Assembly: GCF_007991735.1 (NCBI RefSeq)
Contig: NZ_BJYX01000003.1
Location: 62,001-126,000 of the forward strand
Origin: Terrabacter aerolatus
GTDB taxonomy: Bacteria > Actinomycetota > Actinomycetes > Actinomycetales > Dermatophilaceae
DNA: 64,000 nucleotides
Direction of reading: 5' to 3'
Position 1 is the first letter of the stretch; each line of letters begins with the position of its first letter. The notes beneath the pieces are model-generated. The model was not told where the DNA came from, ran no database searches, and worked only from the letters and a program-made list of their open reading frames with translations. This document shows, piece after piece, positions 1 to 64,000 of this stretch. The translations under genes and the position numbers were made by a program.

Positions 1-1855
1 CCCGGATCGGGGTCGTCGGGGTCGACGGCATGAAGGTCCCGTTGTCGTTGACGGTGCCCTCGACGAGCGACGGCGGCATGCGCACGCCCTTGTTGGCGAT
101 GGTCTGGAAGACGCCGGCCTGCTGGATCGCCGTGACGGCATAGCCCTGGCCGAAGAGGATGGTGTAGCGCCGTGACGAGACCCAGTCCTTGGCCCCGGCG
201 AGCAGGCCCGCGGACTCACCGGGGAAGCCGACGGGCGTGCGCTCACCGATGCCGAACTTGCGGTAGTAGGCCTCCATCATCGTCGGCGGGACCCGCTCGC
301 CGATGAGCATGGTGCCCATGTTGGACGACTTGGCGAGGACACCGGTGGCCGTCATGTTCTCGACGCCGTGCGGCTCGTTGTCCTTGAACGAGGTGCCGGC
401 GCGAGGCAGGCGCGGCGGGACGATGACCCCGGTGTCCGGGGTGATGACGCCCTGCTCGAGGGCGGCCGCCATCGTCATGAGCTTGCCGGTGGAGCCGGGC
501 TCGAACGCGTCGTTGAAGGCGTAGTTGCCCAGGGCCGACGGCTTGGCGTCGGCGAGGTCGTTGGGGTCGAACGTCGGGTAGCTCGCCGCGGCGCGGACCT
601 TGCCGGTGGCCACCTCGAGCACGACGGCGGTGCCGGACTCGGCACCCACGGCCGTGACCTGCTTGGCCAGGGCGTTCTGGGCGTACCACTGCAGGTCGGC
701 GTCGATGGTCAGCTTGACGTCGCGGCCGTTGACGACGGGGGTGTCCACACGCTGGGAACCCGGGATGATGTAGCCGTCACGGGCGCGCTCGGCGACGCTG
801 ACGCCCGGAGTGCCCTTGAGCGCCGTGTCGAACATCTCCTCGACACCGCCGGCGCCCGACTGGTCGATCGGACGGACGAAGCCGACGAGCTGGCCGAGCG
901 CCATCGAGGTCGGGTAGATCCGCTGGGCGGTGCGTTCGCCGGTGATGCCCGGGATGCCGAGGGCCCGGATCTCGCGGTAGATCGCCGGGTTGACGTCCTT
1001 CTTGACGACGACGTAGCGGGTGCCGGAACGGGTGAAGAGCTTGGTCAGCTGGGCTGTCGTCATCTGCAGCAGGGGCGCGAGGTCGGCAGCGGCGCGGCTG
1101 ACGCCGACCTTGGTGCGCACCCCGTCGATGCTGACGATGTACTCGGGGATGATCGTCGGGTCGGCGGCGATGGTGAACCGCTCGACCGAGTCGGCGAGGA
1201 CCTGGCCGTTCGTGTCGAGGATCTGGCCGCGCATCGCGGGCGTCGTCGTCTTCACCGATCGTTTGAACAGGGCCGCCTCCTGCGTCGCGGACGCGTCGAA
1301 GGCCTGGATGCGGAGCAGCTGCCCGGCGAAGATCGTGAAGACGAAGAGGATGGCGACGAAGATGACCCGCGCCCGGCGGCGCGGGTTGGCCCGCGAGATC
1401 CTCAGCGGGCGACGGGGTCCGCGTGGCCCGCGGGGACCGCGAGGACCGCGTGGACCGCGGGGTCCGTTCGCTCCACGGGAGGCGCGGGCCGTGGTGGCGG
1501 CGGGACCGCGGCCCCTGCCGGAGACGCTGCCGGACGCGCTGCCGGACCGCTGCGGACGGGGTCGGGCGCCAGGTCGTGCGCCACCGGTGGCGCGGTCCTG
1601 TGTGCGGCCCTGAGCCCGGTCCGGCGTTCGGGGGCGGACCGGCGCCGCGCCGCCGGCCGTCGACGTCGCGCGCGCCGTCGAGGCGGTCTTGGGGTTGGTC
1701 GAGCGCACGGCGCCCTGCCGAGCGGCACCCTGCTGCCCCGCGCGTCCCGGCGTGGTGCGCGTGGTGGGCGTCGGCGACACATCGCGGCGGGGCTGTCGGG
1801 CGGGGGCGGCTGCGCGACCGGTCCGTGCCGGATCGGTTCCTCGGCCCTGCGTCAC
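1..1855 (-). CDS. ftsI: Peptidoglycan transpeptidase PBP3/FtsI, 3' end beyond the window
   Basis: This is a class B penicillin-binding protein that cross-links septal peptidoglycan. About 618 residues are visible; the C-terminus, including the KTG motif, lies beyond the left edge. A long arginine/proline/alanine-rich cytoplasmic N-terminus of about 160 residues ends in six GPR tripeptides (1412-1465). A single membrane helix follows (VIFVAILFVFTIFAG, about 1320-1375), then the dimerisation domain. The catalytic motif STGK sits in the context EPGSTGKL (about 480-498) and the SSN motif at about 319-334. The GTG start at 1855 is chosen because GGTGAGG lies just upstream and an in-frame stop occurs four codons before it. 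The gene follows ftsL by 34 bases in the usual dcw order. Class assignment is firm; the exact start is likely. Confidence 0.93.
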   Translation of the reverse strand, partial: MTQGRGTDPARTGRAAAPARQPRRDVSPTPTTRTTPGRAGQQGAARQGAVRSTNPKTASTARATSTAGGAAPVRPRTPDRAQGRTQDRATGGARPGARPRPQRSGSASGSVSGRGRGPAATTARASRGANGPRGPRGPRGPRGPRGPRRPLRISRANPRRRARVIFVAILFVFTIFAGQLLRIQAFDASATQEAALFKRSVKTTTPAMRGQILDTNGQVLADSVERFTIAADPTIIPEYIVSIDGVRTKVGVSRAAADLAPLLQMTTAQLTKLFTRSGTRYVVVKKDVNPAIYREIRALGIPGITGERTAQRIYPTSMALGQLVGFVRPIDQSGAGGVEEMFDTALKGTPGVSVAERARDGYIIPGSQRVDTPVVNGRDVKLTIDADLQWYAQNALAKQVTAVGAESGTAVVLEVATGKVRAAASYPTFDPNDLADAKPSALGNYAFNDAFEPGSTGKLMTMAAALEQGVITPDTGVIVPPRLPRAGTSFKDNEPHGVENMTATGVLAKSSNMGTMLIGERVPPTMMEAYYRKFGIGERTPVGFPGESAGLLAGAKDWVSSRRYTILFGQGYAVTAIQQAGVFQTIANKGVRMPPSLVEGTVNDNGTFMPSTPTTPIR

Positions 1856-1889
1856 ACGATCACCTCACCGTCGTCTGCTGGGGCTGTCC

Positions 1890-2543
1890 TCAGTGGCCCG
1901 ACCCAGCCGCGCTCGTTGCGGTGCCGCTCGTTGCAGCCCCGCGCGACGCACCGGGCGTCGTGCCCAGTGTGGACGGTGCAGGCGTCTTGGCCACGGCACC
2001 CGGCGCCGTCGGCGTGGCGCCCGCCGCAGGTGCGGCTGCGCCTGCCGCGGATGCCGCGGCGCCGGCCTTCGTGGCCGAGGAGAGGACCTTCTCGACCGAG
2101 GAGAGGACCGCGGGCGGCGTCGGGCTCGTGACGATCGGGAAGGCGTTGTTCTTCGTGGCCGCCTCGGGCTGGCCCGAGACCGTTCCCTTGGACAGGTCGA
2201 TGTAGCCGCGGGTGTTCATCCGCACCATCCCGAGCTCGGACGCGCTGCGCGCGAGCGCGCCGGTGGCCGAGGCCCGGTCGATCTGCTCCTGGAGGTTGCC
2301 GGCCGTGTCGCTCAGGGTGGCCGACTGGCGCTGGAGGTCGCCGAGGGCGAGCGAGCCCTGCGCCAGGGCGGTGTTGAGCAGCAGCAGGGCGATGAGGCCG
2401 GCGATGAGCAGCGCGATGCAGGTCGTGGCGAAGGCCCCGTTGCCGGTGCGCGTGATGCTGCTCGGGATGACCCGGAGAGGAGTCGGAGCGGGCGCGCGCC
2501 GCGGTGCGCGGAGCGGCCTGGCCGTGGCGGTCATCTGGCTCAT
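1890..2543 (-). CDS. ftsL: FtsL-like septum protein
   Basis: Small bitopic membrane protein of 217 residues in the position of ftsL. It has a basic cytoplasmic N-terminus, one strongly hydrophobic helix (about residues 37-60, ending [11 protein letters not shown]), then a short coiled-coil-like stretch (about 65-100) that resembles the divisome interaction region of FtsL. The last 80 residues are an alanine/proline/threonine-rich tail of low complexity. The ATG at 2543 overlaps the rsmH stop (ATGA), so the two are translationally coupled, and ftsI follows closely. Sequence conservation in this family is poor, so the name rests mainly on order, size and topology. Confidence 0.8.
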
Positions 2544-3562
2544 CGGGTGGTTCCCTTCCTGGTCCTGCTGTCGGTGCTGCTGGTCGTGGTGTTCGTGGAG
2601 GTGTCGCGCACGCGCTCTGCGACGCGGAGTCGGGCCGAGGCGGCCCGTGGGTTGGTCGTGACCTCCTCGTCGCCGGGCGCCTCCCCGCCGCGGGTGACGA
2701 GCTTGAGGTATGCCGCGTGCTCGGGGAGCTCGACGGGCAGGCCGGCCGGGGTGCTGGAGGTGGCGCCCGCTGCGAAGGCCTGCTTCGTCGCGCGGTCCTC
2801 GAGGGAGTGGTACGACAGGACCGCGATCCGGCCGCCCACGGCCAGGACGTCGATCGCCTCGTCGATGGCGCGGTGCCACACCTCGAGCTCGTCGTTGACC
2901 TCGATGCGCAGGGCCTGGAAGGTGCGCTTGGCCGGGTGCCCGCTCTGGCGCTGCGAGGCGGCCGGGATGACCCGCCGGAGCATCTCGACGAGGCGTCCGG
3001 ACGAGCTGTAGGGCTCGATGGCACGGTCCTGCACGACCGCCTTGGCGATCTTCCGGGCGAACCGCTCCTCGCCGTAGTCGCGCAGGATGCGGGTCAGGTC
3101 CTCGACGGAGTAGGTGTTGAGCACGTCGGCCGCGGTCATCCCCGTCGACTGGTCCATCCGCATGTCGAGCGGCGCGTCGACGCGGTAGGCGAAGCCGCGG
3201 TCGGTCTCGTCGAGCTGGAGCGAGCTGACCCCGAGGTCGAAGAGGATGCCGTCGACGGCCGGGAGCTCGAGGTCTGCGACGACCCTGCGGATGTCGTCGT
3301 AGACGGCGTGCACGGGACGGAAACGGTCGCCGAAGCGGGCGAGACGACGGCCCGCCAGCGCGAGGGCCTCGTGGTCGCGGTCGATGCCGACGACGACGCA
3401 CTCGGGGAAGCGCTCGAGGACGCCCTCGGCGTGGCCGCCCATGCCGAGGGTCCCGTCGACGTGGACGGCGCCGAGGCGCTCGAGGGCCGGCGCGAGCAGC
3501 TCGAGGATCCGGTCGCGCATGACGGGGACGTGGCGTTCCTGCGCCGGTCCTCGATCGGTCAT
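2540..3562 (-). CDS. rsmH: 16S rRNA (cytosine-1402-N4)-methyltransferase RsmH
   Basis: S-adenosylmethionine-dependent methyltransferase that modifies C1402 of 16S rRNA in the decoding centre, long annotated as MraW in division clusters. The 340-residue length is normal. Visible signatures are the N-terminal HVPVM, the SAM-binding loop [18 protein letters not shown] near residue 38, GIDRDHEAL, the [15 protein letters not shown] motif, and the C-terminal [14 protein letters not shown] start at 3562 has GAGAGGGA upstream. It lies 382 bases downstream of mraZ, a larger gap than is common, and overlaps ftsL by four bases. Confidence 0.97.
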
Positions 3563-3944
3563 GGTGCGTCCCTCTCACGCTCGTGCTGTTCGGTGCCCGT
3601 GGTGTGCCTGCGGTGCACGGGGCTGGTGTGACTCGTGTGACCTGACGGCGGATGGAGATCCGCCCTGGTGCTGTGTCGTGGTGGTCGACCGGCCGGCCCG
3701 GCGATCAGGTGGAGGGAGCTGATCGTGGGCCGTGGATGAGCCGGTCGCTGGGCTGGTCCGGTGGTGCGGGTCGACCTGGGGGCTGGTCCCCATCCGCTGC
3801 CTCGCCCGGGACGGGGGAAGTCGTCCCGGGAGTGGAGCGGCTGGAGGCCGGCACTCAGGTGCTGTTCGGTCGGTGGTCTCGGCTGGTCTCGGCTGGTCTC
3901 GGCTGGTGGGGTGACGTCGGGGACGGGGGCGGTGCTGGTCGGGC
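3563..3944. other. 382-bp mraZ-rsmH intergenic region
   Basis: I see no convincing gene here in either strand; the open frames are GC-driven. It contains three perfect tandem copies of GGTCTCGGCT at 3875-3904. The region may hold a terminator or secondary promoter for rsmH, but none is clear. Confidence 0.5.
3875..3904. repeat. 10-bp tandem repeat, three copies
   Basis: GGTCTCGGCT is repeated three times head-to-tail without mismatch, followed by a partial fourth copy (GGT). It is non-coding, between mraZ and rsmH. The function is unknown; slippage-generated microrepeat or a phased protein-binding array are both possible. Confidence 0.85.
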
Positions 3945-4376
3945 TCAGAAGAGGCCCGGGATGACCTCCTCCGCCGTGTCGGCGAAGCTCTGCTCGGTCT
4001 GCTCCAGGTAGGAGTTCCACACCGCGCTGTCCCAGACCTCGAGGCGGGATCCCGCTCCGATGACGGTGACCTCGCGGTCGAGCCCGGCGTACTGGCGCAG
4101 GTTGGCCGGGATGGTGAACCGACCCTGCTTGTCGGGGATCTCGTCGGACGCGCCGGAGAGGAAGACGCGCATGTAGTCGCGGGCGACCTTGCTCGTCGTC
4201 GGCGCCTGGCGCATCTGGTCGGCGACCCGGACGAATTCGTCCATCGGGTAGATGAACAGGCTGCGCTCCTGGCCGCGGGTGACGACGAGGCCGCCCGCCA
4301 TCCGCTCGCGGTACTTCGCCGGCAGGAAGAGGCGGCCCTTCTCGTCGAGCCGGGGTGTGTGCGTCCCGAGAAACAT
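3945..4376 (-). CDS. mraZ: Transcriptional regulator MraZ
   Basis: First gene of the division and cell-wall cluster; MraZ binds its own promoter and regulates dcw transcription. The 143-residue protein holds the two SpoVT/AbrB-like halves of the family, each with the DxxxR signature: DEKGRLFLP near residue 10 and DKQGRFTIP near residue 83. ATG start at 4376 is preceded by GGGGAGGTGGCGAACC. Direct repeats of GTGG spaced by exactly 10 bp lie 58-83 bases upstream, the expected form of a MraZ operator. Confidence 0.97.
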
Positions 4377-4433
4377 GGTTCGCCACCTCCCCTTTGTCGA
4401 CCCGCGGGCGCACCCATTCACTACCTTGATGCC

Positions 4434-4457
4434 CCACGATACTCCACTCTCCTCCAC
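4434..4457 (-). promoter_or_regulatory. Putative MraZ operator (three GTGG boxes)
   Basis: On the minus strand GTGG occurs at 4457-4454, 4447-4444 and 4437-4434, an exact 10-bp period (GTGGAGGAGA, GTGGAGTATC, GTGGGGCATC). Tandem TGG-containing boxes at 10-bp spacing before mraZ are the known MraZ binding arrangement. Assignment is by pattern and position. Confidence 0.75.
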
Positions 4458-4518
4458 CGTCAACGATGTTTGGGCAATTTCGACGCGGCGAGTCCTGCGT
4501 TTTCGCAGGTCAGCGATG

Positions 4519-4532
4519 GTGGAGTGAAGTGG
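4519..4532 (+). promoter_or_regulatory. Second GTGG pair, 10-bp spaced
   Basis: GTGGAGTGAA GTGG on the plus strand repeats the same half-site and spacing as the mraZ operator but in the opposite orientation, facing the MoxR operon. It is a possible extra MraZ site; it is not proven. Confidence 0.45.
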
Positions 4533-4687
4533 AGGGCTGCAGCCGCCCCGAAGCCCGACCGGCGCCACCAGGCCTCGAGGACGCGACCGGGAGGGACGGC
4601 ATACGCCCTCCGTCCTGCCTCACGCGTGCTCAGCCGAGCCAGCGAGGACCCCGGGAGCGAACCGAACGGCTCCCCCGGACGTTGGAG

Positions 4688-4709
4688 GTGGAGGAAAGTG
4701 GAGGCGTGG
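4688..4709 (+). promoter_or_regulatory. Third GTGG cluster upstream of moxR
   Basis: GTGG begins at 4688, 4698 and 4706 (spacing 10 then 8) on the plus strand, about 165-185 bases before the MoxR start. The first two units (GTGGAGGAAA) nearly match the mraZ operator unit GTGGAGGAGA. MraZ control of the divergent operon is inferred. Confidence 0.45.
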
Positions 4710-4871
4710 TGCCAGCGTCCACGGCCCCGACTCTCCACAGGTCTCCATCCGGTCACGACCGAGGCAGCCCTACCGGTGACGAGGGTCCATGGGAGAAGAT
4801 CACCTGACGGGTGGGCAGCCCGCCACGAGTGGTGCTGCGCCACGACATGGGGACGACCAGCGGAGGACAGT

Positions 4872-5903
<1,032 letters not shown>

Positions 5904-5915
5904 GCGAGGACGCCC

Positions 5916-7160
5916 ATGCCCTCCCTGCGGAGCCTCCTGACGACGCGCGGCCGCGCCTTCGTCGGCTCGGGCACCGTCCTCGTGCTCGCCGGCGTCCTCT
6001 TCGGGTTCCGCGACCTCACGCGCTTCGGCGTGCTCCTCGTGGCGCTCCCCCTCATCAGCGCGGTGCTCGTGCGCACGCGCAGGACCCGGATGCGCATCGA
6101 GCGGCACACCCACCCGGAGCGGATCAGCGTCGGCCAGGACGCCCACGTCACCCTCTCCTTCGAGAACGTCTCCGGCGCGACGACACCGATCTTCCTCGCC
6201 GAGGAGCGCCTCGACTACGTCCTCGGCGACCGGCCCCGGTTCGTCGTCGGTCGCATCCCCTCGGGACGCGTGCGCTCGATCGACTATGCCGTCCGCTCCC
6301 ACCTGCGCGGGCGCCACCACCTCGGCCCCCTCGGGGTTCAGGTGCAGGACCCGTTCGGGCTCGCCAACCGCAACGCCGTGCTCGAGGGCACGGCCGACCT
6401 CGTCGTGCTGCCGGCCGTGCAGCCGCTCTCGTCGAACCACCAGCCCAGCTCGGGCACCGGCTCCGAGGGCGAGCAGGCCCAGCTCATCGCCCTGCACGGC
6501 GAGGACGACGTGACCATCCGCGAGTACCGCGACGGCGACGACCTGCGCCGGATCCACTGGCCGGCCACCGCCCGCACCGGCGACCTCATGGTGCGCCAGG
6601 AGGACCGCCCCGCTCAGCGCCGGGCCGTCGTGCTCATCGACCCCAGGCCCTCGGCACACGGGGGCACCGGCGCCACCAGCTCCTTCGAGTGGGCGGTCAC
6701 CGCTGCGGCCTCGGTCGCCATCCACCTGTGCGAGTCGGGGTATGCCGTCCACCTCGTCTGCGCCGAGACGGTCGAGACGGCGCGCGCGGCCGAGACCATG
6801 ACCCCCGACGAGATCCTCGACGTGCTCGCCGTGGCGTCCCTGCGCGACGACACCGGCGAGGACGAGATCCTCCGGGCCGCCCAGGCGCTCGCCGCAACCG
6901 GTGGTTTCCTCGTGGCGATCGTCGGGCCGTCCGGCCGCGAGCTCACCTCCCGGGTGGCCAGCCTGCGCCAGGCCGGGACGACGGGCCTGGCCCTCGTGCT
7001 CGACGCGCGCAGCTTCGGCGAGACGCACGCGGAGGACGCCGAGCCGCACGTCGACAGCCTGCGGCTCGCGGGCTGGCGCGCCGTGGGCGTCGGACGCGAC
7101 GAGGACGTCGCGCACGCGTGGGCCGTGCTGACGGCCGCGACCGTGGGAGGCAGCCGATGA
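5916..7160 (+). CDS. DUF58 domain protein
   Basis: Membrane-anchored protein of 414 residues with two hydrophobic helices at the N-terminus (about residues 12-50) and a DUF58 core with the signature REYRDGDDLRRIHWPATART near residue 205-225. DUF58 proteins have a degenerate von Willebrand A-like fold and pair with MoxR ATPases. ATG at 5916 lies 12 bases after moxR. Its stop overlaps the transglutaminase start by ATGA, which implies coupled translation. Function beyond the MoxR partnership is not known. Confidence 0.9.
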   Translation: MPSLRSLLTTRGRAFVGSGTVLVLAGVLFGFRDLTRFGVLLVALPLISAVLVRTRRTRMRIERHTHPERISVGQDAHVTLSFENVSGATTPIFLAEERLDYVLGDRPRFVVGRIPSGRVRSIDYAVRSHLRGRHHLGPLGVQVQDPFGLANRNAVLEGTADLVVLPAVQPLSSNHQPSSGTGSEGEQAQLIALHGEDDVTIREYRDGDDLRRIHWPATARTGDLMVRQEDRPAQRRAVVLIDPRPSAHGGTGATSSFEWAVTAAASVAIHLCESGYAVHLVCAETVETARAAETMTPDEILDVLAVASLRDDTGEDEILRAAQALAATGGFLVAIVGPSGRELTSRVASLRQAGTTGLALVLDARSFGETHAEDAEPHVDSLRLAGWRAVGVGRDEDVAHAWAVLTAATVGGSR

Positions 7161-9466
7161 CCCGTCGCCGCTGGAGGATCACGCTCCTCGCCGCCCTCGC
7201 GACGATCGGCGCGATCTACCCCGCCACCACGCTCTTCGCCGACAACTCCTGGCTCGGACCGGTCACCTTCATCGTCGCGCTCGTGGCCGGGCTCGGCCTC
7301 GCCGGCCGTGGCCTGACCCGCTCGCGCGGCCTCGTCGTCCTGGCGCAGGTGCTCGTCACCGGCTACGTCGTCCTGGCGCGGTGGACGGGCGACTCGTTCA
7401 CCCTGTTCCTGCCCACGCCGGCGACCCTCGAGGCGGCCAACCTGCTCGGGCTGCAGGCGCTCGACACGGTCACCCGCTACTCGGTGCCGGCTCCGCTCAA
7501 CGACGGGATCACGTTCTGCCTCGTCATCGCGGTCGCGGTCGTCGCGATCGCCGTCGACGCCATGGCGGCCACGTGGCGCAGCCCCGCGGCCGCCGGGCTG
7601 CCGCTCCTCACGGCATACCTCATCACGACGATGAACAGCAACGACGTCCTGGCCCTGCGCTACTTCGTCGTGCCCGTGCTGCTCTGGCTCGTGATGCTGC
7701 ACACGACCGCGCGCGCCCAGTTCGGCCAGTGGGGCACGGCCAACTCCGCCGACCACAGCGACATCGACGAGGCGGCGCACGACCGCGACGCGTTGCGCTC
7801 CTTCACCGCCGGCGCGCTCAAGCTCGGCGCCGCCGGGGTGATGGTCGCCCTGATCGTCCCGGCCGTCATCCCCCACTTCCCGCCGCGCTACCTCACCGAG
7901 GGGCTCGGGCGCAGCGGCGACGGGGGCGGCGAGGGCTCCGTCGGGTTCAACGACACCCTCGACCTGTCCCGCAGCCTCAACAACCAGGACCAGTCCCCCG
8001 TCCTGACCTACACGACGACGGCGTTCACCCGGGCCCCCCTGCGCGTCCTCGCGACGTCGTACTACTCCCGGGGGCAGTGGCTCGTCGCCAGCTCGACCGG
8101 CACGCGGCCCGAGAGCCCGCCGCCGCTGCCGTCGCTGGACAGGCGGCGCGACTACGTCATCACCGTCTCGGACAACACCCTCGCCGCTCCGCGCATCGCC
8201 GCGCCGTACCCCGTCGTCGCCGTCGCGATGGAGGGCACGCCGTGGTCGATCGACCCGGTGACGCGCGACGTCCGGGTCGGGCGCGCGGTGAGCAGCTACC
8301 GCGTGACCTACGCCGACCTCGCGCCCTCGCCGCCGCAGCTGCGCGAGGCCGGGGCCCCCGACTCCCCCGACATCACCGACGACGACCTCAGCATCCCCGA
8401 CAGCTCGCGCGAGCTCGTGCAGCGCTGGTCCGACGAGGTCACCCGCGGACAGGGCAACGAGCTCGACAAGGCGATCGCCATCCAGGACCACCTGCGCGAC
8501 ACGAGCCGTTACACCTACTCGCTCGACCTCGGCGAGCCACGGCGCGACGCCCAGGGACGCATCCTCGAGCCGATCCAGAACTTCTACGAGACCCGGAGGG
8601 GCTACTGCGTCCAGTTCGCCACGGCCATGATCATGATGGCGCGGGCGCAGGGCATCCCAGCCCGCATGGCCATCGGATTCCTGCCGGGCCAGCTCTCCGG
8701 TGAGCGCTACGTCGTCCGCGCGAGTGACGCCCACGCGTGGCCCGAGCTGTACTTCCAGGGCTACGGGTGGTTGCGTTTCGAGCCGACGCCCGGTGCCCGA
8801 GCCGGCACCCCGCCGCCGTATGCCGTGCTCGGCTCCGACTCCGGACCCACCCAGGGCGGGCGTGGGGTGACCGAGTCGGCCTCACGGAGCGCCACGTCGG
8901 TCGCGCGGACCACCGCGGCGGCGCCCACCGTGGCACCGGTGCCCCAGCAGCGGGGCGTGCTCGACCGGATCGGTGCCTTCCTGACGGTGCGCAACCTCGC
9001 CGTGGCCGTCGCCGTCGTCGTCGGCCTGCTCGCAGCCTTCTCCATGCCGATCACGGCCTGGCTGGTGCGCCTGCGGCGTCGACGGGCGGCCGTGACCCAG
9101 CAGGACCTCATCGAGGCGGAGTGGGACGACCTCACCTCCCACCTCGGGGACCTCGGCATCCTGGCACCCGACGGGGTGACCCTGCGTCAGCTGCGCGAAC
9201 GCTACGTCGGCGAGGGGCACCTCGACGAGGAGCACGCGACCGCGATGCGGCGCGTCACGGCGACCCTCGAGAAGTCACGCTACGACCGCCCCGAGCGCAC
9301 GACGCAGCAGGAGGCGTCCCGGCTGCACGACGACATCCGCTCGATCCGTCGGCAGGTGGGCCGCACGCGTGCCTGGCCGACCCGGGTGCGCTCCTTCTTC
9401 TGGCCGGCGGCCGGCGTCTCCTTCTGGCGCTCCCTCCCCCAGCGCCTGCTCTCCCGCCGGCGCTGA
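7157..9466 (+). CDS. TgpA-like membrane transglutaminase
   Basis: Protein of 769 residues with an N-terminal block of about six membrane helices (residues 10-230), an extracytoplasmic DUF3488-like region, and a transglutaminase core: catalytic Cys in RRGYCVQFATAMI near residue 483 and His in DAHAWPELYF near 524. One more helix lies near residue 615-637, followed by a cytoplasmic C-terminus (DUF4129-like region with RERYVGEGHLDEE). This is the third gene of the MoxR-DUF58 operon and probably acts on cell-surface peptides. ATG overlaps the DUF58 stop. A strong hairpin follows 65 bases after the stop. Confidence 0.92.
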   Translation: MTRRRWRITLLAALATIGAIYPATTLFADNSWLGPVTFIVALVAGLGLAGRGLTRSRGLVVLAQVLVTGYVVLARWTGDSFTLFLPTPATLEAANLLGLQALDTVTRYSVPAPLNDGITFCLVIAVAVVAIAVDAMAATWRSPAAAGLPLLTAYLITTMNSNDVLALRYFVVPVLLWLVMLHTTARAQFGQWGTANSADHSDIDEAAHDRDALRSFTAGALKLGAAGVMVALIVPAVIPHFPPRYLTEGLGRSGDGGGEGSVGFNDTLDLSRSLNNQDQSPVLTYTTTAFTRAPLRVLATSYYSRGQWLVASSTGTRPESPPPLPSLDRRRDYVITVSDNTLAAPRIAAPYPVVAVAMEGTPWSIDPVTRDVRVGRAVSSYRVTYADLAPSPPQLREAGAPDSPDITDDDLSIPDSSRELVQRWSDEVTRGQGNELDKAIAIQDHLRDTSRYTYSLDLGEPRRDAQGRILEPIQNFYETRRGYCVQFATAMIMMARAQGIPARMAIGFLPGQLSGERYVVRASDAHAWPELYFQGYGWLRFEPTPGARAGTPPPYAVLGSDSGPTQGGRGVTESASRSATSVARTTAAAPTVAPVPQQRGVLDRIGAFLTVRNLAVAVAVVVGLLAAFSMPITAWLVRLRRRRAAVTQQDLIEAEWDDLTSHLGDLGILAPDGVTLRQLRERYVGEGHLDEEHATAMRRVTATLEKSRYDRPERTTQQEASRLHDDIRSIRRQVGRTRAWPTRVRSFFWPAAGVSFWRSLPQRLLSRRR

Positions 9467-9530
9467 GGGCCCGGGCCGGCTGTCCCCCTGGATGGCGAGC
9501 CTCGCCGGCCTCGCCACACCCCACACGCGA

Positions 9531-9564
9531 AAGGAGCCCACGACCGTGCGGTCGTGGGCTCCTT
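9531..9564. terminator. Bidirectional terminator hairpin
   Basis: Perfect 15-bp inverted repeat (AAGGAGCCCACGACC and its complement) with loop GTGC. It sits between the convergent transglutaminase and sigA genes and carries AA/TT at its ends, so it can serve both. Confidence 0.9.
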
Positions 9565-9595
9565 CGCTGTCCGGTCGGACCGGCGCGGCGTGTCC

Positions 9596-11266
9596 TCAGT
9601 CGAGGTAGTCGCGCAGGACCTGGCTCCGGCTGGGGTGACGCAGCTTGCTCATCGTCTTGGACTCGATCTGACGGATGCGCTCACGCGTCACGCCGTAGAC
9701 CTTGCCGATCTCGTCGAGCGTCTTCGGCTGGCCGTCGGTCAGGCCGAAGCGCATCGACACGACGCCCGCCTCACGCTCGGAGAGCGTGTCGAGGACCGAG
9801 TGCAGCTGCTCCTGCAGGAGCGTGAAGCTCACGGCGTCGGCCGGGACGACGGCCTCGGAGTCCTCGATGAGGTCACCGAACTCGCTGTCACCGTCCTCAC
9901 CGAGGGGCGTGTGCAGGGAGATCGGCTCGCGACCGTACTTCTGGACCTCGACGACCTTCTCGGGCGTCATGTCGAGCTCCTTGGCGAGCTCCTCCGGGGT
10001 GGGCTCGCGGCCCAGGTCCTGGAGCATCTGCCGCTGCACGCGGGCCAGCTTGTTGATGACCTCGACCATGTGGACCGGGATGCGGATGGTGCGCGCCTGG
10101 TCGGCCATGGCGCGGGTGATCGCCTGGCGGATCCACCACGTCGCGTACGTCGAGAACTTGTAGCCCTTGGTGTAGTCGAACTTCTCGACCGCACGGATGA
10201 GGCCGAGGTTGCCCTCCTGGATGAGGTCGAGGAAGAGCATGCCGCGACCGGTGTAGCGCTTGGCCAGCGAGACGACGAGACGCAGGTTGGCCTCGAGCAG
10301 GTGGTTCTTGGCCTTCTTGCCGTCCTGGGCGATCCACCACAGCTCGCGCTTGAGCTTCATGTCGATCTTGTCGCCGGAGTTGAGCTTCTCCTCGGCGAAC
10401 AGGCCGGCCTCGATGCGCTTGGCGAGCTCGACCTCCTGCTCGGCGTTGAGGAGGGCGACCTTGCCGATCTGCTTGAGGTAGTCCTTGACCGGGTCGGCGG
10501 TGGCGCCGGCGGTCACGACCTGCTGGGCCGGGGCGTCGTCCTCGTCGTCGTCGCGGATGACGAAGCCGGACTCCTCGGTCTCCTCGGTCTTGGCCGCGGC
10601 AGCCGGGGTGGCGCCGTCCTCGGCGTCCTCGTCCGCGTCGTCACCGACCTCGATCGGCTCGACGACGACGTCCTCGAGCTCAGCCACGGGGGCGTCGTCC
10701 GGACCGGCGCCGTCCGCGTCGTCAGCGGCGACGTCGGCCGTGGCCTTCTTGGCCGCGGCCTTCTTCACCGCTGCCTTCTTGGCGACCGGCGGCTTGGCGG
10801 CCGCCTTGGCGACGCCCGCGTTGGTGGCGGCCTTCTTGGCCGTGCCCGCGGTGCTCGGGGTCGACTCGTCGTCGGCCGGGGCCGACGCGCGAGCGGCCGT
10901 CTTGGTCGTCGCCTTCTTGGCGGCGGTCTTGGTCGCGGCGGTCGTCGTCCGCGTCGCGGACTTCGTCGCCGCGGCCGTGCTGCTGCGTGCGGTGGCCACA
11001 GTGCCTCCCTTGGTCCCTGTTCGGGTCTTCTTCGTCGTGGTGACGTGCGGCGCGTCGACAACGATCTCGATGTCGTGGGCCTCGAGGGTCGTGAGGACCG
11101 GCTTCATCTGCTTCAGGTCGAGTCCGGCGTCGACCTGAGCACGCGCGATCTCAGTTCCCGTGATGGTGCCGTTGGTGCTGCCCTTGACCAGGAGCTGCAT
11201 GATCGCCTCGTGCTGGAACACCTTCGGCAGGGTCTTGGGAGCTCCAGCGGTTGTTGCCTTGGGCAC
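9596..11266 (-). CDS. sigA: Principal RNA polymerase sigma factor
   Basis: Housekeeping sigma-70 factor (RpoD/HrdB class), 556 residues. A region 1.1-like N-terminus (about residues 10-60) is followed by a 150-residue lysine/alanine/threonine-rich linker with AAKKA repeats and then an acidic stretch. Region 1.2 starts at [12 protein letters not shown], region 2 includes [18 protein letters not shown] and [15 protein letters not shown], and region 4 ends [19 protein letters not shown]. The GTG start at 11266 is chosen because homology begins there (VPKATT) with a purine-rich GAAAGGCGA upstream; an upstream in-frame ATG lies before the promoter-like TATAAT and is rejected. Confidence 0.96.
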
Positions 11267-11424
11267 GGATGCAGTCGCCTTTCGTCGCAGGTCTCGTTGT
11301 GGTCGACCCGGTTTCGGGCATGCATCATCACAACGAACGAGAATGGGGGTTGGTGCCGGAAAGGCTTGGCCTGTCGGAGTCGGTCCCTGTTTCGAGCTCT
11401 CGGTGCGCCTGGTGCGATCCCGTA

Positions 11425-11465
11425 CTCCGACATTATAAAACGGCAGACGCCATCTCGGCGAACGC
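11425..11465 (-). promoter_or_regulatory. sigA promoter candidate
   Basis: A perfect TATAAT hexamer lies on the minus strand at 11437-11432, in an unusually AT-rich patch for this genome. No convincing TTGACA-like -35 is seen at normal spacing (TTCGCC lies 19 bp upstream). A start just downstream would give a leader of about 160 bases. Confidence 0.6.
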
Positions 11466-11541
11466 ACGTCGAACCCGCGCATGGCGCGCAGGGGTCACCG
11501 GGGCCGAGCCGGCCCCGCCACTCTCCTCCGGAGAGGGAGGT

Positions 11542-11940
11542 TCAGTCGCCCTTGACGGCCAGCACGGGGCAGCTGGCGTCGAGCAGGATCCGCTGGGCGT
11601 TGGAGCCGAGGATCAGCTTGCCGACGGGGCTGCGACGGCGGAGGCCGATGACGATGAAGTCGGCCTTCTCCTCCTCCGCGACGGAGATGAGGTCCTCGGC
11701 GGGGTCGTTGCCCCGAACGAGCTGTCGCACCTCGTGCTCGAGCCCCTTCTCCTCGAGGAGGCCCTGCACCCGGGAGAGCTCGGTCTCGAACTGCCTGGCC
11801 TCGTCCGCGTCAAAGTCCTTGCCCCCTCGGTGGGAGCTGATGACGACGAGCTTCGCACCGCGCAGGACGCACTCCTCGGCGGCTCGCTTGAGCGCCGCAC
11901 GACCTTCCTTGGTGGCGACATAACCAACGACGATGGCCAC
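11542..11940 (-). CDS. Universal stress protein, single domain
   Basis: UspA-type protein of 132 residues. The N-terminus VAIVVGYVATKEGRAAL is the first beta strand and helix of the fold, and the C-terminal nucleotide-binding motif is present as IGLRRRSPVGKLILGSNAQ (G-x2-G-x9-G-S variant with R in place of the second G). The GTG start at 11940 is fixed by AAGGAGGTCC eight bases upstream. It stands alone between sigA and metX. ATP binding is likely but the altered motif leaves it open. Confidence 0.88.
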   Translation of the reverse strand: MAIVVGYVATKEGRAALKRAAEECVLRGAKLVVISSHRGGKDFDADEARQFETELSRVQGLLEEKGLEHEVRQLVRGNDPAEDLISVAEEEKADFIVIGLRRRSPVGKLILGSNAQRILLDASCPVLAVKGD

Positions 11941-12175
11941 TTTCCCGGACCTCCTTGGGACGGAAACAACCAGTGCTCGCACCGTACCCGAAATCGAGGC
12001 GGGCGGTGCGTCCCGCGCCGCGACTGCGGACCGGCCCTCGTCACACCTCGTCCGGCACCCTCCGCCCTTCCGCGCGCCGCCTGCGACGCCGCCGGGACGG
12101 CGCCCGGCGCCGCGCCTGCGGACGGCTCCCCCGCCCGGCGCGTCGACGACGAACCCGGCCGGGCCGCAGCAGGGC

Positions 12176-13501
12176 TCACGACCGGCGGCGCTCCAGCGCG
12201 GCGCGGATGATGCGACCCACCTGGTCCTCCTCGATGAGGAAGCCGTCGTGGCCGAAGTCCGACACGATGTGCTCGCGGCGCGAGACCGGGAGCGCCGCGT
12301 GAAGCTCGTCCGAGAGTCGCGGCGGGTAGAGCCGGTCGGTGTCCACCGAGACGACGGTGCAGTCCGCACGGACGCGGCCGAGCGCCCGCTGCACCCCACC
12401 CCGGTCACGGCCGACGTCGTGGGAGTTCATCGCCTCGGTCAGCACGACGTAGGAGTTCGCGTCGAAGCGGCGGGCCAGCTTGCCCGCGTGGTGGTCGAGG
12501 TAGGACTCCACCGCGAAGCGACCGCGGTCCCCCGCACGCAACGGGTCCTCGCCGAGCTGGGCCTCTCGACCGAAGCGCTCGTCGAGCTCGGTCTCGGTGC
12601 GGTAGGTGATGTGGGCGATGCGGCGCGCCAGCCCCAGGCCGGCGTCGGGGCGGCGGTCGCTCGCGTAGTAGTCGCCCCCCGCGAAGGCGGGGTCCTGCCG
12701 GATAGCGAGCAGCTGCGGCTGGCACCAGGCGATCTGGTCGGCGGTGGCGCTCGGCGTCGAGGCCAGCACGATGCAGCGATCGACGTCGTCCGGATGGGTG
12801 ACCGCCCACTCGATGGCCCGCATGCCGCCCATCGAGCCGCCCACCACGGCCGCCACCCGGGCGATCCCCAGTCGGTCGAGGAGCAGGCGCTCGGCGGCCA
12901 CCTGGTCGCGGACGGTGACGTAGGGGAAGCGGCTCCCCCACGGGCGCCCGTCGGGTGCCGGACTGGAGGGGCCGGTGCTGCCCTGACAGCCACCGAGGAC
13001 GTTGGAGGCGATGACGAACCACGCGTCGGGGTCGACCGGACCGCCGGCGGCGACGAGCGAGTTCCACCAGCCCGGTGAGGCGTGCCCGGCGCCGGCCTCG
13101 CCCACGACGTGGCTGTCACCGGTCAGGGCGTGCTCGACGAGGATGACGTTGTCGCCCGCCTCGTTGAGCCGTCCCCACGTCTCGTAGGCGATGCGCACGT
13201 CCGGCAGCACGCCGCCGCGCTCGAGCTCCATCGTGCCGAGGTGGGCGAACTGCCGCCCTCCCACGGGGTCACCCTCACGCCAGGCGCCGTCCGACGCAGG
13301 CTGCCGAAGCGGTGCCGGGTCGTCGGCGTGGTTCACGGTGTCCGGTCCGGCCGTGCCTGAGCCACCACGAGCGCCACCACGAGTGCCACCACGGTCGGCG
13401 TCACGAGCGCCACCACGGTCGGCGTCACGAGCGACGGCGCCATCGGGGGCGTGGCGCGCGGGCGACACACGCGGGCTCTGCTTCCGGTGGGTGACGGTCA
13501 T
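12176..13501 (-). CDS. metX: Homoserine O-acetyltransferase MetX
   Basis: Alpha/beta-hydrolase-fold enzyme that acetylates L-homoserine in methionine biosynthesis. Key features are ILVEHALTGDSH, the nucleophile elbow VVGGSMGGMRAIEW (catalytic Ser), the Asp in VSVDTDRLYP and the His in DFGHDGFLIE. The enzyme is 441 residues, about 60 longer than relatives, because of an Arg/Gly/Asp/Ala-rich N-terminus encoded partly by two 24-bp tandem repeats (13385-13432). ATG at 13501 is supported by GAGGAG eight bases upstream and by the SAM-IV riboswitch ending just before it. The gene is therefore expected to be switched off by S-adenosylmethionine. Confidence 0.95.
   Translation of the reverse strand: MTVTHRKQSPRVSPARHAPDGAVARDADRGGARDADRGGTRGGARGGSGTAGPDTVNHADDPAPLRQPASDGAWREGDPVGGRQFAHLGTMELERGGVLPDVRIAYETWGRLNEAGDNVILVEHALTGDSHVVGEAGAGHASPGWWNSLVAAGGPVDPDAWFVIASNVLGGCQGSTGPSSPAPDGRPWGSRFPYVTVRDQVAAERLLLDRLGIARVAAVVGGSMGGMRAIEWAVTHPDDVDRCIVLASTPSATADQIAWCQPQLLAIRQDPAFAGGDYYASDRRPDAGLGLARRIAHITYRTETELDERFGREAQLGEDPLRAGDRGRFAVESYLDHHAGKLARRFDANSYVVLTEAMNSHDVGRDRGGVQRALGRVRADCTVVSVDTDRLYPPRLSDELHAALPVSRREHIVSDFGHDGFLIEEDQVGRIIRAALERRRS
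13385..13432. repeat. 24-bp tandem duplication in metX
   Basis: Two perfect adjacent copies, 13385-13408 and 13409-13432, encode the duplicated ARDADRGG in the disordered MetX N-terminus. Shorter related GCCACCACGAG units lie beside them. Length variation between strains is likely. Confidence 0.85.
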
Positions 13502-13526
13502 CGGGGTACTCCTCGGTCCTCGCGCT

Positions 13527-13640
13527 TGCACGCACCCGGGACGGGTGTGGCCTGGTCCTCACCCGGGGCACCCCACCGCGAAGGAGGGTTGCCGACCAGC
13601 GAGCCGGGGCTTGTCGCTGGTACTCGTGACCAGTCCCAAC
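13527..13640 (-). ncRNA. SAM-IV riboswitch
   Basis: On the minus strand the aptamer core runs from GGTCACGAGTACCAGCG (13631 downward) through CCCCGGCTCGCTGG, TCGGCAACCCTCC and GGTGGGGTGCCCCGGGTGA to the closing GGACC at 13554. The P1 stem pairs GGTCacgag with gtgaGGACC. These are the conserved blocks of the actinobacterial SAM-IV class. The 3' pseudoknot portion (ACCCGTCCCGGGT) continues toward the metX ribosome-binding site, 20-odd bases before the ATG. Boundaries are approximate. Control of metX by SAM is inferred from family and position. Confidence 0.9.
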
Positions 13641-13777
13641 CATACGCGAGACCTCGGACCGGGCCGATGACACGTTCCACGACATGGACGCGGGCTCCCC
13701 CGCTCCCGCAGCCCGGCGGTCGGCCCGTTCGAGGACGGGGTCGAGCACCGGTGAGCGTCCCCGGCCGGCCGCCGGAC

Positions 13778-15184
13778 TCAGGCGCAGCGCGACGGGCGAA
13801 TGCCGTGGTCGAGCGACTCACGCACGAGCCGGCTCAGGCGGTGGCCCGGCTCGAGGGCGAGCGCCTGGTCGACCGCCACCCCGGCCCTGGCCCCGTCACC
13901 GCACCACCAGGCGAGCGATCCGACGACGGACAGCAGCGGGGCCGCGTGGGCCGCCGGGGTGAGTCGGCAGACCTGTTCGATGCGCCCGAGCACCACTCGT
14001 GGGGCCGAGGCCTCGTCCCAGTCGTCCCAGCTCCCGTCCTGCTCTGCGTCGTCCGGGTCGTCGAGGTGGTCCCGGCCGTCTGCGGCATGCGCCTCCGACC
14101 CACCCGGGCCACACAGCTCCCCCACGACTTCGTGCTCACCCTGGCCGCCGGGTCCGAGGTCGAGCAGCGCGTGCAGCGCCCGCAGCGCCTCGAGGTCCGA
14201 CTCCGTCAGCCGCGAGGCGACGTCGTCCCCGGACCACGGGGCCACGTCCGAGCCCCCGCCGCCATCACGGTCGGGGCCGTCCGATGCGGGGGCGAGCCGG
14301 AGCCCGGGGCCGAGGAGGACGTCGAGCATGACGACGAGCTCGTCCGGGAGGGAGTCGAGCGGCACCGTGCCGGGGCACAGCCAGCCGATCAGGGCATCGC
14401 GGAACTCGACGTCGCGCAGCGGGCCGACGAGCGACGGCAACCAGTGCTCGATGCCATAGCCCTCGACCTCGCCCCTCAGCACGCCGCCCCAGGCGACGAG
14501 GGCATCGTTGACGAGGAACTGCCGGGCGCTGGGATCACCCCCGTCGAGCAGTCCGAGCTCCGACCCCGGGGACGGGGCGCGCCGCGCCGCTCGGCGCCCT
14601 GGCCTGCCAGCCCGGTCGGACACCGACCCCCCGGAGGCGGCGTATCGGCGCTGCCAGTCCTCGACGGCGGCCACGGCCAGCCCGTGCCTCGGCTCCGACG
14701 GTGCGAGCGGCTCGACGAGACGAGCCAGCTCCTCACGGTCCGGCAGCACGGCATGGCCCAGGGCGACGTAGCTCGCCACGGCTGGCACGTCGGCCTGCTC
14801 CGGCAGGAGCCATCCCTCCTCGGGGCAGCAGTCGCACCCGACGGACCGCCAACGGCCGCCCCGCACGACGAGGCGCTCCCGGACGACGACCCGCTCGGAC
14901 TCGACGGCACCGGCAAGAGCCTCGAGCAGCGGTAGGGACTCGTCGGGCACGTCCTCGAACCCGACGACGGCGACGGACGACGGCGCTCCCTGCAGCAGGG
15001 TCGGCAGGGTCTGCGCGACCGCCTCGGCGGCGAGCGTCGGGTCGACGACGTCGAGCCTGGCGACGAGGCCGAGTCGCTTCCCGTGGAAGCAGACCACCAC
15101 GACACTGCGCTCGGGCTGGAAGCCCAGGTGGAAGGGGATGATGGTCAGCAGCTCGGCCGGCCCGGACAGTGAGATCTTCGGCAT
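13778..15184 (-). CDS. DUF4192 family protein
   Basis: Cytoplasmic protein of 468 residues belonging to the actinobacterial DUF4192 family of unknown function. The N-terminal signature is clear: SLSGPAELLTIIPFHLGF followed by PERSVVVVCFHGKRLGLVAR and VAVVGFEDVP. A DCCPEEGW motif lies near residue 135. The middle carries acidic, low-complexity inserts. The C-terminus ends in a TPR-like stretch (PLLSVVGSLAWWCGDGARAGVAVDQAL). ATG at 15184 opens a protein with the usual family N-terminus. No operon partner is evident. Confidence 0.85.
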   Translation of the reverse strand: MPKISLSGPAELLTIIPFHLGFQPERSVVVVCFHGKRLGLVARLDVVDPTLAAEAVAQTLPTLLQGAPSSVAVVGFEDVPDESLPLLEALAGAVESERVVVRERLVVRGGRWRSVGCDCCPEEGWLLPEQADVPAVASYVALGHAVLPDREELARLVEPLAPSEPRHGLAVAAVEDWQRRYAASGGSVSDRAGRPGRRAARRAPSPGSELGLLDGGDPSARQFLVNDALVAWGGVLRGEVEGYGIEHWLPSLVGPLRDVEFRDALIGWLCPGTVPLDSLPDELVVMLDVLLGPGLRLAPASDGPDRDGGGGSDVAPWSGDDVASRLTESDLEALRALHALLDLGPGGQGEHEVVGELCGPGGSEAHAADGRDHLDDPDDAEQDGSWDDWDEASAPRVVLGRIEQVCRLTPAAHAAPLLSVVGSLAWWCGDGARAGVAVDQALALEPGHRLSRLVRESLDHGIRPSRCA

Positions 15185-15327
15185 GCGCCGAGCCTCGTCG
15201 TGCGGCCCGGACCGGACCATCGCCAACCGTTCGGGTGTGGACGAACCAACCCCGTGCCGAGGGGGTGTGGACCGAGGGGTGGACCGGCGCAGCGTGCCCG
15301 ATCGCCGGGTCGCCCGCCGAGCCCGAC

Positions 15328-15990
15328 TCAGCGCTCCAGCCGCTTGCGCACCGACTCCAGGACGTAGTCGGTCGCCGCCTGACGCGCGCCCTCGGGCAGC
15401 CGGCGGCGTTCTCCCCGGCCAGCACCTGTCGCCCGCCCCGTTCCGGTCGGGCGAGCGCCAGAGCCGTCCGACGCCCCGCTCCGATCGTGGGGGCGCGACC
15501 CTGCCCACGATCCCGGAACCGCACCGGCGAGGCCACGCGGAGCCGCGGCCCCGGTGGTGTCGCGGTCGCGCCGCGGACCGGCCTCACCGACCGGGTCCGC
15601 TGGATTCCAACCGGACGTCGGCGGCGGCGTGCGCGTCGCGTCGTGAGCACGACGCATCCCCTGGCCGGCCTCCCACGCCAGGAACCGGTCGGTCTCCTCG
15701 AAGAACGCCTTGACCGCCCACGAGATGACGACCGCGTCGTCGGCCGCACCGATGACGGGCAGGACCGCCTCGGGCAGCAAGTCGATCGGGGAGGCGACGT
15801 AGGCCACCGCCCCCGCGACGAGCCCGAGCCGCTTGAGGGTCGTGCCGGCATACGTCCGGTCGACGGTGCAGCGCACGAGTCGCGGCACCGCCTGCACGCG
15901 CTCCGGGAAGCTCGGCGAACCCGGCCGCGTCGAGGCGCGTACGACAGACGCGACCGTGGCGGCCAGCTTGATGCGAGAGGCGGACTTCAT
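15328..15990 (-). CDS. DUF1232 (YkvA-like) membrane protein
   Basis: Protein of 220 residues with the DUF1232 core LVAGAVAYVASPIDLLPEAV and IGAADDAVVISWAV around residues 57-95; the SPIDLLP motif is diagnostic. The rest, from about residue 110, is a hydrophilic Arg/Gly/Ala-rich tail likely to be disordered, ending with a short helix. The family's function is not established. The gene is in the same orientation as the EcsC-family gene upstream, with a gap of about 109 bases. Confidence 0.82.
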   Translation of the reverse strand: MKSASRIKLAATVASVVRASTRPGSPSFPERVQAVPRLVRCTVDRTYAGTTLKRLGLVAGAVAYVASPIDLLPEAVLPVIGAADDAVVISWAVKAFFEETDRFLAWEAGQGMRRAHDATRTPPPTSGWNPADPVGEAGPRRDRDTTGAAAPRGLAGAVPGSWAGSRPHDRSGASDGSGARPTGTGRATGAGRGERRRLPEGARQAATDYVLESVRKRLER

Positions 15991-16099
15991 GCCCGGCCCA
16001 ACGAGCGGGCGGTCGAGGCGATTCCCCGGCGTCGACGACGATGCGAAACGGTGATCTGCGTGCTCCTCACGGTGCGCGGTGCGGCGGCTGGACCCCGGC

Positions 16100-16855
16100 T
16101 CAGCGACCGTACGTCGTGACCGCCGGGAACTCCTTGGCCGCCTGCTTGCCGACGCGGCTCAGCATGTAGACGTCGACGCCCGCACCGATGAGGCCGCCGA
16201 CGACGGGGACCGCACGGCCGAGCCGCGCGAACGTGCCCTGGCCGATGCGCCCGAGCAGTCGGAAGCCGACCGCCTTGTTGAGCACCATGAGGGCCGGGGC
16301 CGGGAGCCGGTCGAACGCGACCGACGACAGCTTGCCCCCGGCCGCCTGCAGCCCCGCCTTCTTGAGCAGGTCGTCGCTGTCGGCGCCGGCGAGGGTCAGC
16401 AGGATCGCCGAGCGGATCTCGGGCTGGTCGATGTCGTAGCCGCGCACCTTGGCCGTCGCCGCGGTCATGCGCGTCGCGAGCAGGTAGAACTCGAGCACGT
16501 TGGCCGGCAGCGAGACGGGCATGGTGAAGAACCCACCGAGCCCCGTGGCGAAGCCACCGATGGCGCCGAGCTGGCGGTGGTCGCGCGCGATGACCCGCAG
16601 GGCCTGGTCGGCGTCGCCGCGGGCGTGCTTCAGGGCGTTGGCGGCGACCTCGTGGGCGGAGTCGAAGGGCCCCTTGCCGTCGATGCCGACGTCGAGGAGT
16701 CGCTCGACGAGCCGGGTCGCGGCTCCGGAGAGCCCTCCCTCGGCCGGCAGCGCGGCCCGTTCGAGCGCGCCGGCGTCCTTCGATCGCCGCAGCTGCGCGG
16801 CGGTCGCGTCCGAAGCCGCGATCGTCTCGTTCCTGCTCCAGCCCAAGATGCCCAC
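16100..16855 (-). CDS. EcsC family protein
   Basis: EcsC-domain protein of 251 residues, a family named from a Bacillus ABC-transporter operon but of unclear role. It shows the typical glycine-rich amphipathic stretches: IGGFATGLGGFFTMPVSLPA, followed by NVLEFYLLATRMTAATA, and near the C-terminus AVPVVGGLIGAGVDVYMLSR. The GTG at 16855 (VGILGWSRN) is preferred because GAGGGTGG lies six bases upstream; GTG 16864 is an alternative. The promoter region is shared with the divergent aminotransferase. Confidence 0.82.
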   Translation of the reverse strand: MGILGWSRNETIAASDATAAQLRRSKDAGALERAALPAEGGLSGAATRLVERLLDVGIDGKGPFDSAHEVAANALKHARGDADQALRVIARDHRQLGAIGGFATGLGGFFTMPVSLPANVLEFYLLATRMTAATAKVRGYDIDQPEIRSAILLTLAGADSDDLLKKAGLQAAGGKLSSVAFDRLPAPALMVLNKAVGFRLLGRIGQGTFARLGRAVPVVGGLIGAGVDVYMLSRVGKQAAKEFPAVTTYGR

Positions 16856-17022
16856 CAGTTCCACCCTCTTCGTCCGACGTCCGGTACTTCCGGGTCCGTC
16901 CCGCCGACGACACCGTATGCCGCGGCCCTCGCCCGTGGCACCCTCGTACCCAGTCGGCCGACCGGCGGGACCGCAGCAGGGCCGGGCGGGACGACGTCGG
17001 CCCACTCTCGTAGGGTCGCCCC

Positions 17023-18189
17023 ATGGGCGAGACGACGAGCGGGCGGCCACCGATCCTCGGGGTGGCGTTGGCCGACCTCCGTCGCGACCGCACGTCCGTC
17101 AAGTGGGGCGTGCACGGCCCGGACGTCATCCCGATGTGGATCGCCGAGATGGACTGTGCCCCGTGCCCGGCGGTCGTCGAGGCCGTGACCGCAGCCGTCA
17201 CCCGGGGCGACACGGGCTACGCCCTGACCTCGGAGTATGCCGCCGAGGTGGCCTCCTTCGCCGAGGCCGAGTGGTCGTGGGGCTTCGACCCCAGGACGAC
17301 GACCCGGGTGTCCGACGTCCTGACCGGGGTGACCCACCTGCTCGGACTCTTCACCGACGTGGGCGGCCCGGTCGTCGTGAGCCCTCCGGTCTACAACGCC
17401 TTCTACGAGGTCATCGAGGCCTGCGGGCGCCGGGTCGTCGAGGCACCGCTGGGGCGCGACCTGCGCCTCGACCTCGCGGGGCTCGCCGAGGTCTTCGCCC
17501 GCGAGACCGCCGAGGGCGCGCGGACGGCATACCTGCTCTCCAACCCGCACAACCCGACCGGCACGGTGCACACGGCCGCCGAGCTCGAGGGCCTCTCCCG
17601 GGTCGCGGACGAGCACGGGGTGCGGGTGGTCTCCGACGAGATCCACGGACCGCTCGTGCTGCCGGGGAGCACGTTCACCCCCTACCTCACGGTCGCCGGC
17701 ACCGAGCGCGGCGTCACCGTCACGTCCGCCTCCAAGGCGTGGAACCTCGCCGGTCTCAAGGCGGCGATCGTCGTGCCGGGCGACGCGGCCGTCGACGACG
17801 TGCGCCGCCTGCACCCGTACGTCACGTTCGGCGCGAGCCACCTCGGTGTCATCGCGCAGACAGCGGCCTACCGCGACGGACGTGACTGGCTGCGCCGGCT
17901 CGTCGGAGAGCTCGACGCGAACCGGCAGCTGTTGACCGAGTTCGTCGCCGACCAGCTCCCGGGCGCCCGGCTCGTCGTGCCCGAGGCGACCTACCTCGCG
18001 TGGCTCGACCTCGGCGGCCTCGGCCTCGGTGACGACCCGGCCGGTGAGGTGCTGCGCCGCGCTCGCGTCGCCCTCTCCCCCGGGCCGATCTTCGGCTCCG
18101 GCGGCCGGCAGCACGCCCGGGTCAACTACGCCACGTCGCCCGAGATCCTCCGCGAGGCGGTCGGTCGGATCGCGGGCATCCTTGACTGA
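17023..18189 (+). CDS. PLP-dependent C-S lyase/aminotransferase, MalY/PatB type
   Basis: Fold-type I pyridoxal-phosphate enzyme of 388 residues. The N-terminal PMWIAEMDC is the MalY/PatB signature (cystathionine beta-lyase-like), and other motifs are SPPVYNAF, LSNPHNPTGTVH, VVSDEIHGPLV and the Schiff-base lysine in TSASKAWNLAGLKAA. These enzymes cleave the C-S bond of cystathionine or cysteine. ATG at 17023 follows GGTCGCCCC, a weak ribosome site. The last eight bases overlap the next gene, so the two form an operon although their functions are unrelated. Confidence 0.9.
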   Translation: MGETTSGRPPILGVALADLRRDRTSVKWGVHGPDVIPMWIAEMDCAPCPAVVEAVTAAVTRGDTGYALTSEYAAEVASFAEAEWSWGFDPRTTTRVSDVLTGVTHLLGLFTDVGGPVVVSPPVYNAFYEVIEACGRRVVEAPLGRDLRLDLAGLAEVFARETAEGARTAYLLSNPHNPTGTVHTAAELEGLSRVADEHGVRVVSDEIHGPLVLPGSTFTPYLTVAGTERGVTVTSASKAWNLAGLKAAIVVPGDAAVDDVRRLHPYVTFGASHLGVIAQTAAYRDGRDWLRRLVGELDANRQLLTEFVADQLPGARLVVPEATYLAWLDLGGLGLGDDPAGEVLRRARVALSPGPIFGSGGRQHARVNYATSPEILREAVGRIAGILD

Positions 18190-19933
18190 CAAGGACGCTG
18201 GCCCCGCGCTCGCCGCCCTCGTCGTCGGCCCGCAGGGGGCGTATGCCGTGGGGCCGGGTCTCGACGAGCCGTGGCCGCTCGACGGGCTCGTGACGCGCTT
18301 CGCGGAGACGTCGGCGCGGCTGCGGCCACGCTGGGTGGTGTGGTCCGCAGCCGCGGCGCTCCGCGACGTCGTCGGCGCGGGCGTGGAGGTGTCGCGCTCG
18401 TGGGACCTCGCGGAGGCGCACCGCATCGTGCACGGTGGCTGGTGGGCCACCCCCGGGCACGTCGTCGCCGGCTGCCGCGGACTCGACGAGGCATCGGTGC
18501 CCGCACCGCGCGCGCCTCGCCTGCACGGCTTCGACGGTGACCTCTTCGACCTGGCTGCCGGTGACGACGTCTCGCTGTTCACCGGCGACGGCCACCTGCG
18601 ACCCGACGCCGCCCGCTGGGCGACCGACGACGCGCGACTGCGCGAGCTGGCGGTGCTGGCCCTCGAGTGCCAGGGGCTCCAGCACGAGGCGCTCCGGCGC
18701 ATCGGCGGCCCGCACGCCGCGCGCCTCGAACGGACCGTGTGGTCCGAGTCCGCCGCGGCCGTGCTCTGCCTCGAGCTCGAACGCGACGGCCTGCCGGTCG
18801 ACCGGGCCGCGGCCGAGGACCTCATCGCGGCCTCGGCGGGTGCCCGACCCCTCGACGACGCCGACGCGGCGCGGATCCGCACCGCGCGCGACACCTCGGT
18901 GCTGACCCACGCGCCCGGCCGCGAGCGCACCGACCTGCGCAACCCGACGCAGGTCCGCGAGCTGCTGCTCTCCGCGGGCGTCGACGTGCCCAACACCCGC
19001 GCCTGGGTGCTCGAGCCCTATCGGCACACGCACCCGCTCGTCGACGCGCTGCTGCGCTGGCGCAAGGACGAGCGCATCGCGACCACCTACGGCTACCGCT
19101 GGCTCGACGACCACGTCGGCGCCGACGACCGGCTCCGCGGCGGGTGGACGGCCTGCGACGGGGCCGCCGGCCGCATGACGGCCCAGAACGGCCTGCACAA
19201 CCTGCCGGCGCCGCTGCGCCCCGCGATCTGCGCCGCACCCGGGTACGTCTTCGTCCGCGCCGACCTCGGTCAGATCGAGCCCCGGGTGCTGGCCGTCGTC
19301 AGCGCCGACCGGGCCTTCGCCGAGGCCACGCGGGCGGACGACCTCTACGCGCCCGTCGCGGCGAAGCTCGGTGCCGACCGCCCCAAGGCCAAGGTCGCGG
19401 TGCTCGCAGCGATGTACGGCCAGCGGTCGGGCGCCGCCGGCGAGGCCCTCAAGGACCTCGAGCGCGCCTATCCCGTCGCCATGGGTCTGCTCGACCGGGC
19501 GTACGCCGACGGCGTGGCGCGCCGGCCGGTGCGCACGTGGGGTGGCCGGCTCATCCGGTTCGGCGGGGTGCCCGTGCCGTCGCTGGAGCCCGGCGTGCCC
19601 GAGCCGTCGGGCAGCGCCGAGTTCTCGGCCACCGGTGCCGACGGCGCGCGGGGCCGCTATGCCCGCAACGCCATCATCCAGGGATCGGCCGCCGAGCTCT
19701 TCAAGGCCTGGGCCGCGACCGTGCGCCACGCCGTGCGCCCGATCGGGGGCCAGATCGTGCTGTGCCTCCACGACGAGCTGCTCGTGCACGTGCCCGAGCA
19801 GCACGCGGCGGCCGCCGCAGCCGCCGTGGAGCACACCCTGTCGAGCGCCGCCCGCGCCTGGGCCGGCACCGACGAGGTCCGCTTCGTCGCCGACACGTCG
19901 ATCGTCCGCCGCTGGAGCGAAGCCAAGCCCTGA
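18182..19933 (+). CDS. Compact family-A DNA polymerase (PolA-like)
   Basis: Protein of 583 residues with the palm and fingers of family-A polymerases but no 5' nuclease. Motif A is RADLGQIEPRVLAVVS near residue 358, motif B is KAKVAVLAAMYGQRSG near 400 (invariant K and Y kept), and motif C is CLHDELLVHVPE near 530. The N-terminal region resembles a collapsed 3'-5' exonuclease domain but I cannot find the DxE metal-binding motif. Actinobacteria carry this as a second Pol I-like gene. The TTG at 18182 overlaps the aminotransferase stop and is the best start in frame; the ribosome site is weak. Confidence 0.85.
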   Translation: MTDKDAGPALAALVVGPQGAYAVGPGLDEPWPLDGLVTRFAETSARLRPRWVVWSAAAALRDVVGAGVEVSRSWDLAEAHRIVHGGWWATPGHVVAGCRGLDEASVPAPRAPRLHGFDGDLFDLAAGDDVSLFTGDGHLRPDAARWATDDARLRELAVLALECQGLQHEALRRIGGPHAARLERTVWSESAAAVLCLELERDGLPVDRAAAEDLIAASAGARPLDDADAARIRTARDTSVLTHAPGRERTDLRNPTQVRELLLSAGVDVPNTRAWVLEPYRHTHPLVDALLRWRKDERIATTYGYRWLDDHVGADDRLRGGWTACDGAAGRMTAQNGLHNLPAPLRPAICAAPGYVFVRADLGQIEPRVLAVVSADRAFAEATRADDLYAPVAAKLGADRPKAKVAVLAAMYGQRSGAAGEALKDLERAYPVAMGLLDRAYADGVARRPVRTWGGRLIRFGGVPVPSLEPGVPEPSGSAEFSATGADGARGRYARNAIIQGSAAELFKAWAATVRHAVRPIGGQIVLCLHDELLVHVPEQHAAAAAAAVEHTLSSAARAWAGTDEVRFVADTSIVRRWSEAKP

Positions 19934-20035
19934 GCCGGGCCGACCGTCCTGCGCACCCCGTTCGAGGTGATTCCCGACCGTGTCTGGTCGCCGATCACCT
20001 CCACCGGTGCGCTCCCGCCCGGTGGACGTGCTGGT

Positions 20036-20989
20036 TCAGCCGCGGTCGTCGCCGTTCTCGTCCGTGTGCTCGTCGTCCTCCGTGACGTCCTTGAGGAACG
20101 CCTCGAACTCGGCGCCGATCTCGTCGGCCGTGGGCAGGTCGGAGAGGTCGGTCGCGAGCAGGTTGCGCTGCTGGCGCCCCTCGAGGAAGGTGTCGTACTG
20201 CTGCTCGAGGGCCCGGACCACCGCGGTGATCTCGTCGGACTCCTCCATCTGGCGGCTGATCTCGGCGCGGTTGAGGCCCGCGGTGGCCGCGAGCTCGCGC
20301 AGGTCGAGGTCGAGCCCGGTGGCCGCACGGACCCGCTCGAGACCGAGCACGGCCGCGTCGGCGAACTCGCTCTGGCCCAGGTAGTGCGGCACGTGCACCG
20401 CGAAGCCGATGGCGTCGAGCCCGGCCTCGCCGAGTCGGAACTCGAGGAGCGACGAGAAGCTCGCCGGCACCTGGACGGTCCCGAACGCCGGGTCGTTGCC
20501 GGTGACGAGCCGCGGGTTGGTGCCGTGGGCGGTGACGCCGAGCGGGCGGGTGTGCGGCACGGCCATGGGGATGCCGTGGACGCTCACGGTCAGGTCGACG
20601 CCGAACGCCTTGATGAGCGTCGAGGTGGCCTCGACCATGCGGTTCCACTGGTAGTCCGGCTCAGGGCCGACGAGGAGCAGGAAGGGCACGCCCTCCTTGT
20701 CGACGACGCGGTGCAGCAGCAGGCTCGGGTCGTCGTAGCTGCTCCAGTGGTCGCGGTCGAAGACCATGACGGGGCGGCGGCCGCGGTAGTCGAGCAGCTG
20801 GTCCACGTCGAAGGAGGCGATGACGCGCGACTCGTGCGTCTCGAGGATGTGGTCGGCCATGAGTCGCTGGGTGTGGCCGGCGTCGATGAATCCGCCGAGG
20901 GCGACGACGAGCACCGAGGCCTGCAGCTCCTGGAGCTGGCTGGGCGAGGTGTCGCTCTCGAACTGGAAGAGCTCGGTCGGGTCCTGCAC
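20036..20989 (-). CDS. PAC2 family protein
   Basis: Protein of 317 residues in the PAC2 (proteasome assembly chaperone-like) family, common in actinobacteria. Characteristic segments are VLVVALGGFIDAGHTQRL near residue 27, YRGRRPVMVFDRDHW, FLLLVGPEPDYQWNR and VHGIPMAVPHTRP. The C-terminus is acidic. The start is GTG at 20989 (VQDPTELFQ) with AAAGG upstream. The biochemical role in bacteria is not settled. hrpA ends within 100 bases but is a separate unit, with a hairpin between. Confidence 0.9.
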   Translation of the reverse strand: MQDPTELFQFESDTSPSQLQELQASVLVVALGGFIDAGHTQRLMADHILETHESRVIASFDVDQLLDYRGRRPVMVFDRDHWSSYDDPSLLLHRVVDKEGVPFLLLVGPEPDYQWNRMVEATSTLIKAFGVDLTVSVHGIPMAVPHTRPLGVTAHGTNPRLVTGNDPAFGTVQVPASFSSLLEFRLGEAGLDAIGFAVHVPHYLGQSEFADAAVLGLERVRAATGLDLDLRELAATAGLNRAEISRQMEESDEITAVVRALEQQYDTFLEGRQQRNLLATDLSDLPTADEIGAEFEAFLKDVTEDDEHTDENGDDRG

Positions 20990-21056
20990 GGGTCTGGCCT
21001 TTCGTCGTACGGGGTCGAAGGGTGCAACGCCCCGTCACATCCCATGATTCCCCACC

Positions 21057-21082
21057 GCGGGCGTCCCCGCGGGGATGCCCGC
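21057..21082. terminator. Terminator hairpin after hrpA
   Basis: GCGGGCGTCCCC pairs with GGGGATGCCCGC (one G-T wobble) around a GC loop, starting five bases past the hrpA stop. It has no U-tract, as is common in high-GC actinobacteria. Confidence 0.6.
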
Positions 21083-21086
21083 CGGG

Positions 21087-24000
21087 TCAGGCCCCGACCT
21101 TGGTGATCGCCTTGAGGATGCGCTGCGGGGAGACGCTGTATGCCGTGCCGACCGTCTGAGCGAAGAGCGAGACCCGCAGCTCCTCGATCATCCAGCCGAT
21201 CTCGACGACGTCGGACGCACCGCGTTGGGCCGGTCGCAGCGTGTCGAGCAGGTCGGCGTAGCGGCCCTCGACGAGGTCGACCTGGTCGAGCGCCTGGGCG
21301 TCACGGGCGAGGTTGGCGGGAGCCTTGTCGAGACGGTGCGCGATGCCTCTCAGGTAGCGGTCGAGGTCGGGCAGCCGGCGCAGGCCGGTGTCGGCGACGA
21401 AGCCGGGCCGCACGAGCTCGCGCAGCTGGGCGCGGACGTCGGCCAGCATCGGGCGGATGGCGTCGCTGCTCGACCGGTCGAGCTCGGCGAGGCGGTTCGT
21501 CAGCGCCAGGTGCTTGGCGAGGATCGGCTCGACGAGGCCGACGACCTGCACGACCTTGGCGGTCGTGTGCGTGCGCACGGCCGACAGAGCCCACTCGAAG
21601 TCCTCGCGGGTGCGGACGGTGTGGTCGGTCCGATCGGTGACGGCATCGTCGCGGATGGCGTCGACGGCGGCTGCGAGGCAGTCGTCGAGCAGGGCCTGGA
21701 CGCTGCCGTGGGGGTTGTGGCCCAGAGCGAGCTTCTGGGTGTTGCTGAGGCGGGCGAGGATCTGCTTCCAGGGCGGGGTGATGCCGAGCAGCAGCAGCCG
21801 GCGGACGCCGAGCCGGTGCTCGGCATCGGCCTCGGCCCGCGTCGGCAGCACCCTCAGGTCGACGGCCGAGCCGGTGTCGACGAGGGCCGGGAAGCCCTGG
21901 ATGCCCTGGCCGCTCTCGAAGGTCTCGGCCACCCCCTCGTCGGGGAACGACGTGAGGCCCGCGCGCTCGACCCGTGAGCCGGCGCGGCTGACCTGTCGGC
22001 GCAGCTGCGGGGTGGCGGTGTCACGGACCGCCTCGAGGTCCTTGCCCGTGGCCACGGCCTTCCCGTCGGGACCGTCGACCTGGAAGGTGACGCGGAGGTG
22101 GGCCGGCACGCGGTCGGTCTCGAAGTCGGCCGGCGTCACCGCCACCCCGGCCCGACGGCGCAGCGCGGGCGCGAGGGCCGGCAGGAGCGGGCCGCTCGTG
22201 GGGTCGAGCTCGGGCAGGACGGCTCGGGCGTGGTCCGGTGCCGGGACGAGGTTGCGACGGATCCCCTTGGGCAGGCTCCGGATCAACGCCGTGACGAGCT
22301 CCTCGCGGAAGCCCGGCACCTGCCAGTCGAAACCGTCGGGCGTCACCTGGTTGAGGCGTTCGACGGGGATGTGCACCGTGACGCCGTCCTGTGCCGAACC
22401 GGGCTCGAACTGGTAGGTGACGGGCAGGACGTTCTCACCCTGGGTCCAGGTCGTGGGGTGGTCCTCGTCGGCGATGCTGCCCGCGCTCTCGCGCAGCAGC
22501 AGCTCCTCGGTGAAGGTCAGCAGGTCCGGCGTCTCTCGCCGAGCCTTCTTCCACCAGGTGTCGAAGTGACGGCCCGACACGACCTCGGCCGGGATCCGCT
22601 TGTCGTAGAAGGCGATCAGCGTGGAGTCGTCGACGACGATGTCGCGCCGGCGCGTGCGCGCCTCGAGCTCGCCGAGACGCTCGACGAGGGCGGCGTTCTG
22701 CCCCAGGAAGGCGTGCTGGGTGTGCCAGTCGCCCTCGACGAGGGCGTGCCGGACGAAGAGGTCGCGCGCGAGCTCGGGGTCGATGCGGCCGAGACCGACG
22801 ACGCGACCGACGACGAGCGGCACCCCGTAGAGCGTGACCCGCTCGGTCGCGACGGCGGAGCCGCGCTTGCCCGACCAGCGAGGCTCGGAGTACTGCCGCT
22901 TCACGAGGTGCTCGCCCAGCTGCTCGGCCCACACCGGGTCGATGCGGGCGTTGACCCGCGCCCAGAGGCGGCTCGTCTCGACGAGCTCCTCGGCCATGAC
23001 GAACTGGGGCTGCTTGCGGAAGAGCGCCGACCCGGGACTGATGCCGAAACGCGTGCCGCGCGCGCCGGCATACTCCCGCTTCTGCTCGTCGCGGACCCCG
23101 ACGTGCGAGAGGAGCCCGGCGAGCAGGGACTGGTGGATCGCGTCGGCGTCGATCTCACCCTCCCCCACGACGACGGTGCCGCGGCTGACGTCGAGGCCGG
23201 CCTGCTTGGCGGCCTGCTTGACCTGGCTGTGGAGGTCCTGCCACTCGCGGATGCGCAGGTAGTGGAGGAACTCGGCCTTGCACATGCGGCGGAAGGCGCT
23301 GCTGCTCAGCTCCTTCTGCTGCTCCTTCAGATACGCCCAGAGGTTGAGCCACGTGACGAAGTCGCTCGTCTCGTCGGCGAAGCGCTTGTGCGAGGCGTTG
23401 GCGAGCTCCTGCTTGTCCTGGGGCCGCTCGCGCGGGTCCTGGATCGACAGGGCCGCGACGATGACGAGCACCTCGCGCAGCACCCCACGCTTGTCGGCCT
23501 CGATGACCATGCGCGCGTGCCGCGGGTCGATGGGCAGGGTCGCGATGGTGCGGCCGTATGCCGTGAGGCGGCGTCCCGGGCGTCGGCGGCCTCCCGCAGC
23601 GGCCGGCTGGTCGTCCTCCGGCGAGAACGCCTGCAGCTCCTCGAGGAGCCGGACGCCGTCGGTGATCTGGCGGCTGTCGGGCGGGTCGACGAACGGGAAG
23701 CGGGCGATGTCGCCGAGTCCGAGACTCGTCATCTGGAGGATGACGGAGGCGAGGTTGGTGCGCAGGATCTCGGGGTCGGTGAACTCGGGCCGGCTGTCGT
23801 AGTCGTCCTCGGAGTAGAGGCGGATCGCGATGCCGTCGGCGACGCGGCCGCAGCGGCCGGACCGCTGGTTGGCCGAGGCCTGGCTGACGGGCTCGATGGG
23901 CAGGCGCTGGACCTTGGTGCGCTGGCTGTAGCGGCTGACGCGCGCCGTGCCGGTGTCGATGACGTAGCGGATGCCCGGGACCGTCAGTGACGTCTCGGCG

Positions 24001-25112
24001 ACGTTGGTGGCCAGCACGATCCGACGGCCCGTGTGCCGGGAGAAGACCCGGTGCTGCTCGGCGGCGGAGAGGCGGCCGTAGAGCGGGACGACCTCGGTGA
24101 CGGGCAGCTTCATCCCGTTCAGCGCGTCGGCGGCGTCGCGGATCTCGCGCTCGCCGGAGAAGAAGACGAGGATGTCGCTGCTCGTCCCGGAGTGCCGCTC
24201 GGTCCACAGCTCCTCGACGGCCTCGCAGACGCCCGTCACCATGTCGCGCTCCTCCGCGTCGGGCCGGTCCGGGTCGACGAGCGGGCGGTAGCGGATCTCG
24301 ACGGGGAAGGTGCGGCCCGAGACCTCGATGATCGGGGCGGGATCGCCCGTGGCCGGGTCGGCGAAGTGCTCGGCGAAGCGCTGCGGGTCGATCGTCGCCG
24401 AGGTGATGATGACTTTGAGGTCGGGACGGCGCGGCAGCAGCTGCTTGAGGTAGCCGAGGATGAAGTCGATGTTGAGGCTGCGCTCGTGGGCCTCGTCGAT
24501 GATGATCGTGTCGTAGCGGCGCAGGTCGCGGTCGCGCTGCATCTCGGCGAGCAGGATGCCGTCGGTCATGACCTTGACGAGCGTGTCGCTGCTGGACTGG
24601 TCGGTGAACCGGACCTGGTAGCCGATGGCGGTTCCGAGCTCGACCGCGAGCTCCTCCGACAGGCGCTCGGCGACCGCCCGGGCCGCGATGCGCCGGGGTT
24701 GGGTGTGGCCGATGACGCCGTCGAGCCCGCGACCGAGCTCGAGGCAGATCTTCGGGATCTGGGTCGTCTTGCCGGACCCCGTCTCGCCCGCGATGACGAC
24801 GACCTGGTGGTCACGGATGGCCGCCGCGATGTCGTCGCGGCGCTCGACGACCGGCAGGTGCTCGGGATAGGTGATCGGCGGCACCGTGGCCGCGCGCGCT
24901 GCTCGTCGAGCCTCGCGCTGCTCCTGCGTCGGTGTGCGACCCTGCCGACGAGGAGGGTGCGCGCGACCGCTCTCGCGGTGCTCCTGCGGCTCGGACGTCG
25001 CCGGTGGGCGCCCGTCCGAGCGGGGGGCGCCCTCACCCGAGGCCGGGCGACGCCGACCACGACGCCGGGGTGGCCGCGACCGCGCGGGTGCGTTCGCAGG
25101 CTCGTCGGACAT
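21087..25112 (-). CDS. hrpA: ATP-dependent RNA helicase HrpA
   Basis: DEAH-box helicase of 1341 residues, the normal length of the family. After a basic, Pro/Arg-rich N-terminus the helicase core begins near residue 90: Walker A AGETGSGKTTQIPK, TQPRRIAARAVAERL, and IIIDEAHERSLNIDF. Motif VI reads QRSGRCGRVADG, followed by the HA2/OB-fold region and the long DUF3418 C-terminus typical of HrpA. In E. coli HrpA rescues stalled ribosomes and processes mRNA. ATG at 25112 (MSDEPANAP) is chosen; an upstream in-frame GTG at 25208 would add a non-conserved tail. Confidence 0.95.
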   Translation of the reverse strand: MSDEPANAPARSRPPRRRGRRRPASGEGAPRSDGRPPATSEPQEHRESGRAHPPRRQGRTPTQEQREARRAARAATVPPITYPEHLPVVERRDDIAAAIRDHQVVVIAGETGSGKTTQIPKICLELGRGLDGVIGHTQPRRIAARAVAERLSEELAVELGTAIGYQVRFTDQSSSDTLVKVMTDGILLAEMQRDRDLRRYDTIIIDEAHERSLNIDFILGYLKQLLPRRPDLKVIITSATIDPQRFAEHFADPATGDPAPIIEVSGRTFPVEIRYRPLVDPDRPDAEERDMVTGVCEAVEELWTERHSGTSSDILVFFSGEREIRDAADALNGMKLPVTEVVPLYGRLSAAEQHRVFSRHTGRRIVLATNVAETSLTVPGIRYVIDTGTARVSRYSQRTKVQRLPIEPVSQASANQRSGRCGRVADGIAIRLYSEDDYDSRPEFTDPEILRTNLASVILQMTSLGLGDIARFPFVDPPDSRQITDGVRLLEELQAFSPEDDQPAAAGGRRRPGRRLTAYGRTIATLPIDPRHARMVIEADKRGVLREVLVIVAALSIQDPRERPQDKQELANASHKRFADETSDFVTWLNLWAYLKEQQKELSSSAFRRMCKAEFLHYLRIREWQDLHSQVKQAAKQAGLDVSRGTVVVGEGEIDADAIHQSLLAGLLSHVGVRDEQKREYAGARGTRFGISPGSALFRKQPQFVMAEELVETSRLWARVNARIDPVWAEQLGEHLVKRQYSEPRWSGKRGSAVATERVTLYGVPLVVGRVVGLGRIDPELARDLFVRHALVEGDWHTQHAFLGQNAALVERLGELEARTRRRDIVVDDSTLIAFYDKRIPAEVVSGRHFDTWWKKARRETPDLLTFTEELLLRESAGSIADEDHPTTWTQGENVLPVTYQFEPGSAQDGVTVHIPVERLNQVTPDGFDWQVPGFREELVTALIRSLPKGIRRNLVPAPDHARAVLPELDPTSGPLLPALAPALRRRAGVAVTPADFETDRVPAHLRVTFQVDGPDGKAVATGKDLEAVRDTATPQLRRQVSRAGSRVERAGLTSFPDEGVAETFESGQGIQGFPALVDTGSAVDLRVLPTRAEADAEHRLGVRRLLLLGITPPWKQILARLSNTQKLALGHNPHGSVQALLDDCLAAAVDAIRDDAVTDRTDHTVRTREDFEWALSAVRTHTTAKVVQVVGLVEPILAKHLALTNRLAELDRSSSDAIRPMLADVRAQLRELVRPGFVADTGLRRLPDLDRYLRGIAHRLDKAPANLARDAQALDQVDLVEGRYADLLDTLRPAQRGASDVVEIGWMIEELRVSLFAQTVGTAYSVSPQRILKAITKVGA

Positions 25113-25225
25113 GCTCGACAGGATAGGCGGCGACGAGGCCTGCTCCGAACGGATATCCGGGCGGGGGCCGCTCTCGTGAGGACCGGGACGCGCGAGGGAA
25201 CGCAGCACGCGGCCCCCGGGTCTGA

Positions 25226-26110
25226 ATGGCCGAGACGCCGGGTCCCCGAGGACCTACCGTGGTCCCACCCGTCCGAAACGAGGCACCGTTGTCCGATCCC
25301 GACCGCCCCCGTCCGGCCCTGCCGGACCCGCAGCAGGACCGGCACGTCGCCTTCCCGGACGACGCCGGACCGCGCGGACCCCTGGCGTCGGGAGCGTCCC
25401 TGCCTCCGGAGGCCTGGGCTCCGCGGACGCCGGGCAACCAGTCCGCGACGACCTCGGGTGCGACCGGCGGCGCGCCCACCCGAGGCCTGCCGGTGCCCGC
25501 GATCCTCACGACGCCGCCTGGGCGCCCTGAGCCCCGGCGACGCAGCCGCGGCTGGGCCGCCCTGCTCCTCGTGCCGGCCCTGTTGATGGGAGTCTCGAAC
25601 CACGGCAGCAGCGAGTCCAGCTCCACGACACAGGACTGCACGCACTATGCCGATGCAGGTCCGGGCACGGCGGACTGCGGCTCCTCCGACGGGCCTGCGG
25701 ACGGCAGTGGCAACGGCTGGCCCGCGGACCCCGTCGTGGGTGTCTGGGCCGAGGATGTCACGGCGTCGACACGCCCCCTGGCTCCGGTGCAGAACGGCTC
25801 GCCGAAGGTCGTCCCGGTTCCCGCCGACACCACGGCCCTTCGGGTCGAGATCGTCTCCAGCGCCGGTCCGTCCGGATCCCGCCTCGAGACACAGGTCGAC
25901 ACCACGGTCGGCGGCAGCATGATCGACGCGTGGGACCAAGGCCTGCCGCACGCAGTCGAGATCCATCTCGAGAATCGACCCACCGATCTCGCGATCTCGG
26001 TCGCGATCAACGCAGGTTCGGGCACGGTCCAGTGCCGCGTCTACGCCGGGAGCACCCTCGTGGCCTTCGACACCTCCATCACGACGGCGACGTGCCGCCC
26101 CGAGCTGTGA
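25226..26110 (+). CDS. Exported hypothetical protein
   Basis: I do not recognise this protein. It has 294 residues as drawn: a Pro-rich hydrophilic N-terminus of about 105 residues, an RRR-flanked hydrophobic helix (WAALLLVPALLMGV, near residue 110-123), then a Ser/Gly/Asp-rich extracytoplasmic domain with four cysteines (DCTHYADAG, ADCGSSD, VQCRVYAG, ATCRPEL) that could form two disulfides. The C-terminal half looks like a beta-sandwich. The ATG at 25226 has no ribosome site; a TTG at 25290 with CGAGG seven bases upstream is a good alternative start. It lies between divergent hrpA and convergent femAB-like genes. Confidence 0.6.
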   Translation: MAETPGPRGPTVVPPVRNEAPLSDPDRPRPALPDPQQDRHVAFPDDAGPRGPLASGASLPPEAWAPRTPGNQSATTSGATGGAPTRGLPVPAILTTPPGRPEPRRRSRGWAALLLVPALLMGVSNHGSSESSSTTQDCTHYADAGPGTADCGSSDGPADGSGNGWPADPVVGVWAEDVTASTRPLAPVQNGSPKVVPVPADTTALRVEIVSSAGPSGSRLETQVDTTVGGSMIDAWDQGLPHAVEIHLENRPTDLAISVAINAGSGTVQCRVYAGSTLVAFDTSITTATCRPEL

Positions 26111-26147
26111 GGGCCTGACCGTACGTCGACGTGCGGCGAACGGAGCG

Positions 26148-27437
26148 TCAGATGTCGGCGGCGTCGGGCGTGGCCCGAGCGGCCTTGCGGCGCTTGTTGA
26201 TCGCGATGCGCGTCGCCATGGCCCGCGCGAACGCGAAGTGCCAGAACCGGCTGATGACGAGCTCACGCTCCCCCACCATCTCGACGACGTCGGCCCCGGC
26301 GCCGAGCTTGAAGAGCAGCAGACCGGTGAGCGGGCTCGTCGCCCCGAGCGAGGTGTTGAAGCCACGGAAGTCGTAGGCCTCGCAACCGGCCGCCGCAGCG
26401 TCCCGCATCGCCCGCCACTGCAGGGCGTTCGAGGCACGGGCGTCACGGTTGCGCTCGGTCGAGCCGCCGTAGAGGTAGGAGAAGGTCCGGCCGAAACGGA
26501 TCATCAGCGCCGACGCCAGCACGTCTCCGTCGACGTGGGCCTCGTAGAAGCGTGCCGACACGGCGCGGTCGTCACCGTCACCCTCGGACGCGAACGACCG
26601 GGCCATGACGTCGAAGTAGGACTTGGGTCGCGGCAGGAAGTGGTCGCGCTGCGCCGACTCGACGTAGAGGGCGTGGAAGGTGTCGAGCCCCTCGGGACCG
26701 ACCGTGCGCACCTGGACCCCGGCCTTCTCGGCCTTCTTGACGTTGCGGCGCCACTGCTGGTTCATGCCCTTGAGCAGCTCGGCGTCCGTGCGACCACGAA
26801 GGTCGACGACGCACAGGAGTCGGGGCTGTCCCACCGCGACACCGTCGGCGCCCAGCGGGAGCCAGTCGTTGCGGTCGAGCCAGGCCTCCAGGCTCCGGGC
26901 GGCGGGGTTGTCGACGGCCGCGGGAAGGCTCGTGAAGCTGAGCAGGCCATTGTCGACGACCTGCTTCTTCACCGGCTCGCGGTCCCAGATGCGGGAGACG
27001 ACGGGGTAGCCCAGCCGGAGCGCGAAGGCCTTGTTGGCCCGGGCCCACGCGACGAGGGGGTCGAGCCACGGGGCGGGGTCGGTCGCCACGACGTCCCACG
27101 GCAGACCGGGCCCCTCGGGCAGGTAGGCGTAGGAGCGGGAGAGGCGCGGGATGGTGCGCGACAGCACGAGACCGGCGCCGACCCGACGGCCCGAGGCGTC
27201 GAACCAGCCGAGGTGCGTGCGGCGCCATCCCGCCTTGGCCCGGCCCCAGGCCGGGGTCTGCAGGAAGCTCCCCCCGACCTCGAGGAGCGTCTCGACAGCC
27301 TCCTCGGCGCTGATCTCACGCACGGTGAGCGGGCCGGAGACGGGCACGGCCGAGCCAGCCGTCGGCGCGTGCGACACGGGCGGCGCCGGCGACACGGTGG
27401 CATCCGGCGACACAGGGGCAGGGGTCTGCTCGGTCAT
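26148..27437 (-). CDS. FemAB/FemX-type peptidyltransferase
   Basis: GNAT-fold aminoacyl-tRNA-dependent transferase of 429 residues, related to the Fem enzymes that add amino acids to the peptidoglycan interpeptide bridge. Signatures include FLQTPAWGRAKAGW, RSYAYLPEGPGLPW, NQQWRRNVKKAEKAGVQV near residue 225 and SYLYGGSTERNRDARASNALQW with YDFRGFNTSLG near the C-terminus, the FemAB consensus. A Pro/Ala/Val-rich N-terminal tail of about 35 residues is non-conserved. The substrate cannot be told from sequence. Wall modification fits the cell-wall content of the window. Confidence 0.88.
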   Translation of the reverse strand: MTEQTPAPVSPDATVSPAPPVSHAPTAGSAVPVSGPLTVREISAEEAVETLLEVGGSFLQTPAWGRAKAGWRRTHLGWFDASGRRVGAGLVLSRTIPRLSRSYAYLPEGPGLPWDVVATDPAPWLDPLVAWARANKAFALRLGYPVVSRIWDREPVKKQVVDNGLLSFTSLPAAVDNPAARSLEAWLDRNDWLPLGADGVAVGQPRLLCVVDLRGRTDAELLKGMNQQWRRNVKKAEKAGVQVRTVGPEGLDTFHALYVESAQRDHFLPRPKSYFDVMARSFASEGDGDDRAVSARFYEAHVDGDVLASALMIRFGRTFSYLYGGSTERNRDARASNALQWRAMRDAAAAGCEAYDFRGFNTSLGATSPLTGLLLFKLGAGADVVEMVGERELVISRFWHFAFARAMATRIAINKRRKAARATPDAADI

Positions 27438-27461
27438 GGCGGCAACCCTAGCGGCGCAGGC

Positions 27462-27959
27462 TCAGTGCGCCGACCGCGCCACGTCCGCGTCGGAGGCGGC
27501 GGTCGCGCGGGCCGTACGGCGGATCCACCAGAGGCCGACGAGCGGCAGCACGAGGGGGACGTAGCCGTAGCCCTGGCCGAAGTGGGACCAGACGGTCTTC
27601 TCCGGGAAGGCGACGGGGTCGACGACGCTCCAGATGCCGACCGTGAGCACCCCGACGAGCTCGACGGTCAGGGCGATGGTCGCGAGCCGCACCGAGGCCC
27701 GGTCACCGCGAGCCAGCCCCACCGTCGCGACGAGGTAGATGAGCGCGGCGAGGGCCGAGAGCAGGAAGGGGACGGGGGCCCGGTCGAAGTATTCGACGAT
27801 CTGCAGGATCGAGCGGCCGGTGGCCGCGAGCGCCAGCAGCCCGTAGACGGCCACGAGCAGACGGCCGAAGCCGTGCCCGGTGTGGGGGCGATCGGTGACC
27901 GGCCGCGACTCCGGCGAGGCGGCCGGCGAGGACGAGGACGAGGACGTCGGTTCAGGCAT
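27462..27959 (-). CDS. Four-helix membrane protein
   Basis: Unrecognised integral membrane protein of 165 residues with a Ser/Pro-rich N-terminus and four predicted helices: LLVAVYGLLALAATG, FLLSALAALIYLVATVGLA, IALTVELVGVLTVGIWSVV and YVPLVLPLVGLWWI. It resembles small actinobacterial membrane proteins of unknown role. The ATG at 27959 overlaps the end of the upstream membrane-protein gene by eight bases, so the two are probably translated together and may form a complex. Confidence 0.7.
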   Translation of the reverse strand: MPEPTSSSSSSPAASPESRPVTDRPHTGHGFGRLLVAVYGLLALAATGRSILQIVEYFDRAPVPFLLSALAALIYLVATVGLARGDRASVRLATIALTVELVGVLTVGIWSVVDPVAFPEKTVWSHFGQGYGYVPLVLPLVGLWWIRRTARATAASDADVARSAH

Positions 27960-28314
27960 TGAGGCTCCAGACCTGTTGCAGGCGGGCGACGAGGATCGCG
28001 ACGACGAGGGCGCCGCCGAGCACGACGGCCATGGCCCACTGCGTCTTCTCCTTGACGGCGATGACGACGCTCGCCGGGATGACGAGCAGGACGGTGAACA
28101 GGTAGGCGATGAAGGTCGCCCGCTCCGCGCCGTCGCCGATGGCGGACGCCTTGGCCAGGCCCACGACGAGCTGGACGAGCAGGGCCACCTCGATGACGGC
28201 ACCGACGATGATGAGCGGGTCGTCGACGAGGCGGCCACGCAGCAGGTGGTGCGCGGCCAGCACGCCGAGCAGGCCGCTCCCGACGAGCAGCACGACGGTC
28301 AGGGGTTGCAGCAC
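27952..28314 (-). CDS. Small membrane protein, four helices
   Basis: Protein of 120 residues that is almost entirely hydrophobic: LTVVLLVGSGLLGVLAA, PLIIVGAVIEVALLVQLVVG, FIAYLFTVLLVIPASVVIAV and WAMAVVLGGALVVAILVA. I do not recognise a family with certainty. It is the first gene of a two-gene unit with the 165-residue membrane protein and is divergent from the ADP-ribosylglycohydrolase gene across 128 bases. Confidence 0.7.
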   Translation of the reverse strand: MLQPLTVVLLVGSGLLGVLAAHHLLRGRLVDDPLIIVGAVIEVALLVQLVVGLAKASAIGDGAERATFIAYLFTVLLVIPASVVIAVKEKTQWAMAVVLGGALVVAILVARLQQVWSLNA

Positions 28315-28442
28315 GCGAGAAGCCTACGGCGTCGACCGCGCACGACGTACCGGCGCCGCTGGTCGGACCTCCCTCCGCGTGGACGGTCGCGGACGGTAGT
28401 TTGCATCCCTGACCACCAGCCCGTCGTGCCCGAGGAGCAGCC

Positions 28443-29888
28443 GTGCCTATCCGCCCCATCGCCGTCGACCGCGCGGCCGGGGTCCTGCTGGGTGAGGCCT
28501 GCGGCGACGCCCTCGGCGTGCCCTACGAGATGGCCGCCCCGCCCGTCGGCGAGGCGGTCATGAAGGGCGGGGGCCTGGGTCCCTACGAGCCGGGCGAGTG
28601 GAGCGACGACACCCAGATGACGCTCTGCGTCGCGCGCGTGGCCGCTCAGGGGATCGACCTCGCCTCGCCCGTGGGGCTCGATGCCGTCGCGGAGGCCTTC
28701 ACCGCCTGGCTGGACGGTGGCGCCACGGACGTCGGCACCCAGACCCGGGCCGTCCTGACCGATGCCAAACAGCTGTCGGGTGCGCCGCACGAGCGTCTGA
28801 CGCGCGCGAGCGAGGCGCTGCACGCGCGGACCGGCCTGACGGCCGGCAACGGCGCGTTGATGCGCACGCCCATCGTCGGGCTGTCGGCGCTGGACGACCG
28901 CGACGCGACGGCCCGGGCCGCACGGGCCATCGCGCTCCTGACGCACGCCGACCCGCTCGCCGGCGACTCGGCGGTGCTGTGGTCCGAGGCGGTCCGCGTG
29001 GCCGTCACCGAGGGCCGGCTCGACCTCGCGGCGGGGCTCGACCTCGTCAGCGTCTCCAACGCCGGGCGCTGGGGTGACTGGATCGAGGCAGCGACGGGGG
29101 CGGAACCGGGCGGGTTCGGCGACAACGGCTACACGGTCACGGCCCTGCAGGACGCCTGGGCCGCGATCACGACGACCGACCGCGGCGACGGGTCGGCCAT
29201 GCACCTCCAGCGGGGGCTGCAGGCCGCCGTCCGCGCCGGCCACGACACCGACACCGTCGCCGCCATTGCCGGCTCGCTGCTCGGGGCCCGCTACGGCGCG
29301 TCGGCGGTGCCGACGCAGTGGCGTCGCATGGTGCACGGCTGGCCCGGTCTGCGCGCGCACGACGTCGTGGAGCTGGCCGTGTCCACCTCGGTGGGCGGCC
29401 GCCGGCACGGCGAGTGGCCGTCGGTGCCGTCGATGGGCGACCCGCAGATCCCCACGCTCGGGACGCCGCACCCCATCGACCCCGACATCGTGCTCGGCAC
29501 CATCTCGGACCTGGGCCGCGTGCGCGAGCTCGACGTGCAGGCCATCGTCTCCCTCTGCGCCCTAGGCCTCGACGACATCCCGGCCACGGGCATGAGCGCC
29601 CGGGACCACATCGAGTTCTGGATCAACGACGAGGAGCAGGAGGAGGGCAACCCGCACCTCGACTTCGTCCTCGACGACGCGTCGTCGGCCCTGCGCCAGT
29701 TCCGGGCCGAGGGCAAGCGCGTCCTCGTCCACTGTCGCCAGGGAGTCGCGCGCACCCCGGCCGTCGCGCTGCGGTATGCCGTCGACCTCGGCGTCGCGCC
29801 CGAGCTGGCCGAGCGGTCCATCCGCGAGGCGCTGCCCGGGATCCGCGGTGAGGGTCGCCTCTGGGAGGTCGCCGCGCACGGCGCCTGA
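28443..29888 (+). CDS. ADP-ribosylglycohydrolase fused to a cysteine phosphatase domain
   Basis: Two-domain enzyme of 481 residues. Residues 1-320 are a DraG/ARH-type ADP-ribosylglycohydrolase with metal-binding motifs GEACGDALGVPYE, GEWSDDTQM and GHDTDTVAAIAGSLLGARYG. After a linker (about residues 320-350), residues 350-481 resemble a dual-specificity protein phosphatase: Asp-containing loop (GLDDIPATGM), then the P-loop VHCRQGVARTPAVALRY (HCx5RT, near residue 430). The GTG start at 28443 follows CGAGGAG. It probably removes ADP-ribose and phosphate or acts on phosphorylated ADP-ribose conjugates; the pairing is the notable point. Monocistronic as far as can be seen. Confidence 0.87.
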   Translation: MPIRPIAVDRAAGVLLGEACGDALGVPYEMAAPPVGEAVMKGGGLGPYEPGEWSDDTQMTLCVARVAAQGIDLASPVGLDAVAEAFTAWLDGGATDVGTQTRAVLTDAKQLSGAPHERLTRASEALHARTGLTAGNGALMRTPIVGLSALDDRDATARAARAIALLTHADPLAGDSAVLWSEAVRVAVTEGRLDLAAGLDLVSVSNAGRWGDWIEAATGAEPGGFGDNGYTVTALQDAWAAITTTDRGDGSAMHLQRGLQAAVRAGHDTDTVAAIAGSLLGARYGASAVPTQWRRMVHGWPGLRAHDVVELAVSTSVGGRRHGEWPSVPSMGDPQIPTLGTPHPIDPDIVLGTISDLGRVRELDVQAIVSLCALGLDDIPATGMSARDHIEFWINDEEQEEGNPHLDFVLDDASSALRQFRAEGKRVLVHCRQGVARTPAVALRYAVDLGVAPELAERSIREALPGIRGEGRLWEVAAHGA

Positions 29889-29988
29889 CCACGGCGCCTG
29901 ACCACGGGGTTCGCGCCACTGGGGGCAGCGCCGCGCACGGAGTCGGGAGACCCGGGACGAGTCGTCGGCGGTGAGCGTCTGGACGGGC

Positions 29989-32900
29989 TCAGACCGTCTT
30001 GGCCTCGTCGACGTAGCGGCACAGCGCGTTGACCGCGCGCAGCTCCTCGGGCGTGTGCACCTCTGCGTCGGTGAGCGACGGGCTGCCGACCACGACGGCC
30101 ATCGCCCTGGCCCGCGAGATCGCGACGTTGAGACGGTGCAGGTCGTAGAGGAACGGGACCCCGCGCGGCGCGAGAGCAGCCGTCGTGCTCGCCATCGAGT
30201 AGATGACGACCGCGCCCTGCTGGCCCTGGAACTTGTCGACCGTGCCGACCCGGGCGCCCTCGGGCAGCTCGGCGGCGAGCGTCGCCACGTGGGCGTTGTA
30301 GGGGGCGACGACGAGGATGTCACCGAGGCCGATCGGGCGCGAGTCCCCGTCGGCCGTGGTCCACGTGCCACGCAGCAGGTCCTCGACGAGGCCGCGCACG
30401 ACGAGCGCCTCCTGACGGCTCGCCTGCTCGCAGAGGACCTCGTGCTCGACGGGCACCCACCGAAGCCCGTCGCCCGACAGGGCACCCGGCGCCTCGACGG
30501 AGAGCCGCTCGCGTCCGGGCGCCGACTCGAGGCGGCCCTCGTAGGCGAGCTGGGACACGAAGGCCGTCAGGCTCGGGTGCATCCGGTGGGTGCGGTCGAG
30601 GAAGACTCCCCGGTCGGAGGGGATGACGTCGTGGACGATGCCGTCGTCGGTGGTGCGGAGGTGGTCGAGGGCCGACACCCCGGATCCGTGGGGGTGCACC
30701 GCCTTGGTCGGCTGCGTCAGCTGCTGCGGGTCGCCGAGCAGGACGAGGGAGCGCGCCGCCGGTGCGACGGCCACGGCGTTGGCGAGCGAGAACTGACCGG
30801 CCTCGTCGATGACGAGGACGTCGACGGCGTCGACCATGTCGTCACGCGACCACAGCCAGGCCGTGCCACCGACCAGGGTGGTCGAGCCGTCGGCGAGGGC
30901 GACCACGATCGCGGCGTTGTCGGAGGTGTGCCGGACCAGGGCGTCAGGGTCGTCCGGCACGTCGCCCTCCTCGACGTTGGTGCCGTCCTTGTGCCACGCA
31001 GGACGAGACACCTCCTCGAGGAGGTTGAGCACCACGGCGTGCGACTGGGCGGTGACGCCGACCCGCAGTCCGGCGTCGAGCAGCTCGCGGATGAGCGCCG
31101 ACCCCGCATACGTCTTGCCGGTGCCGGGAGGACCCTGCACGGCGAGCACCTCACCGTCGAGCGCTCGGCCCACGCGGACGACGACGTCCTTGGGGGTCTC
31201 GTCACCACGAGCAGCGAGCGCGTCACCGGCAGGGACCGAGCGTCCGATGAGCCTCGTGGCGAGGTTGGTGCCCCCGGCGAGCGCCAGCTCACCGGTGCGG
31301 GCGATGCTGGCCCGCAGGGCGGCGTCCATCACGGGGCCCGGGCCACCGAGCCCACGCGGACGGGGCGGATCGAGGGATTTCTTCATCGACAGCTCGACCC
31401 AGCCCCGGGCGGGGTCGAGTCCCACGACCTTGCCGACGGGAGCGTGGGTGTCGACGTCGGGGACGTACTTGCCGACCGACACCTTGCAGTCCTGCGGCGG
31501 GAACGGGTAGCGCCAGACCTTGGAGAGCCTGACGATCCGCATCTCCTCGGGCTCGCCGAGGTCCCCGATCGCGGTGCCGTCCTCGACGAGCTCGGCGGTC
31601 TCGAGCTCCTTGTACCGGAAGAAGTCCCACCACTCGGGTCGCTTCTCGCGCCGGTGCCAGCCGACGAGGCCGGCGAGCAGCTCGTGCCCGCCGTCGAGGA
31701 GACGTTCGGCGAGGGCGATCTCGGCGCGCTCCTCGTCGGAGATCTCGCGCAGCTGCTCGGGCACGGGTCGTGACAGCGTGTGCCCGGCGCGGCCGAGCTC
31801 GTCACGGCGCTCCTCGAGCCAGTCGTGCAGGGCGAGGGTCGAGCGCACGTCCTCCTCGTTGTACCGGCGGATGTCGTCGAGGATGGCCTGGTCTGCGGTG
31901 CCGTCGTCGCGTCCGGCGAGCCAGCGTTCGTACTCGACGACGGACGACAGCCCGTCGGCGACACCTGCGCCGTCGGCGGATCGCGTGTGGCCCCAGTAGA
32001 ACTCCTCGAGCTTCTTGATCGAGTAGGAGCCCTTGCTGATGCGCACCCCCTGGCGGACGACGGCGTAGAGGTCGACGAAGACCTCGTGGCGCAGCAGCTG
32101 GTCGAGCTCGGCCTCGCGCGTGGCGTGCTGGCCGACGAGCCGCTTGAGGGCGGTCGTCTCGTAGGGCGCGTAGTGGTAGACGTGCATGTCGGGGTGCTGC
32201 CGCCACCGCTCGGTCAGCCAGTCGAGCAGCCCCGACGTGAGGCGTCCCTCCTCGGCGAAGTCGTGGGCCCAGAACTCCACGAACTCGCCCTGCCGGGTCC
32301 AGATGCCGGCGAGGTACTCCCGGCCCGCGCCGCCCTCGGCCCAGGGGTCGCCCTCGAAGTCGAGGTAGACGTCGCCCTCGTCGGGCTCGGGCAGCATCTG
32401 CAGGCCACGCGCCGGCTCGGGGTCGAGCAGCTCGTACTGCGCCTCGCCCGTCTCGCGTTCGGCGAGCTGGAGCCGGGCCTGCTGGAGCAGCCGCCGCCGC
32501 GACGCGGTCGACAGGGCGGGCGCCAGCTCGTCCTCGGTCGACCGCGCCAGCGAGCGCAGCGTCGGGATGCCGAGGTCGATGAGCGCTGCCCGGTGGTCGG
32601 CGCGCATGCCGGCGACCTGGATGAGGTCGTCACGGTCCAGCCACTCCTGCGCGCACCGCTCCTTCCACCGGCACTGGCCGCAGTGCTGCACACGGGCCGA
32701 CTCGGTCTCGCGAGGGCTGGCGATGGCGTCGAGCAGCTCGGCGCGGCGACGGCGGGCGTACGGCGCGACGTCGACGAGGCGCCACGGGTGCGACTCTGCG
32801 TCGCCCGTGACGACGGTGAGCCACTGCGGCGCGACCCCCTGGAGCAGCTCGAGGCGCGCGGCATACGTCGCCATCTGGAGCAGGGCGGGCACCTTGAGAC

Positions 32901-33339
32901 GCCGGGCGAGCTTCGTGTCGGCGATGTCGTAGCGCCAGGGCCCGAGGTCGCTCGGCTCCTCGACGCGCAGGAGGAAGTCGGCCAGGCCCACCCAGTGGCC
33001 GTCGAAGAAGGTCGCCTGGTAGACGACGTCGACGCCGCGGCGCATGGCATCGAGGGTGGCCGCCTCGGCCGCGGCACCCTTGAGCCCGAGAGCCGCGATG
33101 TCCTCGACGACCCGCCCTTCGGCGACGAGCCGGTCGAGGTAGGCCCGCTCGTGCTCGAGGCCCTTGGCGAAGACGAGGTTGAGCGAGTCGTCGGCACCGC
33201 TCGCACCCACCCTCACGCCGTCACCGCGCCCTCCCCGAGAGTCCAGCGCCTCGAGGTCGAGGGTCGTGATGTGCGCGCACGCCACGTGCTTCGTCAGGTC
33301 CGTGGGACTCAGGACGAGGTGGCCGTCGATGCGCTGCAT
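29989..33339 (-). CDS. TM0106-type RecB-like nuclease fused to SF1 helicase
   Basis: Large nucleic-acid enzyme of 1116 residues. Residues 1-270 are a RecB/Cas4-like nuclease of the TM0106 family, with LSPTDLTKHVACAHITTLDLE and a C-terminal cysteine cluster HCGQCRWKERCAQEW that probably binds a 4Fe-4S cluster. Residues 340-520 hold an RNase H-like exonuclease (VYLDFEGDPW, DLYAVV, YNEEDVRSTLALHDWL). Residues 700-1116 are an SF1 Dna2/UPF1-type helicase: Walker A GPPGTGKTYAGSA, VLVIDEAGQFSL, GDPQQLTQP, VDKFQGQQ and LNVAISRARA. ATG 33339 (MQRIDGHLVLS) matches the family N-terminus. The role is DNA/RNA processing or defence. Confidence 0.9.
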   Translation of the reverse strand: MQRIDGHLVLSPTDLTKHVACAHITTLDLEALDSRGGRGDGVRVGASGADDSLNLVFAKGLEHERAYLDRLVAEGRVVEDIAALGLKGAAAEAATLDAMRRGVDVVYQATFFDGHWVGLADFLLRVEEPSDLGPWRYDIADTKLARRLKVPALLQMATYAARLELLQGVAPQWLTVVTGDAESHPWRLVDVAPYARRRRAELLDAIASPRETESARVQHCGQCRWKERCAQEWLDRDDLIQVAGMRADHRAALIDLGIPTLRSLARSTEDELAPALSTASRRRLLQQARLQLAERETGEAQYELLDPEPARGLQMLPEPDEGDVYLDFEGDPWAEGGAGREYLAGIWTRQGEFVEFWAHDFAEEGRLTSGLLDWLTERWRQHPDMHVYHYAPYETTALKRLVGQHATREAELDQLLRHEVFVDLYAVVRQGVRISKGSYSIKKLEEFYWGHTRSADGAGVADGLSSVVEYERWLAGRDDGTADQAILDDIRRYNEEDVRSTLALHDWLEERRDELGRAGHTLSRPVPEQLREISDEERAEIALAERLLDGGHELLAGLVGWHRREKRPEWWDFFRYKELETAELVEDGTAIGDLGEPEEMRIVRLSKVWRYPFPPQDCKVSVGKYVPDVDTHAPVGKVVGLDPARGWVELSMKKSLDPPRPRGLGGPGPVMDAALRASIARTGELALAGGTNLATRLIGRSVPAGDALAARGDETPKDVVVRVGRALDGEVLAVQGPPGTGKTYAGSALIRELLDAGLRVGVTAQSHAVVLNLLEEVSRPAWHKDGTNVEEGDVPDDPDALVRHTSDNAAIVVALADGSTTLVGGTAWLWSRDDMVDAVDVLVIDEAGQFSLANAVAVAPAARSLVLLGDPQQLTQPTKAVHPHGSGVSALDHLRTTDDGIVHDVIPSDRGVFLDRTHRMHPSLTAFVSQLAYEGRLESAPGRERLSVEAPGALSGDGLRWVPVEHEVLCEQASRQEALVVRGLVEDLLRGTWTTADGDSRPIGLGDILVVAPYNAHVATLAAELPEGARVGTVDKFQGQQGAVVIYSMASTTAALAPRGVPFLYDLHRLNVAISRARAMAVVVGSPSLTDAEVHTPEELRAVNALCRYVDEAKTV

Positions 33340-33439
33340 GCAGGCGAGTATGCCGCGCGGCACCGACAGCCCCGACGCCCCTCGGTCGTCCCCGACGCGA
33401 CGGAGTGAACGGGTCTGCGCGTCTTCGCACGCCACCGCC

Positions 33440-33460
33440 CGAACCGGGATAAATTGCACC
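33440..33460 (+). promoter_or_regulatory. Possible promoter of the large subtilase
   Basis: GATAAATTG at about 33448-33456 is an isolated AT-rich patch about 95 bases before the subtilase start and could be a -10 element (TAAATT). No good -35 is seen. Weak call. Confidence 0.3.
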
Positions 33461-33550
33461 GGGCGTGGCAGGCAGGTTCGGGGGCGAGCGTCCCCTGCGC
33501 ACGCGGTGCTGTGGCGCCGCGAGCGAACGGAGCCGCGCGAGGAGGATTCG

Positions 33551-36500
33551 TTGTCCCACAACAGTCGGGGACCACGGCGCGCGAGCCGTGGCGTGATGTG
33601 CACGGTCAGCGCCGGTGCCATCGCGGCGCTGGCCGCCACCAGCCTCGGGGCCGCGCCGGTGTCGGCGAGCCCTGACCCCATCGTCAAGCACCGCAGCGAC
33701 CGCACGGTGCCCGACCGCGCCACGGGGGCCGGCTCCCTGCGCCTCGGCACCCAGCGGGTGGCGGCCGGCGACAGGGTCGACCAGGCACTTCGCGCGGCCA
33801 AGGGTCCGGTCGACGTCATGATCGAGCTCGACGCCGCCCCGGCGACCGCGGCCTTCGGACAGGCCCGGGGGCGCGGGCTGGCAGCGGCACGGACCGCCGG
33901 CCGCGTGCAGGCCTCCACCGTCAAGGCCGCCCAGCGCGGCGTCGAGTCCCGCTTCGGCGCGGCTGCGACGCAGGCGCGCACGCTCTACCGCCTCCACACG
34001 GCATACGCAGGCATAGCCGTCCGCACGGACGCGTCCAGGCTCGGCTCCCTCGCCGCGATCCCCGGGGTCAAGGCGATCCACCGGCTCACCCCCAAGCAGC
34101 CCAGCAACACCTCCTCCGTGCCGCTCATCGGCGCCACCAAGGCCTGGCAGGCCCTCGGGGAGACGGGCAAGGGGGTGCGCATCGGCATCATCGACACCGG
34201 CATCGACTACACCCACGCCGACTTCGGCGGACCCGGCACCGTCGAGGCGTTCAAGGCGGCCGGCGCGTCCAACACCTTCACGCCGACGGCCAAGGTCGTC
34301 GGCGGGTACGACTTCGCCGGCGACGCCTACAACGCCGACCCGAGCAGCGACACCTTCGACCCCGTCCCCCACCCCGACGCCAACCCGCTCGACTGCAACG
34401 GGCACGGCTCGCACGTGGCCGGGACGGCCGCGGGCCTCGGGGTCGCCGCGGACGGCACGACGTGGTCCGGCGGCTACACCGAGGACATCGACCCGACCAG
34501 GCTCGAGATCGGTCCCGGCGTCGCGCCCGAGGCGAGCCTCTACGCCCTCAAGGTGTTCGGCTGCGACGGGTCGACCGATGTCGTCGGCCAGGCCCTCGAC
34601 TGGGCCGCCGACCCCAACGGCGACGGCGACCTCTCCGACCACCTCGACGTCGTCAACATGTCCCTGGGCAGCTCCTACGGATCCCCGCAGGACCCCGACG
34701 CCGTTGCCGCGAACAACCTCGCGGCCCTCGGCACCGTCGTCGTCGCCTCCATGGGCAACTCCGGCGACGTCTACGAGGTCGGTGGCTCCCCCGGCAACGC
34801 TCCCCGGGTGCTCGCCGTCGCCGCCTCCGACGACGGCAACGACGTCGTGGACGGGCTCAAGGTCGACTCCCCCGCCGGCATCGAGCCGGCCGACACGGTC
34901 GACGGCACGCAGGACGACGTCTTCGGCGCGCTCAAGTCCTCCGACTACGACTGGAAGGGCCAGCCGGGCGTGACCGACACCGCGGTGGCCGCCGTCGGCG
35001 ACTGGTCCACGCCCGCGTCCGCCACGAACAACACGGACGGCTGCGACCCCTACTCGTCCGCGGACGCGGCGAGGATCGCCGGCAAGGTCGTGCTGGAGAT
35101 GTGGCTCGACGGCAACGGCCGCCGGTGCGGTTCGATCGCCCGAGGCACCAACGCGCAGGCCGCCGGCGCCGCCGGCATCATCTACGGCAGCGACACCAAC
35201 GCGTTCTCGGCAGGCGTCTCGGGCAGCAAGGTGCTCCCGGCCATGCTCGTCGTCAACCAGGCGACACGCGCCGTCAAGGCTCGGCTCGACGCCGACGCCG
35301 AGGTCCGCGTCACGATGACCGACGCCCTGCGTAAATCCGTCACCATCCGCAACCCCAAGGCCGTCGACCAGCTCGCCGGCTTCTCCTCGCGCGGGGTCGG
35401 TGTGGCCGGCGACGTCAAGCCCGACGTGGCCGCCCCCGGCGTCACGACCTTCTCCGTCGCCGTCGGCACGGGCCACGAGGGCGTCTCCGAGAGCGGCACG
35501 TCCATGGCGTCTCCGCACGTCGCCGGTGAGGCCGCCCTCGTGCGCGGCTCGCACCCGACGTGGTCGGTCGAGGAGGTCAAGGCGGCGATCATGAACACCG
35601 CCACCCAGGACGTCTTCGTCGGCCCCGACCACACGGGCGGCGTCTACGGACCCGAGCGCGTCGGGGCCGGACGGGTCGTCGCCGACGCCGCCGTCGCCAC
35701 CGATACGCTCGCCTACGTCGCCGACGACCCGGGCGCCGTCAGTGTCTCGTTCGGACCTGTCGCCGTCACGACGCCGACGAAGACCCTGACCAAGACGGTG
35801 CGGGTCGTCAACAAGCGTCCCCTGCGGGACGTGTCCTACGTCCTGTCCTACGCTCCGGCCCACCCGACCCCGGGAGTGACGTACGCGTTCAGCCCGTCCC
35901 AGGTGCGCGTGCCCGCCGGTGGCACGGTCGACGTCAAGGTCACCGCGACCTTCACGAGGTCCGCGCTGCGAGCCGTCACCGACCCCACCACGGCGACCGA
36001 CCCGCTGGCCCTCGGGATCGCCCGCAGCTATCGCACCGACGCGAGCGGACGCATGGTCCTCGAGCCCGTCGAGGGCACCCCGGACGGCCCGCTCCGCGTG
36101 CCGGTGTGGTCGGCGCCGCGACCGGCCTCGACGATGTCGTCTCCCTCGAGCACGACCGTCGTCCACAAGGCCGGGCTGCCGGCCGGGGTCGCGACCTCGA
36201 TGCTGCCCCTCATGGGGGGTGGTCTCGACCAGGGCAGCGGGTCGACGTCGTACGCGTCGTCGGTCTCGACGTTCCAGCTCCAGGGCGTGAGCCCGCGGCT
36301 GCCCACCTGCTCGCCGAGCCAGGTCGTGAGCTGCGTCGGCACGCCTGACGACCGCGGCGCCGACCTGCGCTACGTCGGTGCCGCATCCGATGCACCGCTC
36401 GTCGCCGGTCTCGACCAGGCCACGCTGAGCTTCGGGATCAGCACCCACGGCCCGTGGCGCACGCCGGCCTCGTCCACCGAGTTCGACGTCTTCCTCGACA

Positions 36501-37570
36501 CGAACGCGGACGGCACCGCCGACGCCATGGTCTACAACACCCGCATCTCCGGCACCGACGACGAGGACTACTTCGCGTCCGAGCTCGTCGACCTGCGCCC
36601 CGGTGCGGGCTACGGCAAGGTCCTCGACGACGTTCTCGTCAACGGCATCGACGGGTCGTTCGACACGAACCTGTTCGACAGCGACTCGCTCGCGATGCCC
36701 GTCTCCGTCAAGGTGCTCCGGCAGTCGGGCCTCGTGACGGGCAGCGCACCCCGGGTCCGTTACTGGGTCGGCTCGCTCGCCCAGGGGGTCGCCGTCGACA
36801 CCGTCGGATCGGCTGCTCGCCCGATGACGATCAGCCTCGCCTCGCCGGGCCTGTCCGCCTACGGCGACTTCGGCACGCTGACGAGCACCGACCTCCCCGG
36901 CGAGAGGCTCGAGGTCCGGCGCGACGACGCCTCGGCGAAGGTGGACCAGCCGATGGGCCTGCTCCTGCTGCACCACCTCAACACCGACGGCTCCCGGGCC
37001 GCGGTCGTCACGGTGCGCACGACGTCGACGACGAGGCTCACCGCCAGCCCGACGACCTTCACGCAGGGCGGCCGGACGGTGCTCACGGCGGCGGTCACGC
37101 CCTCGAGCGCCACGGGCACCGTCGTCTTCCGCAAGAACGGGGCCCTCCTGCGGACGGTCGCGGTCTCGGGCGGCAAGGCCGTCCTGACGGTCAACGGGAT
37201 GCCCCGCGGCAGCGTCGTCTTCACCGCCACCTACAGCGGTGACGCACGCCTCGCCGGCAGCACGTCGGCAGGGGTCCGGGTCACGGTCAACGGCGTCGCG
37301 TCCGCCACGTCGCTGCGCACGAGCAGCACGGCCTACCGCTACGGGGCCCGGCCGACGCTGACGGCGACGGTCGCTCCGTCGAGCGCCACGGGCTCGGTCA
37401 CCTTCCGTGACGGCACACGGGTGCTCGGCACGTCGTCGGTCTCACAGGGTCGGGCCGTGCTCCGCCTGCCCGTCCTGTCGCGCGGCACGCATTCGGTGAC
37501 CGCCACGTACAACGGGTCGACGCGCTACAACCCGTCGACCTCCTCGCGGGTGACGCTCCGCGTGAGCTGA
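33551..37570 (+). CDS. Large secreted subtilisin-like serine protease with Ig-like repeats
   Basis: Secreted S8-family protease of 1339 residues. A Sec signal peptide (hydrophobic core VSAGAIAALAATSLGA, cleavage after VSAS) precedes an I9-type propeptide. Catalytic residues are Asp in GIIDTGIDYTHADFGG (near 215), His in DCNGHGSHVAGTAAG (near 285) and Ser in ESGTSMASPHVAGEA (near 650). A PA domain is inserted between His and Ser. The C-terminus has a fibronectin-like region and two tandem bacterial Ig-like domains, each containing (V/A)TPSSATG-type and FTATYSG/VTATYNG motifs. The TTG at 33551 is preferred: GGAGGA lies five bases upstream and the signal peptide starts correctly. Followed by two strong hairpins. 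Confidence 0.92.
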   Translation: MSHNSRGPRRASRGVMCTVSAGAIAALAATSLGAAPVSASPDPIVKHRSDRTVPDRATGAGSLRLGTQRVAAGDRVDQALRAAKGPVDVMIELDAAPATAAFGQARGRGLAAARTAGRVQASTVKAAQRGVESRFGAAATQARTLYRLHTAYAGIAVRTDASRLGSLAAIPGVKAIHRLTPKQPSNTSSVPLIGATKAWQALGETGKGVRIGIIDTGIDYTHADFGGPGTVEAFKAAGASNTFTPTAKVVGGYDFAGDAYNADPSSDTFDPVPHPDANPLDCNGHGSHVAGTAAGLGVAADGTTWSGGYTEDIDPTRLEIGPGVAPEASLYALKVFGCDGSTDVVGQALDWAADPNGDGDLSDHLDVVNMSLGSSYGSPQDPDAVAANNLAALGTVVVASMGNSGDVYEVGGSPGNAPRVLAVAASDDGNDVVDGLKVDSPAGIEPADTVDGTQDDVFGALKSSDYDWKGQPGVTDTAVAAVGDWSTPASATNNTDGCDPYSSADAARIAGKVVLEMWLDGNGRRCGSIARGTNAQAAGAAGIIYGSDTNAFSAGVSGSKVLPAMLVVNQATRAVKARLDADAEVRVTMTDALRKSVTIRNPKAVDQLAGFSSRGVGVAGDVKPDVAAPGVTTFSVAVGTGHEGVSESGTSMASPHVAGEAALVRGSHPTWSVEEVKAAIMNTATQDVFVGPDHTGGVYGPERVGAGRVVADAAVATDTLAYVADDPGAVSVSFGPVAVTTPTKTLTKTVRVVNKRPLRDVSYVLSYAPAHPTPGVTYAFSPSQVRVPAGGTVDVKVTATFTRSALRAVTDPTTATDPLALGIARSYRTDASGRMVLEPVEGTPDGPLRVPVWSAPRPASTMSSPSSTTVVHKAGLPAGVATSMLPLMGGGLDQGSGSTSYASSVSTFQLQGVSPRLPTCSPSQVVSCVGTPDDRGADLRYVGAASDAPLVAGLDQATLSFGISTHGPWRTPASSTEFDVFLDTNADGTADAMVYNTRISGTDDEDYFASELVDLRPGAGYGKVLDDVLVNGIDGSFDTNLFDSDSLAMPVSVKVLRQSGLVTGSAPRVRYWVGSLAQGVAVDTVGSAARPMTISLASPGLSAYGDFGTLTSTDLPGERLEVRRDDASAKVDQPMGLLLLHHLNTDGSRAAVVTVRTTSTTRLTASPTTFTQGGRTVLTAAVTPSSATGTVVFRKNGALLRTVAVSGGKAVLTVNGMPRGSVVFTATYSGDARLAGSTSAGVRVTVNGVASATSLRTSSTAYRYGARPTLTATVAPSSATGSVTFRDGTRVLGTSSVSQGRAVLRLPVLSRGTHSVTATYNGSTRYNPSTSSRVTLRVS

Positions 37571-37595
37571 GCTGAGCGACCGCACGCACCGTGCC

Positions 37596-37642
37596 GACGA
37601 CGTATGCCGTCCGCCCCAGCCGGGCGGGCGGCATACGTCGTC
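37596..37642. terminator. Terminator hairpin built from the GTATGCCG octamer
   Basis: A stem of about 21 bp: GACGACGTATGCCG then TCCGCCC pairs with GGGCGGG then CGGCATACGTCGTC, with one T-G wobble. It lies 25 bases after the subtilase stop. Both arms carry the octamer that recurs across this window. Confidence 0.85.
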
Positions 37643-37703
37643 CTCGTGCCTCCCGTGCGTCTGCCGGCGAGCGCCGTCGGCGGCCGCGTCCGCGGGCGCA
37701 CGG

Positions 37704-37745
37704 GCAGCAGGAAGGCGGCCCTCCCGGGAGGACCGCCTTGCTGCT
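37704..37745. terminator. Second intergenic hairpin, DoxX side
   Basis: GCAGCAGGAAGGCGG, then CCCTCCCGGGAGG and CCGCCTTGCTGC form a nearly symmetric stem centred on CCCGGG. It lies between the convergent subtilase and doxX genes and probably terminates doxX. Confidence 0.75.
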
Positions 37746-37800
37746 CGGGCCCGGAGGCCCGTGCTGGTGACCACGTCAGGGACGGTGGTCACCGACCCAC

Positions 37801-38388
37801 TCACCGCAGGATGCCGTTACCGACGTGGCGGCCCCACCACTTGCCAAGGCCCCAGGTGTCCCCGGCGAGCGTCGTGGCGAGAACCGCGATGCCCAGTGCC
37901 TCGATCCAGTGGCTGTCGAAGAGCGGGTTGGTGTACACGCCGGTGGTGCCGAGAGGGAACTCGGCGAGGTACATCAGCGCGAGGAGGAGTGCCCCGGTCC
38001 AGGCGGCGAGCTTGAGGCCGGCGCCGGCGAGGAGGGCGATGCCGATGCCGAGGAGGCCGGCCATGAACAGCCAGTCGGCCCACGGACCGGCGATGTTCTT
38101 GAAGAAGCCGGCGAACGGGCCCTCAGCGCCCTTCATGAAGCCCTGGGCCGGCGTACCGCCGTGGATCCAGGCCTTGGCCGACGGGGTCATGTAGCCCAAG
38201 CCGAACATCTTGTCGAGGAAGGGCCAGAGGAAGGTGAAGCCGAGCACGATACGAAGCCCTGCGAGGAACTTGCGAGCAACGGCCGAGCGGACCACCTCCT
38301 CCTGGAAGGTGACGACGCCTTGGGTGGGGTCGTGCGCACTGACTGGCGTGGTGCCTGTGGCGTGCGTGCCGCGAGGGATGGTGCTCAT
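37801..38388 (-). CDS. DoxX family membrane protein
   Basis: Integral membrane protein of 195 residues. After a hydrophilic N-terminus of about 40 residues, the DoxX core starts at LAGLRIVLGFTFLWPFLDKMFGLGY. Helices follow at WADWLFMAGLLGIGIALL, GALLLALMYLAEFPL and EALGIAVLATTLAG. A polar loop between helices 1 and 2 (GGTPAQGFMKGAEGPFAGFFKN) is longer than in the smallest members. DoxX proteins are linked to thiol/redox stress (membrane oxidoreductase complex in mycobacteria). ATG at 38388 has GGAG nine bases upstream; a TTG at 38397 is less likely. A palindrome lies about 50 bases upstream. Confidence 0.88.
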   Translation of the reverse strand: MSTIPRGTHATGTTPVSAHDPTQGVVTFQEEVVRSAVARKFLAGLRIVLGFTFLWPFLDKMFGLGYMTPSAKAWIHGGTPAQGFMKGAEGPFAGFFKNIAGPWADWLFMAGLLGIGIALLAGAGLKLAAWTGALLLALMYLAEFPLGTTGVYTNPLFDSHWIEALGIAVLATTLAGDTWGLGKWWGRHVGNGILR

Positions 38389-38437
38389 CGAACTCAACTC
38401 CAGAACTCGGTGTGTGTTCCGGCAGCTTCTCTGTCGG

Positions 38438-38454
38438 TACTACAAAGCGTAGTA
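38438..38454. promoter_or_regulatory. Palindromic operator candidate upstream of doxX
   Basis: TACTAC AAAGC GTAGTA, a perfect 6-bp inverted repeat around a 5-bp spacer, 50 bases before the doxX start in an AT-richer patch that also resembles a -10 region. It looks like a dimeric repressor site; the regulator is not in the window. Confidence 0.5.
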
Positions 38455-38594
38455 GTGGGTCCCTCACAGCCGCTACCCATTGCGGTGTGATCTAGGGGAC
38501 AGCACGCAGCCACCCGAGCACGGCCCGAGGATGGCCCTAGGCCGGCCCGCGACGGTGGGCCCGCGCCCGAGGGGCACGACGCCTCGCGCTGGGT

Positions 38595-39827
38595 TCAGCG
38601 GCGTGCGCGGATGAGCGCCGGGACCTCGAACTCGCCTGGCGCGTCGGCGAGCTCGCGCACCAGGTCGGCGAGCGCGTCGAGCGAACGGCACACGGCGGCA
38701 TACGACCCGTCGAGGCGGATGGGCCGGCACAGGATGCGCGTCCCGGCGTTGCGGATGACGATCTCCGACTCGGGGGCGCGGTCGCTGTTGCAGTGGACGA
38801 GCAGGCCTGTGGGCAGGCCCATGGCGGTCGTGTAGGCCACGAGCTCGAGGTAGTCGCGCGAGGCGACGTAGCCGTCGGCGCCCATGGAGTACTTCGCGTC
38901 GCCGACGAGGACGACGTCGCTGCCGCGGCGCACGACGAGGTCCGGGGCCATGGTGAGCGCGCGCCCCTCATCGAGCCACACGTCCTCGTCACGCTCGATA
39001 CGCATCTCGGGGGCGAGCCGCAGGTCGAGCTCCTGGGCGATCCACCGCTGGAAGAGGTCGTCCATGTCGACCATGAGGCTGTTGGCCTGCTGGTCGCCCG
39101 CCTCGTGGCTCAGCGACATCGCCTGCAGCACGAGGCGACTGAGCCGCATCGCGTCCTCGTAGTGCTCGTTGAGTCGCGTGATCGGCAGTGCCGCAGCGTG
39201 TTTCGTCGCCGGGGTGTCGGCGACACCGTCGAAGCGGCCGAGGACACGCAGGGCCTCCCGCCGCACGTGCGGCGCGAGCTGGGGCCAGCTGAGCATCGCC
39301 TGCAGGGTGCACCGGAAGAGCTGGTTCTCGACGATGTCCGCGGTGAAGTCGTCGAACCGGCACTGGGGCTCGGCCGCGCTCCAGGGACGCCGGGCGAACT
39401 CCTCCACGAGCAGCCGGCCGCGGATGGTGCGCATGCGCTCCTCGCGCGGCACGTAGCCGTGCACGAGACCACGCATCGTCGCCGAGTCGATGAGCCGGAT
39501 CGCGAAGTAGGCGACGCCGTCGATGAGCTCGTCGGTGTCGCTCCACGTCACGTGCTCGTGGTCGAAGGCGTCCGGCGAGACCCCGGCCCCCAGCATGGCG
39601 AAGAAGTTCGTGACGGAGACCTTCGGCATGACCCGGACGACGAGTCCGGGCACGGCCAGCGCACCGACCCAGCTCGTCGCGCCGATCGTCACGACGTCGG
39701 GGTCGGCCGTCGCGTGGATGACGAGCCGCTCCCCCGCCGCCGTGACGAGGGCCGCACGCGTCTCCCGGGTCAGGCGGACCGGCCCCGAGCGTCCGTGCTC
39801 GGGGATGGGGGCGAGCTCGATGGTCAT
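38595..39827 (-). CDS. mcrC: McrC, nuclease subunit of type IV restriction system
   Basis: Protein of 410 residues, the McrBC endonuclease subunit. The N-terminal beta region contains RLVIHATADPDVVTIG and VRVMPKVSVTNFFAML. The C-terminal PD-(D/E)xK nuclease site reads MAPDLVVRRGSDVVLVGDAKYS (Asp, then DAK, near residues 300-322), with the family YELVAYTTAMGLPTGLL-like helix after it (DYLELVAY). It lies 30 bases downstream of mcrB in the usual order. McrC cuts DNA that McrB has recognised as modified. The catalytic residues look intact. Confidence 0.93.
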   Translation of the reverse strand: MTIELAPIPEHGRSGPVRLTRETRAALVTAAGERLVIHATADPDVVTIGATSWVGALAVPGLVVRVMPKVSVTNFFAMLGAGVSPDAFDHEHVTWSDTDELIDGVAYFAIRLIDSATMRGLVHGYVPREERMRTIRGRLLVEEFARRPWSAAEPQCRFDDFTADIVENQLFRCTLQAMLSWPQLAPHVRREALRVLGRFDGVADTPATKHAAALPITRLNEHYEDAMRLSRLVLQAMSLSHEAGDQQANSLMVDMDDLFQRWIAQELDLRLAPEMRIERDEDVWLDEGRALTMAPDLVVRRGSDVVLVGDAKYSMGADGYVASRDYLELVAYTTAMGLPTGLLVHCNSDRAPESEIVIRNAGTRILCRPIRLDGSYAAVCRSLDALADLVRELADAPGEFEVPALIRARR

Positions 39828-39857
39828 CGGGCGGTCGGCTCCGTGGTCATGGCCCGG

Positions 39858-42674
39858 TCACGGCCTGGTCAGGTCGAACTGACCGTAGCGCGCCTTGACG
39901 TTCTCCCAGCGGAACTGGGCCAGCTCGTGCTCGCGCCCGTACAGCTGGTCCTCGATGAACGGGTAGACGTTGTAGTCCCAGATCCGGCGCAGGGTCGCCT
40001 CGTCGCCGTCGAGCCCGGGGCGCATGAAGTAGCTGTGGCCGATCTGCAGGTGCGGGCCGCGCAGGGCCCGGCGCAGGTCCTCGTTGACCCGGTCGACGAG
40101 CTCGGCGACCCAGACGGGGCCGTCGTTCGCCTCGAGCCACCGGCGCAGCAGGCCCTCCATCGGCCCGTCGTGCGGCATGAAGGGCACGAAGTCGAAACGG
40201 CGTCGCAGGGCGGCGTCGACGAGCGCGATGGAGCGGTCGGCGGTGTTCATCGTGCCGATGAAGTAGAGGTTCGGCGGGAGCTCGAACCCCTCGTCGGGCC
40301 GGTAGCTCGTCTTGACCGAGTGCGAGCGGTACTCGAGGAGGAAGAGGAGCTCACCGAAGACGCGGGGCAGGTTGGCGCGGTTGATCTCGTCGATGATCAT
40401 GATGTGCGGCGTCAGCGGGTCGGCCTCGGCCGCCTCGGCGAGCAGCGCCAGCGGTCCCTTGCGCAGCTCGTAGACCATCTGGCCCTGGTGGTCGATCTGC
40501 GGCCGGAAGCCCTCGAAGAAGTCCTCGTAGCTGCTGCTCGGGTGGAACTGGACGATGTCGCGCTTGGCCGGGTCGGGCTGCAGGGCCTGGGCGAAGCGCT
40601 GCGCGAGGTAGGTCTTGCCGGTCCCGGGCGGGCCGTAGAAGATGACCTGCTTCTTCTCCTCGAGCAGACCCTGGATCTCGCGGAGGAAGTCCTCCTCGAT
40701 GAGCAGCTCCGCGGCGGCCTCGCCGAGGGCGTCGTGGTCGGGCATGAGCGCCTTGTCGGAGCGGCGCATGAGCCAGTAGGCGAGCTGCGCCTGGCCCCAC
40801 GGGTCGTCCGGCAGGAGCGGGTCGAGCGTCTGCTTGAGCAGGGCGTTCGTCTCGACGTGGGTGCGGCCGCGGGACTTGCCGTCCGTCCAGCGCGCGGGGC
40901 CGCCGAGCCGCCCGAGCATGGCGATCTTGCCCGAGTCGCCGCCGAGCGTGAAGAGCGGCAGCCAGTGCTCCGGGTGGGCGATGGCGAAGAGCTTGAGCAC
41001 GACGCTCTCGCCGAAACCCTGGACCGGCACGTCGTCGGAGCCGAGGACGCGGTTGATCCGCTCCTCGTCGCGCCCCTCGCCCCAGAGCAGGTTGCGGACC
41101 ATGACGCGCAGCTCGTCGATGCCGGCGGCGTCGAGGGCGTTGATGCTGCTGATGAGGACGGACTGGCCGCCGATGTCGCCGTAGCCGCGGGTGGAGACGA
41201 TCCGCTTGAAGGTCGGCAGGTCGAAGTCCTCGAGGCCCTCGCGCGAGAGGCAGGCGGCGAAGACGCGGCGCTGCTCCTGGTGCCAGGCGTCGCGCTCGCT
41301 CGGGTAGGGCCGCTCGGTCCTGAAGATCTCGACCTCGGTGTCGAGGTCGACCATGGCGGCGAGCTCGAGGCTGGGGTCGTCGAGCGGGCCCCGCTGGCTC
41401 GACGTCATGAACCGCAGCAGCGGCGTCAGCGCGCGGGCGGTGGTCAGGATCTCGTCGGCGAAGTCGGCGCGCCCGACCGCCTCCTCGCCCTTCCACCAGC
41501 GACCGACGAACGTCTCGCCGCCGGGGTACTCGCGGCCCACGGGCTCGAGCCGGTCGGGGCGGCCGTCCTCGTGGACGCGCAGGAAGGTCAGGCCGCGGGG
41601 CAGGTGCTCCTGGACGATGGTGCCGACCTCGCGGTGCTGCTGGTCGGACTCGCCCTCCCAGCCACCGTGGAGGCCGAACGCGACACCGGACGGCGTGACC
41701 CAGAGCCGGAAGCCGGGGGCACCGGCGCCCCCGACGAGGATCCACGCGGCATACAGGTCGGACCGGTAGGCGGTGTCCTCGCCCGCGTGCTGCTGGAGCG
41801 CGAGCGTGGGGGCCTCGAGGTAGAGGCCGGTCTCGGCGGAGAGCCGCTCGATGAGGCTGTCGGAGATGTGGTCGGCCTCGCCGCGGAGCTGGCGGGCCAG
41901 GTCGGCGGCGCGCTCCTCGCGCCGCGCCTCGCCGTAGCCGGTCGACGAGCGGAAGTCGGCGGCGATCTCGGCCGCCTCGACACACACGTCGAGCGCCCGC
42001 GGGGCGATGCCGACGAAGGCGCCCGACTCCTTGAGGTACCAGAGGATGCGGGCGGCGTACTTCGGGTCGTCGGGTCGCAGGGCGCCACACAGGTCGGCGA
42101 AGGCGACGTAGCGCTCGGCGTGGCTCAGGCCGCGCTCGAGCCACCCGAGCCGCTGGAGCATGTGCGGGGCGTTCTCCCACATGAGCGGCCACTCGCCGCC
42201 GTCGTCGGTCGACCAGAAGAGCGAGAGGACGTATGCCGTGTGGCCCGGTCCCGGGGCGCGGTGCCCGCGGGAGCCGCCGCGGGCGAGGAAGGCCTCCATC
42301 GCCTGGAGCTTGTCAGCGGCGTCCTGCGGGGAGGCAGGCGTCTGGAGGGTGAGCTTGAGCAGACCGACGACCTCGGCGTACTCCTCCTCGGCGCGGCGCA
42401 CGAGGGCGGCGAGCCAGGGGCCGCCGACGGGTCCGAATCCGACGTAGGGACCGTCCTTGCGGGTCCACTGGTTCATCGCCTCCTTGAAGGCGACGAGGTC
42501 GCTGGAGGCGACGAGGTCGGCGAGGATCTCGCGCAGCTCCCCGTTGCGGGCGCCGCGCTCCGAATCGAGCTCGGCGAAGAGGGCCTGCGCGTCCTTGTCC
42601 GCCTCGGCCGCCCGCTCGATGAGGGCGTACTTGGCGCGCCAACGCTTGACGTCGACGGTGTCAGTGCGAGACAT
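39858..42674 (-). CDS. mcrB: McrB-type AAA+ GTPase with very long N-terminal region
   Basis: Motor and recognition subunit of a type IV, modification-dependent restriction system. The C-terminal AAA+ core starts near residue 680: Walker A YGPPGTGKTYLAQRF, HPSSSYEDFFEG, Walker B MIIDEINRANLPRVFGEL, and the McrB signature MNTADRSIALVDAALRRRF. Ahead of it lie about 670 residues against about 200 in E. coli McrB: a helical part (1-290), a beta-rich segment (AAWILVGG, FRLWVTPSGVAFGLHGGW, about 300-400) that may be the modified-base sensor, and a helical domain (FAIAHPEHWLPLFTLGG, near 560). ATG 42674 has AAGGAGC seven bases upstream. Total 938 residues. Confidence 0.92.
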   Translation of the reverse strand: MSRTDTVDVKRWRAKYALIERAAEADKDAQALFAELDSERGARNGELREILADLVASSDLVAFKEAMNQWTRKDGPYVGFGPVGGPWLAALVRRAEEEYAEVVGLLKLTLQTPASPQDAADKLQAMEAFLARGGSRGHRAPGPGHTAYVLSLFWSTDDGGEWPLMWENAPHMLQRLGWLERGLSHAERYVAFADLCGALRPDDPKYAARILWYLKESGAFVGIAPRALDVCVEAAEIAADFRSSTGYGEARREERAADLARQLRGEADHISDSLIERLSAETGLYLEAPTLALQQHAGEDTAYRSDLYAAWILVGGAGAPGFRLWVTPSGVAFGLHGGWEGESDQQHREVGTIVQEHLPRGLTFLRVHEDGRPDRLEPVGREYPGGETFVGRWWKGEEAVGRADFADEILTTARALTPLLRFMTSSQRGPLDDPSLELAAMVDLDTEVEIFRTERPYPSERDAWHQEQRRVFAACLSREGLEDFDLPTFKRIVSTRGYGDIGGQSVLISSINALDAAGIDELRVMVRNLLWGEGRDEERINRVLGSDDVPVQGFGESVVLKLFAIAHPEHWLPLFTLGGDSGKIAMLGRLGGPARWTDGKSRGRTHVETNALLKQTLDPLLPDDPWGQAQLAYWLMRRSDKALMPDHDALGEAAAELLIEEDFLREIQGLLEEKKQVIFYGPPGTGKTYLAQRFAQALQPDPAKRDIVQFHPSSSYEDFFEGFRPQIDHQGQMVYELRKGPLALLAEAAEADPLTPHIMIIDEINRANLPRVFGELLFLLEYRSHSVKTSYRPDEGFELPPNLYFIGTMNTADRSIALVDAALRRRFDFVPFMPHDGPMEGLLRRWLEANDGPVWVAELVDRVNEDLRRALRGPHLQIGHSYFMRPGLDGDEATLRRIWDYNVYPFIEDQLYGREHELAQFRWENVKARYGQFDLTRP

Positions 42675-43021
42675 GAGGCTCCTTGCACGCCCACTTCTAG
42701 GACGCATAGCTACTGCGCGCGTGGAGGTGCGTGCAGGACCGCGAGAAGGTTACCTGCCAGTCGCCCGTGCTTCGAAACTCGCGGGGTGTCGTCGTCGGTC
42801 CCCAGGCATCGCAGCGTCGAACGGCCCCTGACGGCAGCGAGAGGCCTCCATTCTTACCCGACCGGGTGCGTGGCTGGCGCGCGGGGGCCTGTGGATGACC
42901 GCCTGCGCCCGGGATGCGGGAGCGTGAGGATGGTCGTAGGTTGCCGTGCAGGAACGAGGGCCCCGAACTGCCCTCCCGAGCACGCAACAGCACGATGATC
43001 GACGATCGACAGGGGACGCCG
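42675..43021. other. 347-bp divergent intergenic region, mcrB/lipoprotein
   Basis: No gene is supported here. The region must hold both promoters. TAGCTATGCG on the minus strand just upstream of the mcrB ribosome site is the only AT-rich element near mcrB. No operator repeats are obvious. Confidence 0.45.
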
Positions 43022-43651
43022 ATGACCGCCGCCGTACGCCAGCACCGACACCGCACGCTCTTGCCGTATGCCGCCGCCGGCCTCGCCGCCGCGCTGCTCG
43101 GGGCCTGCACCAGCGGGGACCCCGGGACGACGGTCACGACCGCTCCCCCGGCCGCATCGACGACGACCTCCACGTCGGCGGCCCCTTCGACGACGTCAAC
43201 TGCTCCCAGCCCCACGACGTCCGTCGACCCCGTCTTGGCCCGAATCCCCGACGCCGCCCGCGCAAGAACAGCTGCGGGAGCCCAGGCCTTCGCAAGATTC
43301 TTTATTGAGTCCCTGAATGCTGGCGCGTCCAAGCCCGACTCCAGAGTGCTCGCTGGCCTCTTCGCTCCAAGCTGCGAGACATGTCAGGCGATGTACAAAT
43401 CACTGAAGATTCTTGAGACCAAGAAGCAGCGCCACACCGGCGACTCGATCCGGGTTAGCGCGACAAGCTCCCTAACCTTCTCGACGTCGGCAGCTCAAGT
43501 GCTTATCGATGTTGAGCAGAAGTCCGTGGATGTGGTGGACTCGAAAGGTGCCACTGTGAGGCGAACAGCTGATGGGCCAGGAACTTTCGTGATGTCCATA
43601 TCGCTCAACGGCGGACACTGGATAGCAACCAAGCTGCAGACAGCATCATGA
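43022..43651 (+). CDS. DUF6318-like lipoprotein, mosaic GC content
   Basis: Lipoprotein of 209 residues: signal peptide with lipobox LLGAC near residue 28, then a Thr/Ser/Pro-rich linker of about 40 residues, then a globular domain with FARFFIESLNAG, LFAPSCETCQAMY (CxxC) and GGHWIATKLQ, resembling the actinobacterial DUF6318 family. From about 43285 codon use changes abruptly from GC-rich to mixed (TTT ATT GAG, AAG ATT CTT), so only the 5' third matches the genome. ATG 43022 has AGGGGA upstream. The stop overlaps the next gene (ATGA). The function is unknown; surface exposure is likely. Confidence 0.75.
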   Translation: MTAAVRQHRHRTLLPYAAAGLAAALLGACTSGDPGTTVTTAPPAASTTTSTSAAPSTTSTAPSPTTSVDPVLARIPDAARARTAAGAQAFARFFIESLNAGASKPDSRVLAGLFAPSCETCQAMYKSLKILETKKQRHTGDSIRVSATSSLTFSTSAAQVLIDVEQKSVDVVDSKGATVRRTADGPGTFVMSISLNGGHWIATKLQTAS

Positions 43652-44150
43652 TGCGGGCTGCGTGCGCCCTCCTGGCGGCCTTGGCTTTAAGCGTGGTCGC
43701 GGCGCCGACATATGCCTTGGGGAGTGACCCCTGCGATGACGCTTGGGTCGACTGCGGAACCACCGGCGACGGCGCCTTCGCTGACCTGCTGCCGCGAGAC
43801 AAAGTAAGGGCGTTGCCAAAATATCCAGGCGACTCGGGCGGCGTCGTGATCGTAGATCGAGATAAGCATCTGCCTATTTACGAATACAGGTCTCTCGCAG
43901 ACTGCTATAACGCAAAGCCGGACACTGGCACCGAAGCGGTCACCTGCACGGGCGCCCTGCGTTCCTGTCCAACTGGAGAGGTGGGACCTCGTCTGAGGAT
44001 TTGGAGAAGGACACTTCTCGACGCCAAAGTTGTCGGTCCGTGGACTCTGATTGGTCTGACATGTGCGGCCGATGTTGCGCCTGGGGCTCGGCCGACGTTG
44101 ACGATGGCTGATCTGAAGGCTGCGTTCCTGCGGACTCCCTGGTCCAAGCC
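43285..44150. other. Low-GC mosaic segment across two genes
   Basis: About 865 bases with clearly lower GC and non-native codons, beginning inside the lipoprotein gene and ending inside the next one, while both flanks are native. Reading frames continue through both joins. This is what homologous recombination at conserved ends with a foreign allele would leave. Boundaries are judged by eye. Confidence 0.65.
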
Positions 44151-44556
44151 GCAGATCTCGAGCCAGCCCGCCGGGAACACGACGCTCGTGAACCTGCGCA
44201 CCTTCTACGAAGTCAACTGGTCGACGGCGGGATTCCAGCCCGGCGAGGTCGACCGATCCGTGCTGCGCGGCATCCCGGTCCAGATCCGTCCGAAGCTGGT
44301 CGGCTTCACCTACCTCTTCGGCGACGGCTCGAGCGTGGGGCCCACCTCCTCGACCGGCGGCGTCTACCCCGACGGTGACATCACCCACGTCTACAAGACC
44401 TCGGGCCGGTACCCGGTGCGGGTCGACACGACGTTCGGGGCGGACTTCAGCATCGACGGGTCGACGTGGGACGAGATTCCGTCGACGGTCACCGTGCCGG
44501 GGCCCTCGACCACCGTGACCGTCCGCGAGGCGAAGGGCGTCCTCGTCAACCACTGA
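43648..44556 (+). CDS. Exported protein with PKD-like C-terminus, mosaic GC content
   Basis: Secreted protein of 302 residues with an N-terminal signal peptide (MRAACALLAALALSVVAAPTYA) and a cysteine-rich N-domain (DPCDDAWVDCG, CYNAKPD, VTCTGALRSC, LTCAADV). The C-domain resembles a PKD/immunoglobulin fold (YLFGDGSSVGPTSS, ITHVYKTSGRYPVRVDTTF). The first two thirds (to about 44150) are markedly AT-richer than the rest, including a TTA leucine codon at 43687-43689, whereas the C-domain is typical GC-rich DNA. Translationally coupled to the lipoprotein. Partner surface proteins are likely; the function is unknown. Confidence 0.72.
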   Translation: MMRAACALLAALALSVVAAPTYALGSDPCDDAWVDCGTTGDGAFADLLPRDKVRALPKYPGDSGGVVIVDRDKHLPIYEYRSLADCYNAKPDTGTEAVTCTGALRSCPTGEVGPRLRIWRRTLLDAKVVGPWTLIGLTCAADVAPGARPTLTMADLKAAFLRTPWSKPQISSQPAGNTTLVNLRTFYEVNWSTAGFQPGEVDRSVLRGIPVQIRPKLVGFTYLFGDGSSVGPTSSTGGVYPDGDITHVYKTSGRYPVRVDTTFGADFSIDGSTWDEIPSTVTVPGPSTTVTVREAKGVLVNH

Positions 44557-44687
44557 ACCGCCGGCTACCGGTCCGACCCGGTGGTGGCCGTGGCGTGGGT
44601 AGCGAGGCGACTCAGACAGGCCCACGGCACCTCGACGCCTTCCTGCAGCAGAGCCCGAGTCACCCGTGAACCACGCTGCGGCAGAGG

Positions 44688-45233
44688 TCAGGAGTCCTGG
44701 TCCGGCTTCTCAGGGTCCTCCGTCTCGGCCTCGAGATCGTCCACGGCTGCCACCTCGGCAGGGTCGCCCACGCCGGCCAGATCACCGCTCGGTGTCGCGT
44801 CGGCGACCGGCGGGATGCTCGCTCGGGCCCCTCCGGAGGGCGCGTGGGACAGGAGGGTGTCCTCGTCCTCGGCGTCCCGGTCCCACCCCTCGGCGGCACC
44901 CGTCGACTCCGATGCGGGTGTGTGGACCCCGCCGAACCCGCTCGCGTCGTCCCCGGCGTCCTCGCCGTCACCGGCAGGGTCTTCGACGTGGGACGTGTCT
45001 CCAGCAGCGTCGATCAGACCCGCGCTGGTCGCGGCCACGAGGTCGGCGCCACCCGCGACCCCGACGCCGCCCGCCACCGCTCCACCGGGCGAGACCACGG
45101 GAGCGATCTCGGGCTCGACGATCTCGGTCTCCGCCGCCTCCCCTGCCGGAAGGGTCCGGCTGACGCGCCTGACCGTCAGGAACCACGTGATCGCGGCACC
45201 GAGCACGAACGCCACCATGAGCAACCACTTCAT
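44688..45233 (-). CDS. Membrane-anchored acidic protein
   Basis: Unrecognised protein of 181 residues with an N-terminal helix (WLLMVAFVLGAAITWFL) followed by VRRVSRTLP and a long acidic Asp/Glu/Ala/Gly-rich region (AETEIVEPEIAP to EDPEKPDQDS) that is likely disordered. The positive-inside pattern suggests the acidic tail is cytoplasmic. The ATG at 45233 overlaps the stop of the 92-residue gene before it (ATGA), so the two are an operon. Confidence 0.62.
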   Translation of the reverse strand: MKWLLMVAFVLGAAITWFLTVRRVSRTLPAGEAAETEIVEPEIAPVVSPGGAVAGGVGVAGGADLVAATSAGLIDAAGDTSHVEDPAGDGEDAGDDASGFGGVHTPASESTGAAEGWDRDAEDEDTLLSHAPSGGARASIPPVADATPSGDLAGVGDPAEVAAVDDLEAETEDPEKPDQDS

Positions 45234-45508
45234 CGCGTTGCCTCCGCCCCGCCGGCGGGCAGTCCGGCGAAAGCCTCGTCCTCCGACGTGGCCCGCACCA
45301 GGCGCCCGGAGAGCGCGATCGAGACGAGTGAGCCCACGACGAAGCCGACGATGCTCCACAGGAACACGCTCCAGAAACCACTGTCGCTGCGCCCGACGAA
45401 GCCGAGCAGCGCGGTGACGACCACGAGCGACGCCCACCAGGCTCCGCCGACGCCTCGACGGTAGCGGCGCGTCACTCTCTTCCCACTGCTGTGGGCCTGC
45501 TGGGCCAT
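45230..45508 (-). CDS. Small two-helix membrane protein
   Basis: Protein of 92 residues with a basic N-terminus (SSGKRVTRRYRRG), two helices (AWWASLVVVTALLGFVG and VFLWSIVGFVVGSLVSIAL) and a short Ala/Gly-rich tail. No family is recognised. It is translationally coupled to the acidic membrane-anchored protein, so a complex of the two is plausible. Confidence 0.62.
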   Translation of the reverse strand: MAQQAHSSGKRVTRRYRRGVGGAWWASLVVVTALLGFVGRSDSGFWSVFLWSIVGFVVGSLVSIALSGRLVRATSEDEAFAGLPAGGAEATR

Positions 45509-45638
45509 CGGTCCTCCGGGGCTCGTGACGTCATCGCGGCGGTCGCGACCACGGCTTGGACGCTACCCCGCCGAAACCGCGGGAGCGAGGCGACGCCACG
45601 GCATCGAGCCCACGCCGTCGCGCCACTCTCTCCCCGGG

Positions 45639-46073
45639 TCACGCAGCCGCCCACTGGCCTCCCGCTGGCAGCACGGCCACGTCGTCGGGCGCCGCGATCG
45701 CCACGGCGTGCACGGTGATTCCCGTCGCGCGACAGGCGCCCTCGAACGCAGCCCGCAGGTCCAGGTCGCGCGACGTCGGCGTCACCCGCCCCGGACGAGC
45801 GATGACCACGACGACGTCGTGCACGTCGTGCCGCGACACCTCTGCCAGCATCAGCCGGACTCTCTCGGCCACCTCACCGACGGCGGCGCGCCCGGGCTGG
45901 TCCGACAGGCAGATCGGCTGGAGCAACCGGCGGTTCGGGTGGCACAGCAACAGGTAGGTCGCACCCTCGGACCGGGCCTGCTCCGGCACGATGAGGTCCA
46001 CCACCCCCTCGAGCACGTCGGGGTCGGTGATCGGTCGTTGGGCCCAGTCCCGCGGCAGCTCGTCGAAGCGCAT
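45639..46073 (-). CDS. Small protein resembling the DUF4192 N-terminal fold, copy 1
   Basis: Cytoplasmic protein of 144 residues without a name I can give. It is clearly a paralogue of the protein at 61196-61633: shared pattern M-x-F-x-(E/D)-LP, P-(I/L)-TD, DLI, QPI-x-L-x-D, AA-x-G, and a late GI or VGLLGF strand. The layout (hydrophobic strand, R-rich turn, D-x-P, helix, VVVVIARPG strand) also resembles the first 110 residues of the DUF4192 protein at 13778-15184. ATG at 46073. Divergent from the amidase. Role unknown. Confidence 0.65.
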   Translation of the reverse strand: MRFDELPRDWAQRPITDPDVLEGVVDLIVPEQARSEGATYLLLCHPNRRLLQPICLSDQPGRAAVGEVAERVRLMLAEVSRHDVHDVVVVIARPGRVTPTSRDLDLRAAFEGACRATGITVHAVAIAAPDDVAVLPAGGQWAAA

Positions 46074-46188
46074 GCCACGAGGATGACGGCGACCGGTGAC
46101 AGTCGGTGCGCGTTGTCCACACGCGTTAGCGTGGACGCCTGCCGCAGGTCGTGGACCACGCGGGCACCGCGGAAGGGAGGCCACCGTC

Positions 46189-47583
46189 ATGGATCGTCCT
46201 GCCGCCTCGAGCGCCACCGAACTCCTCGTCGCGTATGCCGCGGGGTCCCTCTCGCCCGTCGACGTCGTCCGCGACGTGGCCGAGGTCATCGCAGCCCGCG
46301 AGCCGACCCTCAACGCCCTCTTCGTGCACGACCTCGAGACGGCCCACGCGCTCGCCGTCGCCAGCGAGCGCCGCCACCGGGACGGCACAGCCCGGGGACC
46401 GCTCGACGGTGTGCCGGTCACGGTCAAGGAGAACCTGGGCCGCGCCGGCGTCCCCATGCCCCTCGGGAACGCCGGGGTGACTCCCACGGTGCCACTGCGC
46501 AGCAGCCCCGTCGTCGAACGGCTCGAGGAGGCCGGGGCGATCGTCATCGGCTCGACGGTGATGCCCGACTGGGGCATGCTCAGCTCCGGCGTCTCCAGCC
46601 TCCACGGCACGACCCGCTCCCCGTGGGACGAGGCGCTGACGACCGGCGGGTCGAGCTCCGGCGCCGGCGCCGCGGCCGCTGCCGGCTACGGGCCGCTCCA
46701 CGTCGGCACCGACATCGGCGGCTCGATCCGGCTCCCCGGCACCTGGCTCGGGCTGACCACGCTCAAGCCCAGCGCGGGTCGAGTGCCCCTGGACGCGCCC
46801 TACCTCGGTCGGGTCGCCGGGCCGATCACGCGCACCGCGGCCGACGCGGCCCTGCTCCTGTCGGTCATCAGCCGGCCCGACGCCCGCGACTGGACGAGCC
46901 TGCCCCCGGAGCCCCTGCCCGCCGGACCGCTGCCGCTCGAGCCCAGGGGGCTGCGGGTCGGCCTGCACCTCGACGCCGGGTGCGGCCTGCCCGTCGAACC
47001 GGCGGTCCGGGCCGCCGTCGAGGACGCCGCCGACGTCTTCAGGCGCGCGGGCGCCGACGTCACCCCCGTCGAGCCGTTCATGAGGCAGGACTGGCTGGAG
47101 GACCTCGACCGGTTCTGGCGGGTCCGGTCGCTCTCGGACCTCGACGGGCTCGACCCGCACGCGCGCGAGCGGGTGCTGCCCTACGTCCGCCGCTGGGCCG
47201 AGGCCGGACGAGGTGTCGACGGAGTCCGCTCGCTGCGCGACTACGCGGGCACCATGGCCATCCAGCAGGCCACCGTGGCCGCGACACTGGCCTTCGACCT
47301 CGTGCTCTCACCCGTCGCACCGATGCCGGCATTCCCCGCCGAGTGGCCGATGCCGTGGGGCGAGGACGACGCGGCCATGCCCCACATCGGCTTCACCGCG
47401 CCCTACAACCTCTCGGGTCAGCCGGCCGGGACGGTCAACTGCGGCTTCACCGACGACGGCCGCCCCCTCGGGGTGCAGGTCTCCGGTCGCCGCTTCGACG
47501 ACCTCGGCGTCCTCGCGGCCCTCGCCTGGTTCGAGGCCCACCGCCCCGATCGCATGACGCCTCGGTGGCCCATCAGATCCTGA
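46189..47583 (+). CDS. Amidase signature family protein
   Basis: Amidase-signature hydrolase of 464 residues. The Ser-cisSer-Lys triad is visible: Lys in [11 protein letters not shown] near residue 82, cis-Ser in [20 protein letters not shown] near 160, and the nucleophile Ser in [14 protein letters not shown] near 183. The rest of the fold is present, including [15 protein letters not shown]. Substrate is not predictable; plant-type and AtzF-like amidases and GatA share the fold, but the lack of gatB/gatC neighbours and the length argue against GatA. ATG at 46189 follows GGAAGGGAGG. Confidence 0.9.
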
Positions 47584-47683
47584 CCTCGGTCCCGGCCGGA
47601 GCCGCCCCGCGCGAGACGGCTCCCGCGGCGCACGGCAGAATGCGGGGCCCGGTGTGTCGTCGACGAGCAGGAGTGCAGCCCCA

Positions 47684-50098
47684 GTGAACGTGCAGGTGAA
47701 GGTCCCGTCGATCGAACGTCGCATCGCGGAGGAGCTCGGCGTCCGCGACGGACAGGTGACCGCCGCCGTGGGGCTGCTCGACAGCGGCTCCACCGTGCCC
47801 TTCGTGGCGCGCTACCGCAAGGAGGTCACGGGCGGCCTCGACGACGCGCAGCTGCGCACCCTCGAGGAGCGCCTCGGCTACCTCCGCGAGCTCGAGGAGC
47901 GCCGCGCGGCCGTGCTCTCCTCCGTCGAGGAGCAGGGCAAGCTCGACGACACCCTGCGTGCCCAGATCCTCGCGGCCGAGACCAAGGCCCGCCTCGAGGA
48001 CATCTACCTGCCCTTCAAGCCGAAGCGGCGCACCAAGGCGCAGATCGCCCGTGAGGCCGGCCTGGAGCCGCTCGCCGACCTGCTGCTCGGCGCACCCGAC
48101 ACCGACCCGTCCGCCGCCGCGGCCGGGTTCGTCGACCCCGACCGTGAGGTGGCCGACGCCGCCGCCGCCCTCGACGGCGCCCGCTCGATCCTCGTCGAGC
48201 GCTTCGCCGAGGACGCTGACCTCATCGGGGACCTCCGCGACCGCGTCTGGAAGCAGGGCCACGTCGGGTCCCGCGTGCGCGCGGGCAAGGAGGAGGAGGG
48301 CGCCAAGTTCTCCGACTACTTCGACTTCGCCGAGCCGCTGTCGAAGCTGCCCTCCCACCGGATCCTCGCCCTCTTCCGCGGCGAGAAGGAGGACGTCCTC
48401 TCCCTCGAGATCAACCCCGACGACCCCGCGGCGGAGCAGCAGCCCGGCCCCACGGCATACGAACGCGCGATCGCGCGGCGCTTCGGCATCGAGAACACCG
48501 GCCGACCGGCCGACGAGTGGCTCGCCGGGACCGTCCGCTGGGCGTGGCGGACCAAGATCCTCGTGCACCTCGGCATCGACGCCCGGATGCAGCTGCGCCG
48601 CGCCGCCGAGGAGGAGGCCGTGCGCGTCTTCGCCGCGAACCTGCGCGACCTGCTCCTCGCGGCGGCCGCCGGTGCACGCGCCACGATGGGGCTCGACCCC
48701 GGCTTCCGGACGGGGGTCAAGGTCGCGGTCGTCGACGGCACCGGCCGCGTCCTCGCGACCGACGTGATCTACCCGCACGTGCCGCAGAACCAGTGGGACC
48801 GCTCGCTCGCGACGCTCGCCCGGCTCGCCAAGGAGCACTCGGTCGACCTCATCGCCATCGGCAACGGCACGGCCTCTCGCGAGACGGACCGTCTCGCCGC
48901 CGACCTCATCAAGGCCCACCCCGAGCTCAGGCTGACGTCGGCCGTCGTGTCCGAGGCGGGCGCCTCCGTCTACTCGGCCTCCGCGTTCGCCTCGCAGGAG
49001 CTTCCCGGCATGGACGTCTCGCTGCGCGGGGCCGTCTCCATCGCCCGCCGCCTGCAGGACCCGCTCGCCGAGCTCGTCAAGATCGACCCAAAGTCGATCG
49101 GTGTCGGGCAGTACCAGCACGACATCAGCCAGACGGCTCTCTCGCGCTCCCTCGACGCCGTCGTCGAGGACTGCGTCAACGCGGTCGGGGTCGACGTCAA
49201 CACCGCCTCCGCTCCCCTGTTGACGCGCGTCTCGGGCATCACCCCGGGCCTCGCCGACAGCATCGTGGCGCACCGTGACGCCGCCGGGCCGTTCCGCACC
49301 CGCACGGCCCTCAAGGACGTGCCTCGCCTCGGCCCCAAGGCCTTCGAGCAGGCCGCCGGCTTCCTGCGCATCCCCGGAGGCGACGACCCGCTCGACGCGT
49401 CCGCCGTGCACCCGGAGGCCTACCCGGTCGTCCGACGGATGCTCGAGTCGACCGGCCAGCAGCTGACCTCGCTCATCGGCAACTCCGCTGCGCTGCAGTC
49501 GATCCGGCCCGCGGACTACGTCGACGACACCTTCGGGCTGCCGACGGTCACCGACATCATCAGCGAGCTCGACAAGCCGGGACGCGACCCGCGACCGACC
49601 TTCAAGACGGCCACCTTCAAGGAGGGCGTCGAGGAGATCAAGCACCTCAAACCCGGCATGACGCTCGAGGGAGTGGTGACCAACGTCGCCGCCTTCGGGG
49701 CCTTCATCGACATCGGTGTGCACCAGGACGGCCTCGCCCACGTCTCGGCGCTGTCGAGGAACTTCGTCCGCGACCCGCGGGAGGTCGTCAAGCCGGGCGA
49801 CGTCGTCATGGTCAAGGTGCTCGACGTCGACGTCCCCCGCAAGCGGATCTCGCTCACCCTGCGACTCGACGACGAGGTGACGTCCGGCGGTCCCCAGGAC
49901 CGCGACGGGCAGGTTTCGTCGGGGCAGGGACGCGGCGGCCAGGCCCGTGGCAACCAGCCCCGCGCCGGCCAGTCCCGGGGTGGCCAGTCCCGGGGCGGTC
50001 AGGGCGCGTCCGGGCAGCCCAACCGGCCCCGTCGGGACGAGGCACCCGCCAACAGCGCGATGGCCGACGCCCTGCGCCGTGCCGGCTTCACCGGCTGA
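47684..50098 (+). CDS. tex: Tex family RNA-binding protein
   Basis: Tex (YhgF) protein of 804 residues, a conserved nucleic-acid-binding factor related to eukaryotic Spt6 and tied to transcription and RNA processing. Order: Tex N-domain with [19 protein letters not shown], YqgF/RNase H-like domain ([16 protein letters not shown]), helix-hairpin-helix ([16 protein letters not shown]) and S1 domain ([20 protein letters not shown]). The last 60 residues are a Gly/Gln/Arg-rich tail with repeated GQ-SRGG units. GTG at 47684 is preferred with AGGAG ten bases upstream; GTG 47654 lacks a ribosome site. Confidence 0.95.
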
Positions 50099-50225
50099 GC
50101 GAGGCCCCGGGGCCGGGGGCCGAAGTGGTGGCGGTGAGGCATTGTCATCCGGCCCAGTCTTTGGTCGACTGTCTGTGGTGGGTCCGGCCCATCAGGGGGC
50201 CGGTCCGAACGACCCGGAGGTGCCC

Positions 50226-50675
50226 ATGAGCAGTTCAACGCAGTCGATCCCCGAGAACTCAGCCGACTCGGCGGACGCAGCGGACCCCGAGCTCGACGGG
50301 TCTCCCGCCGGCGTGCACTCGACGGTCACCGTGGGCGCCCCGGTCGACCGGGTGTGGCAGCACCTCATCAGTGCCCGAGGCACGGAGGCCCTCCTCGGCC
50401 CGGGTGTCACGCTCGGCAGCAAGGGCGAGTCGTGGCACAGCACCGAGGGCCCGCACGGCGTCGTGCGCAGCTACCACCCCATGGAGCAGGTGCGCGTCTC
50501 GTGGCACGCCGACGAGGACGGCCCGCTCAGCATCGTCGACCTCCAGCTCAAGCCCGAGGGTGACGGCACGCGCGTCGACCTCTACCACGAGGGCGAGGGG
50601 ATCGCGCAGGACGGCGCCGGCGACAAGTCGCGCTGGGACGCCGCCCTCGGGCGCTTTGCCGAGGCCCTCGGCTGA
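50226..50675 (+). CDS. SRPBCC (AHSA1-like) domain protein
   Basis: Protein of 149 residues with a START/Bet v1-like fold: STVTVGAPVDRVWQHLISARGTEALL begins the domain after an acidic N-terminal tail, then the GVTLGSKG, YHPMEQVRVSWH and VDLYHEGEGI strands, and the C-terminal helix WDAALGRFAEAL. AHSA1-type members bind hydrophobic ligands or act with partners; the role here is unknown. ATG at 50226 is preceded by GGAGGT. A CAGTC/GACTG inverted repeat lies about 65 bases upstream (50155-50171). Confidence 0.85.
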   Translation: MSSSTQSIPENSADSADAADPELDGSPAGVHSTVTVGAPVDRVWQHLISARGTEALLGPGVTLGSKGESWHSTEGPHGVVRSYHPMEQVRVSWHADEDGPLSIVDLQLKPEGDGTRVDLYHEGEGIAQDGAGDKSRWDAALGRFAEALG

Positions 50676-50693
50676 CCACTCACGGGGTGGGTC

Positions 50694-51617
50694 TCAGCGC
50701 ACGACCATGACCGGACAGCTCGCGTCGTGGATGACCCGGTGGCTGACCGACCCGAGGAGCATGCCCGTGAAGCCGCCGTGGCCGCGCGAGCCGACGACGA
50801 TGAGGCCGGCGGTGGCCCCGAGGTCGGCGAGCGACTGCCCGGGATCCCCGTAGAGCACCTCCGTGGTCACGATGACCTTGGGGTGCAGGGCCCTGACCCG
50901 GTTGGCGGCGCGCGTCACCGACTCCTCCGCGTGGTCGCGGATCGCGTGGGTCTCCTCCGTGCCGCCCTTGGCCGTCTCGGCGTAGGTCCAGGCCTCCATC
51001 GACGGCGAGTGCGCGACGCGGACGATGTGTAGCACCGCCCCCTCGCGCTCGGCGACCTCGGCAGCCGCGTTCACCGCCCGCACGGCCGCGTCCGAGTCGT
51101 CGACCCCGACGACGACGTCGTGACCACGGCCCGGTCGCACCGGCACGGGCACGTCGTCGGGTGTCCTGCCCTCCGGCCCGCGCACGACGACGACGGGACA
51201 CTGGGCGTGGGCGGCGACGGCATACGACGTCGAACCGAGCAGCCCGGCGAGCAGCCGCCCGCGTCCACGACTGCCGACGACGACGAGCTCGGCCTCGCGC
51301 GAGGCGTCGATGAGCTGGGCGGCCGGGCTGCCGAGCCAGTACTGCGTCTCGATCTGCGAGGCGTCGAGCGTCGCCCCCGCCTGAACGGCCCCTTCGTCGA
51401 CGAGCGCCTTGGCGGCGTGCTCGAGCGTCGGCTCCATCTGCGAGAGGTCCATCGCGGGGAAGGCGGGCACGCTCGCCACGTTGACGCTGTGCACCAGGGT
51501 CAGGTGCTTGCCCTGCTGACGGGCCGTCTCTGCGGCCCATCCGAGTGCGAGCTGTGATGCTGCCGAACCGTCGTAGCCGACGACGATGCCGTACGTGGTC
51601 CGTACCTGGCCGTTCAT
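50694..51617 (-). CDS. Tandem-domain universal stress protein
   Basis: Two UspA domains in 307 residues. Domain 1 starts [18 protein letters not shown] and ends with the ATP-binding motif [20 protein letters not shown]; domain 2 starts [15 protein letters not shown] and ends [20 protein letters not shown]. Both G-x2-G-x9-G-S motifs are intact. ATG at 51617 follows GGAAGGGG. Its upstream region (51649-51720) is nearly identical in layout to that of the Usp gene ending at 57242, suggesting co-regulation. Confidence 0.94.
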
Positions 51618-51648
51618 GGTGCACCCCTTCCCTGGGCTACCCGACCGG

Positions 51649-51720
51649 GCCATCGCTCCGGCCACCTCCATCCTCCCGCCGGGCGGGAGGGGGCCACGGT
51701 CCTTTGTGACCACTCAGACA
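51649..51720 (-). promoter_or_regulatory. Conserved Usp promoter/leader, copy 1
   Basis: Contains TGTCTG-N4-GTCACAA (minus strand, 51720-51704) and, 60 bases downstream in the same phase, GATGGAGGTGGCCGGAGC. Both blocks recur at matching spacing before the Usp gene whose start is 58159. Likely activator site plus promoter and leader. Confidence 0.6.
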
Positions 51721-51744
51721 GGGCGCGTCGACGCCGGGGCGTAT

Positions 51745-51779
51745 GCCGTCGGGCCGGGTTCGGTGCCCGGCCCGACGGC
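51745..51779. terminator. Terminator of the second subtilase
   Basis: 14-bp perfect stem GCCGTCGGGCCGGG with its complement around a TTCGGTG loop, 11 bases past the subtilase stop (which lies on the minus strand at 51791). One GTATGCCG octamer abuts the stem. Confidence 0.75.
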
Positions 51780-51790
51780 CCGTGTGACGC

Positions 51791-53326
51791 TCAGCCCACG
51801 GCCTTGAGGGCGTCGACCAGCCCTGCCCCGAACCAGCTGTTCTGCGCCAAGGTGCCCTGGCACGTCTGCGGAGCGCCGTTGTCGACCGCCGGGAAGAACG
51901 TGTACGGCGAGACGTCCGCCGGGCACGGGATGGGGTCGACCGCGTTCTGCAGCGCTGCGGACAGCGCCCCGCCCGTCTTGCCGGTGACGCTGGCGATGAG
52001 CGCCGCGACGCCGGCCGCGTGCGGCGACGCCATCGAGGTGCCCTGGGCGTAGCAGTAGAGGGCCGAGCCGTCGAACACCTTGCGCAGGCACGACCCGGCG
52101 AGCGAGGCCGGCCACGTCGACAGGACACGACCGTTGGGGGCGGCCGCCGTCTGCTGGAGGACGGAGTCACCGCCCGGCGCCGCGACGTCGGCCGCCGAGA
52201 TCCCGTACGAGGAGTAGAACGACTTCATCTGCCGGTCACCGGTCGCCGTCACGCCGACGACCCCCGGCACCTCGGTCGGGACGACGGCGCACGCGTTGGG
52301 GATGGCGCGCAGGACCGGGTTGGTGTCGTCGGGGCTCGTCGCGTCGAAGGTCGGGTGCGAGAGGTCGTCAGCCTGGTTGCCCTCGGCGGCGACGACGAGC
52401 ACGCCCTTGGACTGGGCGTACTTGATGGCGCGTCGCTCGGCGGTCCAGATCGCGCGCTGCTCGGCGTCGTTGCGGCAGTTGAAGAGCCACGGGTCCGCGA
52501 AGTAGCTGTTGTTCGTCACGTTGACGCCGTGGTCGGCCGCCCACATGAACGAGCACACGACCGCCTCGGGGAAGAAGAATCCGTTGGCGTCGCCGGCCTT
52601 GATGCCGGCGATCCTGACGTTCGGCGCGACCCCGACGATGCCGATGCCGTTGGCCGCCGCGGCGATGGTGCCCGCCGTGTGGGTGCCGTGGCCGTTGTCG
52701 TCGTTGGCCGCCACCAGACCGGGCACCGGAGCGCCACTGACGCAGTTGGCACTTGCGTTGGCGTCCACGTTCGGCGCGAGATCGGGGTGCGTGTAGTCGA
52801 GGCCGGTGTCGATGTCACCGACGAGAACCGACCGGGACCCCGTGCTGATCGCGTGGGCGGCGCCGGCGTTGATCTGCGTCATGTCCCACTGCAGACCCGA
52901 CAGCGGGTCGTTGAGTCCGGCAGACCCGGGGGCAGGGGCGCTGTCGGTGGTGCTGGTGGCGTCGACCGCGTTGTCCGCGACGGCTCCGCCGTCGACCGCG
53001 CTGGCGAACCTCGTCATCGCCACTGCACCGTCGACTCCCTTGACCGTGCGCATCCGGACCGCGAAGTCCGGGTTCGACGAACGGGCCACGACGACGCTGA
53101 TCGGCGCATAGGTCGCGACCACCTGACCACCGGCCGCGGTCACCGCGTTGCCGGCGCCACTCGTCGACGAGCTCTCCTTGTAGACCACCAGGTAGGTGGA
53201 CGTCGCGCCGGCCGCAGAGGCGTCGCTCGACGCCACTCCCGTGGCCAGTGCAGCAGCCGCGACGACGGCGACCGCTCCGAGTACTGCGGTTCCCCGAGAC
53301 CCACCCCGATTTCGTGACACGGACAT
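51791..53326 (-). CDS. Secreted subtilisin-like serine protease
   Basis: S8 protease of 511 residues with a Sec signal peptide (AVLGAVAVVAAAALATGVASS), an I9-like propeptide (YLVVYKESSSTSGAGNAV), and the catalytic triad Asp in VGDIDTGLDYTHPDL (near 171), His in DNGHGTHTAGTIAA (near 215) and Ser in AQGTSMASPHAAGVAAL (near 430). Oxyanion Asn is present (VVAAEGNQ). Six cysteines in the catalytic domain may form disulfides. No C-terminal anchor, so it is released. ATG at 53326. It is shorter and only distantly like the larger subtilase at 33551. Confidence 0.93.
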   Translation of the reverse strand: MSVSRNRGGSRGTAVLGAVAVVAAAALATGVASSDASAAGATSTYLVVYKESSSTSGAGNAVTAAGGQVVATYAPISVVVARSSNPDFAVRMRTVKGVDGAVAMTRFASAVDGGAVADNAVDATSTTDSAPAPGSAGLNDPLSGLQWDMTQINAGAAHAISTGSRSVLVGDIDTGLDYTHPDLAPNVDANASANCVSGAPVPGLVAANDDNGHGTHTAGTIAAAANGIGIVGVAPNVRIAGIKAGDANGFFFPEAVVCSFMWAADHGVNVTNNSYFADPWLFNCRNDAEQRAIWTAERRAIKYAQSKGVLVVAAEGNQADDLSHPTFDATSPDDTNPVLRAIPNACAVVPTEVPGVVGVTATGDRQMKSFYSSYGISAADVAAPGGDSVLQQTAAAPNGRVLSTWPASLAGSCLRKVFDGSALYCYAQGTSMASPHAAGVAALIASVTGKTGGALSAALQNAVDPIPCPADVSPYTFFPAVDNGAPQTCQGTLAQNSWFGAGLVDALKAVG

Positions 53327-53526
53327 GGTGCTCTCCTCCGCGGCGGCGGCATGAGCGTCCCGCCGCTGGGCCGACTCCTGCGACGGCCCAGCTCACCACG
53401 CTAGGGGCTCGGCGCGAGCCCGGTCAGGGGATGCGACCAAAGAGAGCGACCTGCCAGGACCGCGCCGCACGTCTTCGTCCCCTTCGACCCGTGGTGCCGG
53501 AAACGTCCGTGCGACAGGCGGATCGG

Positions 53527-53967
53527 CTAGGACTCTCTGGCCCGAGCAGCCGCGGTGGCGCGGTCGTTGGCCTTCTGGATCGCCTCGACGAGCTCGTCCT
53601 TGGTCATCCGGGTGCGACCCCTCACCTCGAGTCGACGGGCGACATCGAGCAGGTGCGCCTTCGAGGCGTTCGCGTTCACGCCACCGGCCGAGTCGCCGTC
53701 GTCCAGGTGGGCCCGCGCCTCGGCGCCCCTGCGGGCCGCCTGGGCGTCGCTCGGGCCCTTCTCGGCCTTCTCCTCCCAGTGGTCTCCGACCTTCTCGAAG
53801 GAGTGCTTGAGCGAGGCGCAGGCCGTGCGGTGGGCGCGTTCGCCCTCGCCGTACTGCTCGACGGCGGCGTCGTGGGTGGCGAGCCACGTCTCCTGCGCCT
53901 TCTTCGACGACCGCTCGAGGGTCGAGGGCAGGTCGGTGTCCCCGCTCGTGCTCTTCCTGGCCGGCAT
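53527..53967 (-). CDS. ChaB/Rho N-terminal domain protein
   Basis: Small hydrophilic protein of 146 residues: ChaB-like domain (TLERSSKKAQETWLATHDAAVEQYG to KVGDHWEEK) followed by a Rho N-terminal/SAP-like nucleic-acid-binding motif at the C-terminus (ARRLEVRGRTRMTKDELVEAIQ). Such proteins are common small DNA- or RNA-binding accessory proteins in actinobacteria; ChaB was named as a cation-transport regulator but that role is unproven. ATG at 53967 follows AGGAGG. Divergent from the MFS gene. Confidence 0.85.
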   Translation of the reverse strand: MPARKSTSGDTDLPSTLERSSKKAQETWLATHDAAVEQYGEGERAHRTACASLKHSFEKVGDHWEEKAEKGPSDAQAARRGAEARAHLDDGDSAGGVNANASKAHLLDVARRLEVRGRTRMTKDELVEAIQKANDRATAAARARES

Positions 53968-54200
53968 GTCGTTCCTCCTGCGGTTCGAGGCAGGGCGCCT
54001 GTGCCCTGCCACCGTGACGTACCCAGCCGGGCGACGCGTGACCACCACCCGGCCTACGCACCCGGTGGTGGCCACCGGCACAAGAGGGCACGAAGCACGT
54101 TCGTCCCGCGCGCGCAGGGGGTACGGACTCCGGCGGTGAGGACGCGGCGCCGCGCGCCCTGACCCGACGGTTCACAGCGATTCGGATCGAAGGAGATGGG

Positions 54201-55664
54201 ATGAGCGAAGCTGTCGCACAACGAACGGACGGGGCCATCAGGAGTCTGGTGCCCGCCCGCATGGACCGGCTCCCGTGGACGAAGTTCCACTGGTCGGTCG
54301 TCTTCGGGCTCGGGATCTCATGGATCCTCGACGGGCTCGAGATCCAGATCGTGTCCGAGTCCGGCTTCCAGAAGTCGCTCGGCATGTCCGCCGCACAGGT
54401 GGGGCTCACGGGCACCGTCTACCTCGTCGGACAGGTCGTCGGGGCCCTGACGTTCGGTCGACTCACCGACCGGCTCGGGCGCCGCAAGCTCTTCATCATC
54501 ACCTTGGTGATCTACCTGGTCGGATCGGGCCTCGCCGGTCTCTCTCCGAACATGTGGTTCCTCTGGGTGTGCCGGTTCGTCGCCGGCATGGGCATCGGCG
54601 GCGAGTACACCGCGATCAACTCGGCCATCGACGAGCTCATCCCCTCGCGCTTCCGTGGCCGCGTCGACATCGCGATCAACGGCACCTACTGGTTCGGCGC
54701 GTTCTTCGGTGCGCTCGCCAACCTCTACCTGCTCAACCCCGACAACGTCGCCGAGAACATCGGCTGGCGTCTGGCGTTCTTCATCGGCCCGATCCTCGGC
54801 CTGTCGATCATCTGGCTACGCCGCCACATCCCGGAGAGCCCGCGCTGGCTGCTCACCCACGGTCGTGGTGAGGAGGCCGAGCGCACCGTCGACGAGATCG
54901 AGGAGCGCGTGCGCCGCGAGGGCGGCGACATCCCCGAGGTGGACGAGAGCAAGGCGATCCTCGTCAAGCCCGAGGACCGGATGGGCGCCAAGGTGCTGTG
55001 GGACGTCTTCGTCCACCGCTACGGACGCCGCACGGTCCTCGGCCTCACGATGATGGTGACGCAGTCGTTCCTCTACAACGCGATCTTCTTCACCTACGCG
55101 CTCGTGCTGACGAACTTCTACGGCATCAGCAAGGCGGACACCTCGCTCTACTTCCTGCCGTTCGCGGCGGGGAACCTGCTCGGTCCGCTGCTGCTGGGAC
55201 ACTTCTTCGACACCATCGGGCGTCGCAAGATGATCTTCGGCACCTACACGATCGCGGGCGTCGTGCTGCTCGCGTCGGCCTGGGCGTTCCACGCCCAGAT
55301 CCTCAACGCGACGACGCACACGATCTTCTGGTGCGTCGCGTTCTTCTTCGCGTCGGCCGGCGCGTCGGCCGCCTACCTCACGGTGAGCGAGATCTTCCCG
55401 CTCGAGGTGCGCGGTCAGGCGATCAGCTACTTCTTCGTCGTCGCGCAGTGCGCCGGTGCGATCGCGCCGGTGCTCTACGGTGCGCTCATCGGTGACGGCA
55501 AGGATCGCATGCCGCTGACGTGGGGCTACGTCGCCGGAGCCGTGATCATGATCTTCGGCGGCGTCGTCGCCTGGCTCATCGGGATCGACGCCGAGCAGAA
55601 GTCGCTCGAGGACGTGGCCGACCCGCTGAGCAAGGTCTCGGAGGAGTCGGGAGCGGCCGCATGA
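54201..55664 (+). CDS. MFS transporter
   Basis: Major facilitator of 487 residues with twelve predicted helices and a central cytoplasmic loop (residues about 215-270). Signatures: GRLTDRLGRRKLF (A-like motif between helices 2 and 3), PESPRWLLTHGR after helix 6, FFDTIGRRKMIFG between helices 8 and 9. The N-terminal half fits the sugar/organic-acid porter group, but the substrate cannot be called. ATG at 54201 has AAGGAGATGGG. Its stop overlaps the Usp gene (ATGA), so they are one operon. Confidence 0.9.
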   Translation: MSEAVAQRTDGAIRSLVPARMDRLPWTKFHWSVVFGLGISWILDGLEIQIVSESGFQKSLGMSAAQVGLTGTVYLVGQVVGALTFGRLTDRLGRRKLFIITLVIYLVGSGLAGLSPNMWFLWVCRFVAGMGIGGEYTAINSAIDELIPSRFRGRVDIAINGTYWFGAFFGALANLYLLNPDNVAENIGWRLAFFIGPILGLSIIWLRRHIPESPRWLLTHGRGEEAERTVDEIEERVRREGGDIPEVDESKAILVKPEDRMGAKVLWDVFVHRYGRRTVLGLTMMVTQSFLYNAIFFTYALVLTNFYGISKADTSLYFLPFAAGNLLGPLLLGHFFDTIGRRKMIFGTYTIAGVVLLASAWAFHAQILNATTHTIFWCVAFFFASAGASAAYLTVSEIFPLEVRGQAISYFFVVAQCAGAIAPVLYGALIGDGKDRMPLTWGYVAGAVIMIFGGVVAWLIGIDAEQKSLEDVADPLSKVSEESGAAA

Positions 55665-56215
55665 ACGTCGCCGATCTCGGGCGTGCCCACACCATCGTCG
55701 TGGGGGTGAGTCCCACCAGTGGCTCCCCCGGCGCGCTGCGCTGGGCGGTCGAGGAGGCCTCCCTGCGGGGCGGCCGCGTCGTCGCGGTGCGGGCCTGGCG
55801 CCCGCACGCGCCCGAGACGGCGACCGGCGGTCGCGTGCCGTCGATCGTCTCTGACAACAGCGCCTTAGACGTCGAGGCCGCGCGTCTGGCCGAGGACGTC
55901 GTGCACGTCCTCGGCCGCGACCACCTCGTCGAGACACGGGTCGTGGCCGGCAAGCGCCGCGCCGTCCTCGTCGAGGAGAGCCGCAACGCCGACCTCGTCG
56001 TCATCGACGCCGGTCAGTCGACCGAGGTCGAAGCCCGCTGGCTCGGTAGCCGTCTCGTGCGGGCATCGCACTGCCCCGTCGTCGTCGTGCCTCCGGCACT
56101 CGGCGACCGGGGGTCGAGCCCCCTCGGCGTCGCGGTCGGCCGCCTGGGTCGCTCGGTCGAGCGTGCAGCCGGCACCGCCGGTCGTCCCGGCTTCCAGCAC
56201 CCGCCCACCACCTGA
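55661..56215 (+). CDS. Single-domain universal stress protein coupled to MFS
   Basis: Usp-like protein of 184 residues: IVVGVSPTSGSPGALRWAVEEASLRGG opens the domain and LVVIDAGQSTEVEARWLGSRLVRASHCPVVVVP closes it (key residues given: DAGQST, LGSR, HCPVVVV). The G-x2-G ATP motif is degenerate, so it may not bind ATP. ATG at 55661 overlaps the MFS stop by four bases, implying coupled synthesis and perhaps regulation of the transporter. A basic, proline-rich tail of about 30 residues follows the domain. Confidence 0.82.
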   Translation: MNVADLGRAHTIVVGVSPTSGSPGALRWAVEEASLRGGRVVAVRAWRPHAPETATGGRVPSIVSDNSALDVEAARLAEDVVHVLGRDHLVETRVVAGKRRAVLVEESRNADLVVIDAGQSTEVEARWLGSRLVRASHCPVVVVPPALGDRGSSPLGVAVGRLGRSVERAAGTAGRPGFQHPPTT

Positions 56216-56317
56216 CCCTGCCACCCCGCCCGCGGTCGTATGCCGTGTGGCCCCGGTCCCGGGACCCGGATCCTCTGCGAGTTGCAGCGATTCGGGCCCG
56301 GGACCCACCTCTGCCCT

Positions 56318-57199
56318 TCAGTGGACGATCATGACCGGGCAGGTGGCGTCGTGGATGATCCGGTGGGCCGTGGTGCCGGCGAGCACGGCTGCCGTTCCGC
56401 CGTGACGTGGGGCTCCGATGACCAGGAGGCCGCAGTCACGACTGGTCCGTGTTACCACCTCGACCGGGTCACCGGCGAGGGCCTGAGCCGTCACGGAGGT
56501 GTCCGGGTGGCCCAGGGCCAACGTGTCGGTGGCATACGGCTCGACGCCACTACCGGAGCCAGCGCGCCCACCGTCCCCGACCGTGATCAGGCGCAGCGGT
56601 GCCGAGCACGCCGATGCGAGTCTCGCTGCAGCAGAGACGATTCGCTCGACCTTGCCCACTTCGGCACTGCCCGCGCCACTCCTCACGGCACAGACCACCT
56701 CGCAGCTTGGACCAGGCACCGGAACGTCACGACGAGTCCCGGGAGGGTGGTTCCCGACGCCGTGGAGGACCACGACCGGGCAGTACGACCTGGCCACCAC
56801 TGCGCCCGAGACGGAGCCCGCGAGGGAGCTGCGCGCGCGGCCACGGCCGCGCGTTCCGAGCACCACGAGATCGGCCGTCATCGACGCGTCGACGAGCTCT
56901 GCCGCCGGGCCGCCGAAGGCATGAACCGCTCGGACCCGTGAGCGTCCCAACGGGGTGCCCGGCCAGGTGGACGGACTACCGACGACCGTCTCGGCGACCA
57001 TCTCGAGGGACGGCTGCAGCGGTCTCAGGGCGTAGCCACGGCGGCTGGGCACGACGTCGAGCTCGACGGCGTGGACGATCTTGAGCGAGTCACCCAGGGC
57101 GCGCGACACGGCCGCGGCCCAGACGAGCGCGCGTTGCGACGCCGGTGACCCGTCGTAACCCACGACGATGACACCGTTGGCGAGCCCGCGCACGTCCAT
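56318..57199 (-). CDS. Tandem-domain universal stress protein, diverged
   Basis: Two Usp domains in 293 residues. Domain 1 is canonical ([40 protein letters not shown]). Domain 2 has lost its opening DDS motif (VVCAVRSGAGSAEV) and keeps GAPRHGGTAAVLAGTTAHRI, so it may be structural only. It lies 42 bases downstream of the next Usp gene and is probably its operon partner. ATG at 57199. Confidence 0.9.
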   Translation of the reverse strand: MDVRGLANGVIVVGYDGSPASQRALVWAAAVSRALGDSLKIVHAVELDVVPSRRGYALRPLQPSLEMVAETVVGSPSTWPGTPLGRSRVRAVHAFGGPAAELVDASMTADLVVLGTRGRGRARSSLAGSVSGAVVARSYCPVVVLHGVGNHPPGTRRDVPVPGPSCEVVCAVRSGAGSAEVGKVERIVSAAARLASACSAPLRLITVGDGGRAGSGSGVEPYATDTLALGHPDTSVTAQALAGDPVEVVTRTSRDCGLLVIGAPRHGGTAAVLAGTTAHRIIHDATCPVMIVH

Positions 57200-57241
57200 G
57201 TGAGGCCTTCTGGCACACAGTCGATTCCGGTGATCTTCCGG

Positions 57242-58159
57242 TCAGTGGACGACCATGACGGGGCACGGAGCGTCGTGCACCACGCGGTGGCTGACCGACC
57301 CGAGGCGCATCCCCGTGAAGCCACCGTGGCCGCGCGAACCCATGACGACGAGGCCGGCCCTCATGTCCACCGCGTAGGCGGCGACCGCGGCGCCGGCGCC
57401 TCCTCCGAGCACGCTGGTGTGCACGTCGAGACCGGGATGCGCCCGGGCCGCCTCGTCCGCGACCTGTTGCAGGACCTCGCCGACCCGGCGGTGCATCTGG
57501 TCCATCATCTCCTCGCGGCCGAGCATGCCGTCCGTCTCGGGCCAGGCGTCGAGACCGCCGACGTTGTCGACTGCGACGAGGTGCAGCGGAGCCTCGGCGG
57601 CAAGAGCCACCATGACGCCCGTCTCGAGGGCCTTCTGGGCGTTCTTGGAGTCGTCGAAGGCCACGACGACCGGGTGGTCACGACCGGCGTGGACCACCTC
57701 GTCGCCACGAACGACGACCGCAGGGCAGTGCGCGTGCGCCGTGACGGCATACGACGTGGAGCCGAGCAGGCCGGCCGAGATGGCGCCGTGGCCCCGGGAG
57801 CCGGTCACGACGAGATCAGCCTGCGTCGACGCGCCGACGAGCTCGGCGGCGGCGCTCCCGATGACGCTGAGCGAATGGATGTCCTTGCGGTCCAACGTCT
57901 TCGTGGCGATGTCGATCGCCTCGGCCAGCACCCCCTGCGACATCTCGTCGTACGCGTGGGCCTGCACCCCCGGGTCGTACGCGCGGAAGGTGGGTGTCAT
58001 GGTCAGACCCACGCAGTGCAGCAGGGTGAGCTGCCGGTCGTCACGCTTGGCGGTCTGGACGGCCCAGTCGAGGGCCAGGCGCGACCCCGGCGACCCGTCG
58101 TAGCCCACGACGATGCCATGGCTCGTGGTGTCGTTCGTCGAGCTGGCTGCGGCGTTCAT
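57242..58159 (-). CDS. Tandem-domain universal stress protein
   Basis: Two Usp domains in 305 residues with intact motifs: [38 protein letters not shown], then VVVAFDDSKNAQKAL and [20 protein letters not shown]. The C-terminal 40 residues are nearly identical to those of the Usp at 50694-51617, indicating a paralogue. ATG at 58159 follows GGAAGGGGAGAG. The upstream block (58185-58257) is shared with that paralogue. The diverged Usp gene follows in the same unit. Confidence 0.94.
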   Translation of the reverse strand: MNAAASSTNDTTSHGIVVGYDGSPGSRLALDWAVQTAKRDDRQLTLLHCVGLTMTPTFRAYDPGVQAHAYDEMSQGVLAEAIDIATKTLDRKDIHSLSVIGSAAAELVGASTQADLVVTGSRGHGAISAGLLGSTSYAVTAHAHCPAVVVRGDEVVHAGRDHPVVVAFDDSKNAQKALETGVMVALAAEAPLHLVAVDNVGGLDAWPETDGMLGREEMMDQMHRRVGEVLQQVADEAARAHPGLDVHTSVLGGGAGAAVAAYAVDMRAGLVVMGSRGHGGFTGMRLGSVSHRVVHDAPCPVMVVH

Positions 58160-58184
58160 CGCTCTCCCCTTCCGGTGCGGTCGG

Positions 58185-58257
58185 GGCCGCATGCTCCGGC
58201 CACTTCCATCGTCCCGCGTCCGAGCGCGTCCGGGGTCGACTTGTGACAGCCCAGACA
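58185..58257 (-). promoter_or_regulatory. Conserved Usp promoter/leader, copy 2
   Basis: TGTCTG-N4-GTCACAA (58257-58241, minus strand) and GATGGAAGTGGCCGGAGC (about 58210-58193) match the copy at 51649-51720 with the same 60-base spacing. Intervening bases differ, which argues for selection on the two blocks. Confidence 0.6.
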
Positions 58258-58324
58258 ACCGCGAGCACCCCGACGGCAGGGCGCTCGGTGCGCCCTGCCG
58301 TGTGCGGAGACCGGCCTTGCGGAC

Positions 58325-58801
58325 CTACGAGCCGAGGAGCACGCTCACGGTGGTGTTGTCGGTGCAGTCGGGCAGCTCGCGGATGGCCCACCTGCCGCGC
58401 AGGCCGTTGCCGTCGAAGTTGGACTCGGCGTCCCGCTCCTCGACCTCTCCCTCGGACGGGGTCCACCCGCGGGTCGAGTAGGCGCCCTGCATCTCGGCCA
58501 GGGTCTGCTTGAAGGGCTTCGGCGAGACCGCGGTCACGACCGTGCGACCGGCGCTCCGGGACTCGACGCCCGTCACCACGTAGCCGGCAGGCAGGCTCGC
58601 CTGGGCCGGGAACGAGGTTGGCAGGTCGACGGGTTTGGCGTCCTTCGCGCAGACCAGGGCGGCCTGCGTCGCGGTCCCTCCCGGCGCAGCCATCGCCGAC
58701 TCCATCTCGTCGGTTCCACATGCACCGAGGAGCATCACGGCGGCGAGTGCACCCAGCGCGGCTGCCGACACCGCCCGCCCGCGACGGGCCCCCGGGCTCA
58801 C
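58325..58801 (-). CDS. Lipoprotein coupled to the BNR protein
   Basis: Lipoprotein of 158 residues: signal peptide with lipobox LLGAC near residue 28 and a small domain with CAKDAKPVDLPTSFPAQASLPAG, SPKPFKQTLAEMQGAY and a C-terminal IRELPDCTDNTTVSVLLG. I do not recognise the family. The GTG at 58801 overlaps the stop of the preceding gene (GTGA). It probably works at the surface with the secreted BNR protein. Confidence 0.72.
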   Translation of the reverse strand: MSPGARRGRAVSAAALGALAAVMLLGACGTDEMESAMAAPGGTATQAALVCAKDAKPVDLPTSFPAQASLPAGYVVTGVESRSAGRTVVTAVSPKPFKQTLAEMQGAYSTRGWTPSEGEVEERDAESNFDGNGLRGRWAIRELPDCTDNTTVSVLLGS

Positions 58802-60888
58802 CGGGTCACCTGGATCTGCCGCTGGTTGTCGGTCTCGTTCGACTCGCGGATCCGCCCGTCGGGGTCCGCCACGACGGCGACCGCGTGGGTCCCCTTCCCG
58901 AGCCGCACGCCGGGAAAGGTGACCGACGCCGAGCGGCCGGCCGCGAGGTCCACCGGCGCGGACGTGGCGACCTCGACCCCGTCGACGAGAAGCCGTGCCG
59001 TCGTGCCCGAGGCAGGAGCCTTGCCGGTGTCCGCGATGGTGGCGGACGCTGCGTAGAGGGAGCCGCTCTTCGTCACCGACAGGGCTGTGGGCGTCAGGTT
59101 GGGCAGGGCGTCGTATGCCGCATACAACGTGTTGCCCGTCTGCTGGCGCGCGATGGTGGCGTAGGCGTCGAAGTTCTGCGCGCCCCCGGGCTGGGCGCAG
59201 GTACCCGTGCAGCCGTCGGCGTAGCCCACCTCGACGCGTCCGGTGCGGTCGACCGTGGCGTCCATGAAGTCGAGCAGGTTGCGGTCGTTGCCGCAGGTCG
59301 TGCCGCCCGTGCAGATGGAGCCGCGCTGGACCGGGTCGCTCGGCGTGGTGTCGACCGTGACCCAGCTCTTGCCGCCGTCGTACGTGGTCGACACGTAGAG
59401 GTGCCAGACGCCCGTGAAGTTCGTGGCGTCCTGGTAGTTGCCCGGGGTCGTGCTGCCGATGAAGGCGAAGGACGCGCGGTCGTCGTCACCGGCGACGACG
59501 GCGGGGAAGACGGTGTTGTGCACACCGAGGGCGGCTCCGACGTTCTGGTCGTCGGTCCACGTCTTGCCCTTGTCACGGCTCACAGCGATGCGGGGGGTGC
59601 CGTCGGCTGCCTGGTAGCCCATGTAGACGGTGCCCTTGGCGCCGACGCCGACGCTGGGGTCGGAGTCGCCCGCGGTGCTGGCCGGGTCCTTGCGCACCGA
59701 CCACGTGGTGCCGCCGTCCTCGGAGACCGCGACCGCCTGGTTGCCGCCGCACGACTTGTTCGGGACGTAGACCGTGCCGTCGTTCGGGGCGACCTTGACG
59801 TGCCCGTGCAGGCCGCCGCAGTCGAGCAGCGAGTACATCGGGACCGCGGGTCCGAAGGTCGTGCCTCCGTCATGGCTCGAAGCGCAGTTGGCGTCGGCGA
59901 TGTCCTGGCTGCAGTAGTAGACGGCGTTGGCGTACGGCGAGGTCGGGAGCGCACCGACCCCGTTGGGCGAGTAGGGGCCTCCCCCGACCGTCTGGTGGTC
60001 GACACCGGAGTTGAGCCCGCCGCCTTGGCTGGGCGACCACGTCGTGCCCTCGTCGTCCGAGTAGCACATGAGCGAGGTCTTGCCGGCCAGCTGGCTCTCG
60101 AAGACGCGGCCCGTCTTCGGGTCGGTGAATCCGATCGGGTCGAGCGACGCCGCACCGCCCGTGAGGCACCCCTTGGCCGGGGTCGCCGAGACGTCGGCCC
60201 ACGTGACCTTCGAGGGGCTCACGCTGTCGTCCCACGTGGCCTTGTAGGTGTCGTAGAGGGCCTGGTAGAAGGTCGAGCCCGTCGTGTGGCTGCTCCCGAT
60301 CGACGGCTCGCCGGCGGAGTGCGCCCGACCGAAGGACTCGGGAGCGCCGTACTGGCTGTAGGTCGGTGGGGTGGCCGTGCTGGGCGCGGGGTTGGCCGGG
60401 ACCTCCGTCAGGGTCGCCGTCCCGGTGACGGACTCACCCAGGGGGGCGTAGGGCACGACCCGAACCGTGTAGTCGCCACTCTTCGGGGGCGTCACGATCG
60501 TCTCGGGGTCCGAGTTCGAGGCCGACGAGGCGACGATCGTGCCCTTCGGGTCGAGCAGGTAGATGTCGAAGTCGGCGGCCGAGTTGGCCCATCCCACCTT
60601 GATCGTCAGCTGGTGCGTGTCGCCGTACGTGCTGGGGGTCGAGACGTGGAGCGCGAAGTCGTCACAGAGGCCGGGGCCGCACGTGACCGACCCGGTCGTC
60701 CCGGTCACGTTGGGCGCCGCGAAGGGACCGGCCGTCCACTGGACGCTGGTGCTCGTGTCGGACACCGTCCCGGAGGCGGGCGTCGCGGCGAGTGCCGGGG
60801 CGGCCACGCCCAGGGCTCCGACGAGGCCGGCCACCGCGACGAACGGCAGGGCACGGGACGGGTTTCTGCGGAACAGGCTTGGCATCAT
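58798..60888 (-). CDS. Secreted BNR-repeat (sialidase-fold) protein with CARDB domain
   Basis: Exported protein of 696 residues. Signal peptide (ALPFVAVAGLVGALGVAAPALA), then a pre-peptidase C-terminal-like domain (DFDIYLLDPKGTIVASS), then a beta-propeller with at least five Asp-box repeats (SDDEGTTW, SHDGGTTF, SEDGGTTW, SRDKGKTW, TYDGGKSW), and a C-terminal CARDB-type adhesion domain (ETDNQRQIQVTR end). It has the fold of exo-sialidases but I do not see the arginine triad clearly, so enzymatic activity is uncertain. ATG at 60888 has AGGAG nine bases upstream. It forms a two-gene unit with the lipoprotein. Confidence 0.82.
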   Translation of the reverse strand: MMPSLFRRNPSRALPFVAVAGLVGALGVAAPALAATPASGTVSDTSTSVQWTAGPFAAPNVTGTTGSVTCGPGLCDDFALHVSTPSTYGDTHQLTIKVGWANSAADFDIYLLDPKGTIVASSASNSDPETIVTPPKSGDYTVRVVPYAPLGESVTGTATLTEVPANPAPSTATPPTYSQYGAPESFGRAHSAGEPSIGSSHTTGSTFYQALYDTYKATWDDSVSPSKVTWADVSATPAKGCLTGGAASLDPIGFTDPKTGRVFESQLAGKTSLMCYSDDEGTTWSPSQGGGLNSGVDHQTVGGGPYSPNGVGALPTSPYANAVYYCSQDIADANCASSHDGGTTFGPAVPMYSLLDCGGLHGHVKVAPNDGTVYVPNKSCGGNQAVAVSEDGGTTWSVRKDPASTAGDSDPSVGVGAKGTVYMGYQAADGTPRIAVSRDKGKTWTDDQNVGAALGVHNTVFPAVVAGDDDRASFAFIGSTTPGNYQDATNFTGVWHLYVSTTYDGGKSWVTVDTTPSDPVQRGSICTGGTTCGNDRNLLDFMDATVDRTGRVEVGYADGCTGTCAQPGGAQNFDAYATIARQQTGNTLYAAYDALPNLTPTALSVTKSGSLYAASATIADTGKAPASGTTARLLVDGVEVATSAPVDLAAGRSASVTFPGVRLGKGTHAVAVVADPDGRIRESNETDNQRQIQVTR

Positions 60889-61195
60889 GCGGGCAGCTCC
60901 TGGATCCAGGGAAGAGGACACCCCCGAGGTGTCCGGCCGAGGCCGTCGAGCGACGACGTGGGCCCTCGCTCGACCAGTTCAACGAGGTGGCCACGGACGG
61001 GGCTACGTGTCGGTGGGTCAAGAGATGGTCAGCAACGGCTGGACGTCTGCTGGGAAGACGCTGGGTCGGGCCGGCAACGACGGCCGGTAGGCAGCGGTGG
61101 CGCATCAGGCGCTCGACCGCACACCCGGCGTGACGAGGTGACCACTGGCCGAGCGACCTACCGCCTTTCTGAGACCGGCCGGACGGCTCGAGGTC
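60889..61195. other. 307-bp intergenic region
   Basis: Lies between the 5' end of the BNR gene and the 3' end of the small DUF4192-like gene (same strand). I see no supported gene, hairpin with clear stem, or repeat. It should hold the BNR promoter. Confidence 0.45.
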
Positions 61196-61633
61196 TCAGG
61201 ACGCGGCCGACAGCGCGTCAGGGAGCCGGAAGACCCCGTCGCCGGTCGCGAGGTAGAACCCGAGCAGGCCGACGTCGTGGGCAGCACACCGCGCGATCGC
61301 CAGCTCGTGCCAGGCCCGGTCCACGTCGGTCGGCGCCGTCCCGTGCGCTCGCCCGCGACCGATGAGGAGCGAGCCGTCGTCGTCGGCCACGAGCGGGAGC
61401 AGCAGGTCGAGCAGCCTGACGAAGTCGCCGGCCGCTGCGTCCGGCGGTACGTCGTGGAGAACGATCGGCTGGACGCCGCGGTCCTCGGCATCACAGATCA
61501 TCACCCCCACGCAGCCGGCCGCGCGGTCGGAGTCGCTCAGGATCAGGTCGATGACGTCGGCGGCAACACGTCGGTCGGTCAGGGGAATCTCGCTGGCCCG
61601 TGCGGGCAGGTCTTCGAAGGTCATGGCTGCCAT
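61196..61633 (-). CDS. Small protein resembling the DUF4192 N-terminal fold, copy 2
   Basis: Protein of 145 residues, paralogous to the one at 45639-46073 (shared MTFEDLP-like start, PLTD, DLIL, QPIVLHDVPPDAA, DDDGSLLIGRG, PTDVDRAWHELA). The second ATG at 61624 (MTFEDLP) matches the paralogue's N-terminus; 61633 has a slightly better purine-rich leader. It lies 66 bases downstream of the NERD helicase on the same strand and may be cotranscribed with it. Function unknown. Confidence 0.66.
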   Translation of the reverse strand: MAAMTFEDLPARASEIPLTDRRVAADVIDLILSDSDRAAGCVGVMICDAEDRGVQPIVLHDVPPDAAAGDFVRLLDLLLPLVADDDGSLLIGRGRAHGTAPTDVDRAWHELAIARCAAHDVGLLGFYLATGDGVFRLPDALSAAS

Positions 61634-61699
61634 GCTCGTCGTCCGCACCACCGCCCTGCCGACGTTGTCCCCAGCCCCCCGCGGTGGCGCGAGACCGGG

Positions 61700-63364
61700 T
61701 CAGCGGATGCCGAGCCGGTGCGCGACCTGGTCGCCACCGATCTCACGGATGAACTGGGGGTCGCCGACCACGACGAGCTCGTCCGTGGCACGGGACATGC
61801 CGACGTAGAGCATCTCCCGAGCCCGGTCGCTGGTCCTGCCATTGACGCAGAGGACGACGGCCCGACGCTCGAGACCCTTGCACCCGAGGACGTGACCGTA
61901 GAAGACGTCGTCCTCGTCCCAGAAGGAACGCCAGTAGCCGACCTGACCCAGTGACTCCTGGCGCTCCACCTGGGCCGGATGCCGTGAACCCATGGTGAGC
62001 AGTGCCACGTGCTGCGGCAGCCAGCCCTCCTCGAGCAACAGGTCGACCTGGTCGTCGGAGGTGCTGATCGCGCCTTCACGGTCGCAGGGCACGAAACGGA
62101 CGTCGGCGCCCGCTGCCCCGCGGAGGTGCATCCTCATCGGCGCGAGCGGCCCGAACGCGCGGGCGATCTGCTGGGTGTTGCGCAGGTTGTGGTCGAGCAC
62201 GAGTGGGACGAGCGGCACTGGTGGCTGGCCGAAGCGGGCGAAGATCCGCTGGTTCTCGTCGGAGTAGACGTAGAGACCGCCGTCGTCCTCGTCGCGCAGG
62301 GCCTTCATGAGCGGGTACCACCAGTGGTCGGCGAAGTCCTGGGCCTCGTCGACGATCACCGCGTCGAACTTCTTGCCATCGGGCAGGCTCGCGGCGATCT
62401 CGGTCATCCGGGTCGCGAGGTCCCGCTCCCAGAACTCGGCGTCGTTGCGGTCGTGCGAGGCCGTGTCGATGCCCCACGCGTTGGCGAGGTCCTCGAAGGA
62501 GCCCACGAACGCCGGGCGGTGGTGGCGCGGCACCCCGGCGAGCTGTCGCCGGAAGTACTGCGAGAGCCCGATCGAGTAGCAGACGAGGGCCACCCGCTGC
62601 GACCTGCGCTCTCCCTGCCCGCGCGTCAGGTCCTTGGCCTGGGTGAGGGCGAGAATCGTCTTGCCACTGCCGGCTCCGCCGCGGATCTCCATCCGCCGGA
62701 TGAGCCGGGTCACCGAGAGAAGGGCGGCCTGCTCCTGCGTCAGGCGGTCCGCGACGGCCTCGCGGTCCTCGGCCTCGGCAGCCACGTCGTGGACGGGGAG
62801 ACTGCGCCCCGACAGGATCTCGACGACGAGGTCGAGGTCGTCCTCGTCCGGGCGACGACATGCGGTCTCCTGCCGAGCCACGACGTCCCGCAGCCGCTCG
62901 GCGAGCTGGTCGAGGTCGCTCCGACCCGAGATGGTCCACCGAGGACAGTCCGGGGTGGCGAAGTCGTCCGCAACGTCGCTGAACGGCAGGACGATCGCAT
63001 GACCCCACCGGATGCGACGACGCGACGAGTCTCGCCACCGGGGGTCACGCTCGACGTACTCACGCAGGGCGTACTTGCCGTCGCGCGCCTGGTCGACGGG
63101 GTGGATGAGGTTGTCCCGCCGGTTCCCCTGGCGCCATCGTCCCTGCTCGTCGATCCAGACCGACCCGCCCTTGACCTCGACGACAACGACGCCCTCGCCG
63201 GGCATGAGCACGACGAGGTCGAGCTCATGGTCCTTCTTCGCGGTCGTCAGCCGCTGGTTGGCCAGCACGACCCAGTCGGCGTCCTTCTGCTGCCGCAGCA
63301 GGTCCCAGACGACCCGCTCCGACTCGTGCGCGAACCGCGGCGTCTCCCCCGGGACCCTGACCAT
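61700..63364 (-). CDS. NERD nuclease-domain SF1 helicase
   Basis: Protein of 554 residues. The N-terminal NERD domain (residues about 10-130) has the PD-(D/E)xK-like core DHELDLVVLMPGEGVVVVEVKGG. The helicase follows: Walker A RGGAGSGKTILALTQA near residue 228, VIVDEAQDFADHWWYPLM near 340, YSDENQRIFARFG, DHNLRNTQQIA, CKGLERRAVVLC and MLYVGMSRATDELVV. The order nuclease-helicase resembles phage-defence and repair enzymes of the NERD-UvrD type. ATG at 63364. A hairpin lies upstream, so it starts its own unit. Confidence 0.9.
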   Translation of the reverse strand: MVRVPGETPRFAHESERVVWDLLRQQKDADWVVLANQRLTTAKKDHELDLVVLMPGEGVVVVEVKGGSVWIDEQGRWRQGNRRDNLIHPVDQARDGKYALREYVERDPRWRDSSRRRIRWGHAIVLPFSDVADDFATPDCPRWTISGRSDLDQLAERLRDVVARQETACRRPDEDDLDLVVEILSGRSLPVHDVAAEAEDREAVADRLTQEQAALLSVTRLIRRMEIRGGAGSGKTILALTQAKDLTRGQGERRSQRVALVCYSIGLSQYFRRQLAGVPRHHRPAFVGSFEDLANAWGIDTASHDRNDAEFWERDLATRMTEIAASLPDGKKFDAVIVDEAQDFADHWWYPLMKALRDEDDGGLYVYSDENQRIFARFGQPPVPLVPLVLDHNLRNTQQIARAFGPLAPMRMHLRGAAGADVRFVPCDREGAISTSDDQVDLLLEEGWLPQHVALLTMGSRHPAQVERQESLGQVGYWRSFWDEDDVFYGHVLGCKGLERRAVVLCVNGRTSDRAREMLYVGMSRATDELVVVGDPQFIREIGGDQVAHRLGIR

Positions 63365-63396
63365 GGCGCGACGCTAGCCGGTCGGGGTGACACGCG

Positions 63397-63449
63397 GGGC
63401 GTATGCCGTCCGGCGCGTCCCAGGGGAACGCGGCGGACGGCATACGCCC
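63397..63449. terminator. Terminator hairpin built from the GTATGCCG octamer
   Basis: A 16-bp perfect stem (63397-63412 with 63434-63449) whose arms read GGGCGTATGCCGTCCG and complement. It is 25 bases past the aldo/keto reductase stop. The arm core CGTATGCCGTCCG is identical to that of the hairpin after the subtilase at 37596. Confidence 0.85.
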
Positions 63450-63473
63450 TCGTGCAGACCCAGCGAGTGGGCG

Positions 63474-64000
63474 TCAGGCGACGCGCTGCTGCGGCGCGGT
63501 CTCCTTGGTCTTGCCCGGGTCCTTCTCCACGATGTCGCCGAGGACGTCGTCGATCTTCGTCATGAGCTCCGGCTCGAGCTTCACCCCGGCGGCCTTGACG
63601 TTCTCGCCGACCTGCTCCGGACGCGAGGCACCGACGAGCGCGGCCGCGACGTTCGGGTTCTGGAGCACCCAGGCGACGGCGAGCTGGGCCATGGTCAGGC
63701 CGGCTTCGTCGGCGATCGGCTTGAGGTTCTGGACGCGGGTGAGCACGTCGTCGTTCATGAAGCGCTTGATCATGTCGGCACCGCCCTTCTCGTCGGCGGC
63801 ACGCGAGCCCTCGGGCGGCTGCTGTCCGGGCTGGTACTTGCCCGTCAGCACACCCTGCGCGATCGGGCTCCACACGATCTGGCTCACGCCGAGCTCCTCG
63901 CACGTCGGGACGACCTCGTCCTCGATGACGCGCCACAGCATCGAGTACTGCGGCTGGCTCGAGATGAGCTGGAAGCCGAGCTCCTTTGCGAGAGTGACGC
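63474..64000 (-). CDS. Aldo/keto reductase, C-terminal part (5' end outside the window)
   Basis: About 175 residues are visible: FQLISSQPQYSMLWR, VSQIVWSPIAQGVLTGKY, the NADPH-binding AVAWVLQNPNVAAALVGASRPEQV, and the C-terminal helix. This is the second half of a TIM-barrel aldo/keto reductase resembling the voltage-gated K+ channel beta/YghZ group. The catalytic Tyr and Lys lie beyond the right edge. Cofactor is probably NADPH; substrate is unknown. Confidence 0.92.
   Translation of the reverse strand, partial: VTLAKELGFQLISSQPQYSMLWRVIEDEVVPTCEELGVSQIVWSPIAQGVLTGKYQPGQQPPEGSRAADEKGGADMIKRFMNDDVLTRVQNLKPIADEAGLTMAQLAVAWVLQNPNVAAALVGASRPEQVGENVKAAGVKLEPELMTKIDDVLGDIVEKDPGKTKETAPQQRVA

What the first reader, a model, noticed from the sequence alone, without database searches (positions are those of the whole stretch)
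43285..44150. Low-GC mosaic block exchanged inside two overlapping surface-protein genes, next to McrBC
Composition changes abruptly within the lipoprotein gene and changes back within its partner, with frames preserved and one TTA codon. The conserved ends and foreign middle fit allele replacement of exposed domains, as for phage receptors or antigens. It sits across from a restriction system, so a phage-driven diversification hot spot is plausible. The cysteine-rich part of the second protein and the CxxC part of the first lie in the exchanged block.
Basis: partly seen in the sequence, partly recalled or inferred. Interest (0 to 1): 0.58.

Follow-up and report, generated by a model that had tools for sequence, protein, structure and literature searches.

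The report
Swapped low-GC block in surface-protein pair
Two neighbouring genes for secreted cell-surface proteins share one stretch of unusually AT-rich, highly variable DNA that related soil actinomycetes appear to have exchanged as ready-made alleles, some of them closer to another genus's than to those of their own genus, while the DNA on both sides stays much the same.

Summary
GC3 (GC at third codon positions) falls from 0.88 to 0.63 at 43262 and returns to 0.96 at 44137. The genes are a DUF6318 lipoprotein (NTF2-like fold) and a secreted Cys-rich/PKD protein in a Terrabacter genome. Amino-acid bias is excluded: fourfold sites are AT-richer in the block at every level of residue conservation. 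The block is exchanged: its tree conflicts with the McrB flank (AU 3e-48), and Terrabacter monophyly is rejected for its lipoprotein part (AU 6e-7) but not for the PKD end. Two of five Terrabacter allele classes are nearest to another genus. McrB is conserved and near the pair in only 10 of 94 fetched loci, so a McrBC hot spot is not supported. Best reading: ancient allele classes of a two-protein envelope module, swapped through conserved anchors. Homologous recombination as route, and the selecting agent (phage adsorption, recognition), are inferred.

The parts
43262..44137 (+). low-GC3, hypervariable block straddling the two genes (GC3 change points)
   Evidence: codon-identity change points against six congeners lie at 44083-44140 on the right; on the left at 43259-43310 in three, and at 43082, the edge of the search, in the other three
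43022..43651 (+). DUF6318 family lipoprotein gene (209 aa; 'lip')
   Evidence: PF19843 32.4 bits against a cut-off of 23.8; lipobox-like LGAC with C29 nearly invariant
43022..43108 (+). left anchor: signal peptide to lipobox Cys29, similar among congeners
   Evidence: the lip 1-75 alignment does not reject the mcrB tree (AU 0.19) but is too short to reject the block tree either (AU 0.08)
43112..43258 (+). Ser/Thr/Pro-rich linker leading into the domain
   Evidence: low pLDDT
43259..43648 (+). NTF2-like domain of the lipoprotein (aa 80-209), variable apart from G86, A87, F90, C118, C121, W200 and a few more
   Evidence: mean pLDDT 90 or more in every 10-residue block from residue 71; best Z 13.6, rmsd 3.0, 126 aligned
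43373..43384 (+). CxxC (C118, C121) of the lipoprotein, conserved
43648..43651 (+). ATGA overlap of stop and start, translational coupling inferred
43648..44556 (+). secreted Cys-rich/PKD partner gene (302 aa; 'pkd')
43687..43689 (+). the single TTA codon, in the partner's signal peptide region
   Evidence: TTA occurs in the block of 39 of 95 pairs (5 of 8 Terrabacter) and in the PKD end of 2 of 95
43720..44097 (+). Cys-rich N-terminal domain of the partner (aa 25-150), variable apart from a Cys/Trp/Gly skeleton
44128..44535 (+). right anchor: PKD domain of the partner (aa 161-296), conserved and high GC3
   Evidence: Z 9.6, rmsd 1.9, 87 aligned to ColG PKD
39858..42707 (-). McrB-like AAA protein, conserved left flank
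38595..39827 (-). McrC (PF10117)

Best explanation
The pair is a two-gene envelope module: a DUF6318 lipoprotein with an NTF2-like domain, followed in the same operon by a secreted protein with a Cys-rich domain and a PKD domain. The facing halves (NTF2-like domain, gene junction, signal peptide, Cys-rich domain) are carried in one roughly 0.85-kb low-GC block. It exists as several ancient allele classes, some of which occur in more than one genus, and these are moved between lineages by homologous recombination in the conserved outer anchors (5' end of the lipoprotein gene with upstream DNA, and the PKD domain), often as a whole block and sometimes by halves. SHOWN: conserved anchors, hypervariable block, incongruent trees, allele classes that cross genera (two of five Terrabacter classes), excess synonymous divergence, and low GC3 that recurs across the class and does not depend on amino-acid conservation. 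INFERRED: that homologous recombination is the route; that negative-frequency-dependent selection on an exposed surface keeps the classes, most likely phage adsorption and less likely cell-cell recognition; and that the two proteins touch each other.
For: The pair is intact beside mcrB in 8 of 9 Terrabacter genomes; the ninth is cut by a contig end inside lip. pN/pS (11 of 28 pairs computed), G000-G005: mcrB 0.01/0.23, lip 83-209 0.51/0.84, pkd 1-146 0.38/0.72, pkd 181-302 0.06/0.41, tex 0.03/0.29. For G008-G003, which share a class, block pS is 0.50-0.56 against 0.09-0.19 in mcrB, ant2, amid and tex and 0.25 in pkd 181-302. Over the 11 pairs block pS is about 1.4 to 7 times that of the flanking genes. 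The block alignment rejects the mcrB tree (dlnL 267, AU 3e-48) and mcrB rejects the block tree (dlnL 116, AU 2e-12); lip 1-75 does not reject the mcrB tree. The lipoprotein domain of G008/G003 is 58-60% identical to G088 of another genus but at most 43% to Terrabacter of other classes; G005/G004 match G090 of a third genus at 55-56% against at most 42%. Terrabacter monophyly: lip dlnL 74, AU 5.6e-7; pkd N part dlnL 23, AU 0.021; PKD end not rejected. In 195 same-genus pairs of 11 genera the PKD end is more conserved than the pkd N part in 195 and than the lipoprotein domain in 188. No second lip copy in the genome at E 0.001 or better, one pkd.
Against: No within-species sample was available, so balancing selection itself is untested. 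Three of five Terrabacter classes ({G000,G006}, G007, G001) have no outside relative above 42% in the lipoprotein domain, so their spread across genera is not shown. The PKD-end alignment also rejects the mcrB tree by AU (0.0285) though not by SH (0.25), so the right anchor is not fully clonal; the lip 1-75 alignment cannot reject the block tree (AU 0.08), so it is weak support for the left anchor. The two halves are not always inherited together: absent correlation in g69 (partial r 0.05, p 0.33; e.g. G145-G154 lip 64%, pkd N 42%), and in Terrabacter G007 has a pkd N part 77-79% like G005/G004 but a lipoprotein domain only 35-37% like theirs. The left break is not sharp: three of six congeners put it at the edge of the search. 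Synonymous sites in the block are near saturation, so positive selection cannot be measured.
Confidence: 0.62

Rival explanations
1. No exchange: the block is a tolerant, fast-mutating region (relaxed constraint or local hypermutation with AT bias) that diverged in place in each lineage.
For: pS and AT content are both raised in the block. In the window GC3 falls with pN across genes (rho -0.57, -0.51 in the cleaned set), so speed of change and low GC go together.
Against: In-place divergence does not give G000 and G006 a 72% identical domain while each is 32-38% identical to the remaining congeners, against the flank tree, nor alleles nearer to other genera. Fixed Cys/Trp/Gly skeleton residues show constraint.
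Confidence: 0.1
2. A recent import from a low-GC donor into this genome, as the reader first pictured.
For: Abrupt composition change at both ends.
Against: Block GC is below the flank mean in 8 of 8 Terrabacter and 87 of 87 other pairs and in 12 of 12 pairs from outside the family. No pkd relative was found in 72,556 plasmid records or, with a single peptide pattern, in viral contigs; the one 'phage' hit is a bacterial-looking contig.
Confidence: 0.04
3. A polymorphic toxin or recognition system: the exchanged halves are a cognate effector and immunity or receptor pair, like Rhs or MafB tips.
For: GC-rich core with AT-rich exchangeable part, as described for rhs (PMC2935791, passages); the low-GC unit spans two genes; both parts tend to be co-inherited in three genera.
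Against: The variable part of the second protein is N-terminal. There is no displaced tip or second copy in this genome, no toxin family among the Pfam hits, and the halves are uncoupled in g69 and partly in Terrabacter.
Confidence: 0.08
4. Low GC is kept for a DNA-level reason, such as silencing by an AT-binding nucleoid protein (Lsr2 type; recalled), and variability follows from weak expression.
For: Persistence of low GC3 across the class, independent of residue conservation; TTA codons are more frequent in the block (39 of 95 pairs against 2 of 95 in the PKD end).
Against: Absolute GC is still about 60%. It does not explain trans-genus alleles. Silencer binding was not tested.
Confidence: 0.1

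Closest known systems
Rhs / MafB C-terminal tip displacement (PMC2935791, passages read)
   Same: GC-rich conserved core joined to an AT-rich, exchangeable, hypervariable part; exchange by recombination in the conserved part
   Different: Here the exchanged block lies between two anchors and spans the junction of two genes; this genome has no displaced silent tips, and the variable part of the second protein is N-terminal
Mosaic surface antigens of naturally recombining bacteria such as porins, transferrin-binding proteins or OspC (recalled, no call)
   Same: Divergent allele classes with the same flanks, exchanged by homologous recombination
   Different: Here in soil actinomycetes, across genera, in a two-gene unit, with a composition step
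Trans-species polymorphism under balancing selection (MHC, fungal incompatibility genes; titles and abstract starts seen in the listing)
   Same: Allele classes cross species, here genus, boundaries
   Different: Population data are lacking here, and transfer between genera is as likely as common ancestry of the alleles
DUF6318 (PF19843)
   Same: Sequence family of the lipoprotein

Membership tests
DUF6318 (PF19843) | score over Pfam's cut-off | tested here: met
   32.4 bits against 23.8
DUF6318 (PF19843) | lipoprotein signal with conserved Cys | tested here: met
   LGAC at Cys29, nearly invariant in 13 sequences; by sequence only
NTF2-like superfamily | fold of the domain | tested here: met
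   predicted model with high pLDDT in the domain; best Z 13.6 over 126 residues, many NTF2-like rows at Z 10 or more
PKD domain | Pfam cut-off by sequence | tested here: not met
   PF00801 21.0 bits against 23.5
PKD domain | fold | tested here: met
   predicted model; ColG PKD Z 9.6, rmsd 1.9, 87 aligned
Rhs / polymorphic toxin | displaced silent tips or extra copies | tested here: not met
   one lip in this genome at E 0.001 or better; some other genomes do have extra lip genes at the locus
Rhs / polymorphic toxin | recognisable toxin domain in the variable part | tested here: inconclusive
   no Pfam toxin hit
Defence-island hot spot with McrBC | association across relatives and variable flanks | tested here: not met
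   mcrB within the fetched flanks in 10 of 94 loci and 94-97% identical in congeners
Trans-species balanced polymorphism | allele classes shared across lineages | tested here: met
   Terrabacter monophyly rejected for the lipoprotein domain; shown for two of five classes
Trans-species balanced polymorphism | several classes within one population | not testable with these tools
   one genome per species held

The most novel reading that the evidence does not exclude
The GC3 step inside single genes marks where homologous strand exchange stops. In the anchors, exchange between similar sequences keeps GC3 near 0.92 by GC-biased gene conversion. In the block, alleles are too different to pair, conversion cannot act, and GC3 drifts toward the AT-biased mutational balance at about 0.67, class-wide. 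If so, this operon is a natural control experiment for what keeps actinomycete genomes GC-rich, with gene, strand and expression held nearly constant.
Probability: 0.22. Interest if true: 0.82.

Novelty: new variant of a known kind. Interest (0 to 1): 0.62.

Why it matters
It gives an uncharacterised actinomycete lipoprotein family a predicted structure, a regular gene partner and an evolutionary behaviour; the term DUF6318 occurs in 0 papers of the searched library. It offers a candidate surface determinant of strain identity or phage sensitivity in soil actinomycetes. It also gives a within-gene contrast of conserved GC-rich and hypervariable GC-poor halves. That makes rival explanations of high genomic GC (biased gene conversion, Lassalle et al. 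2015, PMC4450053, abstract and section list read; codon selection; mutation) directly comparable.

Tried and rejected
Akashi-type codon accuracy (name recalled): rejected as the main cause, because at equal column conservation fourfold GC is 0.64-0.78 in the block (one bin of 19 codons at 0.58) and 0.85-0.93 in the PKD end; the linker before the block is in between, 0.79-0.84. Simple amino-acid bias: rejected by the same test. Intragenomic cassette switching: one lip copy only and no direct repeat longer than 23 bases around the pair. Mobile carriers: no pkd relative in plasmids or, with one peptide pattern, in viral contigs; one 'phage' record (MT835671.1) is 72% GC and its large open frames look chromosomal. 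Promoters and terminators: 0 promoter-like sites; 3 overlapping terminator-like sites at one place, shuffles 1.0 +- 1.2. Conserved neighbours: apart from lip and pkd no gene family recurs in more than 7 genus labels within the fetched flanks (warnings cut part of that output). A fixed sequence motif for splitting pkd kept only 32 pairs and was replaced by profile alignment for all 95. The GC3-pN trend is weaker once doubtful frames are removed: it predicts 0.76-0.80 for the block, against 0.63-0.64 observed, whereas the uncleaned fit predicted 0.55-0.66; most of this is extrapolation, since the other genes reach a pN of only 0.25 (cleaned) or 0.40 (uncleaned). The partial correlation for genus g71 failed (not a number). 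Locus L038 (G002, cut) was left out of the family counts.

Full report
WHERE AND WHAT. The window lies in a Terrabacter genome: congeners G006 and G005 have contig lengths equal to the records of Terrabacter sp. Root181 and T. tumescens JCM 1365. The two genes are a DUF6318 lipoprotein (43022-43651; PF19843 over cut-off) and a secreted protein (43648-44556) with a weak PKD match. They overlap by four bases.

OBSERVATION. In a control over the window, 44 open frames with pN/pS support were compared with five congeners. Of these, 33 passed a filter on pN/pS, number of congeners and aligned length; the lipoprotein gene, with pN/pS above 0.6, did not. With pkd set aside, GC3 in the other 32 correlates with pN (rho -0.57). 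In a set cleaned of doubtful frames (30 genes) the correlation is -0.51, and the block lies below the extrapolated trend.

CONGENERS. The 8 Terrabacter genomes with an uncut locus all carry the pair beside mcrB; G002 is cut by a contig end inside lip. McrB is 94-97% identical. In 30-codon windows the middle of the pair is about 32-62% identical in DNA to congeners of other classes and 52-78% to G006, while the PKD end is 72-93%. Classes by the lipoprotein domain are {G000,G006}, {G004,G005}, {G003,G008}, G007 and G001. The mcrB tree instead puts G006 with G003/G007/G008 and G000 beside G005. Each alignment rejects the other's tree. The 5' end of the lipoprotein gene does not reject the mcrB tree (AU 0.19), but it is short and does not reject the block tree either (AU 0.08). 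The PKD end rejects the mcrB tree weakly (AU 0.0285; SH 0.25). Even inside a class, synonymous divergence in the block (0.50-0.56 for G008-G003) exceeds that of mcrB, ant2, amid and tex (0.09-0.19) (11 of 28 pairs computed, uncorrected proportions).

ACROSS GENERA. A pkd relative is found in 159 of 186 genomes of the family. I examined 94 loci with 95 pairs: the window, 13 loci chosen by lip hits and 80 chosen by hand among the pkd hits listed. A DUF6318-type gene lies directly upstream of pkd in all 95, including the 81 pairs of the loci chosen by pkd. In the class, DUF6318 matches (E 0.001 or better) are in 28 of 148 genomes sampled, 27 over the curated cut-off, and in 0 of 14 control genomes. 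Of 20 short loci fetched there, 15 also have pkd next door; 3 of these are in the same family, so 12 of 17 outside it. Within genera, 195 of 195 species pairs have a more conserved PKD end than pkd N part, and 188 of 195 than lipoprotein domain. The lipoprotein domain of G003/G008 is nearer to genus g56, and that of G004/G005 nearer to G090, than to Terrabacter of other classes; the other three classes show no such clear outside relative. Monophyly of Terrabacter is rejected for the lipoprotein domain (AU 5.6e-7) and the pkd N part (AU 0.021), not for the PKD end. G090's contig has the same length as a record of Intrasporangium chromatireducens.

COMPOSITION. Block GC is below the flank mean in 95 of 95 pairs, though only barely in a few (G175, both pairs of G188), and below every same-size flank window in 8 of 8 Terrabacter and 64 of 87 others. 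Lipoprotein-domain GC3 is below PKD-end GC3 in 94 of 95, and pkd-N GC3 in 86 of 95. By genus label (39, of which two are one genus counted apart) the counts are 39 and 37. In 12 pairs from outside the family all three differences hold. At fourfold sites the step is regional: even columns with under 30% conservation in the PKD end have GC3 near 0.90, while columns with over 80% conservation in the block have 0.74-0.78. So neither amino-acid bias nor residue-wise codon selection explains it. Block GC follows host GC only loosely (rho 0.44), which fits a partly ameliorated, long-circulating pool.

STRUCTURE. The lipoprotein domain (80-209) is predicted with high confidence as an NTF2-like fold. 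The partner's 161-296 is a PKD domain by structure; its Cys-rich N part has moderate confidence and was not searched alone. The residues that rarely change in the block (CxxC, four partner cysteines, W, G) look like the skeleton.

MECHANISM AND LIMITS. The simplest account is exchange of ancient alleles by homologous recombination in the anchors, kept diverse by frequency-dependent selection on a surface. The exchange is well supported; the route and the selective agent are inference. McrB is a conserved neighbour in Terrabacter and one further genus label (g56) only, within the fetched flanks. The two halves tend to be co-inherited in Terrabacter (partial r 0.73, p 0.001), g2 (0.66) and g18 (0.55) but not in g69 (0.05), and G007 in Terrabacter combines a pkd N part like G004/G005 with a different lipoprotein domain. 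So matching may matter in some lineages and is not strict.

LITERATURE. DUF6318 occurs in 0 papers of the library; Intrasporangiaceae with PKD domain in 0. Rhs (PMC2935791, passages) is the nearest described GC-mosaic exchange that I saw. PMC4450053 (abstract and section list) states the gene-conversion hypothesis used in the novel reading. Other results were seen as search listings only.

Noticed in passing
L214 (MT835671.1): Record labelled 'Bacteriophage sp.' (unverified) carries the lip-pkd pair in a 72% GC contig whose large open frames look like bacterial chromosome; probably a mislabelled contig.
   Followed up: partly
L162, L171, L150, L043: Some genomes have extra DUF6318 genes at the locus (lip-pkd-lip in G032 and G122, two pairs in G188, a second lip in G024); possible spare alleles.
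   Followed up: no
L211 (G064): Both genes of the pair appear broken into separate frames; decay or sequencing error.
   Followed up: no
L109 and other loci, about 1.7 kb upstream of pkd: A gene whose start resembles NrdR (recalled motif) recurs on the opposite strand in 13 loci of 7 genus labels; a second chromosomal address of the pair.
   Followed up: no
39858-42707: The McrB-like protein has some 650 residues before its AAA domain, matches NF008457 far below its cut-off, and is strongly conserved in the genus.
   Followed up: no
61260-61805: Open frame close to G006 (pN 0.16) but far from G003/G005/G008 (pN 0.48-0.54), no Pfam hit; perhaps a second exchanged gene or a false orthologue.
   Followed up: no
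window genes: Across window genes GC3 falls as amino-acid divergence rises (rho about -0.5), hinting at a general link between speed of change and AT content.
   Followed up: partly
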